A stretch of 64,000 bases of DNA. It comes from Bacillus sp. P14.5. GTDB lineage: Bacteria; Bacillota; Bacilli; Bacillales; Bacillaceae_B. The stretch spans positions 62,001-126,000 of the forward strand of contig NZ_NIJF01000017.1 in the NCBI RefSeq assembly GCF_003316765.1. The letters are read 5' to 3'. Position numbers and translations under genes: made by a program. Of this stretch, positions 1 through 64,000 are shown piece after piece (positions within the stretch are counted from its first letter, which is position 1; each line of letters starts with the position of its first letter). The notes under the pieces were generated by a model. The model saw only the letters and a program-made list of their open reading frames with translations. It did not search any database and had not been told where the DNA came from.

Positions 1-152
1 TCATGGGGGCCAATATCGATGTTGCAAAGGAAGCAGAGAACATTGGGATCCTTGCGGAGAATGCCTATGATTTTGATGCATCAGAAGAGGGAGTGGAGAA
101 GATGTATTCAAGGATGTGTGAGGAAGTTTCGGAAATGAGGATTAATAACTGA
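1..152 (+). CDS. C-terminal fragment of a probable vWA-domain protein (5' end outside window)
   Basis: An open frame runs in from the left edge and stops at a TGA at 150-152. The 49 visible residues begin MGANIDVAKEAENIGI. A phrase of the form GANID followed by an alanine-rich stretch and a GI is typical of the last strand and helix of Bacillus von Willebrand factor A proteins, where the C-terminus follows shortly after, as here. The metal-binding (MIDAS) part would lie upstream and cannot be checked. Function is unknown; the assignment rests on this short motif only. Confidence 0.5.
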   Translation, partial: MGANIDVAKEAENIGILAENAYDFDASEEGVEKMYSRMCEEVSEMRINN

Positions 153-697
153 ATGGGTTCCTCACTAAATGTGCACGCTCCTAGTGACTGCCGTTTAGCA
201 GAATCTTAGTTTTAACAGACTTCATTTTGACGGAAGATAATCTGCATTTTTAACATACTCTCTGAAAAAGTTAGACAGCGTTTAAACAGCATCACTTTTA
301 AAAATAGGAGAGCTGATGCAGTAAAAAAATATTTCACACCCATTAATCAATCGGAATAGAAAATCCAATATTTGCTAATAATGCCTTTCCCAAAGCCGGG
401 AAAGGCGTTTTCTTTACATTCGGGAGATCCCTCGTACGCATTCTAGTCAACTGTTCTTCACAAATCTTCCAGGTGATAAGGAAGAACACGCTCCCAAGCT
501 TCGTTAAGTTACTCACCATTTGAATTCCTTGAGGCTTTGGAGGCAGAAGTGATGGGAAAAAGCGGTATATAAAGTAAGAACCGTGAACAGCAAGAAATAT
601 GTTATCATGATTTCACCTTATTAATTTTCGATTTTAGTCGATATTATTGATAAGCATTGGTTATCATCATAATACTTTACATATGGGAGTCAACATA
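153..697. other. Intergenic region with one terminator
   Basis: No convincing gene was seen in these 545 bases. Apart from the hairpin at 383-415, the stretch is ordinary AT-rich DNA leading to the ribosome site of the GGDEF/EAL gene. Confidence 0.6.
383..415 (+). terminator. Rho-independent terminator
   Basis: GCCTTTCCC and GGGAAAGGC form a perfect 9-bp stem around a 6-nt loop, followed by GTTTTCTTT. It lies about 230 bases after the vWA-type stop and probably ends that transcript. Confidence 0.75.
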
Positions 698-2941
698 GTG
701 GGTTATCAAACGAACACTTCATTTAAGAATATTGTCATCATCGTTATATTTATTCAGGTCCTGCAATTGATCCTGGGATTGTATTTTCCAGTGGAAAGTT
801 TTCCGAACTTGATCATGCAGGTGGCACTAACCATTACTACCTTAGGATTGGTCTATTTTATGTTCAAAGGGATTTTCAAGGCGACGAAAGAAGTGAGGGA
901 GAGCAATCAGAAGCTGAACCACATCTTTGAATCCCTTGATGTCGCCATCTGGTCGCACGATTTGAAATCTGACAAACTGCTGATCACTCCGGGGATTGAA
1001 AAATTATATGGAAGAAAGCAAGAGGAATTTTATAAAGATAATTTGTTGTGGAAAAAGGTCATTCATCCTGATGATGTGTCCATCCAGGAGACGAGACAGG
1101 AAATGATTCAGGCGGGTCGTTCATGCACCAGTACCTACCGGATCATCAAGCCGGATGGAAATGTGCGCTGGATCCAAGACAGGGGAATCCCCACCTTGGA
1201 CGATAAAGGAAATCTCATTTATTTTTCCAGTGTATTGTTCGATATCACGGACAGAAAGGAAAGTGAGGACCAATACCGCAGCCTCGTTGAAATGTCTCCG
1301 GATATCATCTCAGTCATCCGCAATGGCAAATTCATCTATATGAATGCCGCGGGGAGCAGGGTGCTGGGCATGGAAGATCCTGCTCAATTGATCAATAAGG
1401 ATGTTTCTGATTTTGCGGGTGAGCAGGATATTCAATTGATAAGGGAATCTGCAAATCAGTACAGGGATCCTGCTGAATCGGAAAATCTGATATTTGAAAT
1501 AAAAGCAGCCCGCATGGATGGTGATGTTATTGATGTTGAAGTGTCAATGATGCCCATTTTATATGGAGGGAAGTCAGCAATCCAATTGGTGGGAAGGGAT
1601 ATTACCCAGAGAAAGAAATCAGAAGAAATCATCCGGGAAATGGCTTATTACGACACATTGACAGGCCTGCCCAATCGCAATATGTTCAAACAGAGCCTGA
1701 ATAACTCGATTGAAAACCAGGTGTCATCATCTTTTGCCGTCCTGTTTCTCGATCTTGACCGCTTTAAAGTAATCAATGATACAAAAGGACATTCAACGGG
1801 TGACCTTCTGCTAGTCGAAGTAGCTAAACGTCTGAAAACCGTCATTGGCCAAGAAGGAGAGGTGTACAGACAGGGCGGGGATGAATTCATCATCCTTTTA
1901 AGTAACACCAGCAGGGAAAAAGCTTCTCGTCTCTCTCAGTCTATTTTACAAAGTTTCGCAAAGCCTATCGAGGTGTCCCGACAGGAATTCTTTGTGACAC
2001 CAAGCATCGGCATCAGCATGTACCCGGGTGACGGCAATGACCAGGAGACCTTGATCAAGCATGCGGATACGGCGATGTATTTGGCAAAAGAGCGGGGAAA
2101 AAATAACTTTCAATTCTACAACGAAAGTCTGAATCAAAATACATTCAGAAAAATGGAGCTTGAACAAGAGCTAAGGAAGTCGCTGGAACTCTCTCAGTTC
2201 ATCCTCCATTATCAGCCAAAGGTGAACCTTGAAACCGGGATGATTCTTGGAGTGGAAGCCCTGATTCGCTGGGAACATCCTAACCTGGGAATAGTTTCAC
2301 CGGGAGAATTCATCCCTCTCGCTGAAGAGACGGGCTTGATTGTTCCGATTGGAAAATGGGTTCTCTTAGAAGCCTGCAGACAAAGCAAAGAATGGGAAAT
2401 AAGAGGAGCCGGCTCCATTCCGGTAGCAGTCAACATTTCAGTGAGGCAGATCCTGGATGATGGCTTCGTGGATTTTGTACAGAATGCCCTAAACGAAACC
2501 GAACTGGACCCCTGCCTCCTTGAGCTGGAGATCACAGAAAGCATCATGCAGGACTTTAAACGTTCATCCGATATACTGCACAGCTTGAAGGAACTAGGAG
2601 TGGCCATCAGCATCGATGATTTTGGAACCGGTTACTCTTCCTTGAATAACTTACGGTTTCTTCCGATCGATCATATTAAAATTGACAAATCCTTTGTGGA
2701 CGATATTATCGACCACTCAAAACATTCTAAAAATGGATCGATTGTAAAAACAATCATTGATTTAGGACAAAATATGGATTTTACCATTATCGCCGAAGGG
2801 GTGGAAGAGGCAAAACAGGTGGATTTCCTTCTGGAAAACGCCTGCCATATCGGACAGGGCTATTACTACAGCAAGCCGCTGCCAGCAGCTGAACTCGAAG
2901 CCTACATCAAAACCCGGCAGCAGCTTCCTTCATCAGATTAA
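698..2941 (+). CDS. Membrane-anchored PAS-PAS-GGDEF-EAL c-di-GMP enzyme
   Basis: A GTG start at 698 is preferred over an in-frame TTG 51 bases upstream because GGGAG sits 8 bases before it; this gives 747 residues. Two membrane segments fill roughly residues 10-65. Two PAS sensor domains follow (about 70-190 and 190-315), then a GGDEF domain with an intact GGDEF signature and an EAL domain with an intact EALIRW motif. Both cyclase (two GTP to c-di-GMP) and phosphodiesterase (c-di-GMP to pGpG) activity are therefore possible, with the PAS domains as likely switches. It is a single gene between two terminators. Which activity dominates cannot be read from sequence. Confidence 0.95.
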   Translation: MGYQTNTSFKNIVIIVIFIQVLQLILGLYFPVESFPNLIMQVALTITTLGLVYFMFKGIFKATKEVRESNQKLNHIFESLDVAIWSHDLKSDKLLITPGIEKLYGRKQEEFYKDNLLWKKVIHPDDVSIQETRQEMIQAGRSCTSTYRIIKPDGNVRWIQDRGIPTLDDKGNLIYFSSVLFDITDRKESEDQYRSLVEMSPDIISVIRNGKFIYMNAAGSRVLGMEDPAQLINKDVSDFAGEQDIQLIRESANQYRDPAESENLIFEIKAARMDGDVIDVEVSMMPILYGGKSAIQLVGRDITQRKKSEEIIREMAYYDTLTGLPNRNMFKQSLNNSIENQVSSSFAVLFLDLDRFKVINDTKGHSTGDLLLVEVAKRLKTVIGQEGEVYRQGGDEFIILLSNTSREKASRLSQSILQSFAKPIEVSRQEFFVTPSIGISMYPGDGNDQETLIKHADTAMYLAKERGKNNFQFYNESLNQNTFRKMELEQELRKSLELSQFILHYQPKVNLETGMILGVEALIRWEHPNLGIVSPGEFIPLAEETGLIVPIGKWVLLEACRQSKEWEIRGAGSIPVAVNISVRQILDDGFVDFVQNALNETELDPCLLELEITESIMQDFKRSSDILHSLKELGVAISIDDFGTGYSSLNNLRFLPIDHIKIDKSFVDDIIDHSKHSKNGSIVKTIIDLGQNMDFTIIAEGVEEAKQVDFLLENACHIGQGYYYSKPLPAAELEAYIKTRQQLPSSD

Positions 2942-3051
2942 CGCAGCAGCGCATGAAAAGGGAGAGTCGCTTTTAGTGCTTTAAAGCATGGCACCCGCTT
3001 CGTTGCCGTAAGGGCTTTACCATGGAGGAGCAAACGTCTAAGCCACATATG

Positions 3052-3092
3052 AAAACGCACTCTGAATTCCCCAATGAATTCAGAGTGCGTTT
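3052..3092. terminator. Bidirectional-looking terminator
   Basis: A perfect 18-bp stem (AAAACGCACTCTGAATTC and its complement) with a 5-nt loop, flanked by A and T runs. It lies 110 bases past the GGDEF/EAL stop. Confidence 0.85.
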
Positions 3093-3199
3093 TACTGTTT
3101 TAACAGTATGTTGGCTAATTTTAATCCCTTTCATTTACCTAGTAAGTCCAATCGGTTAGAAGTCTTATCCTAATTTGATAAATCAACCAATTAAAAAAT

Positions 3200-3384
3200 A
3201 AGGGGAGATTTTCCCCTTAAATGCAAAATCCAACACGATTTTGGATATATTAAAGGGAATTTTTCCCCTTAAACATAGAAAAATTTATTTTTCTCCCATT
3301 TTTCAAGTTAATAGCGGGAATTTTTCCCTTTATTTAAGCTGATATTCGTGTTTTTTCCTAAATAAGGGGAGATTTTCCCCTTAT
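3200..3384. repeat. Array of four AAGGGGA/TCCCCTT-type palindromes
   Basis: Four related palindromes sit at about 3200-3219, 3252-3270, 3314-3330 and 3361-3384. The first and last carry AAGGGGA-GATTT-TCCCCTT; the middle two are variants with AAAGGGAA or GCGGGAA arms. Centre spacings are about 52, 61 and 50 bases, close to 5, 6 and 5 helical turns. They lie in AT-rich DNA between the converging GGDEF/EAL and catalase genes. A protein-binding array is one reading, small hairpins another; the function is unknown. Confidence 0.7.
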
Positions 3385-3526
3385 CTATCTAACTTAATTT
3401 TCGGCGCCTATGAACATCTACATCGTACATGTATATTATTTCATAGTTGATTGCATCGGCGATTAGCTTTTTTTGCATTAAAAACTAAAACCGTTATCAT
3501 TCTTTTTGCCTTTGTTGCAGTTAGCC

Positions 3527-4423
3527 TCAAAGGTTTTCCATTAACCGTTTAGCAATCCTTTCATAATCATCACGGTCTATGCCGGGCGCAAACTCTTCCG
3601 GCAGATCCTCAAGGTTCGGAATCGGTGCACCTTTAGGCGATCCTTCTTTGACCTCAAGCCTTTGTCCGCTTTCGGGATTGTTCCCTTTCCAAATCTGGCG
3701 GATATCCGCATAGTCACCGACATCATTCCACGTGTAAAGGATATTGCCGATTCCCTGGTCTTCAAATTTCCGCGCATGGTCGAACTTTCGATTAGAAAGG
3801 TTGGGGATCGGAACCATCTTTTTAACATCAACACCTGTCACAATCTCCAGCGCTTTCGCATAGGCAAGGACATGTGTGCCGCCGCGCACCAGTAAGTATC
3901 CAATCATCTCCCGGGCTGTTTCATTTTCGGTCATCTCGTAAACCCTCATTTTATGTGTGCGTGCACCGACCTCCAAAAAGAAATTATGAAGAAGGTCGAG
4001 CACCAAATTGCCGCTGGTGAAAACATTGTCACCTGTCCAGGGGCGGCCCATTGAATCGCCGGCTAAAGCCGTTTGGGCGGACGCAATGAATTGAAGGGTA
4101 TTCCGGCTGTCCTTTCCTTCACGCAAAGGTGTGACATCGGGGTCACCGGTGTAAAAAGTGTTTCCCCTTGATAGCAGGTTGATGGCATTCGATACTAGCT
4201 CCACATGTCCGAATTCCTCGGCAGTGATGCTGGCTACCAGATCATAAAAAGGCTTTAATTTGTCTTTTCTCCTGAAATTGAACGACTGGTACATATAATT
4301 ATTCAGTGTCGACATTTCCCCGAATTTTCCGCCTAAAAGCTCCTGTACAGCCGCAGCCGCATTTGGATCTCCATGTTCCGGAACGGGGAGGTCGATCAAC
4401 AACTTATTTTCGCGCTTGAACAT
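3527..4423 (-). CDS. Manganese catalase family protein
   Basis: 298 residues from the ATG at 4423, which is preceded by AAGGAGG; the open frame extends 11 codons further without a ribosome site. The ferritin-like di-manganese core is recognisable: NNYMYQSFNFR near residue 45 and AEEFGHVELV near 70 supply Glu and His ligands, with GARTHKMRVYEMTENETAREMIGYLLVRGGTHVLAYAKAL-type sequence (in part) near 150-190 supplying the second set. The family breaks hydrogen peroxide to water and oxygen and includes spore-coat members (CotJC) and YdbD. The upstream gene ends 11 bases away, so the two form an operon. Whether it is coat-associated or cytosolic is not decidable here. Confidence 0.92.
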   Translation of the reverse strand: MFKRENKLLIDLPVPEHGDPNAAAAVQELLGGKFGEMSTLNNYMYQSFNFRRKDKLKPFYDLVASITAEEFGHVELVSNAINLLSRGNTFYTGDPDVTPLREGKDSRNTLQFIASAQTALAGDSMGRPWTGDNVFTSGNLVLDLLHNFFLEVGARTHKMRVYEMTENETAREMIGYLLVRGGTHVLAYAKALEIVTGVDVKKMVPIPNLSNRKFDHARKFEDQGIGNILYTWNDVGDYADIRQIWKGNNPESGQRLEVKEGSPKGAPIPNLEDLPEEFAPGIDRDDYERIAKRLMENL

Positions 4424-4434
4424 ATAACCCCTCC

Positions 4435-4653
4435 TTATCCTTTTGGAATGACCCAAACGATTTGCTGAGTCCGGATATAGAAAGAAGATCCGCCCGACTC
4501 GACTACAATATGATCCGGCATTACATTAGAAAGCTTTCCGGAAACGGTACCTCGGATCGTCTGGACGGCAACCATACTCCCGGTAATCCCGGACAAAGTC
4601 TCATAAACATAAGGATCATAATTGCTCACAAAAGCAATTTGCTGTTCATCCAT
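4435..4653 (-). CDS. DUF2642 (YuzF-like) small protein
   Basis: 72 residues with AAAGGAG eight bases before the ATG. The body (VYETLSGITGSMVAVQTIRG, then GKLSNVMPDHIVVES) has the short beta-barrel-like pattern of Bacillus YuzF/DUF2642 proteins, whose function is not established. It lies 11 bases upstream of the manganese catalase on the same strand and is almost certainly cotranscribed with it. DUF2642-type proteins often accompany spore-surface genes, which hints at a sporulation role for the pair; that is inference. Confidence 0.8.
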   Translation of the reverse strand: MDEQQIAFVSNYDPYVYETLSGITGSMVAVQTIRGTVSGKLSNVMPDHIVVESGGSSFYIRTQQIVWVIPKG

Positions 4654-4677
4654 GCTGTCATCGCTCCTTTATAAAAG

Positions 4678-4852
4678 GTTATATTCGCAAACATTGTTGC
4701 TTTTGAAAAATCCCAAAAGCCGGATTTTTCCCCGGGTACTAAGGGTTTAACTCTAATCGGAGAATCAGCTCTTTTCTTTTCATGTTAAATAGGTTATACC
4801 GGAGAATTAGTATTAAATAGCCACAAAGTTTACGAAAAGAGCCTTATAAAAA
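4678..4852 (+). repeat. Dispersed repeat R2, copy 1
   Basis: This stretch (TTCGCAAACATTGTTGCTTT, then CCGGATTTTTCCCC, then GCCACAAAGTTTACGAAAAGAGCC) matches 61425-61612 in the same order, and its left part matches 56424-56475 in reverse orientation. No coding potential was seen. Confidence 0.8.
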
Positions 4853-4968
4853 CTTTAACAATTATTTATATGACACAAGAACATGGGTTAGACATCAAGA
4901 GGCAGTTTGAGAAGCTTTCGCACTTTAAAGCGTTAAAAGGGACAGTTTTGGGGTGGCGTTTTTGAATC

Positions 4969-5048
4969 CAGCCCCTCGGGGCCAAATAACCTCCTGAGAA
5001 AAAAGGAGAGACCGCCTTTTTTCTCGGGTGGTCGGGGCTGAAGGAGGT
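4969..5048 (+). repeat. Dispersed hairpin repeat R3, copy 1
   Basis: AGCCCCTCGGGG-CAAATAAC followed by CTGAGAAAAAAGG, a T-rich strand and GTCGGGGCTG folds as a long imperfect hairpin. Two tandem relatives lie at 47148-47382. Confidence 0.7.
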
Positions 5049-5083
5049 GTTTGAGCTTTTTTTATGAATGGGAAAAATAAAGT

Positions 5084-5112
5084 TTGCTTTTTGAGAAATT
5101 ATAAGGTATGAT
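5084..5112 (+). promoter_or_regulatory. Probable sigma-A promoter of cspC
   Basis: TTGCTT (5084-5089), a 17-base spacer and TATGAT (5107-5112). This leaves an untranslated leader of roughly 110-115 bases before the cspC start, as is usual for cold-shock genes. Confidence 0.7.
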
Positions 5113-5232
5113 AAGGTTAATTATTCTTGTTCGGTCAGGCTAAGTTAGAAAGTTTTGAACTTCTCGCTCTTGATGAATTGAGCAACAATAGTAATAAATC
5201 GTGGATCAATATCCACACAGGAGGAAATACAC

Positions 5233-5433
5233 ATGCAACAAGGTACAGTAAAATGGTTTAACGCAGAAAAAGGATTCGGCTTCATCGAAATCGAAGGCGG
5301 AGAAGATGTATTCGTACATTTCTCAGCTATCCAAGGCGACGGTTTCAAAACTCTTGACGAAGGTCAAAAAGTAACTTTCGAAACAGAGCAAGGTCAACGC
5401 GGACTTCAAGCTACAAACGTTAACAAAGCATAA
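5233..5433 (+). CDS. cspC: Cold-shock protein CspC
   Basis: 66 residues, full length for the family, with AGGAGG nine bases before the ATG. Both RNA-binding motifs of the OB fold are intact: KGFGFI (RNP1) and VFVHFS (RNP2). The start [19 protein letters not shown] matches B. subtilis CspC better than CspB or CspD. It binds single-stranded RNA and DNA and relaxes mRNA structure at low temperature. It is monocistronic, with a long leader and its own terminator. Confidence 0.96.
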
Positions 5434-5441
5434 TTGCTGAA

Positions 5442-5467
5442 AGGACTCTCTTGAGGGTCCTTTTTTT
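5442..5467 (+). terminator. cspC terminator
   Basis: AGGACTCT and AGGGTCCT pair (one G-T) around CTTG, followed by seven T. Confidence 0.85.
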
Positions 5468-5576
5468 ATGTCCATAAACATAAATCTGCCTAAAATCTCC
5501 CTGCAAAGTCAATCGAGTGGCTTAGGTCGGGGGAGTGGCTGCTGCACCGAGTAAGATGGTCAAAAAATGCCTGGCA

Positions 5577-5702
5577 GTCTATAGAATGACAATTGTGGCT
5601 GATAAGTTTGAATAAGCGTTTGATAGAATGAGCAGGTTGGTTGATAAAAGAGTCAAACTGTTCGATAGAATGCCAAAACCGGTCGATAGAAAATAGTTTA
5701 TG
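5577..5702. repeat. Six degenerate 21-bp tandem repeats
   Basis: Six consecutive 21-base units follow a GATAGAATG-N-CAAAACNG-type consensus; the best preserved are the third and fifth. The spacing is exactly 21 bases throughout, two helical turns. The array sits between the cspC terminator and the methyltransferase ribosome site. On the minus strand it reads as heptapeptide repeats, but that frame has no ribosome site. Confidence 0.75.
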
Positions 5703-5774
5703 GGAAAAATCGATATAAAACTTTTAATATCTCTTAAAGCTACTACCTGCATCATTGAACATAAGGAGGAATCC

Positions 5775-6713
5775 ATGAAGTATCTATACAATTATGCCTG
5801 GGAAAAAAATGAAGAACACCTGTGTTTAATGGAGAAGCGCGCATTCTTTGGTCCGGAAGCTGATTCAGGGTACGGCCCTGTGGTAAGTTCAGTGAAAATT
5901 GATCCCAGCAGAAGCCCGTTTATCAGAGAAAGAATAAGTGTGCTTTGCAAAGGGGAAAGTCTTGAGGATCTAATTGTCAGACTAAAAGAATTGCCTGAGA
6001 TAAAAACCTCCTTCAAGGTGGTTTTTATCCAGGAACCAGATTCTCTCATTAATGAAAAAACTGGCTTTAAAGAGCGCCGAAAGATTGAACGCAAAGTTGG
6101 GTTGGAACTTAAGGGAGAAGCTGATTTGATCAATCCCCAGCTTGTCTTCGGAGTCATGGAAGATAAAGAAGGCTGGATTTTTGGTGAATATGTAAAAAAT
6201 GAAGCCGTTTGGCTGCAGCATCAGTGGAAGCCCCACAGTTATTCCACCGCACTTGGCACCCGGGTCGCCAGGTCGGTCGTCAATATAGCAGTACCTGATC
6301 CTGCTGGAAAGAAAGTCATCGATCCTTGCTGCGGCATCGGAACCGTACTGATCGAGGCGCTCTCAATGGGCATCGACATTTCTGGCAGTGATATCAACCA
6401 CCTTGTGATTCCGGGAGTAAAGGAGAATATGGAGTACTTTGGACTGCAGGGAGAAGTGGAGAGACGGGATATTAGAGACGTCGATGGCCAGTATGATGCC
6501 GCGATTATCGATCTTCCCTATAACCTTTGTTCAGTCATCACAGTAGAGGACCAGCTGGAAATGTTCCAAAGTGCCCGCCGGTTCACCAAACGGTTAGTGG
6601 TGGTCACGATTGAAAACGTGGACGAAGTGCTTGCCCAAGCAGGCTTTAAAATAGCAGACCGCTGTGTCGTCACTAAAGGAAATTTTCAGCGGGAAGTACT
6701 ATTATGTGTGTGA
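5775..6713 (+). CDS. TRM11/UPF0020-like SAM-dependent RNA methyltransferase
   Basis: 312 residues from the ATG at 5775, preceded by AAGGAGG; the open frame extends upstream into the 21-bp repeats without a ribosome site. The N-terminal half looks like the THUMP-like region of this family. The C-terminal half has a Rossmann methyltransferase: DPCCGIGTVLIEAL (SAM site), GSDIN (acidic loop) and DLPYNLCS, the N/D-PPY-type catalytic motif with Leu in place of the first Pro. By family it methylates a base amine in tRNA or rRNA; the target is not known. Confidence 0.85.
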   Translation: MKYLYNYAWEKNEEHLCLMEKRAFFGPEADSGYGPVVSSVKIDPSRSPFIRERISVLCKGESLEDLIVRLKELPEIKTSFKVVFIQEPDSLINEKTGFKERRKIERKVGLELKGEADLINPQLVFGVMEDKEGWIFGEYVKNEAVWLQHQWKPHSYSTALGTRVARSVVNIAVPDPAGKKVIDPCCGIGTVLIEALSMGIDISGSDINHLVIPGVKENMEYFGLQGEVERRDIRDVDGQYDAAIIDLPYNLCSVITVEDQLEMFQSARRFTKRLVVVTIENVDEVLAQAGFKIADRCVVTKGNFQREVLLCV

Positions 6714-6718
6714 AGAGA

Positions 6719-6747
6719 AGCATCTGCTTAATGGCGGATGCCTTTTT
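6719..6747 (+). terminator. Weak terminator after the methyltransferase
   Basis: GCATC and GATGC form a short stem followed by CTTTTT, just after the stop codon. Confidence 0.5.
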
Positions 6748-6904
6748 AAAAGAATAAACTTTCTGTTATGCTCATGCGATGCTATTCCGTAGTAACAAAA
6801 GAGCTGACATCCACTTTACCGAAAAAACAATTCCTTAGACACCCGAAATTAAGTATAATCATAATGTATGAATTTTTGAAAATATAAAAATGAGGTGTTC
6901 ATCT

Positions 6905-8617
6905 GTGATTAAGCGTTTCTTCAGCTATTATCGTCCTCATAAAAAGCTGTTTTACATAGACTTTTTCTGTGCGATGCTGGTCGGGCTTCTCGAGCTTGGA
7001 TTTCCGCTGGCCGTTTCCTATTTTATTGATGAGCTCCTCCCGGATGGAAACTGGGCTACCATTACGGCAGTAAGTGCGGGGCTATTGACTCTGTATGTGA
7101 TGAGTTCCGGTATGCAGTTTGTGGTGAACTACTGGGGCCATAAGCTTGGGATCAATATTGAAACGGATATGCGCCGTGAACTGTTCAACCATGTTCAGAG
7201 ACAGTCGTTCCGCTTTTTTGATAATACCAAAACGGGACATATCATGAGCCGGATCACCAATGACTTGATGGATATCGGGGAGCTTGCCCACCATGGGCCG
7301 GAGGATTTCTTCATTGCCATCATGACGTTTATCGGGGCGTTCTGGATCATGATCACCATCAATGTGAAGCTGGCGCTGGTGGCAATCATTATTGTTCCTT
7401 TCCTGGTCTGGCTGATATCTTATTCCAACATAAAAATGAATGCGGCCTGGACGAAAATGTACGGCAATATTGCCGATGTGAATGCCCGTGTGGAGGACAG
7501 TGTTTCGGGAGCGCGTGTTGTTCAATCTTTCACCAATGAAGAATATGAAAAAGAGCGATTCAATACAAATAATCTGTTCTTTCGAAAGTCGAAGCTGCAG
7601 GCGTACAAGGTGATGAGCTGGAATCTTTCCGGCATTTATATAACGACGAGAGTCATGACGCTTGTCATCTTGGTTTATGGAGCCTGGCTAAGTTTTTCTG
7701 ATCAGCTTTCGTATGGGGAGCTTGTCGCGTTCATTCTTTACCTTAATGTGCTTTTCAAACCGATTGATAAAATCAGTGCCCTGCTGGAATTGTATCCGAA
7801 GGGGATGGCGGGCTTCAAGAGGTTTGCCGAGCTGATGGATGCCGAGCCAGATATTGAAAACAGGCCCGATGCAGTGGAGGTCCCTGCTCTAAAAGGAGAC
7901 ATCCGCTTTAAGAATGTCAACTTTGGCTATGAAAATAACCGCACCATTCTCAATGATATGTCCTTCTCCATTCAAGCGGGAACAACCGTGGCATTCGTCG
8001 GTCCTTCAGGTGCCGGGAAAACGACGATATGCTCATTGATTCCCCGTTTTTATGATGTCGAGGGAGGCGCGATTACGGTAGATGGCATTGATATCCGTGA
8101 TATGACGAAGGAGTCTCTTCGCGCGAATATAGGAATCGTGCAGCAGGACGTTTTCTTGTTTACGGGAACCCTGAGAGAGAATATTGCGTATGGAAGACTT
8201 GGCGCTTCACAAAAAGACATCGAAGAAGCTGTCCGCAAAGCCCATCTGACTGAACTGGTTGCTTCACTTCCTGATGGCTACGATACCCAGATCGGTGAAA
8301 GAGGACTGAAGCTTTCCGGAGGGCAGAAACAAAGGCTGGCGATTGCGCGGATGTTCCTGAAAGATCCATCCATTCTCATTCTGGACGAAGCAACCTCCGC
8401 ACTTGATACTGAAACGGAAGCCATCATCCAGGAAGCATTGAATGACCTTTCAAAAGACAGAACTACGCTGATCATCGCCCACCGTTTGGCAACGATCAAA
8501 AAGGCCGACCGTATCATGGTCATCACCGAAGATGGCATTGCAGAAGACGGCTCACATGCCGAACTGCTGTCCCATCACGATGGGATATTCGCAAAACTGC
8601 ATGCCCATCAGCATTAG
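6905..8617 (+). CDS. ywjA: YwjA-type ABC exporter half-transporter
   Basis: 570 residues from a GTG at 6905 with GAGGTG seven bases before it; an in-frame ATG 15 bases upstream lacks a ribosome site. Six membrane segments occupy about residues 15-300, including the coupling-helix region GHIMSRITNDLMDIGELAHHGPED. The nucleotide-binding domain has Walker A GPSGAGKTT, Q-loop VQQDVFLF, signature LSGGQKQR, Walker B ILILDEATSALD and H-loop AHRL. It probably works as a homodimeric MsbA-like exporter. Its sequence closely resembles B. subtilis YwjA, whose substrate is not firmly established. Single gene with its own terminator. Confidence 0.93.
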   Translation: MIKRFFSYYRPHKKLFYIDFFCAMLVGLLELGFPLAVSYFIDELLPDGNWATITAVSAGLLTLYVMSSGMQFVVNYWGHKLGINIETDMRRELFNHVQRQSFRFFDNTKTGHIMSRITNDLMDIGELAHHGPEDFFIAIMTFIGAFWIMITINVKLALVAIIIVPFLVWLISYSNIKMNAAWTKMYGNIADVNARVEDSVSGARVVQSFTNEEYEKERFNTNNLFFRKSKLQAYKVMSWNLSGIYITTRVMTLVILVYGAWLSFSDQLSYGELVAFILYLNVLFKPIDKISALLELYPKGMAGFKRFAELMDAEPDIENRPDAVEVPALKGDIRFKNVNFGYENNRTILNDMSFSIQAGTTVAFVGPSGAGKTTICSLIPRFYDVEGGAITVDGIDIRDMTKESLRANIGIVQQDVFLFTGTLRENIAYGRLGASQKDIEEAVRKAHLTELVASLPDGYDTQIGERGLKLSGGQKQRLAIARMFLKDPSILILDEATSALDTETEAIIQEALNDLSKDRTTLIIAHRLATIKKADRIMVITEDGIAEDGSHAELLSHHDGIFAKLHAHQH

Positions 8618-8626
8618 AAACTTGGA

Positions 8627-8660
8627 AACTCTCTATCCTGGCAGATAGAGAGTTTTCTTG
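8627..8660 (+). terminator. Terminator of the ABC exporter gene
   Basis: AACTCTCTATC and GATAGAGAGTT form a perfect 11-bp stem with a 6-nt loop and a T-rich tail. Confidence 0.9.
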
Positions 8661-8724
8661 TTTAGCGGCACTTTATTGCTATAAAGGACGAAGAGGGACA
8701 GTTCCTTTTCACGCTCTCAATTAA

Positions 8725-8759
8725 AGAAGCACCTGCCGTATACAACGGTAAGGTGCTTC
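8725..8759. terminator. Hairpin, probably the yhcN-type gene's terminator
   Basis: GAAGCACCT and AGGTGCTTC pair around 16 bases with inner pairing (GCCGT/ACGGT). Read on the minus strand a T-containing tail follows. Confidence 0.55.
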
Positions 8760-8866
8760 CTTAACAAGATTATTCGACACATTCCGGGGCGTGACTGTCA
8801 CCAGGCTTGCGGTGTTTCGTCTCCTGTTAATAGCCGAAAGCGATTTCAAACAGGGTTTTCTATGAT

Positions 8867-9415
8867 TTATCGTGCGTTAGGAAAAATCCTTCTAGTCATT
8901 TCACCGAATTCCTCAAACAAACCTTCAACAGGTTTCCCGTTTTGAAGGTCGTCTCCATAGCCCCTCATTCTTTCAACAAAATCAGGGTTGGAAGAAACGT
9001 ACACGTTCTCAATGTTCTGCTCTGTATCTCTTACAGCTTTAGCAACCTTCTTCTCGACGTCTTTTGTTACTTCACCTTCAGAGTTATCTTCAAGCATGAC
9101 GGCAACAAAAGCATTGTTCTCTGTCATGATGACATTCGCCTGTTTGACTTCTTTAAGCTCATTCACTTTTTTAGCTGCCTTTTCAGACGACTCCATTCTT
9201 CCTTCGCCGTTATTCATGTTGTCGCCGGACATTCCATTATCTTTGTTATAGGGGCCATTCATATCATTGGCGTTATTTCCATTATTGTAGCCGACATTCT
9301 CAGGCTGGAGATTGTTATTATCTTCGCCTGCCTCGTTTCCTCCATTCGCCATGCCGCAGCCTGCCATCAGGAACAAACCGGCCAAAACCACTGTTAACCC
9401 TTTAAAACGTTTCAT
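8867..9415 (-). CDS. YhcN/YlaJ family sporulation lipoprotein
   Basis: 182 residues from the ATG at 9415, with GGAGGG eight bases upstream. MKRFKGLTVVLAGLFLMAGC is a lipoprotein signal peptide ending in a LMAGC lipobox, so it is anchored to the membrane by Cys20. A low-complexity Asn/Gly/Met spacer (about 25-75) precedes a conserved domain of about 100 residues (VNELKEVKQANVIMTENNAFVAV and following), the YhcN/YlaJ domain. Members are made in the forespore and sit at the inner spore membrane or cortex, where they aid germination. It stands alone here. Confidence 0.88.
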   Translation of the reverse strand: MKRFKGLTVVLAGLFLMAGCGMANGGNEAGEDNNNLQPENVGYNNGNNANDMNGPYNKDNGMSGDNMNNGEGRMESSEKAAKKVNELKEVKQANVIMTENNAFVAVMLEDNSEGEVTKDVEKKVAKAVRDTEQNIENVYVSSNPDFVERMRGYGDDLQNGKPVEGLFEEFGEMTRRIFPNAR

Positions 9416-9492
9416 GATTTTCCCTCCAAATCTAATATTGTTCAAGGATAGATTTTGCAGGAAAATGAAAAACTATGCATATTTTAAAAAAG

Positions 9493-10293
9493 TTATATAC
9501 TTCTGGCGGGGCTAGATTTCCCAAACCTATGTGGCGCTTGGTTCTTGTACCACTCCAAGCATAAAAGAAAAATGATGACCATATCGATCGCATCTCCGCC
9601 GTAATACATCAACAAGGCACCGGTCTCCGAGTCTCCCGCCGTTATCCCGGGAGGAGGATTTCCATAAAGAAACTTAGCTAGAATTCCATGACTCGCAAGG
9701 GCCAGGACCAGGACTACAGAACGATAATAAAAAGAAGCCTTGTGAGGCGCGGGATCAAAAGTAACCATGGAAACTGTAAAAAGGTATCCCGCGAGAAAAA
9801 TATGAATATGGATGAGAACAAGCAAAAACCCATTATGATGCATTGCCTGGTACAGGCCGGTCGTATATAAAATCCATAACCCGCCCATATTGAGCAGAGA
9901 AGCCGTAACAGGATCTGTCAGAAGCCTTGCGGGAGTGCTTTTTAATATAGATGAAAGACGCCTTGCCATTCTGACATTCAGTGTTCTCATAACCAGAGTA
10001 AGCGGAGCCGAGATAACAATGAGAAGAGGAGCTAGCATACCCAGCAGCAAGTGGGCCGCCATATGATAAGTAAAGCTGGAATGTGCGCGTTCAGCGATCG
10101 GCCCAATGACAGAGGCAGCAGCGCAGCTCAATCCGGCAATCCAAAAAAACATCCGATGAACCGGCCAGCGGCTGTACTTCATGTTGGACCGTTTAACCGC
10201 AAACACGTAAACTAGCATCACTGCAGTAATTGCCATCAAAGCAGCTAAGCTTCCAGCGCCCATGCCCCCATGATGGATATGTTCATTGGCCAT
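9493..10293 (-). CDS. CtaG-type cytochrome c oxidase assembly protein
   Basis: 266 residues with AAAGGAG before the ATG. About seven membrane segments and the conserved histidines of the caa3_CtaG family are visible: SFTYHMAAHLLLGMLAPLLIVISAP near residue 75 (shown in part), MHHNGFLLVLIHIHIFLAGY near 150, and ASHGILAKFLYG near 200. The family helps put copper into the caa3 oxidase. The start overlaps the end of the upstream DUF2243 gene by 11 bases, so the two are cotranslated. No oxidase subunit genes lie nearby, so this may be a stand-alone paralog of CtaG. Confidence 0.85.
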   Translation of the reverse strand: MANEHIHHGGMGAGSLAALMAITAVMLVYVFAVKRSNMKYSRWPVHRMFFWIAGLSCAAASVIGPIAERAHSSFTYHMAAHLLLGMLAPLLIVISAPLTLVMRTLNVRMARRLSSILKSTPARLLTDPVTASLLNMGGLWILYTTGLYQAMHHNGFLLVLIHIHIFLAGYLFTVSMVTFDPAPHKASFYYRSVVLVLALASHGILAKFLYGNPPPGITAGDSETGALLMYYGGDAIDMVIIFLLCLEWYKNQAPHRFGKSSPARSI

Positions 10294-10756
10294 TTGCCAG
10301 TTCTCCTTTCTTCTCTTTGTTTTCCTTCTGTGTCTTGGCTGTGATTATAATTCCCGCCAATAACAGGACAGCGGCGATGATGTTCCATACCCAGTCATAT
10401 ATCCACACGTTATCCACATAGCGGATTTGATGGATTCTCAAAACTTTATGGTGGATGGTTCCATCGTATAATTGAAAGCCGCCGCTTCCCAGGAGCATCC
10501 CGCCCCACCATCTCTTTAACCAGAATGTACCTTTGCGGCGAAGGTCGGCCAACATGAATAATCCAGCTATTGTCGCGAACCAGCTGAAGGCATGAAACAA
10601 TCCATCAGAAACAAGCCCCATGGCGGTAGTCGATTTATCGTAAAAGTGGTGCCAGTGAAGAAGCTGGTGAAATACCGTCTCATCCACAAACGCAGCCAGC
10701 CCCAAGCCAAAGAAGATCCCCGATATCAGGTTTCGAGATAAATTAGTCCGTTTCAT
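10283..10756 (-). CDS. DUF2243 family membrane protein
   Basis: 157 residues from the ATG at 10756 (GGAGGG seven bases before it). Four membrane segments, with the family's conserved acidic and histidine residues: FVDETVFHQLLHWHHFYD in helix 1, DGLFHAFSW in helix 2 and GGFQLYDGTIHHKVLRIHQIR (split here as GGFQLYDGTIHH and KVLRIHQIR) after helix 3. The histidine-rich pattern suggests metal or heme contact, and the overlap with the CtaG-type gene suggests a shared job in respiratory-complex assembly. That role is inferred from context; the family has no assigned function that I know of. Confidence 0.88.
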   Translation of the reverse strand: MKRTNLSRNLISGIFFGLGLAAFVDETVFHQLLHWHHFYDKSTTAMGLVSDGLFHAFSWFATIAGLFMLADLRRKGTFWLKRWWGGMLLGSGGFQLYDGTIHHKVLRIHQIRYVDNVWIYDWVWNIIAAVLLLAGIIITAKTQKENKEKKGELANGQ

Positions 10757-10852
10757 AAATACTCCCTCCAAAAGTTATCTTTTTACAGTTTGTCCAACAT
10801 AAAAGGAATTTAAAGGCTGGCATCACCCTAAATGTTATAATTTACAGAATAA

Positions 10853-10870
10853 TTACCTTATTTATGGTAA
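10853..10870. promoter_or_regulatory. Small palindrome near a promoter-like region
   Basis: TTACC and GGTAA flank an 8-base TA-rich core, 68 bases before the 46-residue protein start. TAAAAT just after it could be a -10 box. It may be an operator for that gene or for the divergent DUF2243/CtaG pair. Confidence 0.3.
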
Positions 10871-10937
10871 AATAAACACAATTACATCAACTGAAACAGA
10901 AGTTCATCCGTAGGAAACCTAAAAGGAGGACTGACCC

Positions 10938-11078
10938 ATGTTATGGTGGACATTTGGATTGATATTGTTCTTTTCAATCATCGCTAATTTATTGCGGCCG
11001 AGGAAGACGTTTGACGATAAGGAAAATGTGATCCAGGAAGAGGAACGGGCAAAAGCCCAGAGTTGGTTTGGGGGCTAA
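10938..11078 (+). CDS. 46-residue single-pass membrane protein
   Basis: AAAGGAGG lies eight bases before the ATG. One membrane helix (LWWTFGLILFFSIIANLL) is followed by a charged tail (RPRKTFDDKENVIQEEERAKAQ) ending WFGG. It is divergent from the DUF2243/CtaG pair and followed by a strong terminator. I do not recognise the family. The good ribosome site, the terminator and the sensible topology argue that it is real. Confidence 0.7.
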   Translation: MLWWTFGLILFFSIIANLLRPRKTFDDKENVIQEEERAKAQSWFGG

Positions 11079-11157
11079 GCTTTTCCATGAAAATTGAAAT
11101 TGCTTGGACTATAAAATTGAGGCTTTTTGATTGAATGTCTATGTGGAGAAAAGCCCA

Positions 11158-11200
11158 AAAATAGACGCAAATCCCTCCATGGAGACTTGCGTCTATTTGT
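11158..11200. terminator. Bidirectional terminator
   Basis: AAATAGACGCAA and TTGCGTCTATTT form a perfect stem between the small membrane protein and the convergent reductase gene. Confidence 0.85.
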
Positions 11201-11249
11201 TTGCTATCTTATTAATTTTTTAAAATCTGGTGGCATCAGGAAAGCCATC

Positions 11250-11801
11250 CTAAAGAAACTCTGCGTCCCTGAACTGCTTATTCCATCGTTCTGCTTTTTT
11301 CAAGGAAGGAAGGTCGTTCAATATGTCGCCCGGCCTTACTCCGGCACCAATCAGGTAATCCGTAAATTCCATATGAACAAATTCAAAAATATAATTGAAC
11401 TGCTGTACCAAAGGCAGTCCTTTAATATTTGCGCTGCTTCCGCCAGTTATGACAACATATGCTTTTTTCTTTGCCAGCTCTTCCTTAAGATTAAAACGCT
11501 CATCGCGAAGGTACTGGGACCACCTATCAAAAAAGTTCTTCATCGGACCGCTCATTCCATACCAATAAAGGGGAGTGGCAAACAGCAGGACGTCATGCTC
11601 CAACATCAAATGAACCAATTCTTCATAATCATCCTTTACCGGAGAGAAGCCTTCTTCTGTATGTCTCATATCGGTGATCGGCTGTATATTTTTATCTGCT
11701 AAAGATACGATTGTATGATCGGTTCCCTCCAGAATCTTGTTTGCCAGGTACTCCGAATTGCCGTTCTTCCTGGTGCTCCCCAACAAAGCTAAAGTCTTCA
11801 T
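11250..11801 (-). CDS. NADPH-dependent FMN reductase / flavodoxin-like oxidoreductase (YwqN-like)
   Basis: 183 residues. Two ATGs lie six bases apart; the inner one (11801) has the better distance from AGAGGAG. The fold is NADPH-dependent FMN reductase: GSTRKNGNSEYL is the phosphate-binding loop for FMN, and ATPLYWYGMSGPMKNFFDRWSQ is the second flavin contact typical of YwqN-like enzymes. It likely reduces quinones, azo compounds or free flavin with NAD(P)H in the cytosol. It is a single gene sharing a terminator with the convergent small membrane protein. Confidence 0.85.
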   Translation of the reverse strand: MKTLALLGSTRKNGNSEYLANKILEGTDHTIVSLADKNIQPITDMRHTEEGFSPVKDDYEELVHLMLEHDVLLFATPLYWYGMSGPMKNFFDRWSQYLRDERFNLKEELAKKKAYVVITGGSSANIKGLPLVQQFNYIFEFVHMEFTDYLIGAGVRPGDILNDLPSLKKAERWNKQFRDAEFL

Positions 11802-11895
11802 CAGCATACACTCCTCTTTCTGCTCTTATGTAGTATATTTCAAAAAGCCCATTCTGTTTCCAATAGTTCGGGATACTTTTTAAAAATAACATAGT

Positions 11896-12010
11896 CTATC
11901 CGCCAGTTCCTGATAGTAGGCGGAGTCGTGCACCTGGAGCGGAAATCCTTTCTTTATACTCAGACACATTCTTTTGAAAAGAGCTTTTTATAAGGTTTTG
12001 TCCCAGCCTC
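11896..12010 (-). repeat. Internally deleted copy of the 24776-25131 element
   Basis: Read on the minus strand, 11920-12010 matches 24776-24866 with about one difference in 91 bases, starting from GAGGCTGGGACAAAA. The remaining left part matches 24965-24982. The GC-rich hairpin core and the far terminal repeat are missing. Confidence 0.85.
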
Positions 12011-12078
12011 TTTAAGATTTCTGAGAGTTTAATGTCTGCGCGGGGCAGAAATTTTAAAAATGCCAATGAACTTCTGTT

Positions 12079-13185
12079 TTACAGCAATTCCTCGGCATTC
12101 AATCCAGCCAGTGAGTCGATGACAAACCGGCCGTCTTTGCTGATGAGCACATCGTCAAAAAAGATTTCCCCGCCGCCAAATTCCGGCTTCATCATTAAGA
12201 CGATATCCCAATGGATGGAGGACTTATTTCCATTATCGGCTGCATCATATGCTTCACCAAGAGCAAGGTGGAGGCTTCCGTTGATTTTTTCATCAAAACC
12301 GATGTCATTCATGATCTGGTTGATATGGGGATTGATCCCCAGTGCGAATTCCCCGATGAACCTGGCTCCCTCATCTGAATCGAGAAGTTCGATCAGTTTC
12401 TTGTTATTATCACTCTCGCAGTCAGTGATTTTGCCGTTCTCGAAGGTTAGCCTGATATTAGAAAATGTTTGTCCAGCATAGTTGGATTTAGTATTGAATG
12501 TTATTTGGCCATTTACAGAATCCTTGACAGGGGCTGTAAAGACTTCCCCGTCTGGAAGATTAATCTTGCCGTCACATTTGATGGCTGGTATATCCTTTAT
12601 GGAAAAGGAAAGGTCTGTGCCGGGTGCTAAAATCCTTACTTTTTCTGTATCGTTCATCAGCTTGACTAGCGGATCCATTGCAGTGGACATTTTACTGTAA
12701 TCCATTGTGCAGGTTTCGTAAAGAAAATCGGTGTAGGCTTCCGTACTCATCTCTGCCAGCTGGGCGTATGCTTTAGTGGGGATATTGAACAGCACCCACT
12801 TCTTTTTTAATTGTTCATCGCTGACAGGCTTATAGGCCTGGCGGTAAATATTCTTTTTTTCAGAAGGGATATCAGCGAACTCAGAGATATTATTTTCCCC
12901 TAAAATAAGGATGACAGCATCCATTTCTTTCATCTGCCCCAGCTTAAGTTCAGCATCCGCCTCAAATTGTTCCTTGGTTCCGGAGAGCATCATCTTGCGG
13001 TTGATTCTATAATCAGTTTGTTCGAAAAAAACCTGTCCGCCTGCTTTGAAAATTTCATCCATGAAAGGAGCAATAAAATCGTACTCGCTGACATCCAGAG
13101 CCTCAATCAGTACTTTCTGCCCCTCTTGGACATTAAGGGAGTACCGGACAACTGTTTTTGCGAGAGTATGTATCCTTGAGTCCAT
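12079..13185 (-). CDS. ampS: M29 family aminopeptidase
   Basis: 368 residues from an ATG behind GGGGG, close to the usual 370-410 of the thermophilic aminopeptidase (M29/AmpS) family. The C-terminal half holds the metal site: EGARFIGEFALGINP, then GSLHLALGEAYD, then SSIHWDIVLMMKPE, giving the expected Glu, His and His-x-Asp ligands. It removes N-terminal residues from peptides in the cytosol with two Co or Zn ions. The N-terminal domain (TLAKTVVRYSLNVQEGQKVLIEA, shown in parts) is typical. It appears monocistronic. Confidence 0.92.
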   Translation of the reverse strand: MDSRIHTLAKTVVRYSLNVQEGQKVLIEALDVSEYDFIAPFMDEIFKAGGQVFFEQTDYRINRKMMLSGTKEQFEADAELKLGQMKEMDAVILILGENNISEFADIPSEKKNIYRQAYKPVSDEQLKKKWVLFNIPTKAYAQLAEMSTEAYTDFLYETCTMDYSKMSTAMDPLVKLMNDTEKVRILAPGTDLSFSIKDIPAIKCDGKINLPDGEVFTAPVKDSVNGQITFNTKSNYAGQTFSNIRLTFENGKITDCESDNNKKLIELLDSDEGARFIGEFALGINPHINQIMNDIGFDEKINGSLHLALGEAYDAADNGNKSSIHWDIVLMMKPEFGGGEIFFDDVLISKDGRFVIDSLAGLNAEELL

Positions 13186-13390
13186 TTTTCTAACCCCCTT
13201 GAATGAATAAACAGAACACCCGCTTTAGAGCTGGATGTCTGTCGAAAGTAATTGTGATCTTCTTCAATTCTAGCATATGAACTCATAAGGAATATATATT
13301 TTATTAATACTCTGTTATTACGTTAGACGAAGAAAAGCAGAGGCGGTCGATCTTGCCTCAGGGATTATAAAAGGGAGTGTGGTAAGGGGT

Positions 13391-13792
13391 TTAACGAAGC
13401 CATTTAACTGTATCGATTTTTGTACCTTCTTCTGAAGAAGAACTTATAGTGAACTCGTCCATGATTCTCCTTACACCAGGAAGACCTGCACCCAAGCCGC
13501 CGGAAGTGGAGTATCCGATTTCCATCACTTTTTGAATATCAATGATTCCTGGCCCTGAATCAGCAGCATAGATCCTGATTCCGGTTCGCGTACAATTTTG
13601 ATGCTTATAGAGGATGATCTGCCCCTGGTTGGCATATAAATAGAGGTTTCTGGCCAATTCGCTGACAACCGTGATAATCCTTGTCTGATCAACTGTGCTG
13701 AAACCAAATTCTTTTGCAAAGCTCCGCGCAAAATTTCTGGCTGCCGCAATATCTTTTACATCCATGATAACTATCGTTGCCAACGCTTCCAT
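13391..13792 (-). CDS. RsbT-like GHKL serine/threonine kinase (anti-sigma regulatory factor family)
   Basis: 133 residues, the same length as RsbT, with AGGAGG before the ATG. The ATP site is complete: N-box TVVSELARNLYLYA, G1 box ADSGPGI, and G2 box GLGAGLPGVRR. Proteins of this kind phosphorylate STAS-domain antagonists or switch phosphatases such as RsbU. The gene is alone, without rsbR, rsbS or rsbU partners, so it is likely a paralog with a different partner. It is divergent from the XRE-PAS gene at 14021, 228 bases apart, with that gene's operator-like palindrome in the gap. Confidence 0.88.
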   Translation of the reverse strand: MEALATIVIMDVKDIAAARNFARSFAKEFGFSTVDQTRIITVVSELARNLYLYANQGQIILYKHQNCTRTGIRIYAADSGPGIIDIQKVMEIGYSTSGGLGAGLPGVRRIMDEFTISSSSEEGTKIDTVKWLR

Positions 13793-13957
13793 TTTATCCC
13801 TCCTAAGTATAAATCAAATGATTGAGTCAATGAGCTTTTGGAAACCACAGTGTAAAAAGGGATAAACTACTATTTTTTGGTGAAAAGAGTCGTATTGTGT
13901 GAGCACGAACAGTATATTAAACTAAGGTTAACATAAGGAATCTTCCATTAAACCTAT

Positions 13958-13973
13958 GTAGCAAACTAGCCAC
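13958..13973. promoter_or_regulatory. GTAGC-N6-GCCAC palindrome upstream of XRE-PAS gene 1
   Basis: It differs by one base from the two perfect GTGGC-N6-GCCAC sites upstream of the paralogous gene at 22905 and lies 48 bases before the start codon. It is a probable autoregulatory operator. Confidence 0.55.
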
Positions 13974-14020
13974 TTTCTAAATGTGTCTTTTTTGGAGAAA
14001 GTTTTAGTGGGGTGAGCAAA

Positions 14021-14551
14021 ATGAGAGAATGGCTCAAACAATTAAGAGAAGCGAAGGGGCTGACCCAGGAAAAAGTGGCCTCTGAATCATACATCAACAG
14101 AGCTTATTATTCTCAAATAGAGAATGGGGTACGCAACCCAAGCTTTGAAGTGGCTGCCAAAATAGCCGAAACGTTCGATATTGACCCCTCCCGTTTTTTC
14201 ATCGCAAAAGGAAGCGAACCGTTTGGACTGGCTTTGAGAAACGCACCGGTCATCATAGCTCACTGTGACCTGAACCTCAGGTATACGTGGTTTCATCATC
14301 CTCATGCTGCTTTCTCATCAGAAGTAGCTATAGGCAAAACAGATGAAGAACTTGGCTTGGCAAAGGGCATTGAAGAGCTTATCGAGTTAAAGAGGCTCAT
14401 CATCAAGGAAGGCCGTCCCCTGAAGAGAACCATCGTTTTCGAGCAGCCGAACGGTGAAAGGACCTATGTTGTATTCGGTGAACCATTACATAATGGAAGA
14501 GAAGAAATTAACGGGGTGGTTACCGTTTCCATGGATATTACATCTGAATAG
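14021..14551 (+). CDS. XRE-family HTH regulator with C-terminal PAS-like sensor (paralog 1)
   Basis: 176 residues from the ATG at 14021; GGGGTGAG is four bases upstream, and a GTG nine bases earlier overlaps that site. Residues 1-60 are an XRE helix-turn-helix (LREAKGLTQEKVASES, then YYSQIENGVRNPSFEVAAKIA). The rest (APVIIAHCDLNLRYTWFHHP, then AIGKTDEELG, then GVVTVSMDIT) reads as a PAS fold like those preceding histidine kinases, where the D-x-x-LRYTW phrase is characteristic. A ligand-sensing repressor is likely. It is clearly paralogous to the gene at 22905 and divergent from an RsbT-like kinase. Confidence 0.85.
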   Translation: MREWLKQLREAKGLTQEKVASESYINRAYYSQIENGVRNPSFEVAAKIAETFDIDPSRFFIAKGSEPFGLALRNAPVIIAHCDLNLRYTWFHHPHAAFSSEVAIGKTDEELGLAKGIEELIELKRLIIKEGRPLKRTIVFEQPNGERTYVVFGEPLHNGREEINGVVTVSMDITSE

Positions 14552-14589
14552 GAAGTGTGCCTGACGTTTTCCTGGAACCCCTGCATATA

Positions 14590-14638
14590 AAGCTTGTACT
14601 CAGAGATCATTAGCTGAACTCTAAGTACAAGCTTTTTT
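14590..14638 (+). terminator. Terminator of XRE-PAS gene 1
   Basis: AAGCTTGTACT and AGTACAAGCTT pair perfectly and are followed by TTTTT. Confidence 0.85.
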
Positions 14639-15055
14639 GTGTTGGGATTGAGTTAAAGGGGGGAGGGGGGCAGGGGGATCTTAGCTGCAGGCGTCCAGGA
14701 GTCCGTTTTACGATGTTAGGTGTCCTTCGAGCGCGGTTTGAGTGACCCGAAAAGTCTGTTTTTCATAGTTAGGTTTCCTTCGTGGCCCGTGTAATATTAT
14801 CCCGCTTCTTAAGCATTTCCCTTTTAATTGAGGAAGCTCTTTTCTTTCTTGATTGCATGAATATTTCGGATGAAATGTGGAGTCACCTTACTGAATCTTA
14901 ATACCCAGCAACAATCTTTGCGAAAGGCTATTTTATCCTCATCCACCATTTTCGTAGAAGGAGCGGAAATCCATTACTTTTAAGACAGCAACATTTTTTT
15001 GCGGAAACAGCTTTGCGAAAAGAAGCTGCTATAAAAATCTAAACATGAAGAAAAG
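14639..15055. other. Intergenic region without a gene
   Basis: No gene seen in 417 bases. Around 14955-14985 there is a short piece of the dispersed R1 repeat (GGAGCGGAAATCCATTAC), followed by sequence like that beside other R1 copies (TTTGCGAAAA). Confidence 0.6.
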
Positions 15056-15086
15056 AGAAAAAAACCCCGATGCAGCAGCAGCGGGG
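15056..15086 (-). terminator. Terminator of the 55-residue protein gene
   Basis: On the minus strand CCCCG and CGGGG flank a CTG-rich loop and are followed by seven T. Confidence 0.8.
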
Positions 15087-15097
15087 ATGTTTGTCTC

Positions 15098-15265
15098 TTA
15101 TTGTTTAACCAATTCTTCTTCAAAGAAGAAAGTAGTGGGATACTCTTTTACGATGTATGAGTATCTTTTCATGTTTTTAACATATTGTGATTTGATGATG
15201 GTGACAGATTCATTAGATGATTTAATGTTGACTTCATCCCCTACGTTGAATAGACATTTACCCAT
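15098..15265 (-). CDS. 55-residue conserved-looking small protein
   Basis: Starts at the ATG at 15265 with AAAGGATGAG upstream and ends just before a strong terminator. Sequence MGKCLFNVGDEVNIK, then SVTIIKSQYVKNMKRYSYIVKEY, is rich in beta-strand pattern and looks like a small SH3/KOW-like barrel (V-G-D-E-V motif). I do not recognise a named family. A plus-strand open frame over the same bases is antisense to it and lacks a ribosome site. Confidence 0.75.
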   Translation of the reverse strand: MGKCLFNVGDEVNIKSSNESVTIIKSQYVKNMKRYSYIVKEYPTTFFFEEELVKQ

Positions 15266-15399
15266 GATCTCATCCTTTCGTGTTTATTGGTATTGATAGC
15301 CATTGGCAAGTTTACTGTTGAAAATCGATAAGAGGAGAAATAAAGAAGGCAAGCCGATTATGCTTGCCTCTGTCTATTCTGTGGTGCATCAAATGAAGA

Positions 15400-15843
15400 T
15401 TAACCGCGTCTTCCGCCTCTGCCGCCGCGTTTCGTTTCCGTATTGCGCTTCAGTGACGTAAGATTTTCTTCGCTGGATTTGAGGAATTTAGCCATTTTAT
15501 CTTCGAAAGATTCTTTAGGCTTGAAGTTTCCTTTTGAGCGGAAATCTTTATTTGGTCTGCCGTCTCTTCCTTGGCGCGGAGGTCGTTTAGTGAAAGTTGA
15601 TCCTTCTGGTTTATCCACCGCTTTTTTGATTGACAAGGCAATTTTGCCCGCATTCTCACTAATTACCTTAACCTCAACTTCATCGCCTACTTTAAGATGA
15701 TCGTTAACATCTTTAACATAGCTGTCCGCCACCTCACTGATATGCACGAGACCGGTTGAGCCTTCGGGTAATTCCACGAATGCCCCAAAATTAGTGATAC
15801 CAGTTACTTTACCTTTAACCTTGCTGCCTATTTCGATTGCCAA
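15400..15843 (-). CDS. yabR: S1 domain RNA-binding protein YabR
   Basis: 147 residues from a TTG start with AAGGGGG nine bases upstream; no better ATG exists. Residues 1-75 are an S1 domain (GSKVKGKVTGITNFGAFVEL, then GLVHISEVADSYVKDVNDHLKVGDEV). A basic, Arg/Gly-rich tail ends RGGRGGRRG, and the phrase SFEDKMAKFLK precedes it, both as in B. subtilis YabR. In B. subtilis yabR lies beside divIC; here it is isolated. It probably binds RNA and ribosomes. The strong initial ribosome site with a weak start codon may limit output. Confidence 0.9.
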   Translation of the reverse strand: MAIEIGSKVKGKVTGITNFGAFVELPEGSTGLVHISEVADSYVKDVNDHLKVGDEVEVKVISENAGKIALSIKKAVDKPEGSTFTKRPPRQGRDGRPNKDFRSKGNFKPKESFEDKMAKFLKSSEENLTSLKRNTETKRGGRGGRRG

Positions 15844-16481
15844 AAAAAGTTCCCCCTTAATAATTGTAACAACACTTTATTATAACAAATATATCACATA
15901 ATATCTAATGGTGTTTCATGGCTATGTGATTAGATGGTGAAATTTTTAGCCTTCCCCCGATTGGCCAGCCGCTTAGAGCAGGCTGAGATTATGATTAACA
16001 CTTATTTACCAGGGACCTCTATATAAGGAGGAAGATTCCATTTAAGCCACAAGCTTTACTGGATTGGGAAGGACCGAAAACTTTGGATGTATTGTAACCT
16101 GTCTGAGAATAATTGGGCAATAAAGATATTATCGACTGACATGGTGTGAAATTCTATTGGCACACAAGGGGAATAGGGACTTACAGGTCTGATCAAGTTT
16201 TGAAATTGTTGACGTGGTGCTTGAACTGAATCCGATTCGGTCTGTGAGATAACCTGGACGGCTCCGTTAATTATGAGGTTAGGGGAGAAAGGGAATCTAT
16301 GTTAAGAAGAAAGTTGGATTATCCAACCAAGGAACTATTTGTAAAAATAGTGATAATTATTTTCAATTAGACATTGACAATGATTATCAATTAGAAGTAT
16401 TATAGGTTTGGGTTAAATGATAATGATTTTCAATATCAGTATCAGGTATCCCAAATTCAATGAAAGTTTCGGGGATTTACC
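15844..16481. other. Long intergenic region ending in the ycl promoter
   Basis: From 15950 to 16340 I see no gene and no clear repeat; short stretches have gene-like composition but no open frame with a ribosome site. From 16351 on it carries the Fur sites and promoter listed separately. Confidence 0.6.
16351..16432 (+). promoter_or_regulatory. Fur-regulated promoter of the ycl operon (three Fur boxes)
   Basis: Three 7-1-7 Fur sites are visible: TGATAATTATTTTCA (16351-16365), TGACAATGATTATCA (16375-16389) and TGATAATGATTTTCA (16418-16432). A promoter TTGACA (16374-16379), 18 bases, TATTAT (16398-16403) overlaps the second. Fur with iron would block polymerase directly and, with three sites, tightly. 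Confidence 0.88.
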
Positions 16482-17432
16482 ATGAAACAGAGATACCTTC
16501 TGACTGCACTCATCTTGCTGTCGCTTCTGTCATTATTTATAGGAGTGAGCAGCATAACGCCAATGGATTTGCTGGATATCCATTCTGAAGAAACACAAAT
16601 ATTCCTCATCAGCAGGCTGCCAAGATTGGCTGCAATCATTCTTGCGGGAGCCGGGATGAGTATTGCTGGATTGATCATGCAAAGCTTGAGCAGGAATAAA
16701 TTTGTTTCACCGACAACGGCCGGGACGCTGGATGCCACACGACTAGGTATTCTGGTTTCAATGATCTTGTTCGTGAATGCTTCCATGATTGAGAAGATGA
16801 TCGTCGCTTTTGTATTTGCGCTTGCCGGCACATTTTTATTTATGCAAATACTTGACCGGATCAAATTCAAGGATGCCGTTTTTATTCCGCTTGTAGGGCT
16901 GATGTTTGGGAATATCCTTTCCTCCATAACGACATTCTTTGCTTACAAATCCAATGTGATTCAGAACATGGCAGCATGGCTTCAAGGAGATTTCTCGCTG
17001 ATAATGAAGGGCCGGTATGAACTGCTATACATAAGTATCCCCATTATGATCATTGCTTATTTCTATGCTAACCGGTTTACCGTCGCGGGTATGGGAGAGG
17101 ATTTTTCAAAGAATCTGGGTGTGGGCTACCGAAGTGTCGTGAATTCGGGTCTTGTCCTGGTGGCTCTCATCACAGTATCCGTGGTTCTTACGGTAGGGAT
17201 GATTCCGTTCGTCGGATTGATCATACCGAATATCGTCTCCATCTATAAGGGAGACCACTTACAGAGGACATTGCCGCATACAGCCATGCTGGGAGCGGTC
17301 TTCCTGCTCGTCTGCGACATATTGGGCCGTATCATCATCTTTCCATATGAAATCACGATCAGTTTAATGGTCGGGGTGATTGGAAGCGCCATCTTCCTGT
17401 TCTTGTTATTTAGGAGGAAGGCATATGCGTAA
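16482..17432 (+). CDS. yclN: Petrobactin-type siderophore ABC permease YclN
   Basis: 316 residues, FecCD permease family, about nine or ten membrane helices. The family phrases RLPRLAAIILAGAGMSIAGLIMQ and VGMIPFVGLIIPNIVS (the ATPase-contact loop) are both present. Sequence and gene order match B. subtilis yclNOPQ, which imports petrobactin and related catecholates. It is the first gene of the operon behind a triple Fur-box promoter; yclO overlaps its end by 8 bases. It forms the channel with YclO. Confidence 0.92.
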   Translation: MKQRYLLTALILLSLLSLFIGVSSITPMDLLDIHSEETQIFLISRLPRLAAIILAGAGMSIAGLIMQSLSRNKFVSPTTAGTLDATRLGILVSMILFVNASMIEKMIVAFVFALAGTFLFMQILDRIKFKDAVFIPLVGLMFGNILSSITTFFAYKSNVIQNMAAWLQGDFSLIMKGRYELLYISIPIMIIAYFYANRFTVAGMGEDFSKNLGVGYRSVVNSGLVLVALITVSVVLTVGMIPFVGLIIPNIVSIYKGDHLQRTLPHTAMLGAVFLLVCDILGRIIIFPYEITISLMVGVIGSAIFLFLLFRRKAYA

Positions 17433-18378
17433 TCATTTCTGGAAGTTTACTATATTGATTGTTGTGGCCCTGTCACTTTGCGGACTCTATCTGTTTTATG
17501 AGTTGAATGGCAGCTATGATTATGCCCTGCCGAGGCGGGGGATCAAGCTGCTTGCCATGGTACTGACTGCCGCCGCAATTGCTTATTCAACGGTTGTGTT
17601 CCAAACGATTACCCATAACCGGATCCTGACTCCGAGCATTATGGGACTTGATTCACTTTACATGCTGATTCAGACGGTCATCATTTTCTTCCTGGGCTCG
17701 GGAAGTGTCATGGTCATCAATAAACAGGTGAACTTTTTCATCTCGACAGCGGTCATGATCCTTTTTGCCCTGCTGTTATATCAACTGTTCTTCCATAAAA
17801 GGAAACAGCCGATCTACTTTCTGCTGCTGGTAGGAATCATCCTGGGGACTTTCTTTGGATCGATCTCCACCTTTATGCAAGTGTTGATCGATCCCAACGA
17901 ATTCTTCAGTATACAAGATAAAATGTTTGCCAGTTTCAATAATGTAAGTGAGGAACTGGTTTGGCTGTCCCTGCTGCTGGTTGGAATCACCACTGCAATA
18001 GGGTGGCGGTCAATGAGCGAGTTGGATGTTGTCTCCCTTGGAAGGGAAACTGCAGTGAATCTGGGAGTTCCTTATGACAAGCTGGTTAAAAGGATGCTCG
18101 TCATCTCAGCAGTGCTCATTGCGATCTCGACTGCACTCGTGGGTCCGATCACCTTTTTTGGCTTGATTGTCGCGAATTTATCCTACCAGTTCTTTAACAC
18201 CTACAAACACACTTCCCTGGTAACGGGTGCAATTCTCATCAGCATCATTGCCCTGGTGGGGGGGCAGTGGGTTGTGGAAAGGATCTTTACCTTCTCTACG
18301 ACACTAAGTGTCATTGTGAACTTTATAGGCGGAATTTACTTTATCTACTTATTACTGAAGGAGAGCAGATCGTCATGA
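17425..18378 (+). CDS. yclO: Petrobactin-type siderophore ABC permease YclO
   Basis: 317 residues from the ATG at 17425, preceded by AGGAGG; it overlaps yclN by 8 bases. FecCD-type permease with many membrane helices, the early phrase NRILTPSIMGLDSLY (substrate-channel region) and the late ATPase-contact loop GPITFFGLIVANLSYQF. It pairs with YclN as a heterodimeric channel. The following ATPase gene starts four bases before its stop, showing translational coupling. Confidence 0.92.
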   Translation: MRNHFWKFTILIVVALSLCGLYLFYELNGSYDYALPRRGIKLLAMVLTAAAIAYSTVVFQTITHNRILTPSIMGLDSLYMLIQTVIIFFLGSGSVMVINKQVNFFISTAVMILFALLLYQLFFHKRKQPIYFLLLVGIILGTFFGSISTFMQVLIDPNEFFSIQDKMFASFNNVSEELVWLSLLLVGITTAIGWRSMSELDVVSLGRETAVNLGVPYDKLVKRMLVISAVLIAISTALVGPITFFGLIVANLSYQFFNTYKHTSLVTGAILISIIALVGGQWVVERIFTFSTTLSVIVNFIGGIYFIYLLLKESRSS

Positions 18379-19133
18379 TAAGCATAAAAGGTCTTTCGAA
18401 ATCATATGGGAAGAAAAAAGTCGTTGAAGATGTCAACGTCATCATCAAACGGGGTAATATTACTTCTTTTATCGGTCCAAATGGTGCAGGAAAGTCTACC
18501 CTGTTATCGATGGTCAGCCGCCTGATGGACAGTGACAGCGGTGAAGTTCTAGTTGATAATGACAACGTGAACAAAATGAAGTCCAACGATCTGGCCAAAA
18601 GGGTTTCGATCCTCAAACAGTCCAATTTCATGAATGTGAGGCTCACAGTGAAGGAGCTTGTCTCGTTCGGCAGGTTTCCATACTCTAAAGGGCGTCTGAC
18701 ACAAGAGGATGAAAAATTTGTAGATCAGGCAATTGACTACATGAATCTTCGTGAATTAGAGAATCGGTTCATGGATGAGTTGTCGGGAGGGCAAAGGCAA
18801 AGGGCATTCATCGCCATGGTCATTGCACAGGATACCGACTACATCCTGCTGGATGAACCGCTGAATAATCTGGATATGAAGCACTCTGTCCAAATCATGA
18901 AGATGCTGCGGAAGCTCGTGGATGAACTGGGGAAAACAGTTGTCGTCGTCCTGCACGATATCAATTTTGCCTCCATCTATTCCGACAGAATTGTAGCCAT
19001 GAAGGATGGAAAGGTTGTCAAAGAAGGGCCGACCGAATCGATCATCCAGACCGAAGCCCTGAAAGAAATTTACGGAATGGATATCCCGATACAGGAAATG
19101 AACGACTGCAGGATTTGTGTTTATTTTAAATGA
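18375..19133 (+). CDS. yclP: Siderophore ABC transporter ATPase YclP
   Basis: 252 residues, identical in length to B. subtilis YclP. The start overlaps the yclO stop. Walker A GPNGAGKST, Q-loop LKQSN, signature LSGGQRQR, Walker B YILLDEPLNNLD and H-loop VLHD are intact. It powers YclNO. The sequence between it and yclQ is expanded to about 160 bases by an inserted R1 repeat fragment, which is unusual within such an operon. Confidence 0.93.
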   Translation: MISIKGLSKSYGKKKVVEDVNVIIKRGNITSFIGPNGAGKSTLLSMVSRLMDSDSGEVLVDNDNVNKMKSNDLAKRVSILKQSNFMNVRLTVKELVSFGRFPYSKGRLTQEDEKFVDQAIDYMNLRELENRFMDELSGGQRQRAFIAMVIAQDTDYILLDEPLNNLDMKHSVQIMKMLRKLVDELGKTVVVVLHDINFASIYSDRIVAMKDGKVVKEGPTESIIQTEALKEIYGMDIPIQEMNDCRICVYFK

Positions 19134-19163
19134 TGTTGCAGTATAAATAGCTGCTGATTTCTA

Positions 19164-19222
19164 TTAGACGAGGAGGATCAGCGTCCGCCCCGCGGAGTCG
19201 TGCGTCTGGAACGAAAATCAAA
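19164..19222 (-). repeat. Partial R1 repeat inside the ycl operon
   Basis: GACGAGGAGGATCAGCGTCCGC, CCCGCGGAGTCGTGCGTCTGG and AACGAAAATC (given in parts) correspond to the last half of the R1 repeat, with decay at the end. It separates yclP from yclQ. Confidence 0.7.
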
Positions 19223-19294
19223 TACCCGTTTAAACACAACACCGTTTATTAACACTTACTAAAAAATTTAATCAAACCTAAGGAGATGGATATT

Positions 19295-20251
19295 ATGAAA
19301 AAATGGTCATTGTTAACAATCATGCTTTCAGTACTGCTGGTGCTTGCTGCCTGCGGTTCAAAAGAAGAGACTGCATCAAATGTCAAAAGTGCAAATGGTG
19401 AGGGAGAAGAAGCTTCTTCTGAACTGACGATCAAACATGAACTGGGTGAAGCAGTACTTGAGAAAAATCCTGAAAAAGTAGTTGTTTTCGATTTTGGTGT
19501 TCTGGATACATTGGATGAGCTAGGTGTTGAAGTAGCGGGTGTTCCTCAAGCTACAATCCCGCCATACCTTGAGAAGTATGCGGGCGAAGAGTATACAAAC
19601 GTAGGAAGTTTGAAAGAAGCGGATTTTGAAGCCATCCATGCGATGAAGCCGGACGTCATCTTCATTTCAGCACGTCAATCAGAAATGTATGATGAATATG
19701 CTGAAATCGCTCCAACCGTTTACATGGGCCTTGATTACTCTAACTACATGGAATCATTCACTAAAAACATGGAGACGATTGGGCAGATCTTTGATAAAGA
19801 AGAAGAAGTAAAAACAGAACTTGAAGAAGTTCAGGCGAAAATCGATTCTATTAAAGAAAAAGCGGAAGCAACAGAAGATAAAGCATTGATCGTCATGGGC
19901 AATGAAGGTGAAGTAAGTGCTTATGGACCGGAATCACGTTTTGGTATCATTCACGATGTATTCGGCTTCAAAGCAGCTGTTGAAGGCATCGAAAAATCAA
20001 CACATGGACAAAACGTAACTTTTGAATACATTGTGGAAAAGAACCCTGCCACACTATTCGTGATCGATCGTGATGCTGCATTTGATCCAAATGCAAGTGT
20101 GAAAGATTCTTTCGAGAATGAACTTGTTCAAAAAACAGACGCTTATAAAAATGGAAAAATCAATTATTTGAACGGCGGCCACTGGTACCTTTCCGGCGGC
20201 GGACTTCAATCTGTGAAGCAAATGGTTGAAGACGTAGAGGCTGGACTGTAA
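19295..20251 (+). CDS. yclQ: Petrobactin-binding lipoprotein YclQ
   Basis: 318 residues from the ATG at 19295 with AAGGAG nine bases before it. MKKWSLLTIMLSVLLVLAAC is a lipoprotein signal ending in a LAAC lipobox. The mature part is a class III periplasmic-binding fold: KVVVFDFGVLDTLDELGVEV at the start and PDVIFISARQSEMYDE mid-way, as in B. subtilis YclQ. It captures ferric petrobactin at the outer face and delivers it to YclNO. Its TAA stop overlaps the ATG of the next gene (TAATG). Confidence 0.93.
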   Translation: MKKWSLLTIMLSVLLVLAACGSKEETASNVKSANGEGEEASSELTIKHELGEAVLEKNPEKVVVFDFGVLDTLDELGVEVAGVPQATIPPYLEKYAGEEYTNVGSLKEADFEAIHAMKPDVIFISARQSEMYDEYAEIAPTVYMGLDYSNYMESFTKNMETIGQIFDKEEEVKTELEEVQAKIDSIKEKAEATEDKALIVMGNEGEVSAYGPESRFGIIHDVFGFKAAVEGIEKSTHGQNVTFEYIVEKNPATLFVIDRDAAFDPNASVKDSFENELVQKTDAYKNGKINYLNGGHWYLSGGGLQSVKQMVEDVEAGL

Positions 20252-20559
20252 TGTTTTATCAAGTTAAGAGGATTGTTGTAAAAGAAGGTGCGGCTTCTAA
20301 GGTCATAGAACGTTTCTCTGGTGAAGGCCTCATTGAAAAACAGCCTGGATTCATTGACTTCAAAGTACTTGAGAAGAAAGTCCGCCGCGGAGATGAAGAA
20401 GTCCTGGTCCTGGTGCAGTGGGAGTCAGAAGAGGCGTGGAAAAACTGGGAGAAGAGTCCGGAGCATATCGCTGGCCACAAAGCGAACGCAGGAAAGCCAA
20501 AACCGGACCACATTATTGATTCCGGACAAAATGTATATTATGTCAGGTCAGAAAAATGA
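20251..20559 (+). CDS. hmoA: HmoA-like heme-degrading monooxygenase (IsdG family)
   Basis: 102 residues in an ABM-type ferredoxin-like fold. The phrase RFSGEGLIEKQPGFIDFKVLEKKVRRGDEEVLVLVQWES (in part) and EHIAGHKANAGKPKP closely follow B. subtilis HmoA, including the histidine region expected to bind heme. HmoA opens the heme ring and releases iron. Its ATG overlaps the yclQ stop as TAATG, so translation is coupled to the siderophore-binding protein and both should be Fur-controlled. This pairing of heme degradation with petrobactin uptake is not the B. subtilis arrangement. Confidence 0.9.
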   Translation: MFYQVKRIVVKEGAASKVIERFSGEGLIEKQPGFIDFKVLEKKVRRGDEEVLVLVQWESEEAWKNWEKSPEHIAGHKANAGKPKPDHIIDSGQNVYYVRSEK

Positions 20560-20585
20560 TTACCGGCATTTTCATTGGAATATAA

Positions 20586-20632
20586 TTCAATAGGAAGAGC
20601 CTGCCTTTACAGGGCAGGCTCTTCCTATTGAA
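20586..20632 (+). terminator. Long hairpin ending the ycl-hmoA operon
   Basis: Perfect 20-bp stem (TTCAATAGGAAGAGCCTGCC and complement) with a 7-nt loop. There is no T tract after it, so it may also stabilise the 3' end. Confidence 0.8.
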
Positions 20633-20701
20633 AGTAAATGTGATATTTTATGGAGCAGGGGTAAACTGATAGTAAATGATTATTCTGAAAGGAGAAAGGT
20701 A

Positions 20702-21658
20702 ATGACGTATATTTTTCTAATCATCGGTTTCGCTTTATTAATCAAAGGAGCGGATTTCTTTGTCGAGGGTTCCTCAAAGATTGCCCAGGCACTTAAAGTG
20801 TCGCCATTATTAATCGGGTTGACCATCGTGGCGTTTGGAACAAGTTCTCCTGAAGCCACCGTCAGTATAGCTGCTGCTCTGGATGGAAGTGCTGGAGTGG
20901 CTTTGGGGAATGTCGTCGGGAGCAACATTTTCAATATAACGCTAGTTGTGGGATTGACGGCATTGATCAACCCGTTGAAAGTAGAAAATGAAACAATTCG
21001 GAAAGAGATTCCTTTCACCCTTGTCGCGAGTATCACTTTGCTGGTTGTCATTAGTGATATCAGCCTGCAATTTCTGAATGAAAATTTCATCAGCAGAGGA
21101 GACGGGTTCATCCTGCTGTTATTCTTTTCGATTTTTCTCTACTATATTTTTGAGGTTGCAAGGAAAAGTAGAGACGGGATTAAGGAGACAGAGACGGCTT
21201 CAGAACCGGTTTCATGGGGGAAGAATACTCTGCTGACTATTGCCGGTCTTGCTGCAATCATTTTTGGGGGAGATATCGTAGTCAATAACGCGACAGACAT
21301 CGCGCTGTCGTTCGGTATGAGTGAGACACTGGTGGGGTTGACGATTGTCGCTGTAGGGACTTCCCTGCCTGAACTGATAACCTCCATAACAGCAGCTATC
21401 AAAAAGCAAGCTGATATAGCGATTGGTAACATTGTGGGCAGCAATATTTTTAATATCTTATTTGTCTTGGGTGCTGCATCGGTCATTTCTCCTTTAGCAG
21501 TCGACAGCAAAATATTCATCGATGTAGTACTGATGATCATCCTAACAGGAGTTCTGCTCATCTTCTCAAGAACAAGCTTTAAAGTCGGAAAAGGGGAAGG
21601 GTCTTTCCTTGTTATTGCTTACTTGGCATATGCCGTATATATAATCATCCGGAATTGA
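20702..21658 (+). CDS. Calcium/sodium antiporter, CaCA family (YrbG-like)
   Basis: 318 residues with AAAGGAG before the ATG. Ten to eleven membrane helices in two inverted halves, each with the alpha-repeat ion site: VAFGTSSPEATVS with ALGNVVGSNIFNI in the first, and VAVGTSLPELITS with AIGNIVGSNIFNI in the second. These paired motifs are diagnostic. The protein exchanges Ca2+ (or K+) for Na+ or H+ across the membrane. It converges on the histidine kinase gene and shares a terminator with it. Confidence 0.93.
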   Translation: MTYIFLIIGFALLIKGADFFVEGSSKIAQALKVSPLLIGLTIVAFGTSSPEATVSIAAALDGSAGVALGNVVGSNIFNITLVVGLTALINPLKVENETIRKEIPFTLVASITLLVVISDISLQFLNENFISRGDGFILLLFFSIFLYYIFEVARKSRDGIKETETASEPVSWGKNTLLTIAGLAAIIFGGDIVVNNATDIALSFGMSETLVGLTIVAVGTSLPELITSITAAIKKQADIAIGNIVGSNIFNILFVLGAASVISPLAVDSKIFIDVVLMIILTGVLLIFSRTSFKVGKGEGSFLVIAYLAYAVYIIIRN

Positions 21659-21689
21659 AGAAGTGGAATTAATGGCCGCTGGATTAAAG

Positions 21690-21729
21690 AAATCACCCTC
21701 CCTTAAGGTGTATGAGGGAGGGCTTTTTC
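21690..21729. terminator. Shared terminator
   Basis: CCCTCCC and GGGAGGG form the stem, followed by CTTTTTC. It overlaps the last codons of the convergent histidine kinase gene. Confidence 0.65.
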
Positions 21730-22746
21730 AGAGGCCAGGGGCAGTGTGATCATAAAAGTGGTTCCTTGGCCTTCTTCACTATCAATATGAATAGCGCCAT
21801 TATGTTTCTTGATGATATTGAAGGAGACCATCAATCCAAGACCATTTCCCTTTTCTTTGCTGGTGAAAAATGGCTGTCCGATTTTGCTTAAATGATCTTT
21901 TGATATACCGCTGCCGTTATCTCTTATGTAGATGTATACATTTCGACTGTCTTTTTTTATAAGTATGCTGATTCTGCCATTGTTCTTAATAGCTTCAGTC
22001 CCGTTTATTAGTATATTAAGGAGGACCTGCTTTAGCTGTGTCTTGCTTCCAGTTATCCCGATGTAAGTTTCAAGCGTTTCTAACTCGATGTTAATGTTCC
22101 TCTTGAACGCTTGTGCACTTGAAAAATTGACGGCTTCTCTGACGATATCCACTATATTTAATTGGCTGAAATGAGCTTCTTGGGGTCTGGAAAAGTATAA
22201 TAATTCATTGGTTATCTCTTCTATCTGCTTCAGTTCCTCCAGGACTATTTCGATGTATTCGGTTTGGGGGTAGCTTCTCATCAATTGAAGGAAGCCTTTC
22301 ATTGCAGTAAGCGGATTGCGGATTTCATGGACAATTCCGGAAGCCAGTTCTCCTACAAGAGAAAGCTTTTCGGACTGCCGAAGTAGTTCTTCATTCTTTT
22401 TAACAGAAGATAAGTCCCGGATGACTGCCTGGACCAAAATATCACCGTCATGGATGAAAGGAGCAGTTATGACTTCGACGTCGACTAATTGGTTGTCAAA
22501 ACGAGCCATTTTATGCTGGGTGAAAGATGACATCTCGCCATTCTTTATCTTAAACAAATGAGATAGTCCCAGCTCTCTGAACGGGTGATGAAAAAACGTA
22601 AGAATGTTTTCACCGATTACTTCTTCTTGAAGTCCAAGAAGGCGCATGAAAGCCCGGTTTGCATATACTATACTTCCGGAGTTCAGTATAACTTTTGCAT
22701 CTGTACTTTTATCGTTAACTAGGGAAAAATCGAAGAGCTTGCTCAT
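21703..22746 (-). CDS. PAS-domain histidine kinase of the sporulation-kinase type
   Basis: 347 residues with GGAGGGG before the ATG; no membrane segments, so cytosolic. One PAS domain (residues about 8-115), then a HisKA domain with the phospho-acceptor in ELASGIVHEIRNPLTAMKGF (in parts), then the ATPase with N-box LKQVLLNILINGTEAI, G1 DNGSGI, F-box PFFTSKEKGNGLGL. The layout resembles KinE/KinA-like kinases feeding Spo0F. No response regulator is adjacent, an orphan as is usual for that group. It is divergent from XRE-PAS gene 2, with two palindromic operators in the gap, so that regulator probably controls it. Confidence 0.92.
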   Translation of the reverse strand: MSKLFDFSLVNDKSTDAKVILNSGSIVYANRAFMRLLGLQEEVIGENILTFFHHPFRELGLSHLFKIKNGEMSSFTQHKMARFDNQLVDVEVITAPFIHDGDILVQAVIRDLSSVKKNEELLRQSEKLSLVGELASGIVHEIRNPLTAMKGFLQLMRSYPQTEYIEIVLEELKQIEEITNELLYFSRPQEAHFSQLNIVDIVREAVNFSSAQAFKRNINIELETLETYIGITGSKTQLKQVLLNILINGTEAIKNNGRISILIKKDSRNVYIYIRDNGSGISKDHLSKIGQPFFTSKEKGNGLGLMVSFNIIKKHNGAIHIDSEEGQGTTFMITLPLASEKALPHTP

Positions 22747-22804
22747 TAAATCCCCTCCGACTATATTTTACCATGTATGGAAGAGATGGGAATGCCGGTT
22801 GATT

Positions 22805-22820
22805 GTGGCAAAAATGCCAC
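22805..22820. promoter_or_regulatory. Operator-like palindrome GTGGC-N6-GCCAC, site A
   Basis: Perfect palindrome centred at 22812.5 in the divergent kinase/XRE-PAS gap. It lies in the spacer of a plus-strand promoter TTGTGG (22803-22808), 17 bases, TATAAA (22826-22831). Confidence 0.7.
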
Positions 22821-22856
22821 GTGACTATAAATTAGTATAAATACATAATCTAAAGT

Positions 22857-22872
22857 GTGGCTTAATAGCCAC
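22857..22872. promoter_or_regulatory. Operator-like palindrome GTGGC-N6-GCCAC, site B
   Basis: Second perfect copy, centred exactly 52 bases (five helical turns) from site A and 33 bases before the regulator's start codon. A dimer on each site could loop or cooperate. Confidence 0.7.
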
Positions 22873-22904
22873 ATTATTGAATGAATGGAAAGGTTGTTTG
22901 CTAT

Positions 22905-23429
22905 ATGCCCAAAAGATCTTGGTTGATTACATTGAGAAAAGAGAGAAATTATACTCAAAAACAGGTCGCTGAACAGGCTTTTATTGACCGCTCTTATTAT
23001 GCACAAATTGAAAATGGGGAGCGAAAGCCTGGTGAAGATGTCGCCAAGAAAATAGCAAATATCCTGGAATTTCATTATTCTGCCTTTTCAATGGATGAAA
23101 ATCCTTTTTACTTCTCCTTAAATAATTCACCCATGATTCTGGCTCACTGCGATACCTCACTCAAATATACCTGGATTTATAATCCTCACCCTGATTTTGA
23201 ACCTGAGAAGGTCATAGGAAAAACAGATACAGAAATCGATGATAATGAAGGCACACGGTCTTTGGAAAAGTTAAAGCAGGATGTACTGGACCTGAAGGCT
23301 TCTGTGCGCAGGAAGATAGATTTTCCGTTATCAAATGGATCCCTGTCCTATGATGTCTTCGCACAGCCGCTGAGGAATGATGACGATCAGATCATTGGCG
23401 TGGCGACCTCCTCCACAGAACTGGAATAG
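22905..23429 (+). CDS. XRE-family HTH regulator with C-terminal PAS-like sensor (paralog 2)
   Basis: 174 residues. The ATG at 22905 (GGAAAGG 11 bases upstream) is chosen over one eight codons earlier because it aligns with paralog 1. The HTH spans about 5-60 (TLRKERNYTQKQVAEQAF, then YYAQIENGERKPGEDVAKKIA); the PAS-like part has SPMILAHCDTSLKYTWIYNP, VIGKTDTEID and IIGVATSSTE. Paralog 1 has the matching APVIIAHCDLNLRYTWFHHP and AIGKTDEE. It is divergent from a histidine kinase, with two perfect palindromes between, and probably represses both genes until its ligand is sensed. Confidence 0.85.
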   Translation: MPKRSWLITLRKERNYTQKQVAEQAFIDRSYYAQIENGERKPGEDVAKKIANILEFHYSAFSMDENPFYFSLNNSPMILAHCDTSLKYTWIYNPHPDFEPEKVIGKTDTEIDDNEGTRSLEKLKQDVLDLKASVRRKIDFPLSNGSLSYDVFAQPLRNDDDQIIGVATSSTELE

Positions 23430-23508
23430 CTTGCAACTGCGAAGGAGGACTGCTGGAGAAACAAGGGAAATGACAATGGATATTATAGTCCGCTTGTAAT
23501 TTTGAGTC

Positions 23509-23901
23509 TCACTTAACTAATGAAGCTGTAAGGTTGACGCCAAACTCCATGTATCCCTTCAAGCATGTAAGCATATATACCCATACCTCCTTATTGTCCA
23601 GTAATTGGCTGATAAGGTTTTCGTTATTTTAATTAAATCCTTCTTCATTGACTTCCACGATTGTGCCGCCACTCTCTTCCTTCATAAAACTGATTGTTAC
23701 TATATGGTTTTCAGCCCAAACAAAGATAATCAAGTACCTCTATATCTCCCTGGGCGTCATTCTTCATATCTTAAAGTGATAACCTTTCCATCTTTCAGAA
23801 CTTGATGAAAACCAGAAATTCCCGATTAAAACAGGGTTAACAAAAGCTTCGAAAATTTCACTTGCCGGTTTTTGGATTCTGATTTTAGACACATTATACA
23901 T
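23509..23901 (-). pseudogene. Decayed SRPBCC/AHSA1-type protein gene
   Basis: From an ATG at 23901 the minus strand reads MYNVSKIRIQKPASEIFEAF and on through NPVLIGNFWFSSSSERW before a stop. Further pieces appear in other frames: a central EVNEEGF, and a final DNKEVWVYMLTCLKGYMEFG followed by VNLTASLVK and a stop at 23509. In order these match the start, middle and end of the Hsp90-activator-like SRPBCC family. At least two frameshifts and several stops separate them, so the gene is dead. Confidence 0.7.
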
Positions 23902-24073
23902 ACACTTTCAACTCGCCTTCTTTGTTTTCTCCATTGGGATTCAAGTCAAGGGTAACCTTCCTTCGCTATTAGGCTGCGGTGACTTATCCTCTTCAGGAAA
24001 ATGTTAATCAGGAGGGATGATTTATTTCTTACTGAGTGATTAGGTCATCCTGTAAATAAACAAGCAGAACACT

Positions 24074-24109
24074 ACTGTAAAGGACACTTTACAGTAAAGG
24101 GTCCTTTAC
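24074..24109. promoter_or_regulatory. Two tandem operators GTAAAG-N4-CTTTAC
   Basis: Sites at 24077-24092 and 24094-24109 are both GTAAAG-N4-CTTTAC and sit 17 bases apart. The first extends to a perfect ACTGTAAAG / CTTTACAGT palindrome. They lie 24 bases before the small XRE gene, ideal for autorepression. Confidence 0.7.
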
Positions 24110-24132
24110 GTTAAGATGGGGGAGAGAGAGGG

Positions 24133-24354
24133 ATGTCAGCAATTATGAAAAATCGCATGAAGGAATTAAGGCAGGAAAACAAAATATCTCAGGAGCAAAT
24201 GGCTGGGAAACTCGGCGTGTCCAGGCAGACGATTATCTCGATTGAGAAGGGGCGTTACAATCCTTCACTGCCCCTGGCGATTCAAATAGCCCGATGTTTT
24301 AACACAATTGTAGAAGAAGTTTTTTGGTGGAGGAAGAAAAAAGTAGGTTTTTAA
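24133..24354 (+). CDS. Small XRE-family HTH regulator (YozG-like)
   Basis: 73 residues, essentially only a helix-turn-helix: MKELRQENKISQEQMAGKLG, then VSRQTIISIEKGRYNPSLPLA and ARCFNTIVEEVFW. This is the compact YozG-type repressor found in front of small membrane proteins in Bacillus. GGGGGAG lies seven bases before the first ATG; a second in-frame ATG is four codons on. It sits 21 bases upstream of a four-helix membrane protein. The tandem palindromes upstream suggest it represses its own operon. Confidence 0.88.
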   Translation: MSAIMKNRMKELRQENKISQEQMAGKLGVSRQTIISIEKGRYNPSLPLAIQIARCFNTIVEEVFWWRKKKVGF

Positions 24355-24375
24355 TAATGGGAGTGAGAGATTAAT

Positions 24376-24765
24376 ATGCAGATGAGCAGTAAAACAGGCA
24401 GAAGGTTTTTCTTTTTTAATGGCATTCTCTTTTTGCTTTTCGGTTTGTTGATGGGTTATGCGAGTATCTCAACAGGAGCGTTCTTTGTCGGCCACGAACT
24501 GGTTATTGTAAGCACGACGGTTATGTGCTTCTGTCTTTCTTATTTATATCCGCAATTTAAAGAGAATGATGAACGTACGAAGAGAATCAGGGAAAGGGGA
24601 ATGTTTTATAGCTACTTTTTTATCTTAAGCTATATGATCATCCTGATGCCGCTCCTTCAATTGAATGTGATTGATTTAACCGGCTATCAGACGGTCAGCC
24701 TGCTGGCGACATTGACCATTTCAACAGTGTTTTTATCATTTGTATTCTTATCAAAGCGGTACTGA
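24376..24765 (+). CDS. Four-helix membrane protein, partner of the XRE regulator
   Basis: 129 residues with GGGAGTGAGAG upstream of the ATG. Four hydrophobic helices (starting near 12, 37, 75 and 100) are separated by a charged loop, FKENDERTKRIRERG, in which the D-E-R-x-x-x-I-R-E phrase recalls other membrane proteins encoded beside YozG-like repressors. The function is unknown; a sensor or effector for the regulator, or an immunity protein, are possibilities I cannot separate. Confidence 0.75.
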   Translation: MQMSSKTGRRFFFFNGILFLLFGLLMGYASISTGAFFVGHELVIVSTTVMCFCLSYLYPQFKENDERTKRIRERGMFYSYFFILSYMIILMPLLQLNVIDLTGYQTVSLLATLTISTVFLSFVFLSKRY

Positions 24766-24775
24766 TCCTGTGAAA

Positions 24776-25131
24776 GAGGCTGGGACAAAACCTTATAAAA
24801 AGCTCTTTTCAAAAAAATGTGTCTGAGTATAAAGAAAGGATTTCCGCTCCAGGTGCACGACTCCGCGGGGCGGGCGCTGAGCCTCCTCGGCTTTGCCTGC
24901 GGGGTCTCACCTGTCCCGCTAGTCCCGCAGGAGGTCGCACACCTTCCGCTCCAATCCGCCTGCGATCAGGAACTGGCGGATAACCTAATCTAAAAAATAA
25001 CATCTTTAAGGTAAGAGCCTAATAACAAAAATGAATCGCATGAAATCAAGTATATTACCTTAATCTCATGCGGTTTTATTTTCGATGATTTCTACTTGCA
25101 TCAATTAGTTTTCTACTTTTGTCCCAGCCTC
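24776..25131. mobile_element. 356-bp MITE-like element with 15-bp perfect terminal inverted repeats
   Basis: GAGGCTGGGACAAAA (24776-24790) and its exact complement (25117-25131) bound the element. Inside are a full R1 repeat (24838-24960) and a hairpin CGCATGA/TCATGCG followed by GTTTTATTTT (25038-25080). There is no coding frame with a ribosome site. A near-identical, internally deleted copy lies inverted at 11896-12010. No transposase that could move it is evident nearby. Confidence 0.65.
24838..24960 (+). repeat. R1 GC-rich palindromic repeat, full copy
   Basis: Runs from GGATTTCCGCTCCAGG to CCTTCCGCTCCAATCC with an internal hairpin CCTGCGGG/CCCGCAGG. Other copies or parts lie at 11920, 19164, 33445, 35826, 57134, 59127 and 63172. 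Confidence 0.85.
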
Positions 25132-25162
25132 TTTATTTTAGATTTTCACTACCGGCCGCTTA

Positions 25163-25918
25163 CTAGTTGCAGGTGCCTTTAGACTTTCTTCCTCGCCAGT
25201 CCTCGATGAGGTTCCTCATCTCCTCTTTATTTTGATGAAACTGCTTTAACCTGTGGCCGTTTGCTCCCGAAGGATGCGGAAATCCGAACAAGAAAGAATG
25301 GACTGGAGCAGCCTCCTTCTCAAGAAGCTTCCGGCAAACCCTTTCTACTGTTACTCCCAGTGGAATGACCAAAGCTTGAGTCTCGATATGCTTCAGTTCT
25401 TCTGCAAACTCTTGATAAGCATACCGGGAGAGGAGGGAGGATTGATCGATTGCAGGATGATGCCCCGTATAATTCTTTCCTGAGATAAACACAGGATATT
25501 TAATAATAGAAGTGGTGTGTAAAAGGTGGCGGTTCTCTTGAAAAAGTGTCAGGGAATTTTCGATGCCAAGGGCTTCCGGCAGACCGCATTGATCTAGCAT
25601 TTCAGTCAGGTTTTTTCTGATGGGCCCTGAGAATCCGGCTGCTTTTTTTGTATTCTGCAGGATGATTTCTGTAGCTTTCCCCATTTCAATCCCTTTAAGA
25701 ACTTCTTCGTAAGCCGATAACATTTGCTTCCAGCCGGGGGTAATTCCAGCCAGCACGATTTTCGCTTCTCTATTTATGTATTCATTATGCGGTGCATAAT
25801 ACATTTCGATATTTCCGGATTTCTCTATGAGAAACTCCCTGGTCAACAGGGTTTCTTTCTTCAAGGGCAGGGATAACGAACCGATGGATGGAAGATAGGC
25901 AGGCAGTTTCGGCTTCAA
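25163..25918 (-). CDS. Uracil-DNA-glycosylase superfamily-like protein
   Basis: 251 residues from a TTG start, with GGAGG nine bases before it. Two motifs recall the UDG superfamily: VLAGITPGWKQM near residue 55 (a GxxPG catalytic-loop pattern) and FLFGFPHPSGANGHR near 215 (the HPSGAN DNA-intercalation loop). The asparagine or aspartate that activates water in classical enzymes is not evident in the first motif, so activity on uracil is uncertain. It is monocistronic. A base-excision or nucleotide-binding role is plausible. Confidence 0.65.
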   Translation of the reverse strand: MKPKLPAYLPSIGSLSLPLKKETLLTREFLIEKSGNIEMYYAPHNEYINREAKIVLAGITPGWKQMLSAYEEVLKGIEMGKATEIILQNTKKAAGFSGPIRKNLTEMLDQCGLPEALGIENSLTLFQENRHLLHTTSIIKYPVFISGKNYTGHHPAIDQSSLLSRYAYQEFAEELKHIETQALVIPLGVTVERVCRKLLEKEAAPVHSFLFGFPHPSGANGHRLKQFHQNKEEMRNLIEDWRGRKSKGTCN

Positions 25919-26154
25919 TTAATAGACCTCCTCCATAATGAAAATACTCATTCCAGTATAACCAAAATGTAAGTGTTTCAAAGACGGGCGTGTTCTTGAA
26001 AAAACGCCGCATGCAAAAGAATGGAAACCAACTCGTTATAACCTTCTAAAATTTATCATGCAAATCTATTGTATTCTGTCTCCGATTCCTTTATCATCTA
26101 GAAGGAGAGCACAATATTATGTGCCTCGACTTGGAAATAACAACTACATATTGT

Positions 26155-26446
26155 GTAATGCCGGTAAAAATGGTGTCTATATAGACTTAATAGGGAATCT
26201 GGTGAAAATCCGGAACTGTCCCCGCAACTGTAAGTGCTGACGAAATAAGTGACGACCACTGTCTTCAAAAAAGACGGGAAGGACTTAAAGTAGAGTGAAG
26301 CACAAGTCAGGAGACCTGCCATTTTTATAGCGTCTTATCTTCTTCGGGAATTGGGAAGGTATAACGAGGATACATTGGTAGATTCGACTGTACTTTCTAT
26401 TAATATATCAACGTTTTAAAACCCATCCTTTGCGATGGGTTTTTTT
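26155..26446 (+). promoter_or_regulatory. Cobalamin riboswitch with transcription terminator
   Basis: The aptamer (about 26155-26322) has the conserved GGGAATCTGGTGAAAATCC, the CCCCGCAACTGTA segment and the B12 box AAGTCAGGAGACCTGCC (26304-26320). About 95 bases later a terminator follows: AAAACCCATC/GATGGGTTTT with a T run (26418-26446). Adenosylcobalamin binding should favour the terminator and switch off the thioesterase and ribonucleotide reductase genes that follow. Confidence 0.93.
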
Positions 26447-26494
26447 CATTTCCCATTCTTTTTGGAAGAATTTCAGAAAAAGGAGCCAAGAAAA

Positions 26495-26962
26495 ATGGAA
26501 ACTTTATCTTCACATGTATCCAGAACCATCGTTACCAGGCTGGTGCTTCCTCCGGACACCAATCATATGGGCACCATCTTTGGAGGCACAGTCCTGTCTT
26601 ATATCGATGAAATTGCCGCGATTTCTGCCATGAAGCACAGCAGGAAAGTCGTGGTGACGGCCTCGATTGATACTGTGAATTTTCTCTCCTCAGCCGTTGT
26701 TGGAGATATTCTCACTTTGGAAGCATGTGTTGTTTCCACTGGGAGAACTTCAATGGAAGTGTTTGTAAAAGTGGAAAGTGAGGATCTTGAGTCAGGAAGA
26801 AAGACTCTTACGACCACTTCGATTCTCACAATGGTGGCAAAGGATAAAGAAGGCAGGCCGACGCCTGTTCCTGGAGTGATACCTCAAACAGCAGAAGAGA
26901 AACGGCTGCTCAAGACCGCACAGCAGCGTAAACAACATCGTCTTGAAACCAGAAATCAATAG
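26495..26962 (+). CDS. Hot-dog fold acyl-CoA thioesterase (YkhA-like)
   Basis: 155 residues from the ATG at 26495, with AAAGGAG nine bases upstream; the open frame extends 60 bases further up into the terminator without a ribosome site. The hot-dog signature is clear: DTNHMGTIFGGTVLSYIDEI, with the catalytic Asp/Asn region and the helix that carries the acyl site, then VTASIDTVNFLSSAVVGD. It hydrolyses medium or long acyl-CoAs. It lies directly after the cobalamin riboswitch and 21 bases before the reductase alpha gene. A link between acyl-CoA hydrolysis and B12 status is not obvious. Confidence 0.9.
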   Translation: METLSSHVSRTIVTRLVLPPDTNHMGTIFGGTVLSYIDEIAAISAMKHSRKVVVTASIDTVNFLSSAVVGDILTLEACVVSTGRTSMEVFVKVESEDLESGRKTLTTTSILTMVAKDKEGRPTPVPGVIPQTAEEKRLLKTAQQRKQHRLETRNQ

Positions 26963-26983
26963 AATGATTGGGAGGAATACCAG

Positions 26984-29224
26984 ATGGAAATAATGGCAGA
27001 TCAGCATAAAGTTAACGCACAGAAGCTTTTGGAAGAGTTAAAGAGCAGACACCAGTCGCTCTCTTTCGGCCAATTTGAGGAAAAAGTGCTTCAAACCATT
27101 GAAGCGAAGCCTGATTTAACGGTCGAGCAACTTGAACATATGCTTACTCTCGTAGCGGTTGAGCGAATCAGCAGCAGTGAACCGGACTGGACCTATGCTG
27201 CAGCAGATATCTATATAAGAAGCTTATACCGGAAGAGTTCAGAGGAAAGAGGGACGGATCCCCATAAGGGCTATGGCTCTTTTTATAACCTGATTGAGAG
27301 GCTGGAGAGCCTCGGAATCTATGGTAAGCGACTTCGCGAAACCTACTCTGTGGAAGAGATTGGTGTTCTTGAGAGAGTGATAGATCCTGAAAAGGACAGG
27401 CTGTTTACTTACATAGGAATTGTCACCCTGGCCGAAAGATATTTGGCCAAGTCCCACAATGGCCGTTTTATCGAGCTGCCGCAGGAACGGTTTATGATCA
27501 TCGCGATGACTCTGTTGGCGGAAGAACCAAAAGAGAAGCGTCTTGACCTGGTTAAGGAAGCCTATTGGGCGCTTTCCAATCTATATATGACCGTGGCCAC
27601 ACCTACTTTGGCAAATGCCGGAAAAAGCTACGGGCAGCTTTCAAGCTGTTTCATCGACACCGTGGAAGATGATCTGAGAAGCATTTATGATTCGAATACC
27701 GATGTATCAACCTTGAGCAAGAACGGCGGGGGAATCGGCATCTACATGGGTAAAATCAGAAGCCGGGGAAGTGACATAAAAGGCTTTAAGGGCGTCAGTT
27801 CAGGAGTGATTCCCTGGATGAAGCAGCTTAATAATACCGCGGTATCCGTAGATCAGCTGGGACAGAGGCAGGGAGCGATTGCCGTCTATCTGGATGTCTG
27901 GCATAAAGATATCTTTCCATTTCTTGACGCAAAGCTGAACAATGGGGATGAAAGGCAGCGCACCCATGATCTGTTTACGGGCGTTTGCCTTCCTGACCTT
28001 TTTATGGAGCAGGTGGAAAACAGGGGAGAATGGTACCTGTTCGATCCCCACGAAGTAAGAAAAGTCATGGGCTTTTCGCTTGAAGATTTTTACGATGAAC
28101 AGCAAGGGGAAGGGTCTTTCAGGGAAAAGTATTGGGCATGCGTCTTTCATCCTGAATTGTCCCATGAAACCGTACCTGCCATCGACCTCTTCAAATCCAT
28201 CATGATATCGCAGCTTGAAACGGGAACTCCATACATGTTTTACAGAGATACAGTCAACAGGATGAATGCGAATCAGCACAAAGGAATGATTTACTGCAGC
28301 AACCTTTGCACGGAAATCACGCAGAATATGAGCCCGACGGTCATGGAAGAAGAACGGGTAGAGGATGGAAAGATTATTACGTACAAAAACCCAGGAGACT
28401 ATGTCGTCTGTAACCTATCATCGGTTTCCCTGGCCAAGGCAGTAAAGGATGGGGTCCTTGAAAAAGTGGTCACCATCGCGGTGAGAATGCTCGATAATGT
28501 CATCGATATCAATAACATTCCGGTCCTTCAGGCTGAACTCACCAACGAAAGGTACCGGGGAATCGGACTGGGAACGTACGGATGGCATCACCTTCTCGCT
28601 CAGGAAGGGATCAAGTGGGAAAGTGAGGAAGCGGTCCAATATTGTGATTCTCTCTATGAAGACATTGCCTATTTTACAATAAAAGCAAGCAGCTCACTGG
28701 CAGAAGAGAAATGGGCATATCCTTATTTTTCTGGTTCAGAATGGTCAACGGGCAGTTACTTTGAAAAAAGGGGATACAACTCTTCCAGATGGGTGGAGCT
28801 TAAGGAGAAGGTAAAGCAGCATGGCATCAGAAATGGCTACCTCATGGCGGTGGCACCGAATTCATCCACTTCACTGATTGCCGGCTCTTCTGCCAGCATC
28901 GACCCGATATTCCGGCTGGAATATTCAGAGGAAAAGAAAGATTACAAGATACCGGTCACCGCACCGGATTTATCGCCTCACACAACCTGGTATTACAAAA
29001 CGGCTTATAACATTGACCAGCATTGGAGCATTAAGCAGAACGAGAAGCGTCAGCGCCACGTAGACCAATCAATCTCATTCAACCTTTATGTGAGGAATGA
29101 CATCAAAGCAAAAGCATTGCTTGATATCCATCTTGATGCCTGGAAATCAGGTTTGAAAACCACTTATTACGTGCGTTCAACATCAAATGCAGAAATCGAT
29201 GATTGTGAAAGCTGCCATAGCTGA
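26984..29224 (+). CDS. nrdA: Class I ribonucleotide reductase, alpha (R1) subunit
   Basis: 746 residues with GGGAGGAA eight bases before the ATG. The ten-stranded barrel enzyme is well marked: SSCFIDTVEDDL (first redox cysteine), SKNGGGIGI, NLCTEI (the thiyl-radical cysteine with its Asn and Glu neighbours), SNLCT near 430, and MAVAPNSSTSLIAGSSASID near the end. The tail ends CESCHS, a CxxC shuttle that passes electrons from thioredoxin. No full ATP-cone is obvious at the N-terminus. It reduces ribonucleotides without B12, and its mRNA leader carries a cobalamin riboswitch. No nrdI or nrdH lies nearby. Confidence 0.94.
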   Translation: MEIMADQHKVNAQKLLEELKSRHQSLSFGQFEEKVLQTIEAKPDLTVEQLEHMLTLVAVERISSSEPDWTYAAADIYIRSLYRKSSEERGTDPHKGYGSFYNLIERLESLGIYGKRLRETYSVEEIGVLERVIDPEKDRLFTYIGIVTLAERYLAKSHNGRFIELPQERFMIIAMTLLAEEPKEKRLDLVKEAYWALSNLYMTVATPTLANAGKSYGQLSSCFIDTVEDDLRSIYDSNTDVSTLSKNGGGIGIYMGKIRSRGSDIKGFKGVSSGVIPWMKQLNNTAVSVDQLGQRQGAIAVYLDVWHKDIFPFLDAKLNNGDERQRTHDLFTGVCLPDLFMEQVENRGEWYLFDPHEVRKVMGFSLEDFYDEQQGEGSFREKYWACVFHPELSHETVPAIDLFKSIMISQLETGTPYMFYRDTVNRMNANQHKGMIYCSNLCTEITQNMSPTVMEEERVEDGKIITYKNPGDYVVCNLSSVSLAKAVKDGVLEKVVTIAVRMLDNVIDINNIPVLQAELTNERYRGIGLGTYGWHHLLAQEGIKWESEEAVQYCDSLYEDIAYFTIKASSSLAEEKWAYPYFSGSEWSTGSYFEKRGYNSSRWVELKEKVKQHGIRNGYLMAVAPNSSTSLIAGSSASIDPIFRLEYSEEKKDYKIPVTAPDLSPHTTWYYKTAYNIDQHWSIKQNEKRQRHVDQSISFNLYVRNDIKAKALLDIHLDAWKSGLKTTYYVRSTSNAEIDDCESCHS

Positions 29225-29248
29225 GAAATTACAGAGAGGATGGATGGA

Positions 29249-30286
29249 ATGGTAAAATTAAAGAAGCGGATACTGATAGATTCTGAGGCTCCGAACGCTT
29301 CCACGGGTCTCATCAATGGAAGAAGTTCAAATATATTGAATTGGGACGATGTCAGGTATCCATGGGCTTACCCAAAATATAAAAGAATGCTCGGAAACTT
29401 TTGGACGCCTTTTGAAATCAATATGTCCAAAGACATTAAGCAATTCCCGAATCTGACTGAGCAGGAACAGGAAACATTCTTAAAGGTGATCGGTCTGCTT
29501 GCGCTGCTCGACAGCATCCAAACCGATTACGCAGGAAAGGTTGCCGACTACTTAACCGACTCCAGCCTCAATGCATTGATGATCATTCTGGCTCAGCAGG
29601 AGGTTGTCCATAATCACTCTTACAGCTATGTGCTGTCAAGCATCGTTTCCAAAAAGAAACAGGACGAGGTGTTCGATTACTGGAGAACAGAACCGACACT
29701 GCGGAAAAGAAACGATTTCATCACCAACGGCTACCAAGGATTTGTGGAGAATCCAAATATCGAAAACCTGCTCCAATCCATTGTATACGACGTTATTTTA
29801 GAGGGACTGTTTTTCTATTCAGGGTTCGCCTTCTTCTATAATCTCGCGCGTAACCAGAAGATGGTGGCAACCTCCACGATGATCAATTACATTAACAGAG
29901 ACGAACAGCTGCATGTAGGGCTTTTTGAAAAAATCTTCAAAGAGCTTCTCCATGAAAATCCTGACCATGACACAAAAGAGCTCCAAACATTTGGCATGAA
30001 AGCCTTTAGACAGGCGGCAGAGCTGGAAATTGAATGGGGCAGACAGATAATCGGCGACAAAATAGAGGGGCTCCTCATGACTGATATTGAAGCCTATATC
30101 AAGTTCATGGCCAACAAAAGATCTCAGCAACTTGGGTTTCAAGCGCCGTTTGATGGACACCGTACCAATCCGATAAGATGGATCGTCGCCTATCAGGAAG
30201 TGGACATGGGAAAAACGGATTTCTTTGAGCAGAAATCCAGGCAATATACCAAAACGTCCGATGCTAATGGATTTGATGAGCTTTAA
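29249..30286 (+). CDS. nrdB: Class I ribonucleotide reductase, beta (R2) subunit
   Basis: 345 residues. Three ATGs lie close together; the one at 29249 has the best distance (9 bases) from AGAGAGG. Ferritin-like di-metal site: Asp/Glu in LLALLDSIQTDYAG, EVVHNHSY (Glu and His ligands with Tyr four residues after His, the radical tyrosine position), ILEGLFF, and RDEQLH. It generates the tyrosyl radical passed to the alpha subunit. The gap of 24 bases to nrdA and the tandem repeats after its stop indicate it ends the operon. The radical Tyr is present, so a manganese/iron class Ic type is not needed. Confidence 0.94.
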   Translation: MVKLKKRILIDSEAPNASTGLINGRSSNILNWDDVRYPWAYPKYKRMLGNFWTPFEINMSKDIKQFPNLTEQEQETFLKVIGLLALLDSIQTDYAGKVADYLTDSSLNALMIILAQQEVVHNHSYSYVLSSIVSKKKQDEVFDYWRTEPTLRKRNDFITNGYQGFVENPNIENLLQSIVYDVILEGLFFYSGFAFFYNLARNQKMVATSTMINYINRDEQLHVGLFEKIFKELLHENPDHDTKELQTFGMKAFRQAAELEIEWGRQIIGDKIEGLLMTDIEAYIKFMANKRSQQLGFQAPFDGHRTNPIRWIVAYQEVDMGKTDFFEQKSRQYTKTSDANGFDEL

Positions 30287-30304
30287 GCTTCTTAGGGTCA
30301 TTAG

Positions 30305-30423
30305 TTGAGCCTTGATCAAAAGTGTGAATCTGAGCCAGGCTCAAAAGTGTGAATCTGAGCCAGGCTCAAAAAGGTGGAATTGAGCCAGGCTCAAAAAGGT
30401 AGATCTGAGCCAGGCTCTCAACC
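30305..30423. repeat. 25-bp tandem repeat with GAGCCAGGCTC palindrome
   Basis: Units start at about 30305 (degenerate), 30331, 30356, 30381 and 30406 (partial). Each has TGAGCCAGGCTCAAAA followed by a variable G-rich nonamer. The palindrome is the constant part. Confidence 0.85.
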
Positions 30424-30430
30424 ACAAAAC

Positions 30431-30470
30431 AAAAAGGCGTATCCCAAAAGAGGGACACGCCTTTTAATTT
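30431..30470. terminator. Shared terminator of the nrd and reductase genes
   Basis: AAAAGGCGT-TCCC and GGGA-ACGCCTTTT form a stem flanked by A and T runs, between two convergent genes. Confidence 0.8.
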
Positions 30471-31519
30471 TATTTAACCAGCTGCCGCACAAGCTCCTTA
30501 TTCCGGTCTTTAAACACTTCATTATGCGACGATACCATCGCAAAGGCTCCAGCATCCGGTTCAATGAACTGCTTCGCTTTATTGACAGCATTGGCCGCGT
30601 CCTGGAACGCCCCTGCGATCAGATTTAGTTTTCCTTCATGCTTAATGATGTCTCCAGCGGCAAAAATGCCGGGAATGGAGGACTCACACATCGTGCTTCC
30701 CTCTATATAAAAGTTATCCATCATTTTGATGTTAAGTTCACTGTCAGTCAGAAGTGAGGCGTCTTGGTCAAACCCATGATTGATAATGACATCATCTATT
30801 GAGAGAGAGGAGGTTGCCTGGGTGACATTATTGAGAAGTTCAACCCGGTCAATGACATCTTCCCCATGTTTAGCAAGAAGCTTTGTTATGGAAGTATTCA
30901 AGAAGGTCTGAGCAGAGCTGTTCATCAGTTGTTCCACTTGGGCTTCATGTCCGCTCAACTGTCCTTTTCGGCAAGTGAGGTAAACCTGCTTTGCAATCGG
31001 GGTAAGTTCATTAGCCCAATCGATTGCAGAATTGCCTCCTCCGGAAATGATCACTGTGCGGTCTTTGAAATATTTCAGGGATTTCACTGTATAATGCAGA
31101 TTAGAAATTTCAAATCGGTCCGCGCCTTCAATATTCAATTTCTGCGGCTGGAGGATCCCGCTCCCAACGGCGACAATAACCGTCTTGGAATAATGGACAT
31201 TGCCCGACGCAGCTTTTAATAGAAAGAGTCCATCCTCGTCACGCGCAATGGAGACGATTTTCTCATTAAGTGCTACTTCCGGGTTGAAAGTCAGGCCCTG
31301 TTCGACGAGCTGGTCGATCAATTTTGCTCCAGGAGTAGGCGTCAGCCCGCCGACATCCCATATCATTTTTTCAGGATATACGTGGATCTTGCCTCCGAGT
31401 TGAGGCTGGAATTCAATAATTTTTGCCTTCATCCCTCTAAGGCCGCTGTAAAACGCCGAGTAGAGTCCGGCGGGCCCTCCGCCGATAATAGTTACGTCAA
31501 AGCATTCATTTTCCTTCAT
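30470..31519 (-). CDS. Ferredoxin/flavodoxin-NADP+ reductase, thioredoxin-reductase-like type (YcgT/YumC)
   Basis: 349 residues. FAD site IIGGGPAGLYSAFYSGLRG at the N-terminus, NADPH site IISGGGNSAIDWANEL mid-chain, and the second FAD contact GIFAAGDI near the end. There is no CxxC redox pair, which separates it from thioredoxin reductase and fits the Bacillus ferredoxin reductase type, YcgT or YumC. It is divergent from a siderophore importer and a Fur-type site lies just upstream, so it likely supplies electrons for ferric-siderophore reduction or flavodoxin in iron shortage. Confidence 0.92.
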   Translation of the reverse strand: MKENECFDVTIIGGGPAGLYSAFYSGLRGMKAKIIEFQPQLGGKIHVYPEKMIWDVGGLTPTPGAKLIDQLVEQGLTFNPEVALNEKIVSIARDEDGLFLLKAASGNVHYSKTVIVAVGSGILQPQKLNIEGADRFEISNLHYTVKSLKYFKDRTVIISGGGNSAIDWANELTPIAKQVYLTCRKGQLSGHEAQVEQLMNSSAQTFLNTSITKLLAKHGEDVIDRVELLNNVTQATSSLSIDDVIINHGFDQDASLLTDSELNIKMMDNFYIEGSTMCESSIPGIFAAGDIIKHEGKLNLIAGAFQDAANAVNKAKQFIEPDAGAFAMVSSHNEVFKDRNKELVRQLVK

Positions 31520-31555
31520 GACGACCGCTCCTCATTCTGTGATTTCTATAAAAGT

Positions 31556-31637
31556 GAGAATCCTTCTCAAAAAGAGATTGACAGAAAGTTTTAAAAGATT
31601 TATAGTTACATTGTACCGAAACTGATAATCATTATCA
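31556..31637. promoter_or_regulatory. Two Fur boxes in the divergent reductase/importer region
   Basis: TGATAATCATTATCA (31623-31637) is a perfect 7-1-7 Fur site ahead of the importer. TGAGAATCCTTCTCA (31556-31570) is a symmetric, more divergent site nearer the reductase gene. Both genes should be derepressed without iron. Confidence 0.85.
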
Positions 31638-31669
31638 ATGAGAAATTTTAAAACTACAGGAGGGTTAAC

Positions 31670-32515
31670 ATGGTTCGCCTTCATACTGACCAATTACATA
31701 TAGGCTACGGTGAAAAGCTTATTGTGAAAGATATGTCGATTGAGATACCGGATAAAAAAATCACAACGATTATCGGATCGAATGGCTGCGGAAAGTCGAC
31801 CCTTTTGAAAGCGTTAACGAGAATCATCCGTTTTCAAAGCGGCTCTATTGTGCTGGACGGCAAAAGCATTACCAAGGAGGATACGAAGAACCTGGCGAGA
31901 AAAATGGCCATCCTTCCGCAGAATCCTGAAAGTGCCGGCGGCTTGACAGTCGGTGAGCTTGTTTCATATGGAAGGTTTCCTTATCAAAGCGGATTCGGGA
32001 GATTATCCAAAAGAGATATAGAAGTGATTGATTGGGCATTAGAAACGACAGGAACTCTGGATTATAAATATCTGCCGGTGGATTCCTTGTCAGGAGGCCA
32101 GCGCCAAAGGGTTTGGATCGCGATGGCCATCGCCCAGGAAACCGAAATGATCTTCCTGGATGAACCGACTACCTATCTGGACATGGCTCATCAGCTGGAA
32201 ATCCTCGAACTGCTGCAAAAGCTCAATGAGGAACAGGGACGGACGATTGTGATGGTCCTGCATGATATCAACCAGGCAGCAAGGTTCGCCGACCATATCA
32301 TCGCTTTGAAAGAAGGAAATATCATTAAAGCAGGCAGCTGCGAAGAAGTGGTCACGAATAAAGTCCTGCAGCAGGTTTTTCAAATTGATGCTGTCATAGG
32401 ACGAGATCCGCGTACAAACAAACCGATGTGCATGACTTATCATTTATTAAAGGGAGAAGATCATTATGAAAAAGTTAATTATGCCATTCCTGCTCTTGCT
32501 AGCGCTACTTCTTAG
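31670..32515 (+). CDS. Ferric-siderophore ABC transporter ATPase (FhuC/YusV-like)
   Basis: 281 residues, with AGGAGG before the ATG. Walker A GSNGCGKST, Q-loop LPQNP, signature LSGGQRQR, Walker B MIFLDEPTTYLD and H-loop VLHD are intact, and the sequence is close to B. subtilis FhuC and YusV. The last 17 codons overlap the next gene by 50 bases, in another frame, ending VNYAIPALASATS. Such a long overlap is unusual; the natural stop seems to have been lost. It powers the permeases at 33594 and 34598. Confidence 0.92.
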   Translation: MVRLHTDQLHIGYGEKLIVKDMSIEIPDKKITTIIGSNGCGKSTLLKALTRIIRFQSGSIVLDGKSITKEDTKNLARKMAILPQNPESAGGLTVGELVSYGRFPYQSGFGRLSKRDIEVIDWALETTGTLDYKYLPVDSLSGGQRQRVWIAMAIAQETEMIFLDEPTTYLDMAHQLEILELLQKLNEEQGRTIVMVLHDINQAARFADHIIALKEGNIIKAGSCEEVVTNKVLQQVFQIDAVIGRDPRTNKPMCMTYHLLKGEDHYEKVNYAIPALASATS

Positions 32516-33386
32516 TGCTTGCGGAAATAATACTGGAAATGATGCAAGTGCAGACACTAAAGATAAAGAAACAAAAGAACCTGAAACCATCACTTATGAA
32601 TCAGAGAACGGTCCTGTTGAAGTACCGGCAGATCCTCAGCGTGTCATCGTATTATCTTCTTTTGCCGGTAATGTCATGGCACTAGACGTTGACCTTGTCG
32701 GGGTTGATTCCTGGTCGAAGTTAAATCCGCGCTTTGATGAAAAGTTAAAAGGTGTGGAGGAAGTCACTGATGAGAGCCTTGAGAAAATCATCGAGCTTGA
32801 TCCGGACCTGATCATCGGGCTTTCCAACATCAAGAATATCGATAAGCTGAATGAAATTGCCCCGACTGTCACTTTTACATATGGAAAAGTGGACTATCTG
32901 ACTCAGCATGTGGAAATCGGCAAACTGTTAAATAAAGAAGAAGAAGCACAAAAGTGGGTTGATGATTTCAAAGTAAGAGCGAAAGAAGCCGGAGAAGAAA
33001 TCAAAGCCAAAATCGGCGAAGATGCAACGGTCTCGGTTCTGGAAAACTTCAGTAAACAAATTTACGTTTACGGTAATAACTGGGGACGCGGAACAGAGAT
33101 CCTTTATCAGGAAATGGAATTGAAAATGCCTGAAAAAGTAATCGAATCCGCTCTGGAGCCTGGCTATTATGCAGTATCCCTGGAAGTCCTGCCTGAGTAT
33201 GCAGGCGACTATGTCATCCTGAGCAAAGACCCGAAACAGGACAATTCATTCATGGAAACCGATACGTATAAAAACATTCCTGCTGTTAAAAACAATCAGG
33301 TTTATGAAGTGAATATGATGGAATTCTACTTTAATGATCCTCTGACACTAGAATATCAATTGGAGACGTTCAAAGAGGTATTTTAA
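32466..33386 (+). CDS. Ferric-siderophore-binding lipoprotein (FhuD/YfiY-like)
   Basis: 306 residues. MKKLIMPFLLLLALLLSAC ends in a LSAC lipobox, anchoring it at the outer membrane face. The class III binding fold is marked by RVIVLSSFAGNVMALDVDLVGVDSW (in part) and PDLIIGLSNIKNIDKL. The WSKLNPRF phrase resembles hydroxamate binders of the FhuD/YxeB type, but catecholate binders are similar; the siderophore cannot be named. AGGGAGAAG precedes the ATG inside the ATPase frame. It lies before an attenuator-like hairpin, so it may be made in excess of the permeases. Confidence 0.88.
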   Translation: MKKLIMPFLLLLALLLSACGNNTGNDASADTKDKETKEPETITYESENGPVEVPADPQRVIVLSSFAGNVMALDVDLVGVDSWSKLNPRFDEKLKGVEEVTDESLEKIIELDPDLIIGLSNIKNIDKLNEIAPTVTFTYGKVDYLTQHVEIGKLLNKEEEAQKWVDDFKVRAKEAGEEIKAKIGEDATVSVLENFSKQIYVYGNNWGRGTEILYQEMELKMPEKVIESALEPGYYAVSLEVLPEYAGDYVILSKDPKQDNSFMETDTYKNIPAVKNNQVYEVNMMEFYFNDPLTLEYQLETFKEVF

Positions 33387-33396
33387 TTGCTAAACG

Positions 33397-33436
33397 AAAG
33401 AGGAATTCTTCTCAGGAAGGATTCCTCTTTTGATTT
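33397..33436 (+). terminator. Intra-operon hairpin after the binding-protein gene
   Basis: AAAGAGGAAT and ATTCCTCTTT with a T-rich tail. Partial termination here would give more binding protein than permease. Confidence 0.65.
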
Positions 33437-33444
33437 TAGACGAA

Positions 33445-33510
33445 ATGGATTTCCGCTCCGGGCGGACGACTTCCCGGGCCGGGCAGGAAATAGTCAGACT
33501 TCCGCTGTAA
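33445..33510 (+). repeat. Degenerate R1 repeat fragment
   Basis: ATGGATTTCCGCTCCGGGCG and GACTTCCCGGGCCGGGC are recognisable R1 sequences with decay, in the gap between binding-protein and permease genes. Confidence 0.6.
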
Positions 33511-33593
33511 AAAGTAAAAAACAATAAAGCTATAAAGCCTTTAAACTATTGAAAAATTAAACCAATCCAAATACATAAAAAGAGATGATAGCC

Positions 33594-34601
33594 ATGAAAA
33601 ATGTATCTCAATCCATTAAACTTACATACAAATTCATCATTGGAGCGGCCATACTGCTGGTTTCTTTTACGGCGGCGATGGCGCTGGGAGCTGCTGATAT
33701 AGGAATCAAAGAGGTATGGTCAGCAATCTTTGCTGTGGAAACGAATGAGTCCAACTCGATCATACGCGAAATCCGTCTTCCAAGGGAAGTGGCCGCCGTG
33801 GCGGTGGGGGCTGCCCTTGGAGTTTCAGGAGCAGTCATGCAGGGGCTGACCCGTAATCCTCTTGCTGACCCTGGACTGCTTGGGTTGACTGCGGGGGCAA
33901 ATGCAGCCCTTGCTTTTACATTGGCCTTCCTTCCATATGCGAACTATTTTATTATTATGATTGCCTGCTTCATTGGCGCCTCACTGGGAGCTGTTCTGGT
34001 CTTTGGCTTGAGCGCTGCCAAAAAGGGCGGCTTTTCTCACCTGCGGATTGTGCTGGCAGGAGCTGCGGTGTCTGCGTTCTTATATGCTGTGGCAGAAGGA
34101 ATCGGACTTTATTTTAAAATTTCTAAAGATGTGACGATGTGGACGGCAGGGGGTCTGATAGGGACAACCTGGTCCCAGCTGAATATTATTGTTCCGTTTA
34201 TTGCTTTGGGCACGCTGATTGCCTTTGCTTTATCTAAACAGCTGACAATTCTCAGCTTGAATGATGAATTGGCAGTCGGGCTGGGACAAAACGTTGCACG
34301 CGTGAAAGGGATTCTGTTTGTGGTCACGACTCTCCTGGCTGGCGCATCCGTGGCGCTTGTAGGGAACCTTGCTTTCATTGGACTGATGATTCCGCATATC
34401 GTCCGCGCTTTTATCGGGACGGACTATCGCTTCATTCTGCCGATGTCAGCACTGATCGGAGCTTCGTTCATGTTGTGGGCTGACACTCTCGGACGGACAA
34501 TCAATATGCCGTATGAAACGCCGGTTGCAGCCATCATTTCCATTCTTGGTCTGCCTTTTTTCATATTTATAGTCAATAAAGGAGGCAGAGCATTCTCATG
34601 A
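33594..34601 (+). CDS. Siderophore ABC permease 1 (FecCD family, FhuB-like)
   Basis: 335 residues from the ATG at 33594; AGAGATG is the likely ribosome site and an ATG nine bases earlier is too close to it. Nine to ten membrane helices. EIRLPREVAAVAVGAALGVSGAVMQ and TRNPLADPGLLGLTAGAN are classic FecCD phrases, and VGNLAFIGLMIPHIVRAFIG is the ATPase-contact loop. The next permease starts four bases before its stop. It is 207 bases after the binding-protein gene. Confidence 0.92.
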   Translation: MKNVSQSIKLTYKFIIGAAILLVSFTAAMALGAADIGIKEVWSAIFAVETNESNSIIREIRLPREVAAVAVGAALGVSGAVMQGLTRNPLADPGLLGLTAGANAALAFTLAFLPYANYFIIMIACFIGASLGAVLVFGLSAAKKGGFSHLRIVLAGAAVSAFLYAVAEGIGLYFKISKDVTMWTAGGLIGTTWSQLNIIVPFIALGTLIAFALSKQLTILSLNDELAVGLGQNVARVKGILFVVTTLLAGASVALVGNLAFIGLMIPHIVRAFIGTDYRFILPMSALIGASFMLWADTLGRTINMPYETPVAAIISILGLPFFIFIVNKGGRAFS

Positions 34602-35608
34602 TTCATCCTTCTGTAATCAAGAAACAGCGCCGTGTTATGGTGTTCTTAGTGCTTCTTATAATCTTCACAGCTATCATTGGAATGGGGATGGGCTTCTCCA
34701 CTCTGTCATATGGCCGTCTGCTTCCCACATTTCTTGGGCAGGGGACGTTCAAGGAAGAGTTTGTCCTGTTTTCTGTAAGGCTGCCGCGTATCGTCATTAC
34801 CCTGCTGGCAGGGATGGCTTTGGCAGTCTCGGGGGCAATCCTGCAGAGTATCACAAGAAACGATCTGGCTGACCCCGGCATTATCGGGATTAACTCCGGA
34901 GCCGGAGCTGCCATTGCTGTCTTCTTTTTATTCTTTCCGATAGAAGTTGGGAAATTTGTCTATGCCATTCCATTGATCGCTTTCGCGGGGGCTTTTTTAA
35001 CCGCAGGCCTTATATACTTGTTTTCGTACAAGAGAACGACCGGCCTTCAGCCTATACGCCTGGTATTGACCGGGGTCGGCTTCTCAATGGCCCTCTCAGG
35101 AACGATGATTGTCCTGATATCTTCTGCGGAACGCGAGAAAGTCGACTTTATCGCAAGATGGCTGGCCGGCAATATTTGGGGAGGGGATTGGCCGTTTATA
35201 TTGGCCATCCTGCCTTGGCTGGTCATCCTGATCCCTTTCACCCTTTATAAAGCGAACAAGCTGAACTTGCTGGGATTGAATGAGCCTGTTGCAGTGGGAG
35301 TGGGAGTGTCTCTTGAAAAAGAAAGATTCATTCTTCTATTGGCAGCTGTAGCGCTTGCGGCCGCAGCGGTCTCCGTAACGGGAGGAATCGCATTTGTCGG
35401 CCTCATGGCTCCTCATATCGCAAAAGCTTTGGTAGGGCCGAGGCATCAATTGTATCTTCCTGTAGCCATTCTTTCCGGCGGCTGGCTGCTGATGTTTGCC
35501 GACACCATCGGCCGCAATCTTACCGACCCTGACGGCATCCCCGCAGGCATCATGACAGCCTTGATTGGCGCACCATATTTTATGTATTTGCTGATGAAAA
35601 AAATATAG
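34598..35608 (+). CDS. Siderophore ABC permease 2 (FecCD family, FhuG-like)
   Basis: 336 residues, starting at an ATG that overlaps the previous stop (ATGA). VRLPRIVITLLAGMALAVSGAILQ, TRNDLADPGIIGINSGAG and GGIAFVGLMAPHIAKALVG mark the FecCD family. Nine to ten membrane helices. It should pair with permease 1 as a heterodimer. A good terminator follows immediately. Confidence 0.92.
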   Translation: MIHPSVIKKQRRVMVFLVLLIIFTAIIGMGMGFSTLSYGRLLPTFLGQGTFKEEFVLFSVRLPRIVITLLAGMALAVSGAILQSITRNDLADPGIIGINSGAGAAIAVFFLFFPIEVGKFVYAIPLIAFAGAFLTAGLIYLFSYKRTTGLQPIRLVLTGVGFSMALSGTMIVLISSAEREKVDFIARWLAGNIWGGDWPFILAILPWLVILIPFTLYKANKLNLLGLNEPVAVGVGVSLEKERFILLLAAVALAAAAVSVTGGIAFVGLMAPHIAKALVGPRHQLYLPVAILSGGWLLMFADTIGRNLTDPDGIPAGIMTALIGAPYFMYLLMKKI

Positions 35609-35616
35609 TTGCAGAA

Positions 35617-35654
35617 AAGAAGCAGAATCCATTTGGGGTTCTGCTTCTTTTTTT
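35617..35654 (+). terminator. Terminator of the siderophore operon
   Basis: AAGAAGCAGAA and TTCTGCTTCTT pair perfectly and are followed by a T run. Confidence 0.88.
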
Positions 35655-36323
35655 AAGGGTCTTGAAAACCATTGGTATGCCGGGGTTCAAAAGAGACTAA
35701 AACGTGGTATTAAAAATCTTCCATCATGGAAGAAAATAAAGGAATTTCTCCACTTTTTTCAGCTGTTTTCAGTGCTTTTTTTAAATGGCTGTTTGCTCAA
35801 AGGTTGTGGTTGTTATAAAAGTAATGGATTTCCGCTCCAGGCGCACGACTCCGCGGGGCGGGCGCCTGGCCTCCTCGGCTTCGCCTGCGGGGTCTCACCT
35901 GTCCCGCTAGTCCCGCAGGAAATCGTACACCTTCCGCTCCAATCCTTCTACCTAAAATTAGTAGGAGGATAAAATACCATTCGAAAGCAACAACCTTTCA
36001 AAAAACAACCCTTGTCACAAACAAGATACCGAACAGGTTTTGAAAAAGATAATAGGAAGATTTGCAGAGGACAACAAGGCTATTTGGACTAGATAACACA
36101 GCGGTTAAGGAAAACTAAGTATATTGAATTACTTAGAACAATTGAACACAAAAATTCCACCTGATCTGATCAGAAATAGGACTTAAAGTGATGAGGGAGT
36201 TCGGGCTCTTTAAGGTATGTACATTAGGCATTTGCCGGCATATACAAAACCATAAAGATATAATTATACAAAAAAATGCATATCCAATTTTGTGATACTT
36301 TTTATCTATCCTTTAAAAAACGG
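35655..36323. other. Long intergenic region before argG
   Basis: Apart from the R1 repeat at 35826-35946, nothing recognisable is seen. 35950-36320 has no gene with a ribosome site. Confidence 0.55.
35826..35946 (+). repeat. R1 GC-rich palindromic repeat, full copy
   Basis: Runs from GGATTTCCGCTCCAGGCG to ACCTTCCGCTCCAATCC, same orientation and structure as the copy at 24838-24960, without the GAGGCTGGGACAAAA ends. Confidence 0.85.
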
Positions 36324-36351
36324 TTGATTATGTATAAAAATTCAGTATAAT
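36324..36351 (+). promoter_or_regulatory. argGH promoter with ARG box
   Basis: TTGATT (36324-36329), 16 bases, TATAAT (36346-36351). The spacer holds TGTATAAAAATTCAGT (36331-36346), which matches the ArgR/AhrC box well; a weaker AATTTTAATTCATTA follows. Arginine-bound AhrC would cover the promoter. Confidence 0.8.
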
Positions 36352-36393
36352 TAATTTTAATTCATTATAACTGGTGGAAGGGGAGTTCTGTTC

Positions 36394-37632
36394 GTGAAGA
36401 AGGAAAAGATTGTACTGGCTTATTCCGGAGGACTGGATACTTCGGTTTCAATTAAATGGATACAAGAAAAGTATGGGTATGATGTCATCGCTTTGGGGCT
36501 TGATGTCGGTGAAGGGAAGAACCTTGATTTTATAAAAGATAAGGCACTTCAAGTTGGAGCTGAGAAAGCGTATATGGTCGATGCAAAGGAAATGCTCGCT
36601 AAGGAATATATCCTGCCGGCACTGAAAGCTAACTGTTTATACGAAGGCAAATATCCTTTGTCTTCAGCCTTGTCACGTCCCCTGATTGCTAAATTGCTTG
36701 TTGATGTAGCGAAGCAGGAAGGAGCAGCAGCGGTCGCCCATGGGTGTACGGGAAAGGGAAATGACCAGGTGCGGTTTGAAGTTTCCATCAATGCTCTTGC
36801 GCCCGAAATGAAAGTCATTGCTCCTGTAAGGGAGTGGGGGATGACCCGGGATGAGGAGATTCATTATGCACAGCAAAAAGGGATTCCGATTCCAGTCAAC
36901 TTGGATAATCCATACTCCATCGACGCAAATATATGGGGCCGCGCATGTGAGGCAGGTGTGCTTGAAGATCCATGGGCGGAAGCACCTGAGGGAGCATTTG
37001 ACTGGACGAATCCAATTGAGCTGACACCTGATCAGGCAGAAAATATTGAAATCGATTTTGTGGAAGGAGTTCCTACAGCGTTAAATGGTGAAAAAATGGA
37101 GCTTGTACCGCTCATTGAAACCTTGAATGAACTTGGCGGCAAACATGGAATCGGAAGGATTGACCACATTGAAAACCGCCTCGTGGGAATCAAATCGCGT
37201 GAAGTTTATGAGAACCCTGCGGCTTTAATTCTGATAAATGCCCATAAAGAGCTGGAGTTTCTGACCCTGCCCCGTGAGATCACTGCTTTTAAAACAACGG
37301 TTGACGCACAGATGGCAAAGCTGATTTATGAAGGCTTATGGTACTCACCATTGAATAAAGCACTTCAAGGATTTATTGACGAAACACAATCAGTCGTCAC
37401 TGGGAAGATCCGCATCAAGCTTCATAAGGGGACACACTTTGTGACAGGGCGCCAATCCGCACACAGCTTATATAACGAAGAGCTTGCCACCTATTCCAAA
37501 GGAGATGCCTTTGATCATAATGCGGCAGTTGGCTTTATAAAACTATGGGGATTAACGACAAAAGTTTACTCTCAGGTAAATAAAGAAACCGATATAGGCA
37601 GTGCAGTCTTACACAGTTCCACTGGGTCATAG
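36394..37632 (+). CDS. argG: Argininosuccinate synthase
   Basis: 412 residues from a GTG start with AAGGGGA about nine bases before it. The N-type ATP pyrophosphatase loop [11 protein letters not shown] is intact, followed by the citrulline/aspartate contacts [15 protein letters not shown] and [10 protein letters not shown]. It condenses citrulline and aspartate with ATP to argininosuccinate, the second-last step of arginine synthesis. argH follows 35 bases later. The length is normal. Confidence 0.97.
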
Positions 37633-37667
37633 GAGAGCAGCTTTCGAATCAGGAGGTAGATGAAAAA

Positions 37668-39049
37668 ATGACAAAACTATGGGGCGGACGATTTACGAAG
37701 GAGACTAACAAATTGGTGGAGGAATTCACCGCATCCATTTCGTTCGATCAAAAGCTCGCACTTGAAGATATTGAAGGAAGTCTCGCTCATGCCAAAATGC
37801 TGGGTGAATGCGGAGTCATTCCTCTTGATGACGTCAAGTCGATTAGTGAGGGGCTCATACAGATAAAGAAAAAATAGAGACCGGAACTATGGAATATTCT
37901 GTGGAACATGAAGATATCCACATGAATATTGAGAAACAGTTAATCGATTTAATCGGTCCTGCAGGGGGAAAGCTTCATACTGGCAGAAGCCGGAACGATC
38001 AGGTTGCAACAGATATGCATCTTTATCTTAACCGGAAAACAAAGCATATAATCGAACTCGTCAATGCTGTCCAGGAGGCACTGCTCATTCAGGCACAGGA
38101 CAATGTTGAAACCATCATTCCCGGCTATACTCATTTACAAAGAGCGCAGCCCGTTTCATTCGCTCATCATCTGTTGGCCTATTTCTGGATGTTCCAGCGG
38201 GATAAGGAGCGATTGCGGGACAGCCAGAAGCGGGTTAATTGGTCGCCCCTTGGAGCGGGGGCTATGGCAGGAACCACATTTCCAATTAACCGTGAGCGTT
38301 CAGCTGAACTTCTAGGGTTTGATTATGTATATCCCAACAGCATGGATGCGGTCAGTGACAGAGACTTCATTGTCGAATTCCTATCAATCGGTTCGTTGAT
38401 CATGACACATATTTCCCGGTTGTCTGAGGAAATGGTGATTTGGTCGAGCCAGGAATTTCAATTCATAGAGCTGGATGATTCGTTCTGTACGGGATCGAGT
38501 ATCATGCCGCAAAAGAAAAACCCAGATGTTCCTGAACTTCTTCGTGCCAAAACCGGCAGAGTTTATGGAAACCTGATCAGCCTGCTGACTGTCTTGAAGG
38601 GTCTGCCGCTCTCCTATAACAAAGACATGCAGGAAGACAAAGAAGGAATGTTCGACACTGTTGATACATTAGAAGGGTCGCTGGGATTACTTGGCCCGAT
38701 GATTGAAACAATGGTGGTTAACAAGGAAGCTATGCGGGAAGCGGTCAGCCAGGATTTTTCAAACGCAACCGATATAGCCGATTATCTCGTCACCAAAGGG
38801 GTTGCCTTCCGTGATGCCCATGAAATCATCGGAAAGATTGTCCTTTATGCGCTTAACGAGAATAAGTTTCTCCTGAATCTGAATATGGAAGAATTCAAGC
38901 AGTTCAGCCCGTTGTTCTCAGAGGATATTTATACGGTACTCTCTCCGGAACATGTGGTGGGCGCAAGAAAAAGCTATGGCGGCACCTCGCCTTCACAGGT
39001 TAGGGAGCAGATCAAATTGGCAGAGGAAAAGTTGATTCCGCATTTATAA
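37668..39049 (+). pseudogene. argH: Argininosuccinate lyase, frame broken by a 1-base loss in an A run
   Basis: Two adjacent frames encode one ArgH. The first (37668-37877, 69 residues) starts [14 protein letters not shown] and ends IQIKKK with TAG. The second resumes near 37889 with [20 protein letters not shown] and runs through the complete active site, including [11 protein letters not shown], to 39049. The break lies at AAGAAAAAATAG (37867-37878): one extra A would restore [20 protein letters not shown]. The rest is undamaged, so this may be a sequencing error, a recent mutation, or a site rescued by slippage on the six A. As read, arginine synthesis would fail at its last step. Confidence 0.9.
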
Positions 39050-39060
39050 ATTTAAATAAC

Positions 39061-39092
39061 AAAACGCCTCCACTCAAGAATGGAGGCGTTTT
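39061..39092. terminator. Shared terminator of argH and the convergent exporter
   Basis: AAAACGCCTCCA and TGGAGGCGTTTT form a perfect 12-bp stem with an 8-nt loop. Confidence 0.9.
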
Positions 39093-39114
39093 GCATTATC
39101 TTAGCCAAATAGAA

Positions 39115-40563
39115 TCAAGCACCTGTTTCAGACGGGCTCTTCTCATCATCAAAATCCGGTGCTACGGCCTTCCTGATAAAGAGTGCAGTGATAAAGGCAA
39201 GGGCAGCAAGCCCCAATGCGAACCAATAAGCATGGTGGACACCATAGGTCATGGCCTGGTTAGCTACTTCCTCGGTGACATTTGTTTTCCCTTCAAGGTA
39301 GCTGGCCTCACCCTGTGTCATGATGCTGACAAAGATGGAAACACCCAGCGCCCCGCCGATCGGCTGCAGCGTATTGGCAATCGCCGTGCCATGCGGATAC
39401 AAGTTTTTCGGCAATTCATTCAGCGCATTAGTCTGGGCAGGCATCATAATGGCTGATATGGCAAGCATCAACAGCATATAAGCCAGAACGAACGACCAGA
39501 TCGGAACTGAAGGGTTTATATTGCTGAAGAAAATCATGACTCCCAAAAGTGTCAAGGTACCAGGGATGATCAGTTTCCTTGGACCATACTTATCAAAAAG
39601 CGATCCCATGACAGGCGACATCAAGCCGTTCAGCAATGCTCCGGGGAGCAATAGCAGGCCGGCCAATTTCGCGGAGTATCCAAGCGGTCCTTGCAGATAC
39701 ATCGGCATCACGATTTCTGAAGCAAACATAGCCATGACGACAATGACAAATATGATGATTCCGCGTGCGTAGCTTTTATACTTGAAGACCCGGACATCGA
39801 GCAAGGGCTGATCAAGTTTCAGTTGTCTTAACGTAAACACAATGATGCTGATGATACTGACAGAAAGAATGGTGATGATCCTGACAGATGTAAAGCCGGC
39901 ACCCTCTTCACCGGCACTGCTGAATCCATACACAATGCCCCCGATTCCGATGGAAGACAGGATGATCGACAGTATATCTACACTTGGTCTTGTGACCTCC
40001 CCGACATTCTCTAAATATTTAATCGCAAACAAAATGGAGAAGACGGCAAATGGAATCACTGTAATGAACAACCAGCGCCATCCGAGTAAGTCAACAATCA
40101 CTCCAGATAAGGTAGGGCCGATTGCCGGTGCGAACATAATGACAAGCCCGAACGTACCCATGATTTTTCCGCGGACTTCAGGCCGATACAGCAGAAGCAG
40201 GGCATTGAAGATGACCGGAATCAGTAGTCCGGTTCCGACAGCTTGGATCATCCGGCCCGTCAACAACATGGGAAAATTCAATGCCGAAGCGGCAATGATG
40301 GTTCCGAGCAGGAATATCGACATGACCCCTATGAACATCTGTCGTGTCGTGAACCACTGAATCAGAAGCGCGGATATCGGCATCAGCACACCCATGACAA
40401 GCATAAAGCCTGTAGCCAGCCATTGGACCGTCGGCGCATCCACACTGAAGACGGTCATTAACTCTGTAAGAGCGATATTCAGCAGGGTTTCATTCAAGAT
40501 GGCAAAGAAAGCACCTATCATGAACGTGACGAGTATCGCCTTGGAATTTATCTTTTTTTCCAT
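39115..40563 (-). CDS. DHA2-family MFS multidrug exporter (copy 1)
   Basis: 482 residues with GGAGG before the ATG. Fourteen membrane helices. The family's early motif D/NE-T-x-x-x-x-A-L is seen as LNETLLNIALTELM, motif A is reduced, and motif C reads GLVIMFAPAIGPTLSGVIVD. It is LmrB/EmrB-like and uses the proton gradient to expel drugs or natural products. A second DHA2 exporter, clearly paralogous (LNQTLLATALPHIM, GLVISFAPAIGPTLSGYLVD), lies 2 kb away. No regulator is adjacent. Confidence 0.9.
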   Translation of the reverse strand: MEKKINSKAILVTFMIGAFFAILNETLLNIALTELMTVFSVDAPTVQWLATGFMLVMGVLMPISALLIQWFTTRQMFIGVMSIFLLGTIIAASALNFPMLLTGRMIQAVGTGLLIPVIFNALLLLYRPEVRGKIMGTFGLVIMFAPAIGPTLSGVIVDLLGWRWLFITVIPFAVFSILFAIKYLENVGEVTRPSVDILSIILSSIGIGGIVYGFSSAGEEGAGFTSVRIITILSVSIISIIVFTLRQLKLDQPLLDVRVFKYKSYARGIIIFVIVVMAMFASEIVMPMYLQGPLGYSAKLAGLLLLPGALLNGLMSPVMGSLFDKYGPRKLIIPGTLTLLGVMIFFSNINPSVPIWSFVLAYMLLMLAISAIMMPAQTNALNELPKNLYPHGTAIANTLQPIGGALGVSIFVSIMTQGEASYLEGKTNVTEEVANQAMTYGVHHAYWFALGLAALAFITALFIRKAVAPDFDDEKSPSETGA

Positions 40564-40740
40564 AACAGTTCCTCCAAATCTATAAATACACTTCTATATA
40601 ATCGTTCATTTAGCTGAAATTCTCAAGTGATTGAGATGAAAAGCTAAAATCCTGAAACCAATCGGGATGCCCGCCGTATATAAGGTAGATAAATAAACCA
40701 ACAATTTTTTAAAAATTTATAGGAAAGAAGGAGTGCACTC

Positions 40741-40926
40741 ATGAAGGATCAGCAGTTTGTGGATATTGCCTTGCAGGAGAATCATTCTTTGGCGGAGGTT
40801 CTGCAGCAAATCGTAGAAAATAAAAGGGAAGAAATAGGTTCACATGATGTTACGGTACAGGAAGTCATACCGACTGGTGAATATCGGTATACCGTCATAC
40901 TGAATACGATTGTTACCCCCTATTAA
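40741..40926 (+). CDS. 61-residue protein of unknown function
   Basis: GAAGGAG precedes the ATG by eight bases. Sequence QFVDIALQENHSLAEVLQQI, then VQEVIPTGEYRYTVILNTIV, suggests a helix followed by two strands. No family is recognised. It is the first of three closely spaced small genes (gaps of 16 and 1 bases) ending at a terminator. Confidence 0.7.
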   Translation: MKDQQFVDIALQENHSLAEVLQQIVENKREEIGSHDVTVQEVIPTGEYRYTVILNTIVTPY

Positions 40927-40942
40927 GACAGGAGAGAGATAG

Positions 40943-41125
40943 ATGTTTGGTGAAAAGGCTAAATGTTCGGTATGCGAAAGGGAGATCGAGGGAGAGGAAG
41001 AAGTATATGTCAAGATGCGCTGGCCGAAACGAAAAGGCATGACAGAGATCAAAGCCTACCTGAAAAACGAAGGGAAATTTATATGCCAGTCGTGCTTTAA
41101 AGAAGGCAGAAAAAGAGAGGTTTAA
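40943..41125 (+). CDS. 60-residue zinc-ribbon protein
   Basis: ACAGGAGAGAG precedes the ATG. Two cysteine pairs, CSVCEREIEG near the start and CQSCFKEG at the end, form a four-cysteine zinc ribbon. Bacillus proteins of this type are often given unrelated iron-transport names in databases, which the sequence does not support. It lies between a 61-residue gene and a membrane zinc-ribbon gene. Confidence 0.75.
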   Translation: MFGEKAKCSVCEREIEGEEEVYVKMRWPKRKGMTEIKAYLKNEGKFICQSCFKEGRKREV

Positions 41126-41126
41126 T

Positions 41127-41339
41127 GTGAACGGAATCTTGATGATTTCTATGTTGCTTCTTTTGGGAGGATGCATTACCTTTACACTGGTGCTTGCTGC
41201 AAAAGCTCTGCATAACTATTTTCACCAAAATAAAGGGCTGGATAAAAATACCGGGTTTGTCATATGCCCTGCGTGCAAAACAAAAAATAAAAGGCAGAGA
41301 CACGGCCAGCAGTGCCAAAAATGCTATACACAATTTTAA
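41127..41339 (+). CDS. 70-residue membrane protein with C-terminal zinc ribbon
   Basis: GTG start two bases after the previous stop, with GAGAGG upstream. One membrane helix (ILMISMLLLLGGCITFTLVL) is followed by CPACKTKN and CQKCYTQF, a four-cysteine ribbon facing the cytosol. It is cotranscribed with the preceding two small genes and ends at a strong terminator. Function unknown. Confidence 0.72.
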   Translation: MNGILMISMLLLLGGCITFTLVLAAKALHNYFHQNKGLDKNTGFVICPACKTKNKRQRHGQQCQKCYTQF

Positions 41340-41357
41340 TAGTTTTTTTCCATTATA

Positions 41358-41389
41358 GAAGCCTGCACAATTCGTGCAGGCTTCTTTTT
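41358..41389 (+). terminator. Terminator of the small-gene trio
   Basis: GAAGCCTGCAC and GTGCAGGCTTC form a perfect stem, followed by TTTTT; it also sits just beyond the convergent KGG gene. Confidence 0.88.
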
Positions 41390-41399
41390 GTTCCATGTA

Positions 41400-41654
41400 T
41401 TAGCGGCTGCTGTTGTTGTTGCTGCTATTGTTGTTATTATTGTTGTTTTGACGGCTTCTGGCTTCTCCGCCTTTTTCACCGATTTCCTGGTAGAATTCTT
41501 TGTCGTGATTCTGGGAAGTAGCTTCTCCGCCCTTTTGGCCGATTTCCTGATAGAATTCCTTGTCATGGTTATTTGAAGTAGCTTCTCCGCCTTTGCGGCC
41601 TGCTTGTTCCACTGACATTTTGCCATGGTTGTTATTGTTGTTGTTTGTAGCCAT
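41400..41654 (-). CDS. KGG-repeat general stress protein (GsiB/YciG-like)
   Basis: 84 residues with AAGGAGG before the ATG. Three KGGEA units (RKGGEATSNNHDKEFYQEIG, QKGGEATSQNHDKEFYQEIG, EKGGEARSRQ) repeat at 20-residue spacing, flanked by poly-Asn stretches. Such hydrophilic LEA-like proteins protect against desiccation and general stress and in B. subtilis (GsiB) are under sigma-B. A possible sigma-B promoter lies far upstream. The repeats are nearly identical in DNA as well, so copy number may vary between strains. Confidence 0.87.
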   Translation of the reverse strand: MATNNNNNNHGKMSVEQAGRKGGEATSNNHDKEFYQEIGQKGGEATSQNHDKEFYQEIGEKGGEARSRQNNNNNNNSSNNNSSR

Positions 41655-41759
41655 TGTAACTCCTCCTTAAATTTTAAAAATAGTTTTTTCCATCTAAGAC
41701 GATTACACCAGCATTTACAAAAGGCATTCATGGGATTGAATTCTGCCTTTGCTTCTTTT

Positions 41760-41783
41760 TTCCCCCTCTTCTTCTCTTTAAAC
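41760..41783 (-). promoter_or_regulatory. Possible sigma-B promoter for the KGG gene
   Basis: On the minus strand GTTTAA, 12 bases, then GGGGAA. The -35 is perfect, the -10 (GGGTAT expected) only partial, and the distance to the gene is about 105 bases. Tentative. Confidence 0.3.
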
Positions 41784-41853
41784 AAGGTGGGATTAATTGG
41801 TAATTAGTTTTCGGAAATACCCCGGCACTAGTTTACTGCGCCGGGCCTGTTCG

Positions 41854-42528
41854 TTACACCCATTTGACAATATCATCAAAGGATCTTCTGGTTTTAGGAT
41901 GGGGGTCTTCAGTGCGGTAACCGAATGCCGCCATAACGGAAATGCTGAAGTGTCCGCTCTCAAGAAGACCTTCTTCAGCTAATAGGGTATTCATTTTCTT
42001 GATATTAAAGCCCTCGATAGGACAGGAATCAATCCCGATCTGGGCGGCAGCTGTCATCATATTTGCCAGGGCGATATAGGTTTGTTTCGAGGCCCAATCG
42101 TAAAGGGGGCTGTCTCCCTCTAGAAGGTTAAAGTCTTCTCTTTGGAATTCCTCGATTCTGCCTAAGAATTTATCCAGAAACTCTTCCGGAATCTTAGAAA
42201 CATTTTTCAGCTGGTCTTTCAAATAGTCAGAATCGTATCTTGTATCCTCTTTGGTTCTTGCCAGGATGATGACAAAGTGGCTGGCTTCGGGAAGCTTGGT
42301 GTAGGCACCCCAGGCAACATTTTTAATTTTTTCACGAAGGCCGGGATCCTGTATGACCAGAAAACGCCACGGCTCGAATCCAAATGAACTGGGAGAAAGG
42401 CGTCCGGTTTCCAAGATGAAACGGAAGTCATCCTCAGAAATTTTCTTGTCAGGGTCAAATTGCTTTGTCGCATGCCTGAAATGAAAGGCATCAAGAATCT
42501 GCTGTTTCTTTTCCTCATTGTTTTGCAT
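41854..42528 (-). CDS. yfkO: NAD(P)H nitroreductase (YfkO-like)
   Basis: 224 residues from the ATG at 42528 (AAAGGAG before it); an ATG seven codons upstream overlaps that ribosome site. FMN site residues are seen in FHFRHATKQFDPDKKISEDD (R-x-A-T-K) and SPSSFGFEPWRFLVIQD, the latter the nitroreductase signature; CPIEGF and SVMAAFGYR complete the fold. It resembles B. subtilis YfkO and reduces nitro compounds and quinones. It is monocistronic. Confidence 0.9.
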   Translation of the reverse strand: MQNNEEKKQQILDAFHFRHATKQFDPDKKISEDDFRFILETGRLSPSSFGFEPWRFLVIQDPGLREKIKNVAWGAYTKLPEASHFVIILARTKEDTRYDSDYLKDQLKNVSKIPEEFLDKFLGRIEEFQREDFNLLEGDSPLYDWASKQTYIALANMMTAAAQIGIDSCPIEGFNIKKMNTLLAEEGLLESGHFSISVMAAFGYRTEDPHPKTRRSFDDIVKWV

Positions 42529-42762
42529 TTTGTCATCTCCTTTTGTCATTAATCTTTAATAAAATAACACAGAGGGTGATATCCATTCAGGAAATCAGCT
42601 CAGGCAGAATACGAAAATGGTAAGCACATTGGTTGTCGAGCGGGACTCAAAAACGCTAAAATTATTACGGCATTCGAAATAACTTTACAGCGTTTTCTTT
42701 TATAACGCTGGGGGAATTATATATACGTTTAACTGCGGAAGGTAAGCAAAAGGGGGAGGACG

Positions 42763-44169
42763 ATGGAGAAACCCGAAACTAGAGAGGAACAGGAATTTAA
42801 AATTGTGCCGATTGTCGCCATTTTGATTTCAGGTGCATTTGCAGCGATCTTAAATCAAACTCTTTTGGCTACGGCACTGCCCCACATCATGAGGGATCTT
42901 GATTTAAGCGCTAATACAGCACAATGGCTGACGACTGTATTTATGCTAGTGAACGGAGTGATGATCCCCATTACAGCTTTTCTCATCGGCCGGTATACTA
43001 CACGGCGGTTGTTTTTGACTGCGATGGGGTTATTTGCGGCAGGGACATTCATTTGCGCAATCGCCCCCACCTTTTTCTTTCTTATGATTGGTCGAATTGT
43101 GCAGGCGTCGGGTGCCGGAATTATGATTCCATTGATGCAGACGGTGTTTTTTGTCATCTTTCCAGTTGAGAAGCGTGGATCCGCGATGGGGTTGTTCGGA
43201 TTGGTCATTTCTTTCGCTCCGGCAATTGGACCGACATTGTCCGGTTACCTTGTCGATCAATATCCTTGGCGGGTTCTCTTTTATGTTGTACTGCCAATAG
43301 CTATCATTGATTTTATCATTGCTTTTTTTGTATTGAAAAATGTAACGAAACTAACGAATCCAAAGCTGGATGTACTATCCATCATCCTTTCCACGCTGGG
43401 ATTTGGAGGGATTCTGTATGGCTTCAGTACGGCTGGTACCACGGGCTGGGGAAGTGGCCAGGTGCTCCTCTCCTTGCTGCTTGGAAGTGTCATTCTATAT
43501 GTTTTTATCAAAAGACAATTCAAGCTGGAGCAGCCCATCCTTGAATTCAGGGTGTTCAAGTTCGGGATTTTCACTCTGGCAACCATCATCGGCATGATCA
43601 TGTTTATCGCGATGATTGGAGGGGCGACCATCCTGCCGATTTATATGCAGAACATGCAAGAGTTTTCCGCTTTTGAATCAGGACTTATGCTCCTGCCGGG
43701 AGCGTTGATCATGGGGATCATGAATCCTGTCAGCGGCAGGATTTTTGATAAATTCGGTGCCAAAATGCTCGCCATCGTCGGACTGACCATTGTGACAGTT
43801 TCAACCTTTTTCTTTACCAACTTGACGACTGAAACGTCCTTTACATACATGGCAGTTGTCAACGCAGTAAGGATGTTCGGTGTTGCTCTGGTGATGATGC
43901 CTGTCACCACAGCCGGTCTTAATCAACTGCCGCCGAGCCTGATTCCGCATGGTACTGCTATGAATAACACCATGAGGCAGATTTCAGGTTCTGTAGGGAC
44001 AGCCCTGCTGGTCACCATCATGACAAACAGTGCTCTCAACCCTTCAGAATACGGAATGGAGGGGCTGGTACACGGTGTCAACGTTTCCTTCATCGCTGCC
44101 GGAGCCGTGGCAGGAATAGGCATCATCCTGTCATTCTTTTTGAGGAAAACGACCCCTGCGGAGGAGTAA
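42763..44169 (+). CDS. DHA2-family MFS multidrug exporter (copy 2)
   Basis: 468 residues with GGGGGAGG before the ATG. Fourteen predicted helices. Motifs LNQTLLATALPHIM, GRYTTRRLFLTAMG (motif A region) and GLVISFAPAIGPTLSGYLVD (motif C) mark a DHA2 drug:proton antiporter. It is a paralog of the exporter at 39115. A terminator follows at once. Confidence 0.9.
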   Translation: MEKPETREEQEFKIVPIVAILISGAFAAILNQTLLATALPHIMRDLDLSANTAQWLTTVFMLVNGVMIPITAFLIGRYTTRRLFLTAMGLFAAGTFICAIAPTFFFLMIGRIVQASGAGIMIPLMQTVFFVIFPVEKRGSAMGLFGLVISFAPAIGPTLSGYLVDQYPWRVLFYVVLPIAIIDFIIAFFVLKNVTKLTNPKLDVLSIILSTLGFGGILYGFSTAGTTGWGSGQVLLSLLLGSVILYVFIKRQFKLEQPILEFRVFKFGIFTLATIIGMIMFIAMIGGATILPIYMQNMQEFSAFESGLMLLPGALIMGIMNPVSGRIFDKFGAKMLAIVGLTIVTVSTFFFTNLTTETSFTYMAVVNAVRMFGVALVMMPVTTAGLNQLPPSLIPHGTAMNNTMRQISGSVGTALLVTIMTNSALNPSEYGMEGLVHGVNVSFIAAGAVAGIGIILSFFLRKTTPAEE

Positions 44170-44205
44170 TGTGTGACAGTCACGCACCGATATATGTCGA
44201 ATTTG

Positions 44206-44240
44206 CGAGTGTGAACCCTATGGTTTTGCACTCGTTTTTT
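44206..44240 (+). terminator. Terminator of exporter copy 2
   Basis: CGAGTG and CACTCG with TTTTTT after; the loop is 17 bases. Confidence 0.7.
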
Positions 44241-44286
44241 CAGTATCCATATTGCTTTTGGGTTACTTGATTACAATGATTTTCTA

Positions 44287-44397
44287 TTAAAACATCCGAT
44301 TATATAAACTGGCTCGCCTGTCGGTGATTGTATCCATGATTCGTTTTACTTCGATATCTTCTGTCTTCTTAAAAAAATTCTTCATCTTTCGTTTCAT
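44287..44397 (-). CDS. 36-residue basic small protein
   Basis: AAAGGAG lies nine bases before the ATG at 44397. Sequence MKRKMKNFFKKTEDIEVKRI, then MDTITDRRASLYNRMF, is strongly basic and helical. It is below the usual size cut-off for gene callers. The good ribosome site and clean stop favour a real gene; no family is recognised. Confidence 0.55.
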   Translation of the reverse strand: MKRKMKNFFKKTEDIEVKRIMDTITDRRASLYNRMF

Positions 44398-44613
44398 GCT
44401 TCATCTCTCCTTTCTACCACTAGTGTAGCCAGAAACACGCTTGAAATTAACATTCGCCAGGATGGTTTTTCATCAGGCTTCAGAAGGAGAGTACTTCAGC
44501 CATAGCCAAGCTCAAAATTGAGGCCATCAAAATAAATGAAACTAAAACTCTGCTTCAACCGTATATATAATAAGCAAAATAACTTAACTCCTGGAAGGAG
44601 AAACATATAACAT

Positions 44614-46293
44614 ATGGGAAGCATTTTTTTATTTTCAATTATAGTGGGTGTGATCATAACGGTGCTGCTGGTGCCGCTTCAGGGCGGAAGGGCCGGGAAG
44701 AAGGAGAAAAGCCGTTTTAATGCCGCAGGAATGGCAGCGGTACTTCTCATCACGGTTGCAGCAACATTCGTATTTTATTACCTAAGCAATCTGGATCGTA
44801 ACTTTTCATCTATGTGGATTTTTCTGATTATTGCTTCAGGTGCAGGAGCCTTTTTGGCTGCAGGGAAGGAGCGGTTGATTAAGAGCTCTGTGTTTTTAGT
44901 AACCCTGCTGGCAGGCGCCTACCTGCTGACTGCATTCCTTTTCAATGCGGATGAAAAATTCGAGTCAGCCAAAATGGATGTGAAAACGGAAATCGAAGCA
45001 TTCGATGAGCAAAAGACACCGGCCAGCGTGCCGCCGAAATTCGCCCGCAATAAAATGAAGAAGGCCTTTGGACAGGTGCCAAACACAAGCTATTATGAGC
45101 TCGGAAACCTGCAGATTCAAAAAGTGAACGGCGAATATGTCTACATCGCCCCAGTGGAATTTTCAGGGTTTTTCAAATGGTTCAAGGGAGACGAAACACC
45201 TGGTTATTTCACCATCAGCGCAACAGATTCATCAGCAAATCCAAAGTTTGTGAAGGAAAAGATGGTCTATACACGGTCTTCCTACTTTCATAAGAACATC
45301 GAGCGCCATATCCGGATGAACTATCCGAAGCAGATATTTAACGGCGATGTGCAGCTGGAAGTGGATGAAAACGGCAAGCCGTATTATGTCCGCACTTATG
45401 GGAAATTCATCTCTGCCAGGAACGGCTTCGAGGCGGATGGCATCGTCATTGTCGATCCGCAAAATGGAAATGTGAAATCGTATAAACTGGACGATGCACC
45501 TGAGTTCATCGATGGCGCTGTATCGCCTGAAGCCGTCAGTCTGCAGAACAGTTATTACGGAAACTATGTCAAAGGCTTCTGGAACAGTCTGTTCGGAAAA
45601 TCCGATGTAAAGCTTCCATCAGATGAAGGAACAGAGGCAAACGTCAGCCCGATTTTCGATGAAAACGGAGAAATGTTTTACTTTACAGATTTCACCTCAC
45701 CAAAAGAAGGCGTAGACAGCATGCTTGGCTATTCCTTAACGAACTCGAGGACGGGGGAGGCAACCTTCTACACAGGCAATCTGGAAAAATCGTACATGGA
45801 CTCACAAGGGAATCTCCAGATTATCGAGAAGAAATTCATTGAAAAGAAATGGGGCGGGGAAATGCCGATCCTGTATAATTTCTATGGTGAAGCGAGCTGG
45901 CTGACACCGGTGCTGGACGCCAATGGCTTCCTCCAGAATTACTTTATCGTTTCAGCCGCTAATCCGGAAATCTCCGTCTATGCCAACACGCCGAACCAGG
46001 CTCTTAAGCTGTATAAAACAGCCCTGCAGCGGGGAGGCGGAAGCGTCAACGGAAGCGGAGAGGCAGAAGAAAAACAGGTCAGCGGAACTGTCTCACGGGT
46101 ATATAAAGAAAAAACAGGAGACTACACAACGGTTTTCTTCCTGCTGGATAGCGGAAACAGCTACACCGTTTCCTCGGAAAACAACCCGATGAGCATCTAC
46201 CTGAAAGAAAACGACAACGTAATCGTCACTTATCTTGACACAGGGGAAAGCTTCCTGCCTGTTCGGGAAATGGAGATAGAGGGGCTGGAGTAA
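44614..46293 (+). CDS. Large membrane protein of unknown function
   Basis: 559 residues, with AAGGAG about 11 bases before the ATG. Four hydrophobic helices (near 5, 36, 65 and 90) are followed by a long hydrophilic domain from about 115, with repeated F/Y-rich strands (YIAPVEFSGFFKWFKGDETPGYF in part, then YYVRTYGKF and MFYFTDFTSP) and a C-terminal OB-like domain (VSGTVSRVYKEKTGDYTTVF, in part) at 480-559. The long part probably lies outside the cell and resembles CvpA-type or DUF-only Bacillus surface proteins; I cannot name it. It is monocistronic. Confidence 0.75.
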   Translation: MGSIFLFSIIVGVIITVLLVPLQGGRAGKKEKSRFNAAGMAAVLLITVAATFVFYYLSNLDRNFSSMWIFLIIASGAGAFLAAGKERLIKSSVFLVTLLAGAYLLTAFLFNADEKFESAKMDVKTEIEAFDEQKTPASVPPKFARNKMKKAFGQVPNTSYYELGNLQIQKVNGEYVYIAPVEFSGFFKWFKGDETPGYFTISATDSSANPKFVKEKMVYTRSSYFHKNIERHIRMNYPKQIFNGDVQLEVDENGKPYYVRTYGKFISARNGFEADGIVIVDPQNGNVKSYKLDDAPEFIDGAVSPEAVSLQNSYYGNYVKGFWNSLFGKSDVKLPSDEGTEANVSPIFDENGEMFYFTDFTSPKEGVDSMLGYSLTNSRTGEATFYTGNLEKSYMDSQGNLQIIEKKFIEKKWGGEMPILYNFYGEASWLTPVLDANGFLQNYFIVSAANPEISVYANTPNQALKLYKTALQRGGGSVNGSGEAEEKQVSGTVSRVYKEKTGDYTTVFFLLDSGNSYTVSSENNPMSIYLKENDNVIVTYLDTGESFLPVREMEIEGLE

Positions 46294-46300
46294 TTCGGGT

Positions 46301-46358
46301 GCCAGGTACTACCAATGAACAGAGCCAGCAAAATGGTTTTGGGTGGTACCTGGCTTTT
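46301..46358 (+). terminator. Terminator of the large membrane protein gene
   Basis: GCCAGGTACTACC and GGTGGTACCTGGC pair (one mismatch) with CTTTTG after. Confidence 0.75.
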
Positions 46359-46423
46359 GTTACGGTTGTCTTGAATATTCCTGTTTATATATGGGGCTTC
46401 GGCTTTGCCTGAAGGGGTTTGCT

Positions 46424-46930
46424 GGCTAATCCCCCTGCTTCAGGGGCTTTTTGCGGATTTAGCATAGTGTTTATGGAGTAATCACCCTGCTTTAGGGGGG
46501 TTTTTGCGGATCTAGCATGGTGTTTATCGGCTAATCACCCTGCTTCAGAAGAATTTTCCGGATTTAGCATGGTGTTTATGAAGTAATCACCCTGCTTCAG
46601 AAGGCTTTTTGCGGATCTAGCATAGTGTTTATGAAGTAATCACCCTGCTTCAGATGGTTTTTTCCGGATTTAGCATAGTGTTTATCGAGTGATCACCCTG
46701 CTTCAGGGGATTTTTCCGGATTTAGCATGGTGTTTATCGGCTAATTACCCTGCTTCAGAGGAATTTAACGGGATCTAGCATGGTGTTTATGGAGTAATCA
46801 CCCTGCTTCAGAGGGCTTTTTGCGGATCTAGCATGGTGTTTATGGAGTAATCACCCTGTTTCAGAAGGTTTGTTCCGGATCTAACATAGTGTTTATGGAG
46901 TAATCACCCTGCTTAAAAAGATTTATCAAA
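46424..46930. repeat. Minisatellite: ten 52-53-bp tandem units
   Basis: Each unit reads about GGAGTAATCACCCTGCTTCAG, then a variable G/T stretch, then CGGATCTAGCATGGTGTTTAT. Ten copies of the CACCCTG core are seen from 46424 to 46912. Variation is scattered through the unit rather than confined to a spacer, so it is not a CRISPR array. No open frame crosses it. Confidence 0.85.
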
Positions 46931-47004
46931 CTTAAAGGGGCTCACTTGCCCGCTAATCCGGCAAATATATCATACTGCCGCTGCAATCCACTCCATAACA
47001 TTTA

Positions 47005-47052
47005 AAACCCTCACCAAACCTTGATTCTAAAAAGGTTTGGTGAGGGTTTTTT
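47005..47052. terminator. Strong hairpin after the minisatellite
   Basis: AAACCCTCACCAAACC and GGTTTGGTGAGGGTTT form a perfect 16-bp stem, with T run on the plus strand. Confidence 0.75.
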
Positions 47053-47079
47053 GCTCATACATCCTTTAATAATACCAGA

Positions 47080-47392
47080 CCGCTTACGCTTTTGTTGCCG
47101 TCCAGCTTCAGCGGCCAAGGGTCCGTACCCACCGGAACGGACAAAGCCCCTCGGGGTCAAATAACCCTCAGAGAATAAAAGAAAGAGTGCATTTTTTTCT
47201 CTGAGGAACAGTCGCCTGTCGGGGCTGACCAGGCCGCTTGTGCTTTTGTCGCCGTCCAGCTTCAGCGGCCAAGGGTCCGTACCCACCGGAACGGACAAAG
47301 TCCCTCGGGATCAAATAACCCTCAGAGAATAAAAAGAAAGAGCGCCTTTTTTTCTCTTAGGAACATTTGCCTGTCGGGGCTAAGCAGGCCGC
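47080..47392. repeat. Tandem 154-155-bp duplication containing R3 hairpins
   Basis: Two units begin at 47080 and 47234 with CCGCTT(AC/GT)GCTTTTGT(T/C)GCCGTCC, and a third start occurs at 47389 inside the last codons of the DUF3951-like gene. Each contains an R3 hairpin (AGCCCCTCGGGG-type, then CTCAGAGAA / TTCTCTGAG). Confidence 0.85.
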
Positions 47393-47608
47393 TTACGCTT
47401 GTGTGCGTCCATCCCCCTGATCTTCATCCTCGGCTGGCATCTCTTGTTCTTCATGAAATTCAACTTCGGTCTGCCCGGTTACCTGGTCAAACGGTGTGTA
47501 GAAAAGGGAGAGACTTTTTTTCTTTAAAAAAACTTTATAGAAACCAATGGATACAAGCACGATGATGGCTGCAGGGAAAAAGACGGCCATGATGGCGGCA
47601 GGATTCAA
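47393..47608 (-). CDS. DUF3951-like small membrane protein
   Basis: 71 residues from a TTG that overlaps the preceding stop; GGAGG lies six bases before it. One membrane helix (IMAVFFPAAIIVLVSIGFYKVFL) is followed by a short acidic tail ending in DEDQGDGRTQA. It is translationally coupled to the DUF4003 gene. The tandem 155-bp repeat begins exactly at its 3' end, so the last codons may have been shaped by the repeat. Confidence 0.7.
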   Translation of the reverse strand: MNPAAIMAVFFPAAIIVLVSIGFYKVFLKKKSLSLFYTPFDQVTGQTEVEFHEEQEMPAEDEDQGDGRTQA

Positions 47609-48588
47609 TCGGAGCCTCCGCCTGCAGCGCCAGCAGCAGCTGCAGCACCGGATATAGCAGCGACCGAAGCTGCCTGTTGTGCTTGGATAAGGGTCTCCAT
47701 GGTCGTATACAAGCTGGTTTCAACCATGGATGAGTGTTCAATTTTATCCGCAATATAAAAGCTGACGGCCATCATGAAATTGATATCCTTATGCCATTTG
47801 AACAGTTTTTCAGCATTTAATGTTTCCCAGATTTCTTTTACGGCCATAAGGTGATTTTCGCTGTCTGATAAGAAAGAAAGCACTGCCAGCTGCGGGTACA
47901 AGCTGGCCTTTGGCCTAATGTCCAATTGCCGCATGCCGTCAAAAAGGTGCGTACAGCGGGCAATCAATTGCTTTTGATCGGGATTTTCGTGAAGAGACAG
48001 AATATGGCTCATGCTTTGAAGATCGTTGCCTTTTCGAAATCCTGCCTGATCAAGTGTATTGTAGAAATCCTCAATCCTAACAATGAGTGAATCGATTTCC
48101 TGATTTCGTTCAGCCAGAAGCATTGCCAAAGGATAATCGCTCTGTCCTGTCAGGAAAAAATGTTCTTCACGCATTTTTCTATAAATATCCATAGCCAGCG
48201 AAGCAGCTTCTTCCTTGCTTTCATGTACACATAAGACGACGGCTGCGATATAACTGTAAACACCCCTTGTGAATCCTTCTTTTATGAGGATTTCATAGCT
48301 CTCACTGAAATCGGCAAATGCAGATTCGGGATTGTCAAAGCGGGTATCCAGCATAGCGGCAATGGTAAAGCGAAGCTGAGATTTCAATGTTGAGAATATA
48401 CCGACCTCATTTTTTATGAAATCACCCAGCCTTTGAAATCGGTCAATATTGAACTCACGCTGGCTTGTTACATATAATGAAGCAGCCATCATGAGTGTTC
48501 TATTGTCGGATACCTTCCAGCGTAAATTGCTTTTTAACTTTGAATAGATGTCTTTATATCTGTCAATCTTCCTCATCGCATCACTCAT
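47605..48588 (-). CDS. DUF4003 family protein
   Basis: 327 residues from an ATG at 48588 with AAGGA about ten bases before it; a GTG three codons upstream is also possible. Largely helical repeat-like sequence (DRYKDIYSKLKSNLRWKVSD, then LMMAASLYVTSQREFNIDRF) typical of Bacillus DUF4003, which has no assigned function. The C-terminus ends in an Ala/Gly-rich run (AAISGAAAAAGAAGGGSD). It forms an operon with a small membrane protein, so the pair may act at the membrane. Confidence 0.85.
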   Translation of the reverse strand: MSDAMRKIDRYKDIYSKLKSNLRWKVSDNRTLMMAASLYVTSQREFNIDRFQRLGDFIKNEVGIFSTLKSQLRFTIAAMLDTRFDNPESAFADFSESYEILIKEGFTRGVYSYIAAVVLCVHESKEEAASLAMDIYRKMREEHFFLTGQSDYPLAMLLAERNQEIDSLIVRIEDFYNTLDQAGFRKGNDLQSMSHILSLHENPDQKQLIARCTHLFDGMRQLDIRPKASLYPQLAVLSFLSDSENHLMAVKEIWETLNAEKLFKWHKDINFMMAVSFYIADKIEHSSMVETSLYTTMETLIQAQQAASVAAISGAAAAAGAAGGGSD

Positions 48589-48696
48589 ACATAACACTTC
48601 CTTATAAATTCTTAGTAGTTTATATACGGTTCAATGCTAGAGAAGTTCCCTTTTAATAGGAAATAGATTGGTAAATTCCCTTGATGCAAGCAGGAG

Positions 48697-48835
48697 ATGC
48701 GGGAATGGTTTGAATCGAAGGTAAAACGTGAATAAATACTGTATGAAGGGTTTTCTGTAAAAAAGCAAAAGGTGAAACCCTTCAAAAAAGCCGGTTCGCA
48801 GAAACTCATCCCTTTCAGGCAAGAAATAAATGGTA
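48697..48835 (+). repeat. Dispersed repeat R4, fullest copy
   Basis: GAATGGTTTGAATCGAAGG, then AATAAATACTGTATGAAGGG, then TGAAACCCTTCAAAAAAGCC and AAGAAATAAATGG. The left half recurs at 56830-56905 and the right half at 59217-59280. Confidence 0.75.
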
Positions 48836-48976
48836 AGGTCACAGTGACGTCCCGAAATTTATCGAAGGTTTGGGGGATTGGCCGGACACCCGGGGTGTTA
48901 TGAGTATGTCCAAAAGTGAAGATAGAAAAAACGGTGCCAGACCCTTGGCACGTTCAAATAACATAGTTGCTATTTA

Positions 48977-49030
48977 GAAAACGAACATAGGCCATAATCA
49001 AACATTTGATTGAGGCCCATGTTCGTTTTC
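48977..49030. terminator. Long hairpin
   Basis: GAAAACGAACAT-GGCC and GGCC-ATGTTCGTTTTC pair as a long stem with a 20-base AT-rich loop region. No adjacent gene clearly owns it. Confidence 0.6.
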
Positions 49031-49294
49031 TGGTTAATATCCATCAAAGAATGACTTGTCCTGTGTTCCCTTTGCTTAGGAGTATATCCTGTAGGGGAAA
49101 CGTCTAATGATATAATAATAGAAGATAGCTAACCAAATTGATTATGCCTCAGAAAACAATCCATCTCTTAAAATACAAAATAACATCATGTGAAATCTCA
49201 TCCCTTTGGTACTGTAAAATAAAAGAGTAATCTATACAATCCGGAAACATTTCCATGGGTTTCTCTTAATATCTTAATAAAAGGAGTAAAGGCA

Positions 49295-50785
49295 ATGGTT
49301 AAATTATTGATTGCGGATCGGGATCAGAATGAGCGAAATGGGATTAACTGGCTTATTTCTTCTTATTCCTTGCCATATAAAAAAGTGCTTCTAGCGGAAT
49401 CTGTTGAAGAAACAATCCATTTGGCTGAGCAGGAGCTTCCTGATGCTGTATGCATTGAAATTGATATGATTCCTTTAGAACAGTGGGAGAGGGTGAAAAA
49501 GGCAATTCAACTTTACTCTGGGGAAGTGATTGTAGCCACTGCAGAAGCTACCTTTGAAAGGGCGATGCAGGCAATTGAATTGAATGCATTTGACCTGTGG
49601 GTAAAGCCTCTTTCACCAGATGAAATCAAAAGAACGCTCCAACATTGCCATCGACAAATCGTTAAAGGTCAGGAGAAAAATTCTGCTCCTAATGTGCCGG
49701 TTCAGTCAGGTCTTACCTACCAGTCTTTATTTATTAATGAAGAAACAGCCGGCGGGCCGTATGCTGTCCTTTTGATCCAAACAGAAAATGTGAATGATCT
49801 GGTCAGGCTGCAGAACTTTATTGAAGTATATCCCTTTCAGCACAATCCAACTATATTTCCTCTAAGTGACATGGTTGCCTGTGTTTTTGATGTTCAGAAT
49901 GATGTGAGGAAAAAGGAGTATGTCATTCAAGTGAGACAAAGGTTGCTGAAGCAGTGGGAGAATCAATCTCATGAACCGATTGCTGGTGTCCTGTACATAC
50001 CCAAAAGTAACCAAACCCCGCATGAAAGTTATGTGTATGCCAAACAGTTGCTGCAGATCCACTTCTTTAAAGGCTATCGACAGCTTACATTGATACGGGA
50101 AGAAATAAGCTGGCAAATGATTGACCCTTTTTTAACTTCAGATGAACAGAAGGATTGGATTGAAATGCTAAATGAGGGCAGCTACGAACGCATTAAGGAA
50201 TGGATGTATAATGAATTTCTGTCGTTTGAGATGCCATACCCTGATCCGGGACTTCTTAGAACAAGGTTATCCAGCATACTGGCTCAAGTCCGCAGATTCA
50301 TGAAGTCTCACTATTTGCAGTATGAAAAACTGGAGGACCATTATCATCGTATTTTTGAAACGATTCTATATACTCCCGTTTTGTATCGGATAGTACAGGA
50401 TTTTATACTTTTTATTAATGAAGTAATTAAAGGCTCCAAAGAACATCAGAATAATAAGATTTTCGATGTTACAGAGAGGGCAGTCCTTTTCATGGAAAAT
50501 AATTTTGCTGACAAAGATCTGTCCCTTAATAAGGTAGCAGCCTATGTTGATCGAAGTCCGGCTTATTTAAGCTCGTTATTCACCACTAAAAAGGGAAGTT
50601 CATTCAGGCAGATACTAACCGAGATACGTATTAAGGCTGCTGAAGGATACCTTTTGTCAAGTGATTTATCAATTCAGGAAATAGCCCACAAAACCGGATA
50701 TCGGAATGCGAATTATTTTAGTCGAATCTTTAAGGAAATGGTAGGAATATCACCAAGATCTTATAAAAACAGTAAGAATTTATAA
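49295..50785 (+). CDS. AraC-type response regulator, probable hut activator
   Basis: 496 residues with AAAGGAG ten bases before the ATG. A YesN-like layout: receiver domain (1-125), a long middle segment, and an AraC helix-turn-helix (about 395-496: SLNKVAAYVDRSPAYLSSLF, then QEIAHKTGYRNANYFSRIFK). In the receiver the usual phospho-Asp position (PDAVCIE, residue 55) is Glu, though Asp57 is two residues on; Lys in DLWVKPL is kept. No kinase is adjacent. It lies 155 bases upstream of hutU on the same strand and may activate hut directly. Confidence 0.85.
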   Translation: MVKLLIADRDQNERNGINWLISSYSLPYKKVLLAESVEETIHLAEQELPDAVCIEIDMIPLEQWERVKKAIQLYSGEVIVATAEATFERAMQAIELNAFDLWVKPLSPDEIKRTLQHCHRQIVKGQEKNSAPNVPVQSGLTYQSLFINEETAGGPYAVLLIQTENVNDLVRLQNFIEVYPFQHNPTIFPLSDMVACVFDVQNDVRKKEYVIQVRQRLLKQWENQSHEPIAGVLYIPKSNQTPHESYVYAKQLLQIHFFKGYRQLTLIREEISWQMIDPFLTSDEQKDWIEMLNEGSYERIKEWMYNEFLSFEMPYPDPGLLRTRLSSILAQVRRFMKSHYLQYEKLEDHYHRIFETILYTPVLYRIVQDFILFINEVIKGSKEHQNNKIFDVTERAVLFMENNFADKDLSLNKVAAYVDRSPAYLSSLFTTKKGSSFRQILTEIRIKAAEGYLLSSDLSIQEIAHKTGYRNANYFSRIFKEMVGISPRSYKNSKNL

Positions 50786-50811
50786 GAATCTAAAATAATT
50801 ATCCGTTTTTA

Positions 50812-50825
50812 TGTAAGCGCTTTAT
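50812..50825. promoter_or_regulatory. Candidate cre (CcpA) site before hutU
   Basis: TGTAAGCGCTTTAT agrees with the ideal catabolite-response element in its first 11 of 14 bases. It lies between the response regulator stop and hutU, where it could repress hut when glucose is available. Confidence 0.7.
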
Positions 50826-50940
50826 TACAGAGAGGATAAAACATAAAAATACTCCTTCTTTTCCAAAACATGTGTCCTATTTTTACATGTGCTGCTTCGG
50901 TATACTTGAACTGTCAGAAAATTTAAATGAGGTGAAAACC

Positions 50941-52608
50941 GTGACAATTAAAGAAAATAACAAGCGCACAATCAAAAATTATACAGGCACTGATTTACAT
51001 GCTAAAGGATGGGTTCAGGAAGCCGCCTTAAGAATGCTGATGAATAATCTTGACGAAGAAGTGGCAGAACGGCCGGAAGATTTGGTTGTTTATGGAGGGA
51101 TTGGAAAGGCAGCCCGAAACTGGGAGTCTTATGATGCGATCGTCAAGACACTTCATAACTTAGAATCAGATGAAACCCTGCTTGTTCAATCAGGAAAGCC
51201 GGTAGGGGTATTCAAAAGCCATGAAGATGCACCCCGGATACTAATCGCGAACTCTAACCTGGTACCTGCTTGGGCAAACTGGGATCATTTTAATGAACTG
51301 GACAAAAAAGGTCTGATGATGTATGGCCAGATGACAGCTGGAAGCTGGATTTATATCGGAAGCCAGGGCATTGTACAAGGAACTTATGAAACTTTCGGGG
51401 AGCTTGCACGTCAGCACTTTAATGGGAGCTTAAAAGGAACAATCACTGTGACTGCAGGACTTGGCGGTATGGGGGGCGCGCAGCCGTTGGCAGTTACGTT
51501 GAACGGTGGTGTCAGCATTTGTATTGAAGTCGATCGCACCCGGATTCAAAAGAGATTGGATACAAAGTATTTGGATACTTATGCAGGCACTTTAGATGAA
51601 GCGATCAATACAGCGATGGAAGCTAAACGGGAGGGAAAAGCCCTGTCAATCGGCCTTTTAGGAAATGCCGCAGAGCTTCTGCCGAGAATGATTTCAAGGG
51701 GATTCATACCAGACGTGTTGACAGACCAAACGTCCGCTCATGATCCTTTGAACGGTTATCTTCCTCTCAATTTGACACTGGAAGAGGCAGCAGAATTACG
51801 CAAACAGGATCCGAAAGAGTGTGAAGCAAGAGCACAAAAAAGTATTGCTGTACATGTTAAAGCAATGCTGGAGATGCAGAAGCAGGGAGCTATTACGTTT
51901 GACTATGGTAACAATATCCGCCAGGTTGCAAAAAATGAAGGCGAAGAGAATGCATTCGACTTCCCTGGGTTTGTTCCTGCTTATATTCGTCCACAGTTCT
52001 GTGAAGGAAAAGGGCCTTTCCGCTGGGTAGCATTATCAGGGGATCCTGAGGATATTTACAAAACGGATGAAGTTATCTTGCGTGAATTTAGCGACAACCA
52101 ACACCTTTGCAACTGGATTAAAATGGCACAGGAAAAGATACAATTCCAGGGCCTTCCATCACGAATTTGCTGGCTGGGTTATGGAGAGAGAGCGAAATTT
52201 GGCAAAATCATCAATGATATGGTAGCCCGGGGGGAATTGAAAGCTCCTATTGTTATAGGGCGAGACCATCTTGATTCGGGATCAGTTTCATCTCCTAACC
52301 GTGAAACAGAAGGAATGAAGGATGGGAGTGATGCTGTTGCCGATTGGCCAATCCTGAATGCGCTCATCAATGCAGTTGGTGGAGCAAGCTGGGTTTCAGT
52401 TCACCATGGCGGGGGAGTAGGGATGGGATATTCCCTTCATGCCGGTATGGTTATTGTGGCAGATGGCACGAAAGAAGCCGAAAAGCGGCTTGAAAGAGTG
52501 CTAACGACGGACCCTGGAATGGGTGTAGTCCGGCATGCTGATGCGGGGTATGATCTTGCGATAAAAACAGCAAAAGAAAAGGGCATCAAAATGCCGATGA
52601 TCGACTAA
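50941..52608 (+). CDS. hutU: Urocanate hydratase
   Basis: 555 residues from a GTG with GAGGTG seven bases before it. NAD-dependent urocanase fold: [22 protein letters not shown] (in part) is the NAD-binding glycine loop, with the catalytic Cys in the region [14 protein letters not shown] and [15 protein letters not shown] near the end. It hydrates urocanate to imidazolone propionate, the second step of histidine breakdown. It opens the hut cluster here; histidine ammonia-lyase (hutH), which usually precedes it, is absent. Confidence 0.97.
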
Positions 52609-52626
52609 GTAACTGAGGAGGATTCG

Positions 52627-53892
52627 ATGAGCAAAAAGACAGTCTTTGTACGTAACGCCAGTCAATTGGTCACGTTAAAAGGAGAAGATGCTCCGAGGGT
52701 TGGCGGTGAAATGGAACAACTGGGAATTATTGAAAATGGAAGCGTTTGGATTGAAGATGGCAAGATTGTTTCTGTGGGGAGTGATGCAGAATTAGCAGAA
52801 AGATATAAAGGGCAAATTGAAACTGCGGAAACTATAGACGCATCCGGAAAGCTGGTTACACCGGGGTTTGTTGATCCGCATACTCACCTTGTTCATGCAG
52901 GAACGCGGGATAATGAGTTTGATATGAGACTCAAGGGTGCGTCCTATATGGAAATCATGAACGCAGGCGGCGGAATTCATGCGACTACATCGGCTACCAG
53001 GAGAGCTACTCATGAACAGCTGTTTAGTGAGAGCTATGAGCGGTTGAACCGTTTTATGCTTCAAGGGGTGACAACGGTAGAAGCGAAAAGTGGATACGGT
53101 TTAACGACAGAAGATGAGTTAAAGCAACTTGAAGTTGCTAAAGCGCTTAATGAAAAACACCCAATCGATATAGTGAGTACTTTTATGGGAGCGCATGCAG
53201 TTCCAGCTGATTTTAAAGATGATCCTGACCGCTTTGTAAACCATGTCATCAAAGACATGATTCCAAAAGTGGCAAAGATGGGGCTTGCGGAGTTTAATGA
53301 TGTGTTTTGCGAGCGCGGGGTTTTTACCCCTGAACAGTCTAAGCGGATACTTGAAGCTGGTCTTGAATATGGATTATTGCCTAAAATTCATGCGGATGAA
53401 ATCGAACCATATAAAGGCGCTGAATTAGCGGCTGAGGTGGGTGCGGTTTCAGCAGACCACCTCCTTAAAGCCTCTGATGAAGGCATTAAGAAAATGGCTG
53501 AGACCGGGGTGATCGCAGTCTTGCTGCCGGGAACCGCTTTTTTCCTTATGGCTGAAATGGCCAATGGGCGAAAGATGATCGATGCAGGAGTTCCAGTGGC
53601 ATTATCAACAGATAGTAATCCCGGGTCTTCTCCAACCGTCTCCCTTCCGCTCATCATGAATTTAGGCTGCCTGAAAATGGGGATGACCCCTGCTGAAGTG
53701 TTAACAGCGGTTACGATTAATGCAGCCCATGCGATCAAACGGGGACATGAAGTCGGAAGTCTTGAAGTCGGAAAGAAAGCAGACTTAAACATTTTTAAAG
53801 TGCCAACCTATATGCATCTGCAATATATGTACGGAGAAAACCACATTGACACCGTACTTAAAAAGGAAAAGTTGAAGTCAGTAAGGGGGTAA
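52627..53892 (+). CDS. hutI: Imidazolonepropionase
   Basis: 421 residues with GAGGA before the ATG. Amidohydrolase fold: GFVDPHTHLVHAGTRDNEF gives the His-x-His metal ligands, HADEIEPYKGAELAAEVGA the third His and STDSNPGSSPTVSLP the catalytic Asp. It opens imidazolone propionate to formiminoglutamate in the cytosol. It lies 18 bases after hutU and 4 bases before hutG. Confidence 0.97.
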   Translation: MSKKTVFVRNASQLVTLKGEDAPRVGGEMEQLGIIENGSVWIEDGKIVSVGSDAELAERYKGQIETAETIDASGKLVTPGFVDPHTHLVHAGTRDNEFDMRLKGASYMEIMNAGGGIHATTSATRRATHEQLFSESYERLNRFMLQGVTTVEAKSGYGLTTEDELKQLEVAKALNEKHPIDIVSTFMGAHAVPADFKDDPDRFVNHVIKDMIPKVAKMGLAEFNDVFCERGVFTPEQSKRILEAGLEYGLLPKIHADEIEPYKGAELAAEVGAVSADHLLKASDEGIKKMAETGVIAVLLPGTAFFLMAEMANGRKMIDAGVPVALSTDSNPGSSPTVSLPLIMNLGCLKMGMTPAEVLTAVTINAAHAIKRGHEVGSLEVGKKADLNIFKVPTYMHLQYMYGENHIDTVLKKEKLKSVRG

Positions 53893-53896
53893 GAAC

Positions 53897-54895
53897 ATGG
53901 AAAGATACCCCTATCCTCAATTAAAACGGCCATCCTTTTCCTGGCATGCAAGTGAAGAGGTGACAGAGCCAAAGGTACATGAATGGATCAAGACGATACC
54001 AGGGGATGGGCAAGTCAGTTGGGAAGTTGTTGATGTAACCATACTGGGAGTCCCACTTTCCCGTTCGTCAATCAGTGCTTCTTCTGCAAGTGAAAACCCG
54101 GATGCCATGAGAAGGGCCTGGAAGTCTTTTGCAACTTATAACTTGGATTATGATGTTGATCTTTCCGAGTTGAGTGTCATAGATCTAGGGGATGTCAGGC
54201 AGCATGTAACGGACATTGCTGTCTGCCACCAAAATATCACTGATGCCATGATAAGCATGAGAAAGGCCCACCCCAAATCATTTCCGATTGTGATGGGAGG
54301 GGACCATTCCATCACAGCTATGCTCTTAAAAGGCTGGAAACAAGCTCATCCTGAAGAGAGAGTTGGTATTCTTCAGTTCGATACTCACTTTGACCTGAGG
54401 GACTTATCCAGTGACGGTCCAAGCAATGGAACCCCGATCCGGAATTTAATTGAAAGCAAAACGATCAGGGGAGAAGACGTTTATAATATCGGTCTTCATG
54501 GTTTCTTTAACGCGAAATCGTTAAAGGAATATGCAGTGGAAACAGGTGTGAACTATACCACACTTAGAGCAGCCAGGAAAGCTGGAATCGAATCTGTCGT
54601 GAAGAAATCCCTGGAAGAATTGGAAAGCAAAGTGGATACGATTTATTTGACCGTCGACATGGATGTTCTGGATATTGGAATTGCCCCTGGAGCACCTGCC
54701 TCTACTCCTGGAGGAATGAGAACAGATGAACTCTTTGAAGCGGTCCGTCTTGCAGGCACTTCATCCAAGGTGAAAGGGATGGATATTGTATGCTTGGATC
54801 CCATTAAAGATGTAGCTGATGCGACTGTAAAATCCGGCGTGCATGTAATGCTTTCTTTCTTAACAGGATATAAACAGCGGGACTTAAGGTATTAA
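53897..54895 (+). CDS. hutG: Formimidoylglutamase
   Basis: 332 residues with GGGG before the ATG, arginase/ureohydrolase fold with a binuclear manganese site: MGGDHSITAML, FDTHFDLRD, and TVDMDVLDIGIAPGAPASTPGG carry the His and Asp ligands. It splits formiminoglutamate to glutamate and formamide. The upstream gap is 4 bases. Glutamate is the end product of this hut route. Confidence 0.96.
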   Translation: MERYPYPQLKRPSFSWHASEEVTEPKVHEWIKTIPGDGQVSWEVVDVTILGVPLSRSSISASSASENPDAMRRAWKSFATYNLDYDVDLSELSVIDLGDVRQHVTDIAVCHQNITDAMISMRKAHPKSFPIVMGGDHSITAMLLKGWKQAHPEERVGILQFDTHFDLRDLSSDGPSNGTPIRNLIESKTIRGEDVYNIGLHGFFNAKSLKEYAVETGVNYTTLRAARKAGIESVVKKSLEELESKVDTIYLTVDMDVLDIGIAPGAPASTPGGMRTDELFEAVRLAGTSSKVKGMDIVCLDPIKDVADATVKSGVHVMLSFLTGYKQRDLRY

Positions 54896-54970
54896 GACGA
54901 AGGGAATATCTTCCTTTGTCTCTAATTAAATTTCAGAATATTAAATTTTTTAAAACAGGGGGAAAAGAGT

Positions 54971-56308
54971 TTGGCGAATCCAAATATCAATACACCGCAA
55001 ATTGAGCAGACACCAAAGATTCATTCTTCAGCAGGTCTAATCAAATTTTTTGTCTTTAGTTTAATCGGTATATTTATGTTTTTCATTCCAATTACTGTAG
55101 CTGGCAAGTCTTCCATTCCTTTGGACCATCTGGTTACATGGGTTAGAGACACAGTCCCGTCAGCCGTCCCATATTATGCAGTACTTGTTATTTTGCTAGG
55201 AGCCATTTATCCGTTCGCCAAAAAAACATGGAACAAAAGTGCAGTAGATATCGTGTTCTCAATTTTTAAGGTTCTTGGTTTCGTCGCAGCCTCCATGATT
55301 GTATTTGGGGTCGGTCCGACCTGGTTACTTGCGCCAAACATGGGAACATTCCTTTTTGAAAAATTAGTCATCCCCGTTGGATTGTTGGTTCCCATAGGAT
55401 CGGTGTTTTTAGCAATGCTGGTTGGTTACGGTTTATTAGAATTGGTCGGTGTCCTTGTTCAGCGAATTATGAGGCCTGTCTGGAAAACACCTGGACGATC
55501 GGCTATCGATGCAGTAGCCTCCTTTGTGGGAAGTTATTCTATCGGGCTTTTAATCACCAATCGAGTATTTAAAGAAGGAAAGTATAGTGTCAAAGAGGCT
55601 ACCATTATTGCAACTGGCTTCTCGACTGTTTCAGTAACGTTTATGATTGTAATCGCAAACACATTAGGACTAATGGAAATCTGGAACCTTTACTTTTGGA
55701 CAGCATTGATAGTTACTTTTTTAGTAACAGCCATTACAGTAAGAATTTGGCCGCTGAACAAAATTAGTGATGATTATTATACCGAAGAAGGCCATCCAGA
55801 AGAAGTTATTAGAACACGAGTCTTCCAAACTGCCTGGTCAAATGCAATGAAAGCTGCAGATGAGGCACCTGGTATAGGGAAAAACATCTGGGAAAATCTT
55901 AAAGACGGGTTTGTAATGACAATGAGCATACTTCCGTCAATCATGTCTGTTGGGTTATTAGGATTGGTTTTAGCGGAATACACTCCAGTCTTTGATATCA
56001 TTGGATATATCTTCTACCCGTTTACATGGGCCCTGCAGATTCCTGAACCGATGCTGGCAGCAAAGGCAGCTGGAATTGAAATCGCTGAAATGTTCCTGCC
56101 GGCTTTATTAGTGGTTGAAGCACCGCTGATCACCAAATTTATAACAGCAGTTGTTTCTGTTTCTGCTATCTTATTTTTCTCTGCTACAATTCCATGTATC
56201 CTTTCTACAGATATCCCAGTAAGCATACCAAAGCTGTTAGTCGTATGGATTCAGCGTACAATTTTAACACTAATAATAGTAACACCAATTGCATTTTTGT
56301 TTTTGTAA
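54971..56308 (+). CDS. YjiH-type nucleoside-recognition-domain transporter, probable hut transporter
   Basis: 445 residues from a TTG with GGGGG upstream. Ten to eleven membrane helices. Two gate-type (nucleoside recognition) domains are suggested by VASFVGSYSIGLLITNRVFKEGKYSVKEATIIATGFSTVSV (in part) and FLPALLVVEAPLITKFI. YjiH-like proteins lie in hut clusters of many Firmicutes. It probably imports histidine or urocanate here, an inference from its position as the last hut gene, 75 bases after hutG. If urocanate is the substrate, the absence of hutH makes sense. Confidence 0.82.
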   Translation: MANPNINTPQIEQTPKIHSSAGLIKFFVFSLIGIFMFFIPITVAGKSSIPLDHLVTWVRDTVPSAVPYYAVLVILLGAIYPFAKKTWNKSAVDIVFSIFKVLGFVAASMIVFGVGPTWLLAPNMGTFLFEKLVIPVGLLVPIGSVFLAMLVGYGLLELVGVLVQRIMRPVWKTPGRSAIDAVASFVGSYSIGLLITNRVFKEGKYSVKEATIIATGFSTVSVTFMIVIANTLGLMEIWNLYFWTALIVTFLVTAITVRIWPLNKISDDYYTEEGHPEEVIRTRVFQTAWSNAMKAADEAPGIGKNIWENLKDGFVMTMSILPSIMSVGLLGLVLAEYTPVFDIIGYIFYPFTWALQIPEPMLAAKAAGIEIAEMFLPALLVVEAPLITKFITAVVSVSAILFFSATIPCILSTDIPVSIPKLLVVWIQRTILTLIIVTPIAFLFL

Positions 56309-56387
56309 AAGGCGCTTGTCGTAAACTATGTTGCTATTGGATATTAACTTTGAAAAATATCTTTATAATTAAATACTAAGCAGTTAA

Positions 56388-56475
56388 GAAAAGAGCTACT
56401 CTCTTCATTTAATGAGAAATCTTTAGGATCCGGGGGAAAATCCGGCTCTTGGGATTTTTCCGAAAAAGCAACAAT
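56388..56475 (-). repeat. Dispersed repeat R2, inverted partial copy
   Basis: GGATCCGGGGGAAAATCCGG, then GGATTTTTCCGAAAAAGCAACAAT (in part), is the reverse complement of the R2 left part at 61437-61485. Confidence 0.75.
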
Positions 56476-56602
56476 CAATCTGAAAGCAGCCTTGAAAAAA
56501 TATTGGGGCCAGACCTCCGGTACGAAACTCCCCGTTGGAGGTAGTATATTTCCAGTATGAATAAAAAGGGGTATATAAGAATTCGATGAGATCATAAGCA
56601 AT

Positions 56603-56680
56603 ATGAAAAAGTATCTTCTTTCTCAGGATTGTTTGGTTTTACAATTAAACAATTCCACAAAAGAAGATACTTTTTCATTT
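56603..56680. terminator. Long terminator-like hairpin after the hut transporter
   Basis: ATGAAAAAGTATCTTCTT and its perfect complement (18 bp) with an inner TTGTTT/AAACAA stem. It lies 295 bases after the hut transporter and is flanked by T- and A-rich sequence. Confidence 0.7.
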
Positions 56681-56829
56681 GTTTTTTAGTTGGAAGAAAG
56701 GTTTTGGGCCATCACGATAGCGATTTCGTTCTTCATATGGTGTGGTTTTTGCAGCATGAGAACCGTAAATAACATCCAGTGAATGAACTCTTCTCTTAGA
56801 CAGACTGCTTCCGCCCTTGAGTTAAGCAT

Positions 56830-56905
56830 GAGAAGCTGGAATGGTTTGAATCGAAGGCATAACGTGAATAAATACTGTATGAAGGGTTTTCTGAAAAAAA
56901 GCTTT
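56830..56905 (+). repeat. Dispersed repeat R4, left half
   Basis: GGAATGGTTTGAATCGAAGG and AATAAATACTGTATGAAGGG, as at 48697-48770, then it stops. Confidence 0.75.
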
Positions 56906-57133
56906 TTTTCTAAAAGATTGTTGCAAAATTATATTCATTCATTAGATAACGCCACAATTTGGTGAAAAAGAAGAATAGACCTGCTTATCAGTTCTAGGGA
57001 GAAACCTTAGCATCCGGGAGATAATGCTGATCTTGGATTTTTACAAAAGTTAATATATATGAAAAAAGTCTTTTTTACCGGCTTTTTTAATAAACTGCTG
57101 CTTAAGACTGATATTTTCCCTTTATCCCTTTGC

Positions 57134-57215
57134 GTAGGCGGATTGGAGCGGAAGGCGGACGATCTCCTGTCGGACTAGCGGGACAGGTGAGCCCCACAGG
57201 CGCAGCCGAGGAGCA
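57134..57215 (+). repeat. Left arm of an R1 repeat, cut at the IS110 element
   Basis: GCGGATTGGAGCGGAAGGCG, then GCGGGACAGGTGAG and CGCAGCCGAGGAG, matches the reverse of other R1 copies up to GCCGAGGAG and then stops. The following sequence belongs to the insertion element. Confidence 0.75.
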
Positions 57216-57255
57216 TTCCTGTTTATAAACTTTTAGAGGTCTTGAAAAAGAAAAA

Positions 57256-57318
57256 GTCCTCTTGTATGATGCATGAGTGTCAACGACCAAATCGAAACTC
57301 ACTACCATACAGGAGGAC
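57256..57318 (+). promoter_or_regulatory. Hairpin hiding the transposase ribosome site
   Basis: GTCCTCTTGTATG (57256-57268) and CATACAGGAGGAC (57306-57318) pair over 13 positions with one G-U. The second arm contains the AGGAGG ribosome site. Transcripts entering from outside would fold and be poorly translated. Confidence 0.7.
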
Positions 57319-57322
57319 CATA

Positions 57323-58600
57323 ATGAATCGTAATATGAATCACAAAATTAATCAAGTCTCCGAAGACACCCTGGTCATTGGAATCGACATTGCCAAAAAG
57401 AAACACTTCGCATGTGCGATGGATGACCGTGGTCGTGTCTTACAAAAATCTTTTCCATTTTTTCAATCACAAGCTGGATTTGAACAGCTGGACAAAAGAA
57501 TTCAATCTCTACAAGCTTTACACGAAAAATCAAAGGTTATAGTGGGCTTTGAACCCACCGGACACTACTGGATGAACTTAGCTGCGTATTTGGTCGACCA
57601 GCACATTCAGTTTGTCATGGTGAACCCTATGCATGTGAATAGAACAAAAGAGTTAGATGATAATCTTCAAACCAAGAACGACCAGAAAGACGCACGTGTG
57701 ATCGCCAGCTTAATACGTGACGGCCGTTTCAACTATTCACGAACCTTAGAAGGGGTAGAAGCCGAACTTCGTAATGGATCTAGTCTACGTTCTAAGATAC
57801 AAGAAGACCTTACAGCTCTCAAAAACCGTATGATCCGATGGATAGATCTTTATTTTCCCGAGTTTCATCATGTATTTAAGAGCTTTGGAAAAAACGCTTG
57901 TGCCGTACTTGAGAAGACACCTTTACCTATTGATTTTGATGGGAAAAGTGATGAAGCCCTTATTGAGCTTTACAAAAGTGTGGAGGGACTAAAATGTCTT
58001 TCTGTTTCTAGTATCAAAAAGGTAAAAGCCGCAGCCCCTCAGACCATTGGGTTAAAGGAAGGGCTGGAAATGGCACGTTTTGAGATGAATACGTTAATTA
58101 CTCAATTTAAATCTCTCTCCAACCAACTGGAGATCTTATCAGCCAGATTAACTGAGCTGGCTGAACAAATGCCCGACTACGAGTATATCCTTTCAATGGA
58201 TGGGTTGGGTGAAAATACAGCTGTTGATTTACTCTCTGAGATAGGCTCTCTAAGCCGATATGAGCATCCACGCCAATTAATTAAACTAGGGGGACTCACA
58301 CTTAGAGAAAACTCTTCTGGCCAACATAAAGGCCAAAAGAAAATCTCGAAAAGGGGGCGTAGGAAATTAAGGGCCATATTATTTAGGGTCATACTTCCTT
58401 TGATTCAACACAACGCTGCCTTTAAGGCTTTATATCACTACTACACAACTCGTACTGTCAATCCACTGAAGAAGAAAGAAGCTATGGTTGTATTATGTGG
58501 CAAGTTACTGAAAATCCTACACGCCTTGTGTACCAAACGTGTTCACTTTAATGAAAACCTTATTATCGCAGACCTTCATTGCCTCCAAGAGGCGGCTTGA
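57323..58600 (+). CDS. IS110-family transposase (DEDD)
   Basis: 425 residues from the ATG at 57323. The N-terminal RuvC-like domain has the DEDD set: GIDIAKKKHFAC (Asp), GFEPTGHYW (Glu) and NDQKDARVIASL (two Asp). The C-terminal Transposase_20 domain has SMDGLGENTAVDLLSEIG with the serine nucleophile region, then LIKLGGLTLREN and SKRGRRKLR. It is full length and undamaged, so the element may be active. These enzymes act with an RNA encoded at the element's end. Confidence 0.95.
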   Translation: MNRNMNHKINQVSEDTLVIGIDIAKKKHFACAMDDRGRVLQKSFPFFQSQAGFEQLDKRIQSLQALHEKSKVIVGFEPTGHYWMNLAAYLVDQHIQFVMVNPMHVNRTKELDDNLQTKNDQKDARVIASLIRDGRFNYSRTLEGVEAELRNGSSLRSKIQEDLTALKNRMIRWIDLYFPEFHHVFKSFGKNACAVLEKTPLPIDFDGKSDEALIELYKSVEGLKCLSVSSIKKVKAAAPQTIGLKEGLEMARFEMNTLITQFKSLSNQLEILSARLTELAEQMPDYEYILSMDGLGENTAVDLLSEIGSLSRYEHPRQLIKLGGLTLRENSSGQHKGQKKISKRGRRKLRAILFRVILPLIQHNAAFKALYHYYTTRTVNPLKKKEAMVVLCGKLLKILHALCTKRVHFNENLIIADLHCLQEAA

Positions 58601-58868
58601 GCACTTTCTTAGTAGTTTGATATCTAAACAATAAGATGACACGGAGAAGCCGGCACCGAATGAGCCATTAGACCAAGAGTCCCTCGAGGAGCATCGCCAG
58701 CCTCTGCCTTATGAATAGACCGAACGAAGGAATGTACGCGCTAGACGCCAAGAGACATGGGAGGGTACGTCACCATAAGAAAAGCAGAGATCCAAGGTGC
58801 ATCACATAGGTACTGAGAGTTAATAATTTCCAATTAGCTCTAGCGAAGCGTTAGGTGGATTTTACAAA
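58601..58868 (+). ncRNA. Possible guide (bridge/seek) RNA region of the IS110 element
   Basis: About 265 bases after the transposase stop have no open frame but several local stem-forming blocks (CGGAGAAGCCGGCACCG, GAGTCCCTCGAGGAG, GTACGCGCTAGACGCC). A long 3' non-coding end and a short 5' end is the IS1111-like arrangement, where the guide RNA lies downstream. Promoter and boundaries are not determined. Confidence 0.35.
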
Positions 58869-58965
58869 TTCTTATAGAATTAGAAAATCTTGATTATTTG
58901 CCACACAGAAAAAATTTAGAGACATTAAAAACTGCTTTAAACGTTGATACTCCAACATTTCTAGA
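58868..58965 (+). pseudogene. Truncated XRE helix-turn-helix remnant
   Basis: The frame reads ILIELENLDYLPHRKNLETL and KTALNVDTPTFLEGG, which matches the end of an XRE domain (E-N-G-x-x-x-P, then L-x-x-L-x-x-A-L-N-V). The beginning is missing, cut by the right end of the insertion element, and the frame runs into a repeat. Confidence 0.4.
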
Positions 58966-58974
58966 GGGAGGCTC

Positions 58975-59118
58975 ATCCAGCTACAGCGGCCAGCGACTAG
59001 CAGATTTCGGTCTCTCTCCTTACGATAAGTCATCATCGAATCACTGTCGCTCTTCGTGATTCCTTTATCTCATACGAGAGCCCTAAAATCTGTACGTCGC
59101 TGAACGGCCGCTTGCACT
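58975..59118 (+). repeat. Dispersed repeat R5, copy 1
   Basis: AGCGGCCAGCGACTAGCAG, then TTTCGGTCTCTCTCC, TCTTCGTGATTCCTTTATCTC and TGTACGTCGCTGAACGGCCGC (each in part) match 63271-63404 almost base for base. The ends form GCGGCC/GGCCGC. Confidence 0.85.
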
Positions 59119-59126
59119 TGTGCTTC

Positions 59127-59178
59127 ACCGCCCGCCCCGCGGAGTCGAACGTCTGGAGCGGAAATCCATTACTTTTCA
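59127..59178 (+). repeat. R1 repeat, right arm
   Basis: CGCCCGCCCCGCGGAGTCG, then TGGAGCGGAAATCCATTAC, is the R1 right arm, joined directly to R5 as in the copy at 63172-63475. Confidence 0.8.
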
Positions 59179-59216
59179 ACGTCACAATCTTAACGAAAAG
59201 AGCCAAAAGGAAAAAA

Positions 59217-59280
59217 TGAAACCCTTCAATAAAGCCGGTTGGCAGAAACTCATTTCTTTCCAGCAAGAAATAAAGAGGAG
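59217..59280 (+). repeat. Dispersed repeat R4, right half
   Basis: TGAAACCCTTCAATAAAGCC, then GGCAGAAACTCATTTC and CAAGAAATAAAG, as at 48772-48833. It now provides the region upstream of the broken L31 gene. Confidence 0.75.
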
Positions 59281-59289
59281 GTTTTCTCA

Positions 59290-59551
59290 TTGAAAGAAGG
59301 AATTCATCCAAACTCTCAAAAAGTCGTCTTTATGGATACGAACAGCGGGTATAAATTTTTGACCAGTTCCACACTATCATCTTCAGAAACCATTGATTGA
59401 GGAAGATGGGAGCACCTATCCGCTGATCAAAGTAGAAGTCAGTTCAGATACCCATCCTTTCTACACAGGCGTCCAGAAGTTCGCAGACCGCGGCGGCCGT
59501 GCAGATCGTTTCCTTAAAAAGTACAATATGGAGCGGCCGAAGGATAAGTAA
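59290..59551 (+). pseudogene. Ribosomal protein L31 type B, frameshifted second copy
   Basis: From a TTG at 59290 (GAGGAGG before it) the frame reads [20 protein letters not shown] and on to SSSETID, then TGA. One extra base around 59393-59400 breaks it; removing it restores [20 protein letters not shown] and on to the end [17 protein letters not shown] at 59551. It is a paralog of the intact gene at 63618. No Zur box is upstream; repeat R4 lies there instead. It is likely dead. Confidence 0.85.
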
Positions 59552-59561
59552 CATTATTTTT

Positions 59562-59600
59562 AATAAAAAAAGCGGATTCCATTCAATTGGAATCCGCTGT
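59562..59600 (-). terminator. Terminator of the SDR gene
   Basis: AGCGGATTCCA and TGGAATCCGCT pair perfectly; on the minus strand a run of seven T follows. Confidence 0.85.
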
Positions 59601-59618
59601 TTGATGTATAGGAGACAA

Positions 59619-60365
59619 TTATTTGAAAGAAGCATATCCTTCATCAGCCATGACAACACTGCCATTGATGGCGCTCGCTTCTTCAAGGGAAAGAAGGTAG
59701 ACTGTGTCAGCCAGTTGTTCAGGCTGAGTCAATTTGTTGCCCATAACTTTGGATTTCATGGAGTCAATGATGCCTTTATCTTTATAACCCTGGATAATCG
59801 GAGTATCCACCACTCCAGGTGCAACCCCAACGACACGGATTCCATAAGGAGCCATTTCCAAGGCTGCTGATTTCGTCATCATGTTCACAGCTCCCTTTGT
59901 AGCGTGGTAAGCAAAGGTGCCAGGTGATGCGAGGATTCCAAATACGGAAGTTGTATTGATAATAACCCCTTTAATACCCAGTTCTTTCATCTTTTTCCCG
60001 GCAGCGATGATCCCATAGGCAACTCCATGCTGGTTGATATCAATGATTTTGTGGTAAATTTCAAGATTCATATCCATCACCGGTGTCGGGCTTCCGATTC
60101 CAGCGTTGTTGAACATTACATCAATCCGCCCGAATTCCTCAACCGTTCTGTCGATCAAGGCTTGAACATCTTCATGGCTTGAAACATCTGTTTTAATAAA
60201 GATGGCTTCGCCGCCTTGTGCGTTGATGCTTTCAACTGTTTCATTTCCTGCCAATTCATTAAAATCGGCAACGACAACCCGATCACCTTTTTTGGCAAAT
60301 TTAAAGGAAGTTTCCTTTCCGATTCCGCTTGCTCCTCCTGTAATAACCGCAACTCTTTTAGTCAT
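59619..60365 (-). CDS. SDR-family oxidoreductase (classical short-chain dehydrogenase)
   Basis: 248 residues from the ATG at 60365 with AGGAGGG nine bases before it; the open frame extends 23 codons further without a ribosome site. NAD(P) site ITGGASGIGKET, NNAGIGSP, and catalytic Ser in NTTSVFG with YHATK as the Tyr-x-x-x-Lys pair. An aspartate after the second strand (VVADFNEL) favours NAD over NADP. The substrate is unknown. It is divergent from a LysR gene that probably regulates it. Confidence 0.92.
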   Translation of the reverse strand: MTKRVAVITGGASGIGKETSFKFAKKGDRVVVADFNELAGNETVESINAQGGEAIFIKTDVSSHEDVQALIDRTVEEFGRIDVMFNNAGIGSPTPVMDMNLEIYHKIIDINQHGVAYGIIAAGKKMKELGIKGVIINTTSVFGILASPGTFAYHATKGAVNMMTKSAALEMAPYGIRVVGVAPGVVDTPIIQGYKDKGIIDSMKSKVMGNKLTQPEQLADTVYLLSLEEASAINGSVVMADEGYASFK

Positions 60366-60459
60366 AATAATAGACCCTCCTGATAGTAGTAGATATTTAG
60401 TCAATTTAAATTTTACCATTGAAATGGCTTTCATAAAATTTAATAATAGTAAGGGAAGC

Positions 60460-60474
60460 TTAAGTGAAACTTAA
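60460..60474. promoter_or_regulatory. LysR-type palindrome between SDR and LysR genes
   Basis: TTAAGT-GAA-ACTTAA, a perfect T-rich dyad in the 151-base divergent gap, 42 bases before the LysR gene. It fits a LysR-family binding site. Confidence 0.65.
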
Positions 60475-60516
60475 TTAAAAATTTCACACAGAAGCATAAA
60501 TAAAAGGGGAATTATC

Positions 60517-61410
60517 ATGAATATAGATCAATTGGAACATGTAATAGAGGTCGCCAATACAGGCTCACTGACAAAGGCAGCGGAGAATCTGCATGTCAGT
60601 CTTTCGGCGATCAGCCAATCAATCAGCAAGCTCGAAAAAGAACTGGGAATTCAATTGTTCATCAGAAACCGAAACGGTGCAGTGCCTACTTTTGAAGGGA
60701 AAGGTATCATTGAAAAAGCCGTTGAAACCCTGGTGAAAGTGAATGAATTAAAAGAAGAAGCCAACAAATACTCCGACAGCCTTGCGGGTGAATTGAAAAT
60801 CGGGATCATTCCTAGTCCGACCAACTTTTTGATAGATATTGTTTCAACATTCAAATCCGATTATCCAAATGTGAAAATCGAAATCTATGAAAAGGGACCG
60901 ATGGAAATCCTGGAGGACATTCATCATCATCGTCTTGATATTGGATTGATCCTTACTTCACAAACATTATTGGAAGAGGACCATACTTTGCGATGTGAAC
61001 CGCTTTTGGAAGGAAGGATGGTTGCGGCTGTAAATAAAAACTCTCCTCTTGCGAAGATGGAGACGATTTCACCAAGCGACCTGATTGCCAATACATTGGT
61101 CTTATATAATGATGATTACATTAAGAGTTTTACAGAAGATATCCTTTCCGGATATGGGAAAATCGATATTATGTTTACCAGTAATAATCTCGATGCCATT
61201 AAACGAGCTGTGCAAAAGGGAATGGCTGTCACTGTCGGGCTGGATTATTCCTTCAACAGCCACCAGCCTTTTCAAACAGGGGATATTGTTTCTGTTCCTA
61301 TCAAGGGACCAAGAGATGAAAGAGTTTATTTTACTCTTGTCCGGAAAGAGGGAAAGGTACCCTCAAGGACAGTAAAGGAATTTATGAAGAGAACCAGAAG
61401 AGCATTTTAG
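60517..61410 (+). CDS. LysR-family transcriptional regulator
   Basis: 297 residues, AAAGGGG before the ATG. The winged HTH is typical: MNIDQLEHVIEVANTGSLTK, then AAENLHVSLSAISQSISKLE and KELGIQLFIRNRNGAVPTFEG. The ligand-binding part begins SLAGELKIGIIPSPTNFLID. It is divergent from an SDR oxidoreductase with a LysR-type dyad between, so it probably senses that enzyme's substrate or product. It ends just before a R2 repeat. Confidence 0.93.
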   Translation: MNIDQLEHVIEVANTGSLTKAAENLHVSLSAISQSISKLEKELGIQLFIRNRNGAVPTFEGKGIIEKAVETLVKVNELKEEANKYSDSLAGELKIGIIPSPTNFLIDIVSTFKSDYPNVKIEIYEKGPMEILEDIHHHRLDIGLILTSQTLLEEDHTLRCEPLLEGRMVAAVNKNSPLAKMETISPSDLIANTLVLYNDDYIKSFTEDILSGYGKIDIMFTSNNLDAIKRAVQKGMAVTVGLDYSFNSHQPFQTGDIVSVPIKGPRDERVYFTLVRKEGKVPSRTVKEFMKRTRRAF

Positions 61411-61424
61411 TTAAGGCTATTTTC

Positions 61425-61612
61425 GCATACATTGTTGCTTTCGGAAAATCCCTAAAGCCGGATTTTCCCCCTGGATACTAGGCTTTTTCGCTCTAGACGA
61501 AGAGAGAAGCTCTTTTCTCTCTTGTTTAACAGGATTTTCCGGGTTAATTATGGCGCTATCTTTCGCAATTAATATCAAACAGCCACAAAGTTTACGAAAA
61601 GAGCCTTAGTTA
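61425..61612 (+). repeat. Dispersed repeat R2, copy 2
   Basis: TTTCGCATACATTGTTGCTTTC, then CCGGATTTTCCCCC and GCCACAAAGTTTACGAAAAGAGCC (each in part), in the same order as 4678-4852 with a few insertions. Confidence 0.8.
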
Positions 61613-61789
61613 AAGTCTTTTTGAGAATAGCATGCTGCTTTCGAGTGAATTAGGACGAGTTTAAAAGCAACACATCCGAAAAGAGCTTAGTTAATAGAAA
61701 CAAAAGGTATTCTTCACAAAAACAGAAGGAAAATCAAATTTTTGATCCGATATAAAAGACATAAAAATAATTTAATAGCGAGGTTTTTT

Positions 61790-63037
61790 ATGTCTATCAA
61801 AATGAAACTGCTGATTATCCTGTCAATCAACTTTCTGATTCCCATTTTCACATTCGGGTACTATTCTTTTAACTATTTATCTTCCGGGGAAGTAAGAACC
61901 ATATTTACCATTCTGGGTATTATGCTGGTTTATGCCTGCATTCAGAACTATTTTGTCATAAAGTCGATTGCAAGACCGCTCCGCCTTACCAAGGGCGCTA
62001 TGGAAAAGATTGCAGAGGGCGACCTGAACACGCGCTTGGATATCACGCAAAAGAATGAGCTGGGTGATATGGCCAGAAGTCTGAACAAAATGACGGCAAA
62101 CATCAAAGAGATGATTCAGAAGATTGATTCGGCTTCCACTGAACTGGCCGTTTCCGCAGAAAGTCTGACAGCGGTATCAGAAGAAACGGCAGCAGCAAGC
62201 GAAGGTGTTTCGCAAGCTGTTCAGGGGATAGCTGCAGGGTCTGCTCATTCTGCACAGGAAGCGGATGAAGCAAGCCGCCTCATCGGCTCTTTATCTGACC
62301 AGCTGGCACAAGTACATAGCCAGGCAGAAAACATCAGCAGCTTTTCTTCCGAAGCGAATAAGGCGAGCGAGACCGGCCTTGAAAAGATGCGCCATCTTAA
62401 TGATTCTTTTGAAGCATCATCTATTTCACTTTCATCCGTTCGCGATGTGGTAATGGATCTTGACAGCAAGATCAGAGACATTGAACAGGTTATTCTCTCC
62501 ATCAATGCGATTTCAGAGCAGACGAACCTGCTGGCTCTTAATGCAAGTATAGAAGCAGCCAGAGCGGGTGAACAAGGAAAGGGATTTGCAGTGGTCGCCG
62601 AGGAAGTTAGGAAGCTGGCTGAACAATCGGCTCTGGCGACAGACAGGGTGAAAGGGACGATAATTTCTATCCAGTCGCAGTCAAAGAAGGCAGTTGAGGA
62701 AATGAACAAGACAAAGGATTCTCAAACAGTGCAAAGCAAGTCGGTGGCTGAAACCTTAACTTCGTTTGAAACGATTGCATCCGTTTTTGAAAAGGTATCC
62801 GATTCAATCATCACAATCAGTAAGGAAGTACAGCAAATCAACTCAAGCAAAAATATAGTTGTAGAATCCATCTCAGGAATAACAAACATGACCAAGCAGT
62901 CTGCGGCTGCATGCCAAGAGGCGGGTGCCTCAACAGAAGAACAAGTCAAGGCATTCTCTTCTGTCACTCATACAGCCGAGCAGCTCAATGAATCCAGCCG
63001 CGAACTGAAAAAATTGATGAATTATTTTTCAATCTAG
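61790..63037 (+). CDS. Methyl-accepting chemotaxis protein without an external sensor
   Basis: 415 residues from the ATG at 61790, with GCGAGG seven bases before it; a TTG 48 bases upstream has no ribosome site. Two membrane helices (about 8-28 and 37-58) are joined by only some eight residues, so no outside ligand domain exists. A HAMP domain (about 60-110) and a cytoplasmic signalling domain follow, with the hairpin tip [41 protein letters not shown] (in part). It may sense membrane state or redox, or partner with another receptor. Confidence 0.92.
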
Positions 63038-63066
63038 AAAAAATGGCGGCTTCAGAAAGAATACTG

Positions 63067-63100
63067 CGGCATTAACCACCAAGGTTATTGCCGTTTTTTT
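63067..63100 (+). terminator. Terminator of the chemotaxis receptor gene
   Basis: CGGCA-AACC and GGTT-TGCCG pair with one internal mismatch, followed by seven T. Confidence 0.75.
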
Positions 63101-63171
63101 ATTGCCTCTTTTCTAAGAGGTTGTTGCTTTTAAATACATTTTTCATCCTCCTTCCCCTATTACCTAGAAGG

Positions 63172-63475
63172 ATTGGAGCGGAAGGCGTCCGACCTCCTGC
63201 GGGAGTAGCGGGACAGGTGAGACCAAGGTTACGTACCCACTGGAACGTAACCCCGCAGGCGAAGCCAGCTCCAGCGGCCAGCGACTAGCAGATTTCGGTC
63301 TCTCTCCTTGCGATAAGTCATCATCGAATCGCTTCACTCTTCGTGATTCCTTTATCTCATGCGAGAGCCCTACAATCTGTACGTCGCTGAACGGCCGCTT
63401 CCGCTTTTTATGAAGCCGAGGAGGCCGGGCGCCCGCCCCGCGGAGTCGCGCGCCTGGAGCGGAAATCCGTTACTA
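63172..63475 (-). repeat. R1 repeat with an R5 element nested inside
   Basis: The left R1 part (GATTGGAGCGGAAGGCG, then GCGGGACAGGTGAGACC) and the right part (GCCGAGGAGG, CGCCCGCCCCGCGGAGTCGC, GGAGCGGAAATCCG) are split by R5 at 63271-63404, with a GGTTACGT/ACGTAACC hairpin in between. Confidence 0.85.
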
Positions 63476-63572
63476 TTAAACTGACACAATCTTTGCGAAA
63501 ACAGCCTTTTTATTGCCGAGTTTCAGGGGTTGCAATGAAAGTTTTTTTCTGTTTTAATAGTGGATAGAACTT

Positions 63573-63591
63573 AATCGTAATAATTACGATT
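63573..63591. promoter_or_regulatory. Zur box of the L31 type B gene
   Basis: AATCGTAATAATTACGATT is a perfect 9-1-9 palindrome matching the Bacillus Zur consensus. It lies 27 bases before the gene, where zinc-bound Zur would repress it. Confidence 0.9.
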
Positions 63592-63617
63592 TAAAAAAAT
63601 ACTGGAGGTTTTCTGAA

Positions 63618-63872
63618 ATGAAACAAGGAATTCACCCTGATTACCAAAAAGTAGTATTCATGGATACAAACAGCGGATATAAATTTTTAACAAGCTCGAC
63701 GATGGGTTCATCGGAAACGATTGAGTGGGAAGATGGCAGCACGTATCCTTTGATTAAAGTGGAAGTCAGCTCTGACACGCACCCGTTTTATACTGGAGTA
63801 CAGAAATTTGCCGACCGCGGAGGCCGTGCGGACCGTTTCTTGAAAAAATATAATATGGAACGACCGAAATAA
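63618..63872 (+). CDS. rpmE2: Ribosomal protein L31 type B (zinc-free)
   Basis: 84 residues with GGAGG before the [23 protein letters not shown] and [21 protein letters not shown] mark the type B form; there are no cysteines, so it needs no zinc. In zinc shortage it replaces the zinc-binding L31 on the ribosome, releasing zinc. The perfect Zur box upstream fits this. A frameshifted paralog lies at 59290-59551. Confidence 0.95.
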
Positions 63873-63890
63873 ACCTGCGGAGGAAACGAT

Positions 63891-64000
63891 ATGAACGAAC
63901 ATTTAATGGAGATTCTGGCGAGGGATATTGTCGCCGGACTCCCTCCTTATAAAAGAGAAGTCTATGAATATGTGGTCGGGGCAGAAGATGAACTCGCTTC
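63891..64000 (+). CDS. Start of an unidentified gene (runs off window)
   Basis: GGAGGAA lies six bases before the ATG, 18 bases after the rpmE2 stop. The 36 visible residues (MNEHLMEILARDIVAGLPPY, then KREVYEYVVGAEDELAS) have no motif I recognise. Its position suggests cotranscription with rpmE2 and so possible Zur control. Confidence 0.7.
   Translation, partial: MNEHLMEILARDIVAGLPPYKREVYEYVVGAEDELA

Follow-up and report, generated by a model that had tools for sequence, protein, structure and literature searches.

XRE-PAS regulators of Bacillales and a conserved putative operator beside genes that feed Spo0A and sigma-B

Repression is the role of many small XRE proteins whose own promoter carries a palindrome. 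Lambda CI, which carries a CI C-terminal domain and not a PAS domain, activates at PRM by touching sigma region 4. In VqmA, the DPO receptor of Vibrio cholerae, the PAS domain comes first and a LuxR-type HTH last. SinR and SlrR act in the sporulation-biofilm switch, the same cell-fate context as that of the partner genes described below; SinR has no PAS domain and uses a different operator. For environmental Bacillales outside the B. subtilis model, the kinases and inhibitors that feed Spo0A are much better known than the control of their transcription. In B. subtilis, DnaA-controlled transcription of the kinase inhibitor Sda feeds Spo0A, as PMC12112137 describes. A full-text search of openly licensed papers found no description of an XRE-PAS regulator of sporulation genes.

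Two regulator genes and their divergent neighbours

The window (the whole stretch of DNA analysed, 64,000 nucleotides) carries two regulator genes on the plus strand, regulator 1 (P0001, 14021..14551, 176 amino acids) and regulator 2 (P0002, 22905..23429, 174 amino acids). The earlier note had ascribed to both the same HTH and PAS-like build, and this was borne out. HTH_3 exceeds its Pfam cut-off of 23 bits in both proteins (63.4 bits in P0001, 50.5 in P0002), which places them among the predicted XRE/Cro-CI regulators, and they share 41% identity over 172 alignment columns. PAS_4 (Pfam cut-off 23.1 bits) is barely over in P0001 (23.5) and under in P0002 (19.5). An AlphaFold2 model of P0002 (pLDDT 93.9) has a PAS fold at residues 64-174, so that the C-terminal domain is predicted with high confidence to be a PAS domain, as the fold check proposed earlier had anticipated. 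When the PAS domain alone was compared with plasmids, three haloarchaeal records were found at 32-39% identity.

Judged from their sequences, regulators 1 and 2 (genes at 14021 and 22905) belong as diverged paralogs to an XRE-PAS family of Bacillales. They fall in separate clades of the tree and are therefore not recent tandem duplicates. Two further RsbT-linked regulators (G016b and L138) join regulator 1 in its clade; orthologs of regulator 2 with a related divergent kinase occur in four relatives, among which L065 matches partly. The relatives are Rossellomorea. In one genome, G016, the orthologs of regulators 1 and 2 lie 3.3 kb apart. The family is patchily distributed: it occurs in 25 of 36 genomes of the genus and, at the level of the order, in 60 of 397, of which 12 were recognised by the HTH only. 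For the comparisons below, 39 out-of-genus hits were retrieved, leaving out HTH-only and partial hits; L104, L107 and L108 (partial or weak matches) were excluded from every count, and L098, which has a broken frame, was left out of the tree and retained in the operator count.

Each regulator is divergent from a GHKL-fold gene on the minus strand (13391..13792 and 21703..22746), as had been read from the sequence. The first, rsbT2 (HATPase_c_2, 34.5 bits in Pfam), was rightly called RsbT-like: its product is 59% identical to RsbT of the rsbRSTU-V cluster of the same genome (G000:C42), where RsbR-, RsbS- and RsbU-like frames were recognised by eye beside RsbT, the stressosome switch kinase. We term rsbT2 a paralog because it stands alone outside the rsbRST operon, flanked in the ORF list by the divergent regulator and by a gene that matches no NCBIfam model. 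The second gene codes for an orphan kinase with PAS, HisKA and HATPase_c domains (Pfam), whose best PDB relative is sporulation kinase B (3d36, E 5.5e-40). No response regulator adjoining it was seen by eye in the ORF list. HisKA and HATPase_c domains without an adjoining cognate response regulator fit the pattern of predicted phosphorelay sporulation kinases. Identity as KinD was rejected, the curated model giving 179.9 bits against a cut-off of 775, and the kinase is therefore named sporulation-type and not KinD.

A palindrome that accompanies the family

The earlier note had placed the palindrome GTGGC-N6-GCCAC before both regulators, and the positions are as claimed. The three sites were assigned to no strand: operator A (GTAGCAAACTAGCCAC, 13958..13973) has one mismatch, whereas B1 (GTGGCAAAAATGCCAC, 22805..22820) and B2 (GTGGCTTAATAGCCAC, 22857..22872) are perfect and exactly 52 bases apart. 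The B1 position holds a perfect site in all five group 1 loci; the B1-B2 spacing is 52 in four of them and 54 in the fifth. Within the window alone, sites with up to two mismatches are at chance level (14 versus 13.0 expected), and it is the comparison across species that shows the motif to be real. Of 74 distinct homologs, 39 have a match to GTGGC-N5/6-GCCAC at 9-10 of 10 bases in their upstream region, compared with 2 of 1480 shuffles, and 58 of the 74 loci score at least 8, compared with 47 of 1480. The supposition of a shared operator conserved upstream of orthologs is thus upheld, and it is very likely that the palindrome serves this family as its operator. The other 16 loci score 7 or less; three of them (L068, L171, L172) have a variant palindrome, and no such variant was seen in the remaining 13. 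Both arms shift together in two clades (GTGTC/GACAC in one; GTGAC/GTCAC with GTGCC/GGCAC in the other), and the shifts accompany the HTH residues DRSYYAQ, ERSYYAQ and DRSYYSK. Several clades depart in one arm (GTTGC/GCCAC at nine loci, GTTTC/GCCAC at two, GTGAC/GGCAC at one).

In the 4.87 Mb genome, B1 and B2 are the only perfect N6 sites, and the one perfect N5 site is within a reading frame. Sites with at most one mismatch are not enriched genome-wide, whether N6 (34 versus 63 in the reversed-pattern control) or N5 (30 versus 49), nor was enrichment found in any of the four genomes counted, so the palindrome is not a general site. Among the 40 of these 64 sites that were inspected, a simple ORF test puts 30 inside reading frames and 10 outside: the three operators A, B1 and B2, one at the abrB paralog abrB2, and six in L006, L174, L175, L176, L185 and L201. 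The pattern GCCAC-N22/23-TATNAT has 12 matches genome-wide versus 5 in the control, with a second half-site of at least 4 of 5 bases only at abrB2; so strict a pattern does not cover CATAAT and TATGTT, the hexamers at the regulator 2 and rsbT2 loci. No site with at most one mismatch lies within 10 kb, by coordinates, of the four Sda genes of this genome, and its four scanned Spo0E loci have an operator match of at most 8 of 10. The scan suggested in the earlier note gave no sign of a broad regulon in this genome: the sites seen with a promoter-like phase are the local ones and one before an abrB paralog.

In three genomes a phased operator precedes abrB2 with no regulator adjoining, and the same holds for rsbT2 in G033 and G034, where operator A is kept as GTAGCAAACCAGCCAC and regulator 1 is missing. 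This persistence in genomes without a neighbouring regulator suggests action in trans. The rsbT2 frame of G033 stops after 77 codons, so its operator need not be useful there. In G016, the sites at an abrB gene flank a broken XRE HTH that is a remnant of the XRE-PAS family.

Promoter geometry and partner genes

A promoter scan of the region between regulator 2 and the kinase found two promoters, compared with 0.8 in shuffles. The predicted promoter of regulator 2 (GTGACT-17-CATAAT, 22821..22849, plus strand) has a -10 phase conserved in group 1; B1 lies 23 nt before this -10, and B2 would cover about +2 to +17 from the inferred start, which is predicted near 22856. The predicted kinase promoter (TTCCCA-16-TAAAAT, 22765..22792, minus strand) has TG before its second hexamer and B1 34 nt upstream of its -10; its GGTAAAATATA stretch is found in four of five group 1 loci and is absent in L065. 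Scanning the rsbT2 region of the two-regulator genome yielded nothing. A weak candidate -10 of rsbT2 (TATGTT, 4/6, 13930..13935, minus strand) lies 22 nt from operator A, and its position reads TATGAT in G033 and G034.

In 14 of 26 representatives, a -10 with five or six matches is separated from the operator by 22-23 nt, an offset noticed by eye and counted afterwards, compared with a mean of 1.7 for other adjacent offset pairs; three of the 26 come from group 2 and two from group 3, and with a single representative per group the count becomes 11 of 23. In the divergent direction, -10-like hexamers also accumulate at 27 nt (10/63). The Halobacillus-type clade with Sda downstream and the Spo0E loci of L171 and L172 have no good -10 at 22-23 nt. 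Over 15 groups the -35 hexamers average 2.3 of 6 matches versus 2.6 at random, the exceptions being regulator 2 (GTGACT, 4/6) and L138 (5/6). Sites that adjoin a mostly non-consensus -35 and keep a constant spacing to the -10 match, as predicted elements, the geometry of class II activators.

A modulator of Spo0A or sigma-B is adjacent to or within 1 kb of 54 of 73 distinct family members, a count inflated by near copies and made up of 52 labelled on the tree plus L092 and L143, whose STAS neighbours were found later; 19 of the 73 have no recognised partner. The partners are sporulation-type kinases, RsbT, RsbR-like STAS proteins, Sda, Spo0E and, once, SpoVR, and their type varies across the tree, with 12 changes among 11 partner labels. 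For 23 of 74 regulators, Sda or Spo0E lies no more than 1 kb away, although the two-regulator genome has just four of each; beyond 1 kb, on flanks of up to about 4 kb per side, there was no Sda or Spo0E profile hit. Pfam confirmed 13 of the 19 Sda neighbours, whereas the other six rest on a profile built from such sequences; all four Spo0E neighbours were Pfam-confirmed, and the other partners were identified by Pfam in one or a few members per clade, the rest being matched to them by BLAST. The phased -10 faces the partner gene in group 3 (STAS), in L067 and L068 (Spo0E) and in L070 and, weakly, L089 (Sda); this does not hold for the Sda-downstream clade. A recurrent partner had been predicted and was found, although not one that is GHKL as such: the shared trait is modulation of the Spo0A phosphorelay or the sigma-B stressosome. 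Of the ligand-sensing regulon proposed earlier, the link to stress and sporulation signalling stands.

Proposed mechanism and relation to known systems

Based on the family, the fold, the conservation of the operator, the promoter geometry and the recurrence of partners, we consider it probable that these proteins are one-component regulators which, from an operator of their own, exert class II activation on genes feeding Spo0A~P or sigma-B. The N-terminal XRE domain, as a dimer, would bind GTGGC-N5/6-GCCAC, and the C-terminal PAS domain would set its activity, probably through a small molecule or a dimer rearrangement. Most of the promoters concerned combine a good -10 with the lack of a proper -35, and the operator lies immediately upstream of the -35 position; once bound there, the regulator may therefore recruit RNA polymerase by contact with sigma region 4. 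The promoter served would be the regulator's own or the divergent one, driving a gene through which Spo0A~P or sigma-B input is set: in this genome the orphan sporulation-type kinase and the RsbT paralog, elsewhere Sda, Spo0E, an RsbR-like STAS protein or another kinase. From B1, regulator 2 would be switched on and the kinase promoter might be assisted as well, while B2, just past the inferred start, would stop regulator 2 at high dose and so keep its level self-limiting.

The same operator could instead serve autorepression, the XRE-PAS protein blocking RNA polymerase at the -35 until a PAS ligand releases it and partner and regulator come on together. We regard this as unlikely, if deserving of attention. 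It would align the family with the many small XRE repressors that have a palindrome at their own promoter, B2 (22857-22872) roughly coincides with the start of transcription inferred for regulator 2, and the promoters of regulator 2 and L138, given their -35 matches of four and five out of six, could run alone and be repressed. However, most of the remaining phased promoters have -35 hexamers that score no higher than chance, a feature that activation accounts for and repression does not, and in either direction the operator abuts the -35 position without overlapping it and keeps a constant distance of 22-23 nt to the -10. That autoregulation alone is real and the partners are chance neighbours in signalling-rich regions seems improbable. 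The 19 members without a recognised partner would fit, as would the commonness of kinase genes and the fact that the partner class was defined after examples had been seen; yet Sda and Spo0E, rare as they are, cluster within 1 kb of the regulators and not further off, and in several loci the phased -10 faces the partner. Most improbable, on sequence grounds, is that the palindrome belongs to another transcription factor over both loci, with the XRE-PAS proteins acting elsewhere. Operators beside abrB2 and rsbT2 without an adjoining XRE-PAS gene could be read in this way, but the motif tracks the family over Bacillales regardless of neighbour and is not enriched genome-wide in the four genomes, its variants accompany HTH residues, and the broken HTH remnant in G016 lies between the sites.

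A wider reading, to which we give somewhat less than even weight, is that Bacillales possess plug-in cell-fate controllers: a PAS sensor-XRE activator with its own operator, attached repeatedly to genes tuning Spo0A~P or sigma-B (kinase, Sda, Spo0E, RsbR, RsbT, AbrB). One kind of cytoplasmic signal might then be wired into the choice to sporulate differently in each lineage, and operators outlasting their local regulator might be served in trans by a paralog. A regulator-operator pair over Sda, Spo0E, kinases and stressosome proteins would form a common control layer above the phosphorelay, and small proteins without a recognised family under the same operators (e.g., one of 55 residues; L140, L147, L149) would be new modulators of the sporulation decision. 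The operator with its -10 phase offers a searchable handle for finding such modulators, and the PAS domain a sensor whose ligand can be sought directly.

Among known systems, SinR and SlrR have a related HTH; SinR entries are matched at E about 3e-5 to 7e-5 and are not the best matches, the SlrR model gives 27.2 bits, far under its cut-off of 250, and no SinI-like partner was noticed beside XRE-PAS regulators. A VqmA-type assignment was rejected, the XRE HTH preceding the PAS domain here, and identity to VqmA is too low to suggest the same ligand. The arrangement at lambda OR2/PRM offers another likeness: class II activation by XRE (Cro-CI) proteins such as lambda cI shares the XRE HTH, a palindrome upstream of a mostly poor -35 and a fixed distance to the -10, and the second site of group 1 could limit the regulator's own synthesis in the manner of cI. 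Unlike cI, the predicted XRE-PAS regulators have a C-terminal PAS domain, are chromosomal and lie beside sporulation and stress genes. Whereas the sda checkpoint is regulated by DnaA, the XRE-PAS case would rely on a dedicated regulator encoded next to the target and acting through its own operator.

Conservation of the operator and of the regulator family

Within the window, the palindrome GTGGC-N5/6-GCCAC with two mismatches allowed is unremarkable (14 occurrences, 13.0 expected). The genome scan proposed in the earlier note, with at most one mismatch, returned 34 sites versus 63 in the control, hence no enrichment. The evidence for an operator comes from relatives. We compared 116 XRE-PAS family loci, which reduce to 74 distinct ones at 97% identity, scoring the palindrome within 250 bp upstream and using 1480 dinucleotide shuffles of those stretches as control. 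At least 8 of 10 bases matched in 58 of the 74 distinct loci versus 47 shuffles, and 9-10 bases in 39 versus 2, so that a conserved palindrome upstream of orthologs was indeed recovered. The other 16 loci score 7 or lower; a variant palindrome is present in 3 of these, and the remaining 13 lack one of this kind.

Paired-arm changes characterize one Rossellomorea clade (GTGTC/GACAC) and a second one (GTGAC/GTCAC and GTGCC/GGCAC), and single-arm departures are found in other clades (e.g., GTTGC/GCCAC, 9 loci). HTH residues track the paired arms, DRSYYAQ or related residues accompanying GTGGC, ERSYYAQ accompanying GTGTC and DRSYYSK accompanying GTGAC/GTGCC, a correlation over few clades rather than an independent test. 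Ahead of gene 22905 (regulator 2, 22905-23429, +) and its orthologs, sites B1 (22805-22820) and B2 (22857-22872) are spaced by 52 bases in four of the five loci with a related divergent kinase (group 1) and by 54 in the remaining one. The Paenibacillus silviterrae homolog (L098, 8001-8520) has a perfect operator, GTGGCAAACGAGCCAC; its regulator frame seems broken, the first open stretch spanning 61 codons.

The family is patchily distributed, with matches in 25 of 36 genus genomes and 60 of 397 order genomes (12 of those 60 to the HTH only); it occurs in, among others, Halobacillus, Pontibacillus, Thalassobacillus, Virgibacillus, Fictibacillus, Alkalihalobacterium and one Paenibacillus. The plasmid-borne PAS-domain relatives recovered, with 32-39% identity, are all haloarchaeal (NZ_CP100757.1, NZ_CP100446.1, NC_013744.1). 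The single parts of the system are of known kinds, and the openly licensed literature searched yielded no description of the family or of the operator and partner genes that go with it; its distinguishing features are the unusual domain order and the recurring place in the sporulation/stress decision.

Genes beside the regulators

The earlier note had called the divergent neighbours an RsbT-like protein and a sporulation-type histidine kinase, and both calls hold. The gene rsbT2 (13391-13792, -), divergent from regulator 1 (14021-14551, +), is a stand-alone RsbT paralog, its product being 59% identical to RsbT of the source genome's own rsbRSTU-V cluster. The kinase divergent from regulator 2 (21703-22746, -) has the order PAS-HisKA-HATPase_c, no response regulator beside it, and sporulation kinase B as top solved-structure relative (E 5.5e-40); it scores far under the curated KinD cut-off and is therefore named "sporulation-type" only. 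Between the two loci (16482-20559), genes resembling a siderophore-uptake system (two permeases, an ATPase, a binding protein) and a small monooxygenase-like gene were called by eye. In the relative G016, orthologs of both regulators are only 3.3 kb apart.

The proposed recurrent GHKL neighbour stood in part: kinases and RsbT-like genes recur, but other members are accompanied by STAS, Sda, Spo0E or (once) SpoVR genes. Partners of these kinds are adjacent or within 1 kb in 54 of 73 members (52 labelled for the tree, plus L092 and L143 added later), and none was recognised beside the remaining 19. Profile searches with Pfam checks place Sda within 1 kb of 19 of the 74 regulators and Spo0E within 1 kb of 4; the source genome has 4 genes of each. 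Raw counts are inflated by near copies; mapped onto the tree, however, the 11 labels for partners require 12 changes, so the partner gene has been exchanged again and again.

Small proteins were also observed at some loci. A 55-residue protein divergent from the regulator in L140, L147 and L149, without a Pfam match in the one copy scanned, is a candidate new modulator, and TAAAAT stands at 22 nt from the operator there; a similar frame was noticed by eye upstream in L088. Three distinct loci (L097, L099, L164) encode a 60-residue protein downstream of the regulator, again with no Pfam match in the one copy scanned. In the Halobacillus-type clade (L081, L091, L135, L139 and relatives), the gene divergent from the regulator encodes a product of about 203-205 residues; most members of this clade, though not L091, have Sda downstream.

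Operators without an adjacent regulator

A further intergenic site of the source genome, GTTGCTTATTTGCCAC, precedes the AbrB paralog abrB2 (contig C31, 13526-14054; L193), with TATCAT 23 nt on. The block is identical in the relatives G033 and G034, which have TATGAT at 23 nt and variable gene distance and flanks. Among the 36 genus genomes, AbrB pairs of >80% identity were seen in the source genome, G016, G033 and G034 only, and all four carry a gene 22905 ortholog; G017 also carries one, with one AbrB copy seen in an assembly 84% complete. In G016, the AbrB copy on C32 has no such operator site, and that on C44 has three operator-like sites upstream, between which sits a broken HTH remnant of the family (L253, about 1957-2130; 45% identity over 51 columns).

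G033 and G034 likewise retain the operator of rsbT2, GTAGCAAACCAGCCAC, and have TATGAT 22 nt away from it, and contain no XRE-PAS match besides the gene 22905 ortholog. The rsbT2 frame of G033 ends after 77 codons. On C7 of this genome (L065, L252), the regulator 2 ortholog matches over residues 1-145 only and the divergent kinase only partly, so that the region spanning both loci may be undergoing decay in G033. The most economical reading is that the remaining paralog acts in trans on the abrB2 and rsbT2 operators, and these sites lend the suggested shared operator its best support.

Promoter geometry and mode of action

Hexamers resembling -10 elements cluster 23 nt from the operator edge on the regulator side (16/63 sites) and, on the opposite side, at 22 nt (13/63) and 27 nt (10/63). 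Hexamers with 5-6 matches stand at 22/23 nt in 14 of 26 representatives, other adjacent offset pairs having a mean of 1.7 and a maximum of 6; this offset was spotted by eye before being counted, and with one representative per group the count is 11 of 23 (Rossellomorea groups 2 and 3 had supplied three and two). At -35 spacing, hexamers match TTGACA at a mean of 2.3 of 6 positions, versus 2.6 at random (15 groups, some close kin). In the window, B1 sits 23 nt ahead of regulator 2's CATAAT, and B2 starts immediately after the inferred transcription start. Promoter scans gave GTGACT-17-CATAAT for regulator 2, TTCCCA-16-TAAAAT for the kinase and nothing in the rsbT2-regulator 1 interval.

The phased -10 faces the regulator-kinase operon in group 2, an RsbR-like STAS gene in group 3, Spo0E in Thalassobacillus (L067) and Sda in Pontibacillus (L070). 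It also points toward Spo0E in Salimicrobium (L068), with a variant palindrome, and toward Sda in Virgibacillus (L089), with a weaker hexamer; it was not seen at Spo0E of L171 and L172 or in the Sda-downstream clade of Halobacillus type.

The XRE-PAS protein is best read as a one-component regulator that probably activates transcription. A cytoplasmic signal would alter its PAS domain, the palindrome-bound XRE dimer would then recruit polymerase to the regulator's own or the divergent promoter, and the product of the gene served would shift Spo0A~P or sigma-B input. RsbT and RsbR are inputs to sigma-B. Kinases raise Spo0A~P; in B. subtilis, it is lowered by Sda and Spo0E (PMC12112137, PMC8749435). 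The main rival is repression by the regulator at its operator, which we consider rather unlikely. At promoters of class II activators, for instance PRM under lambda cI, the operator adjoins a poor -35 and keeps a fixed spacing to a good -10; with exceptions, the XRE-PAS operators share this arrangement.
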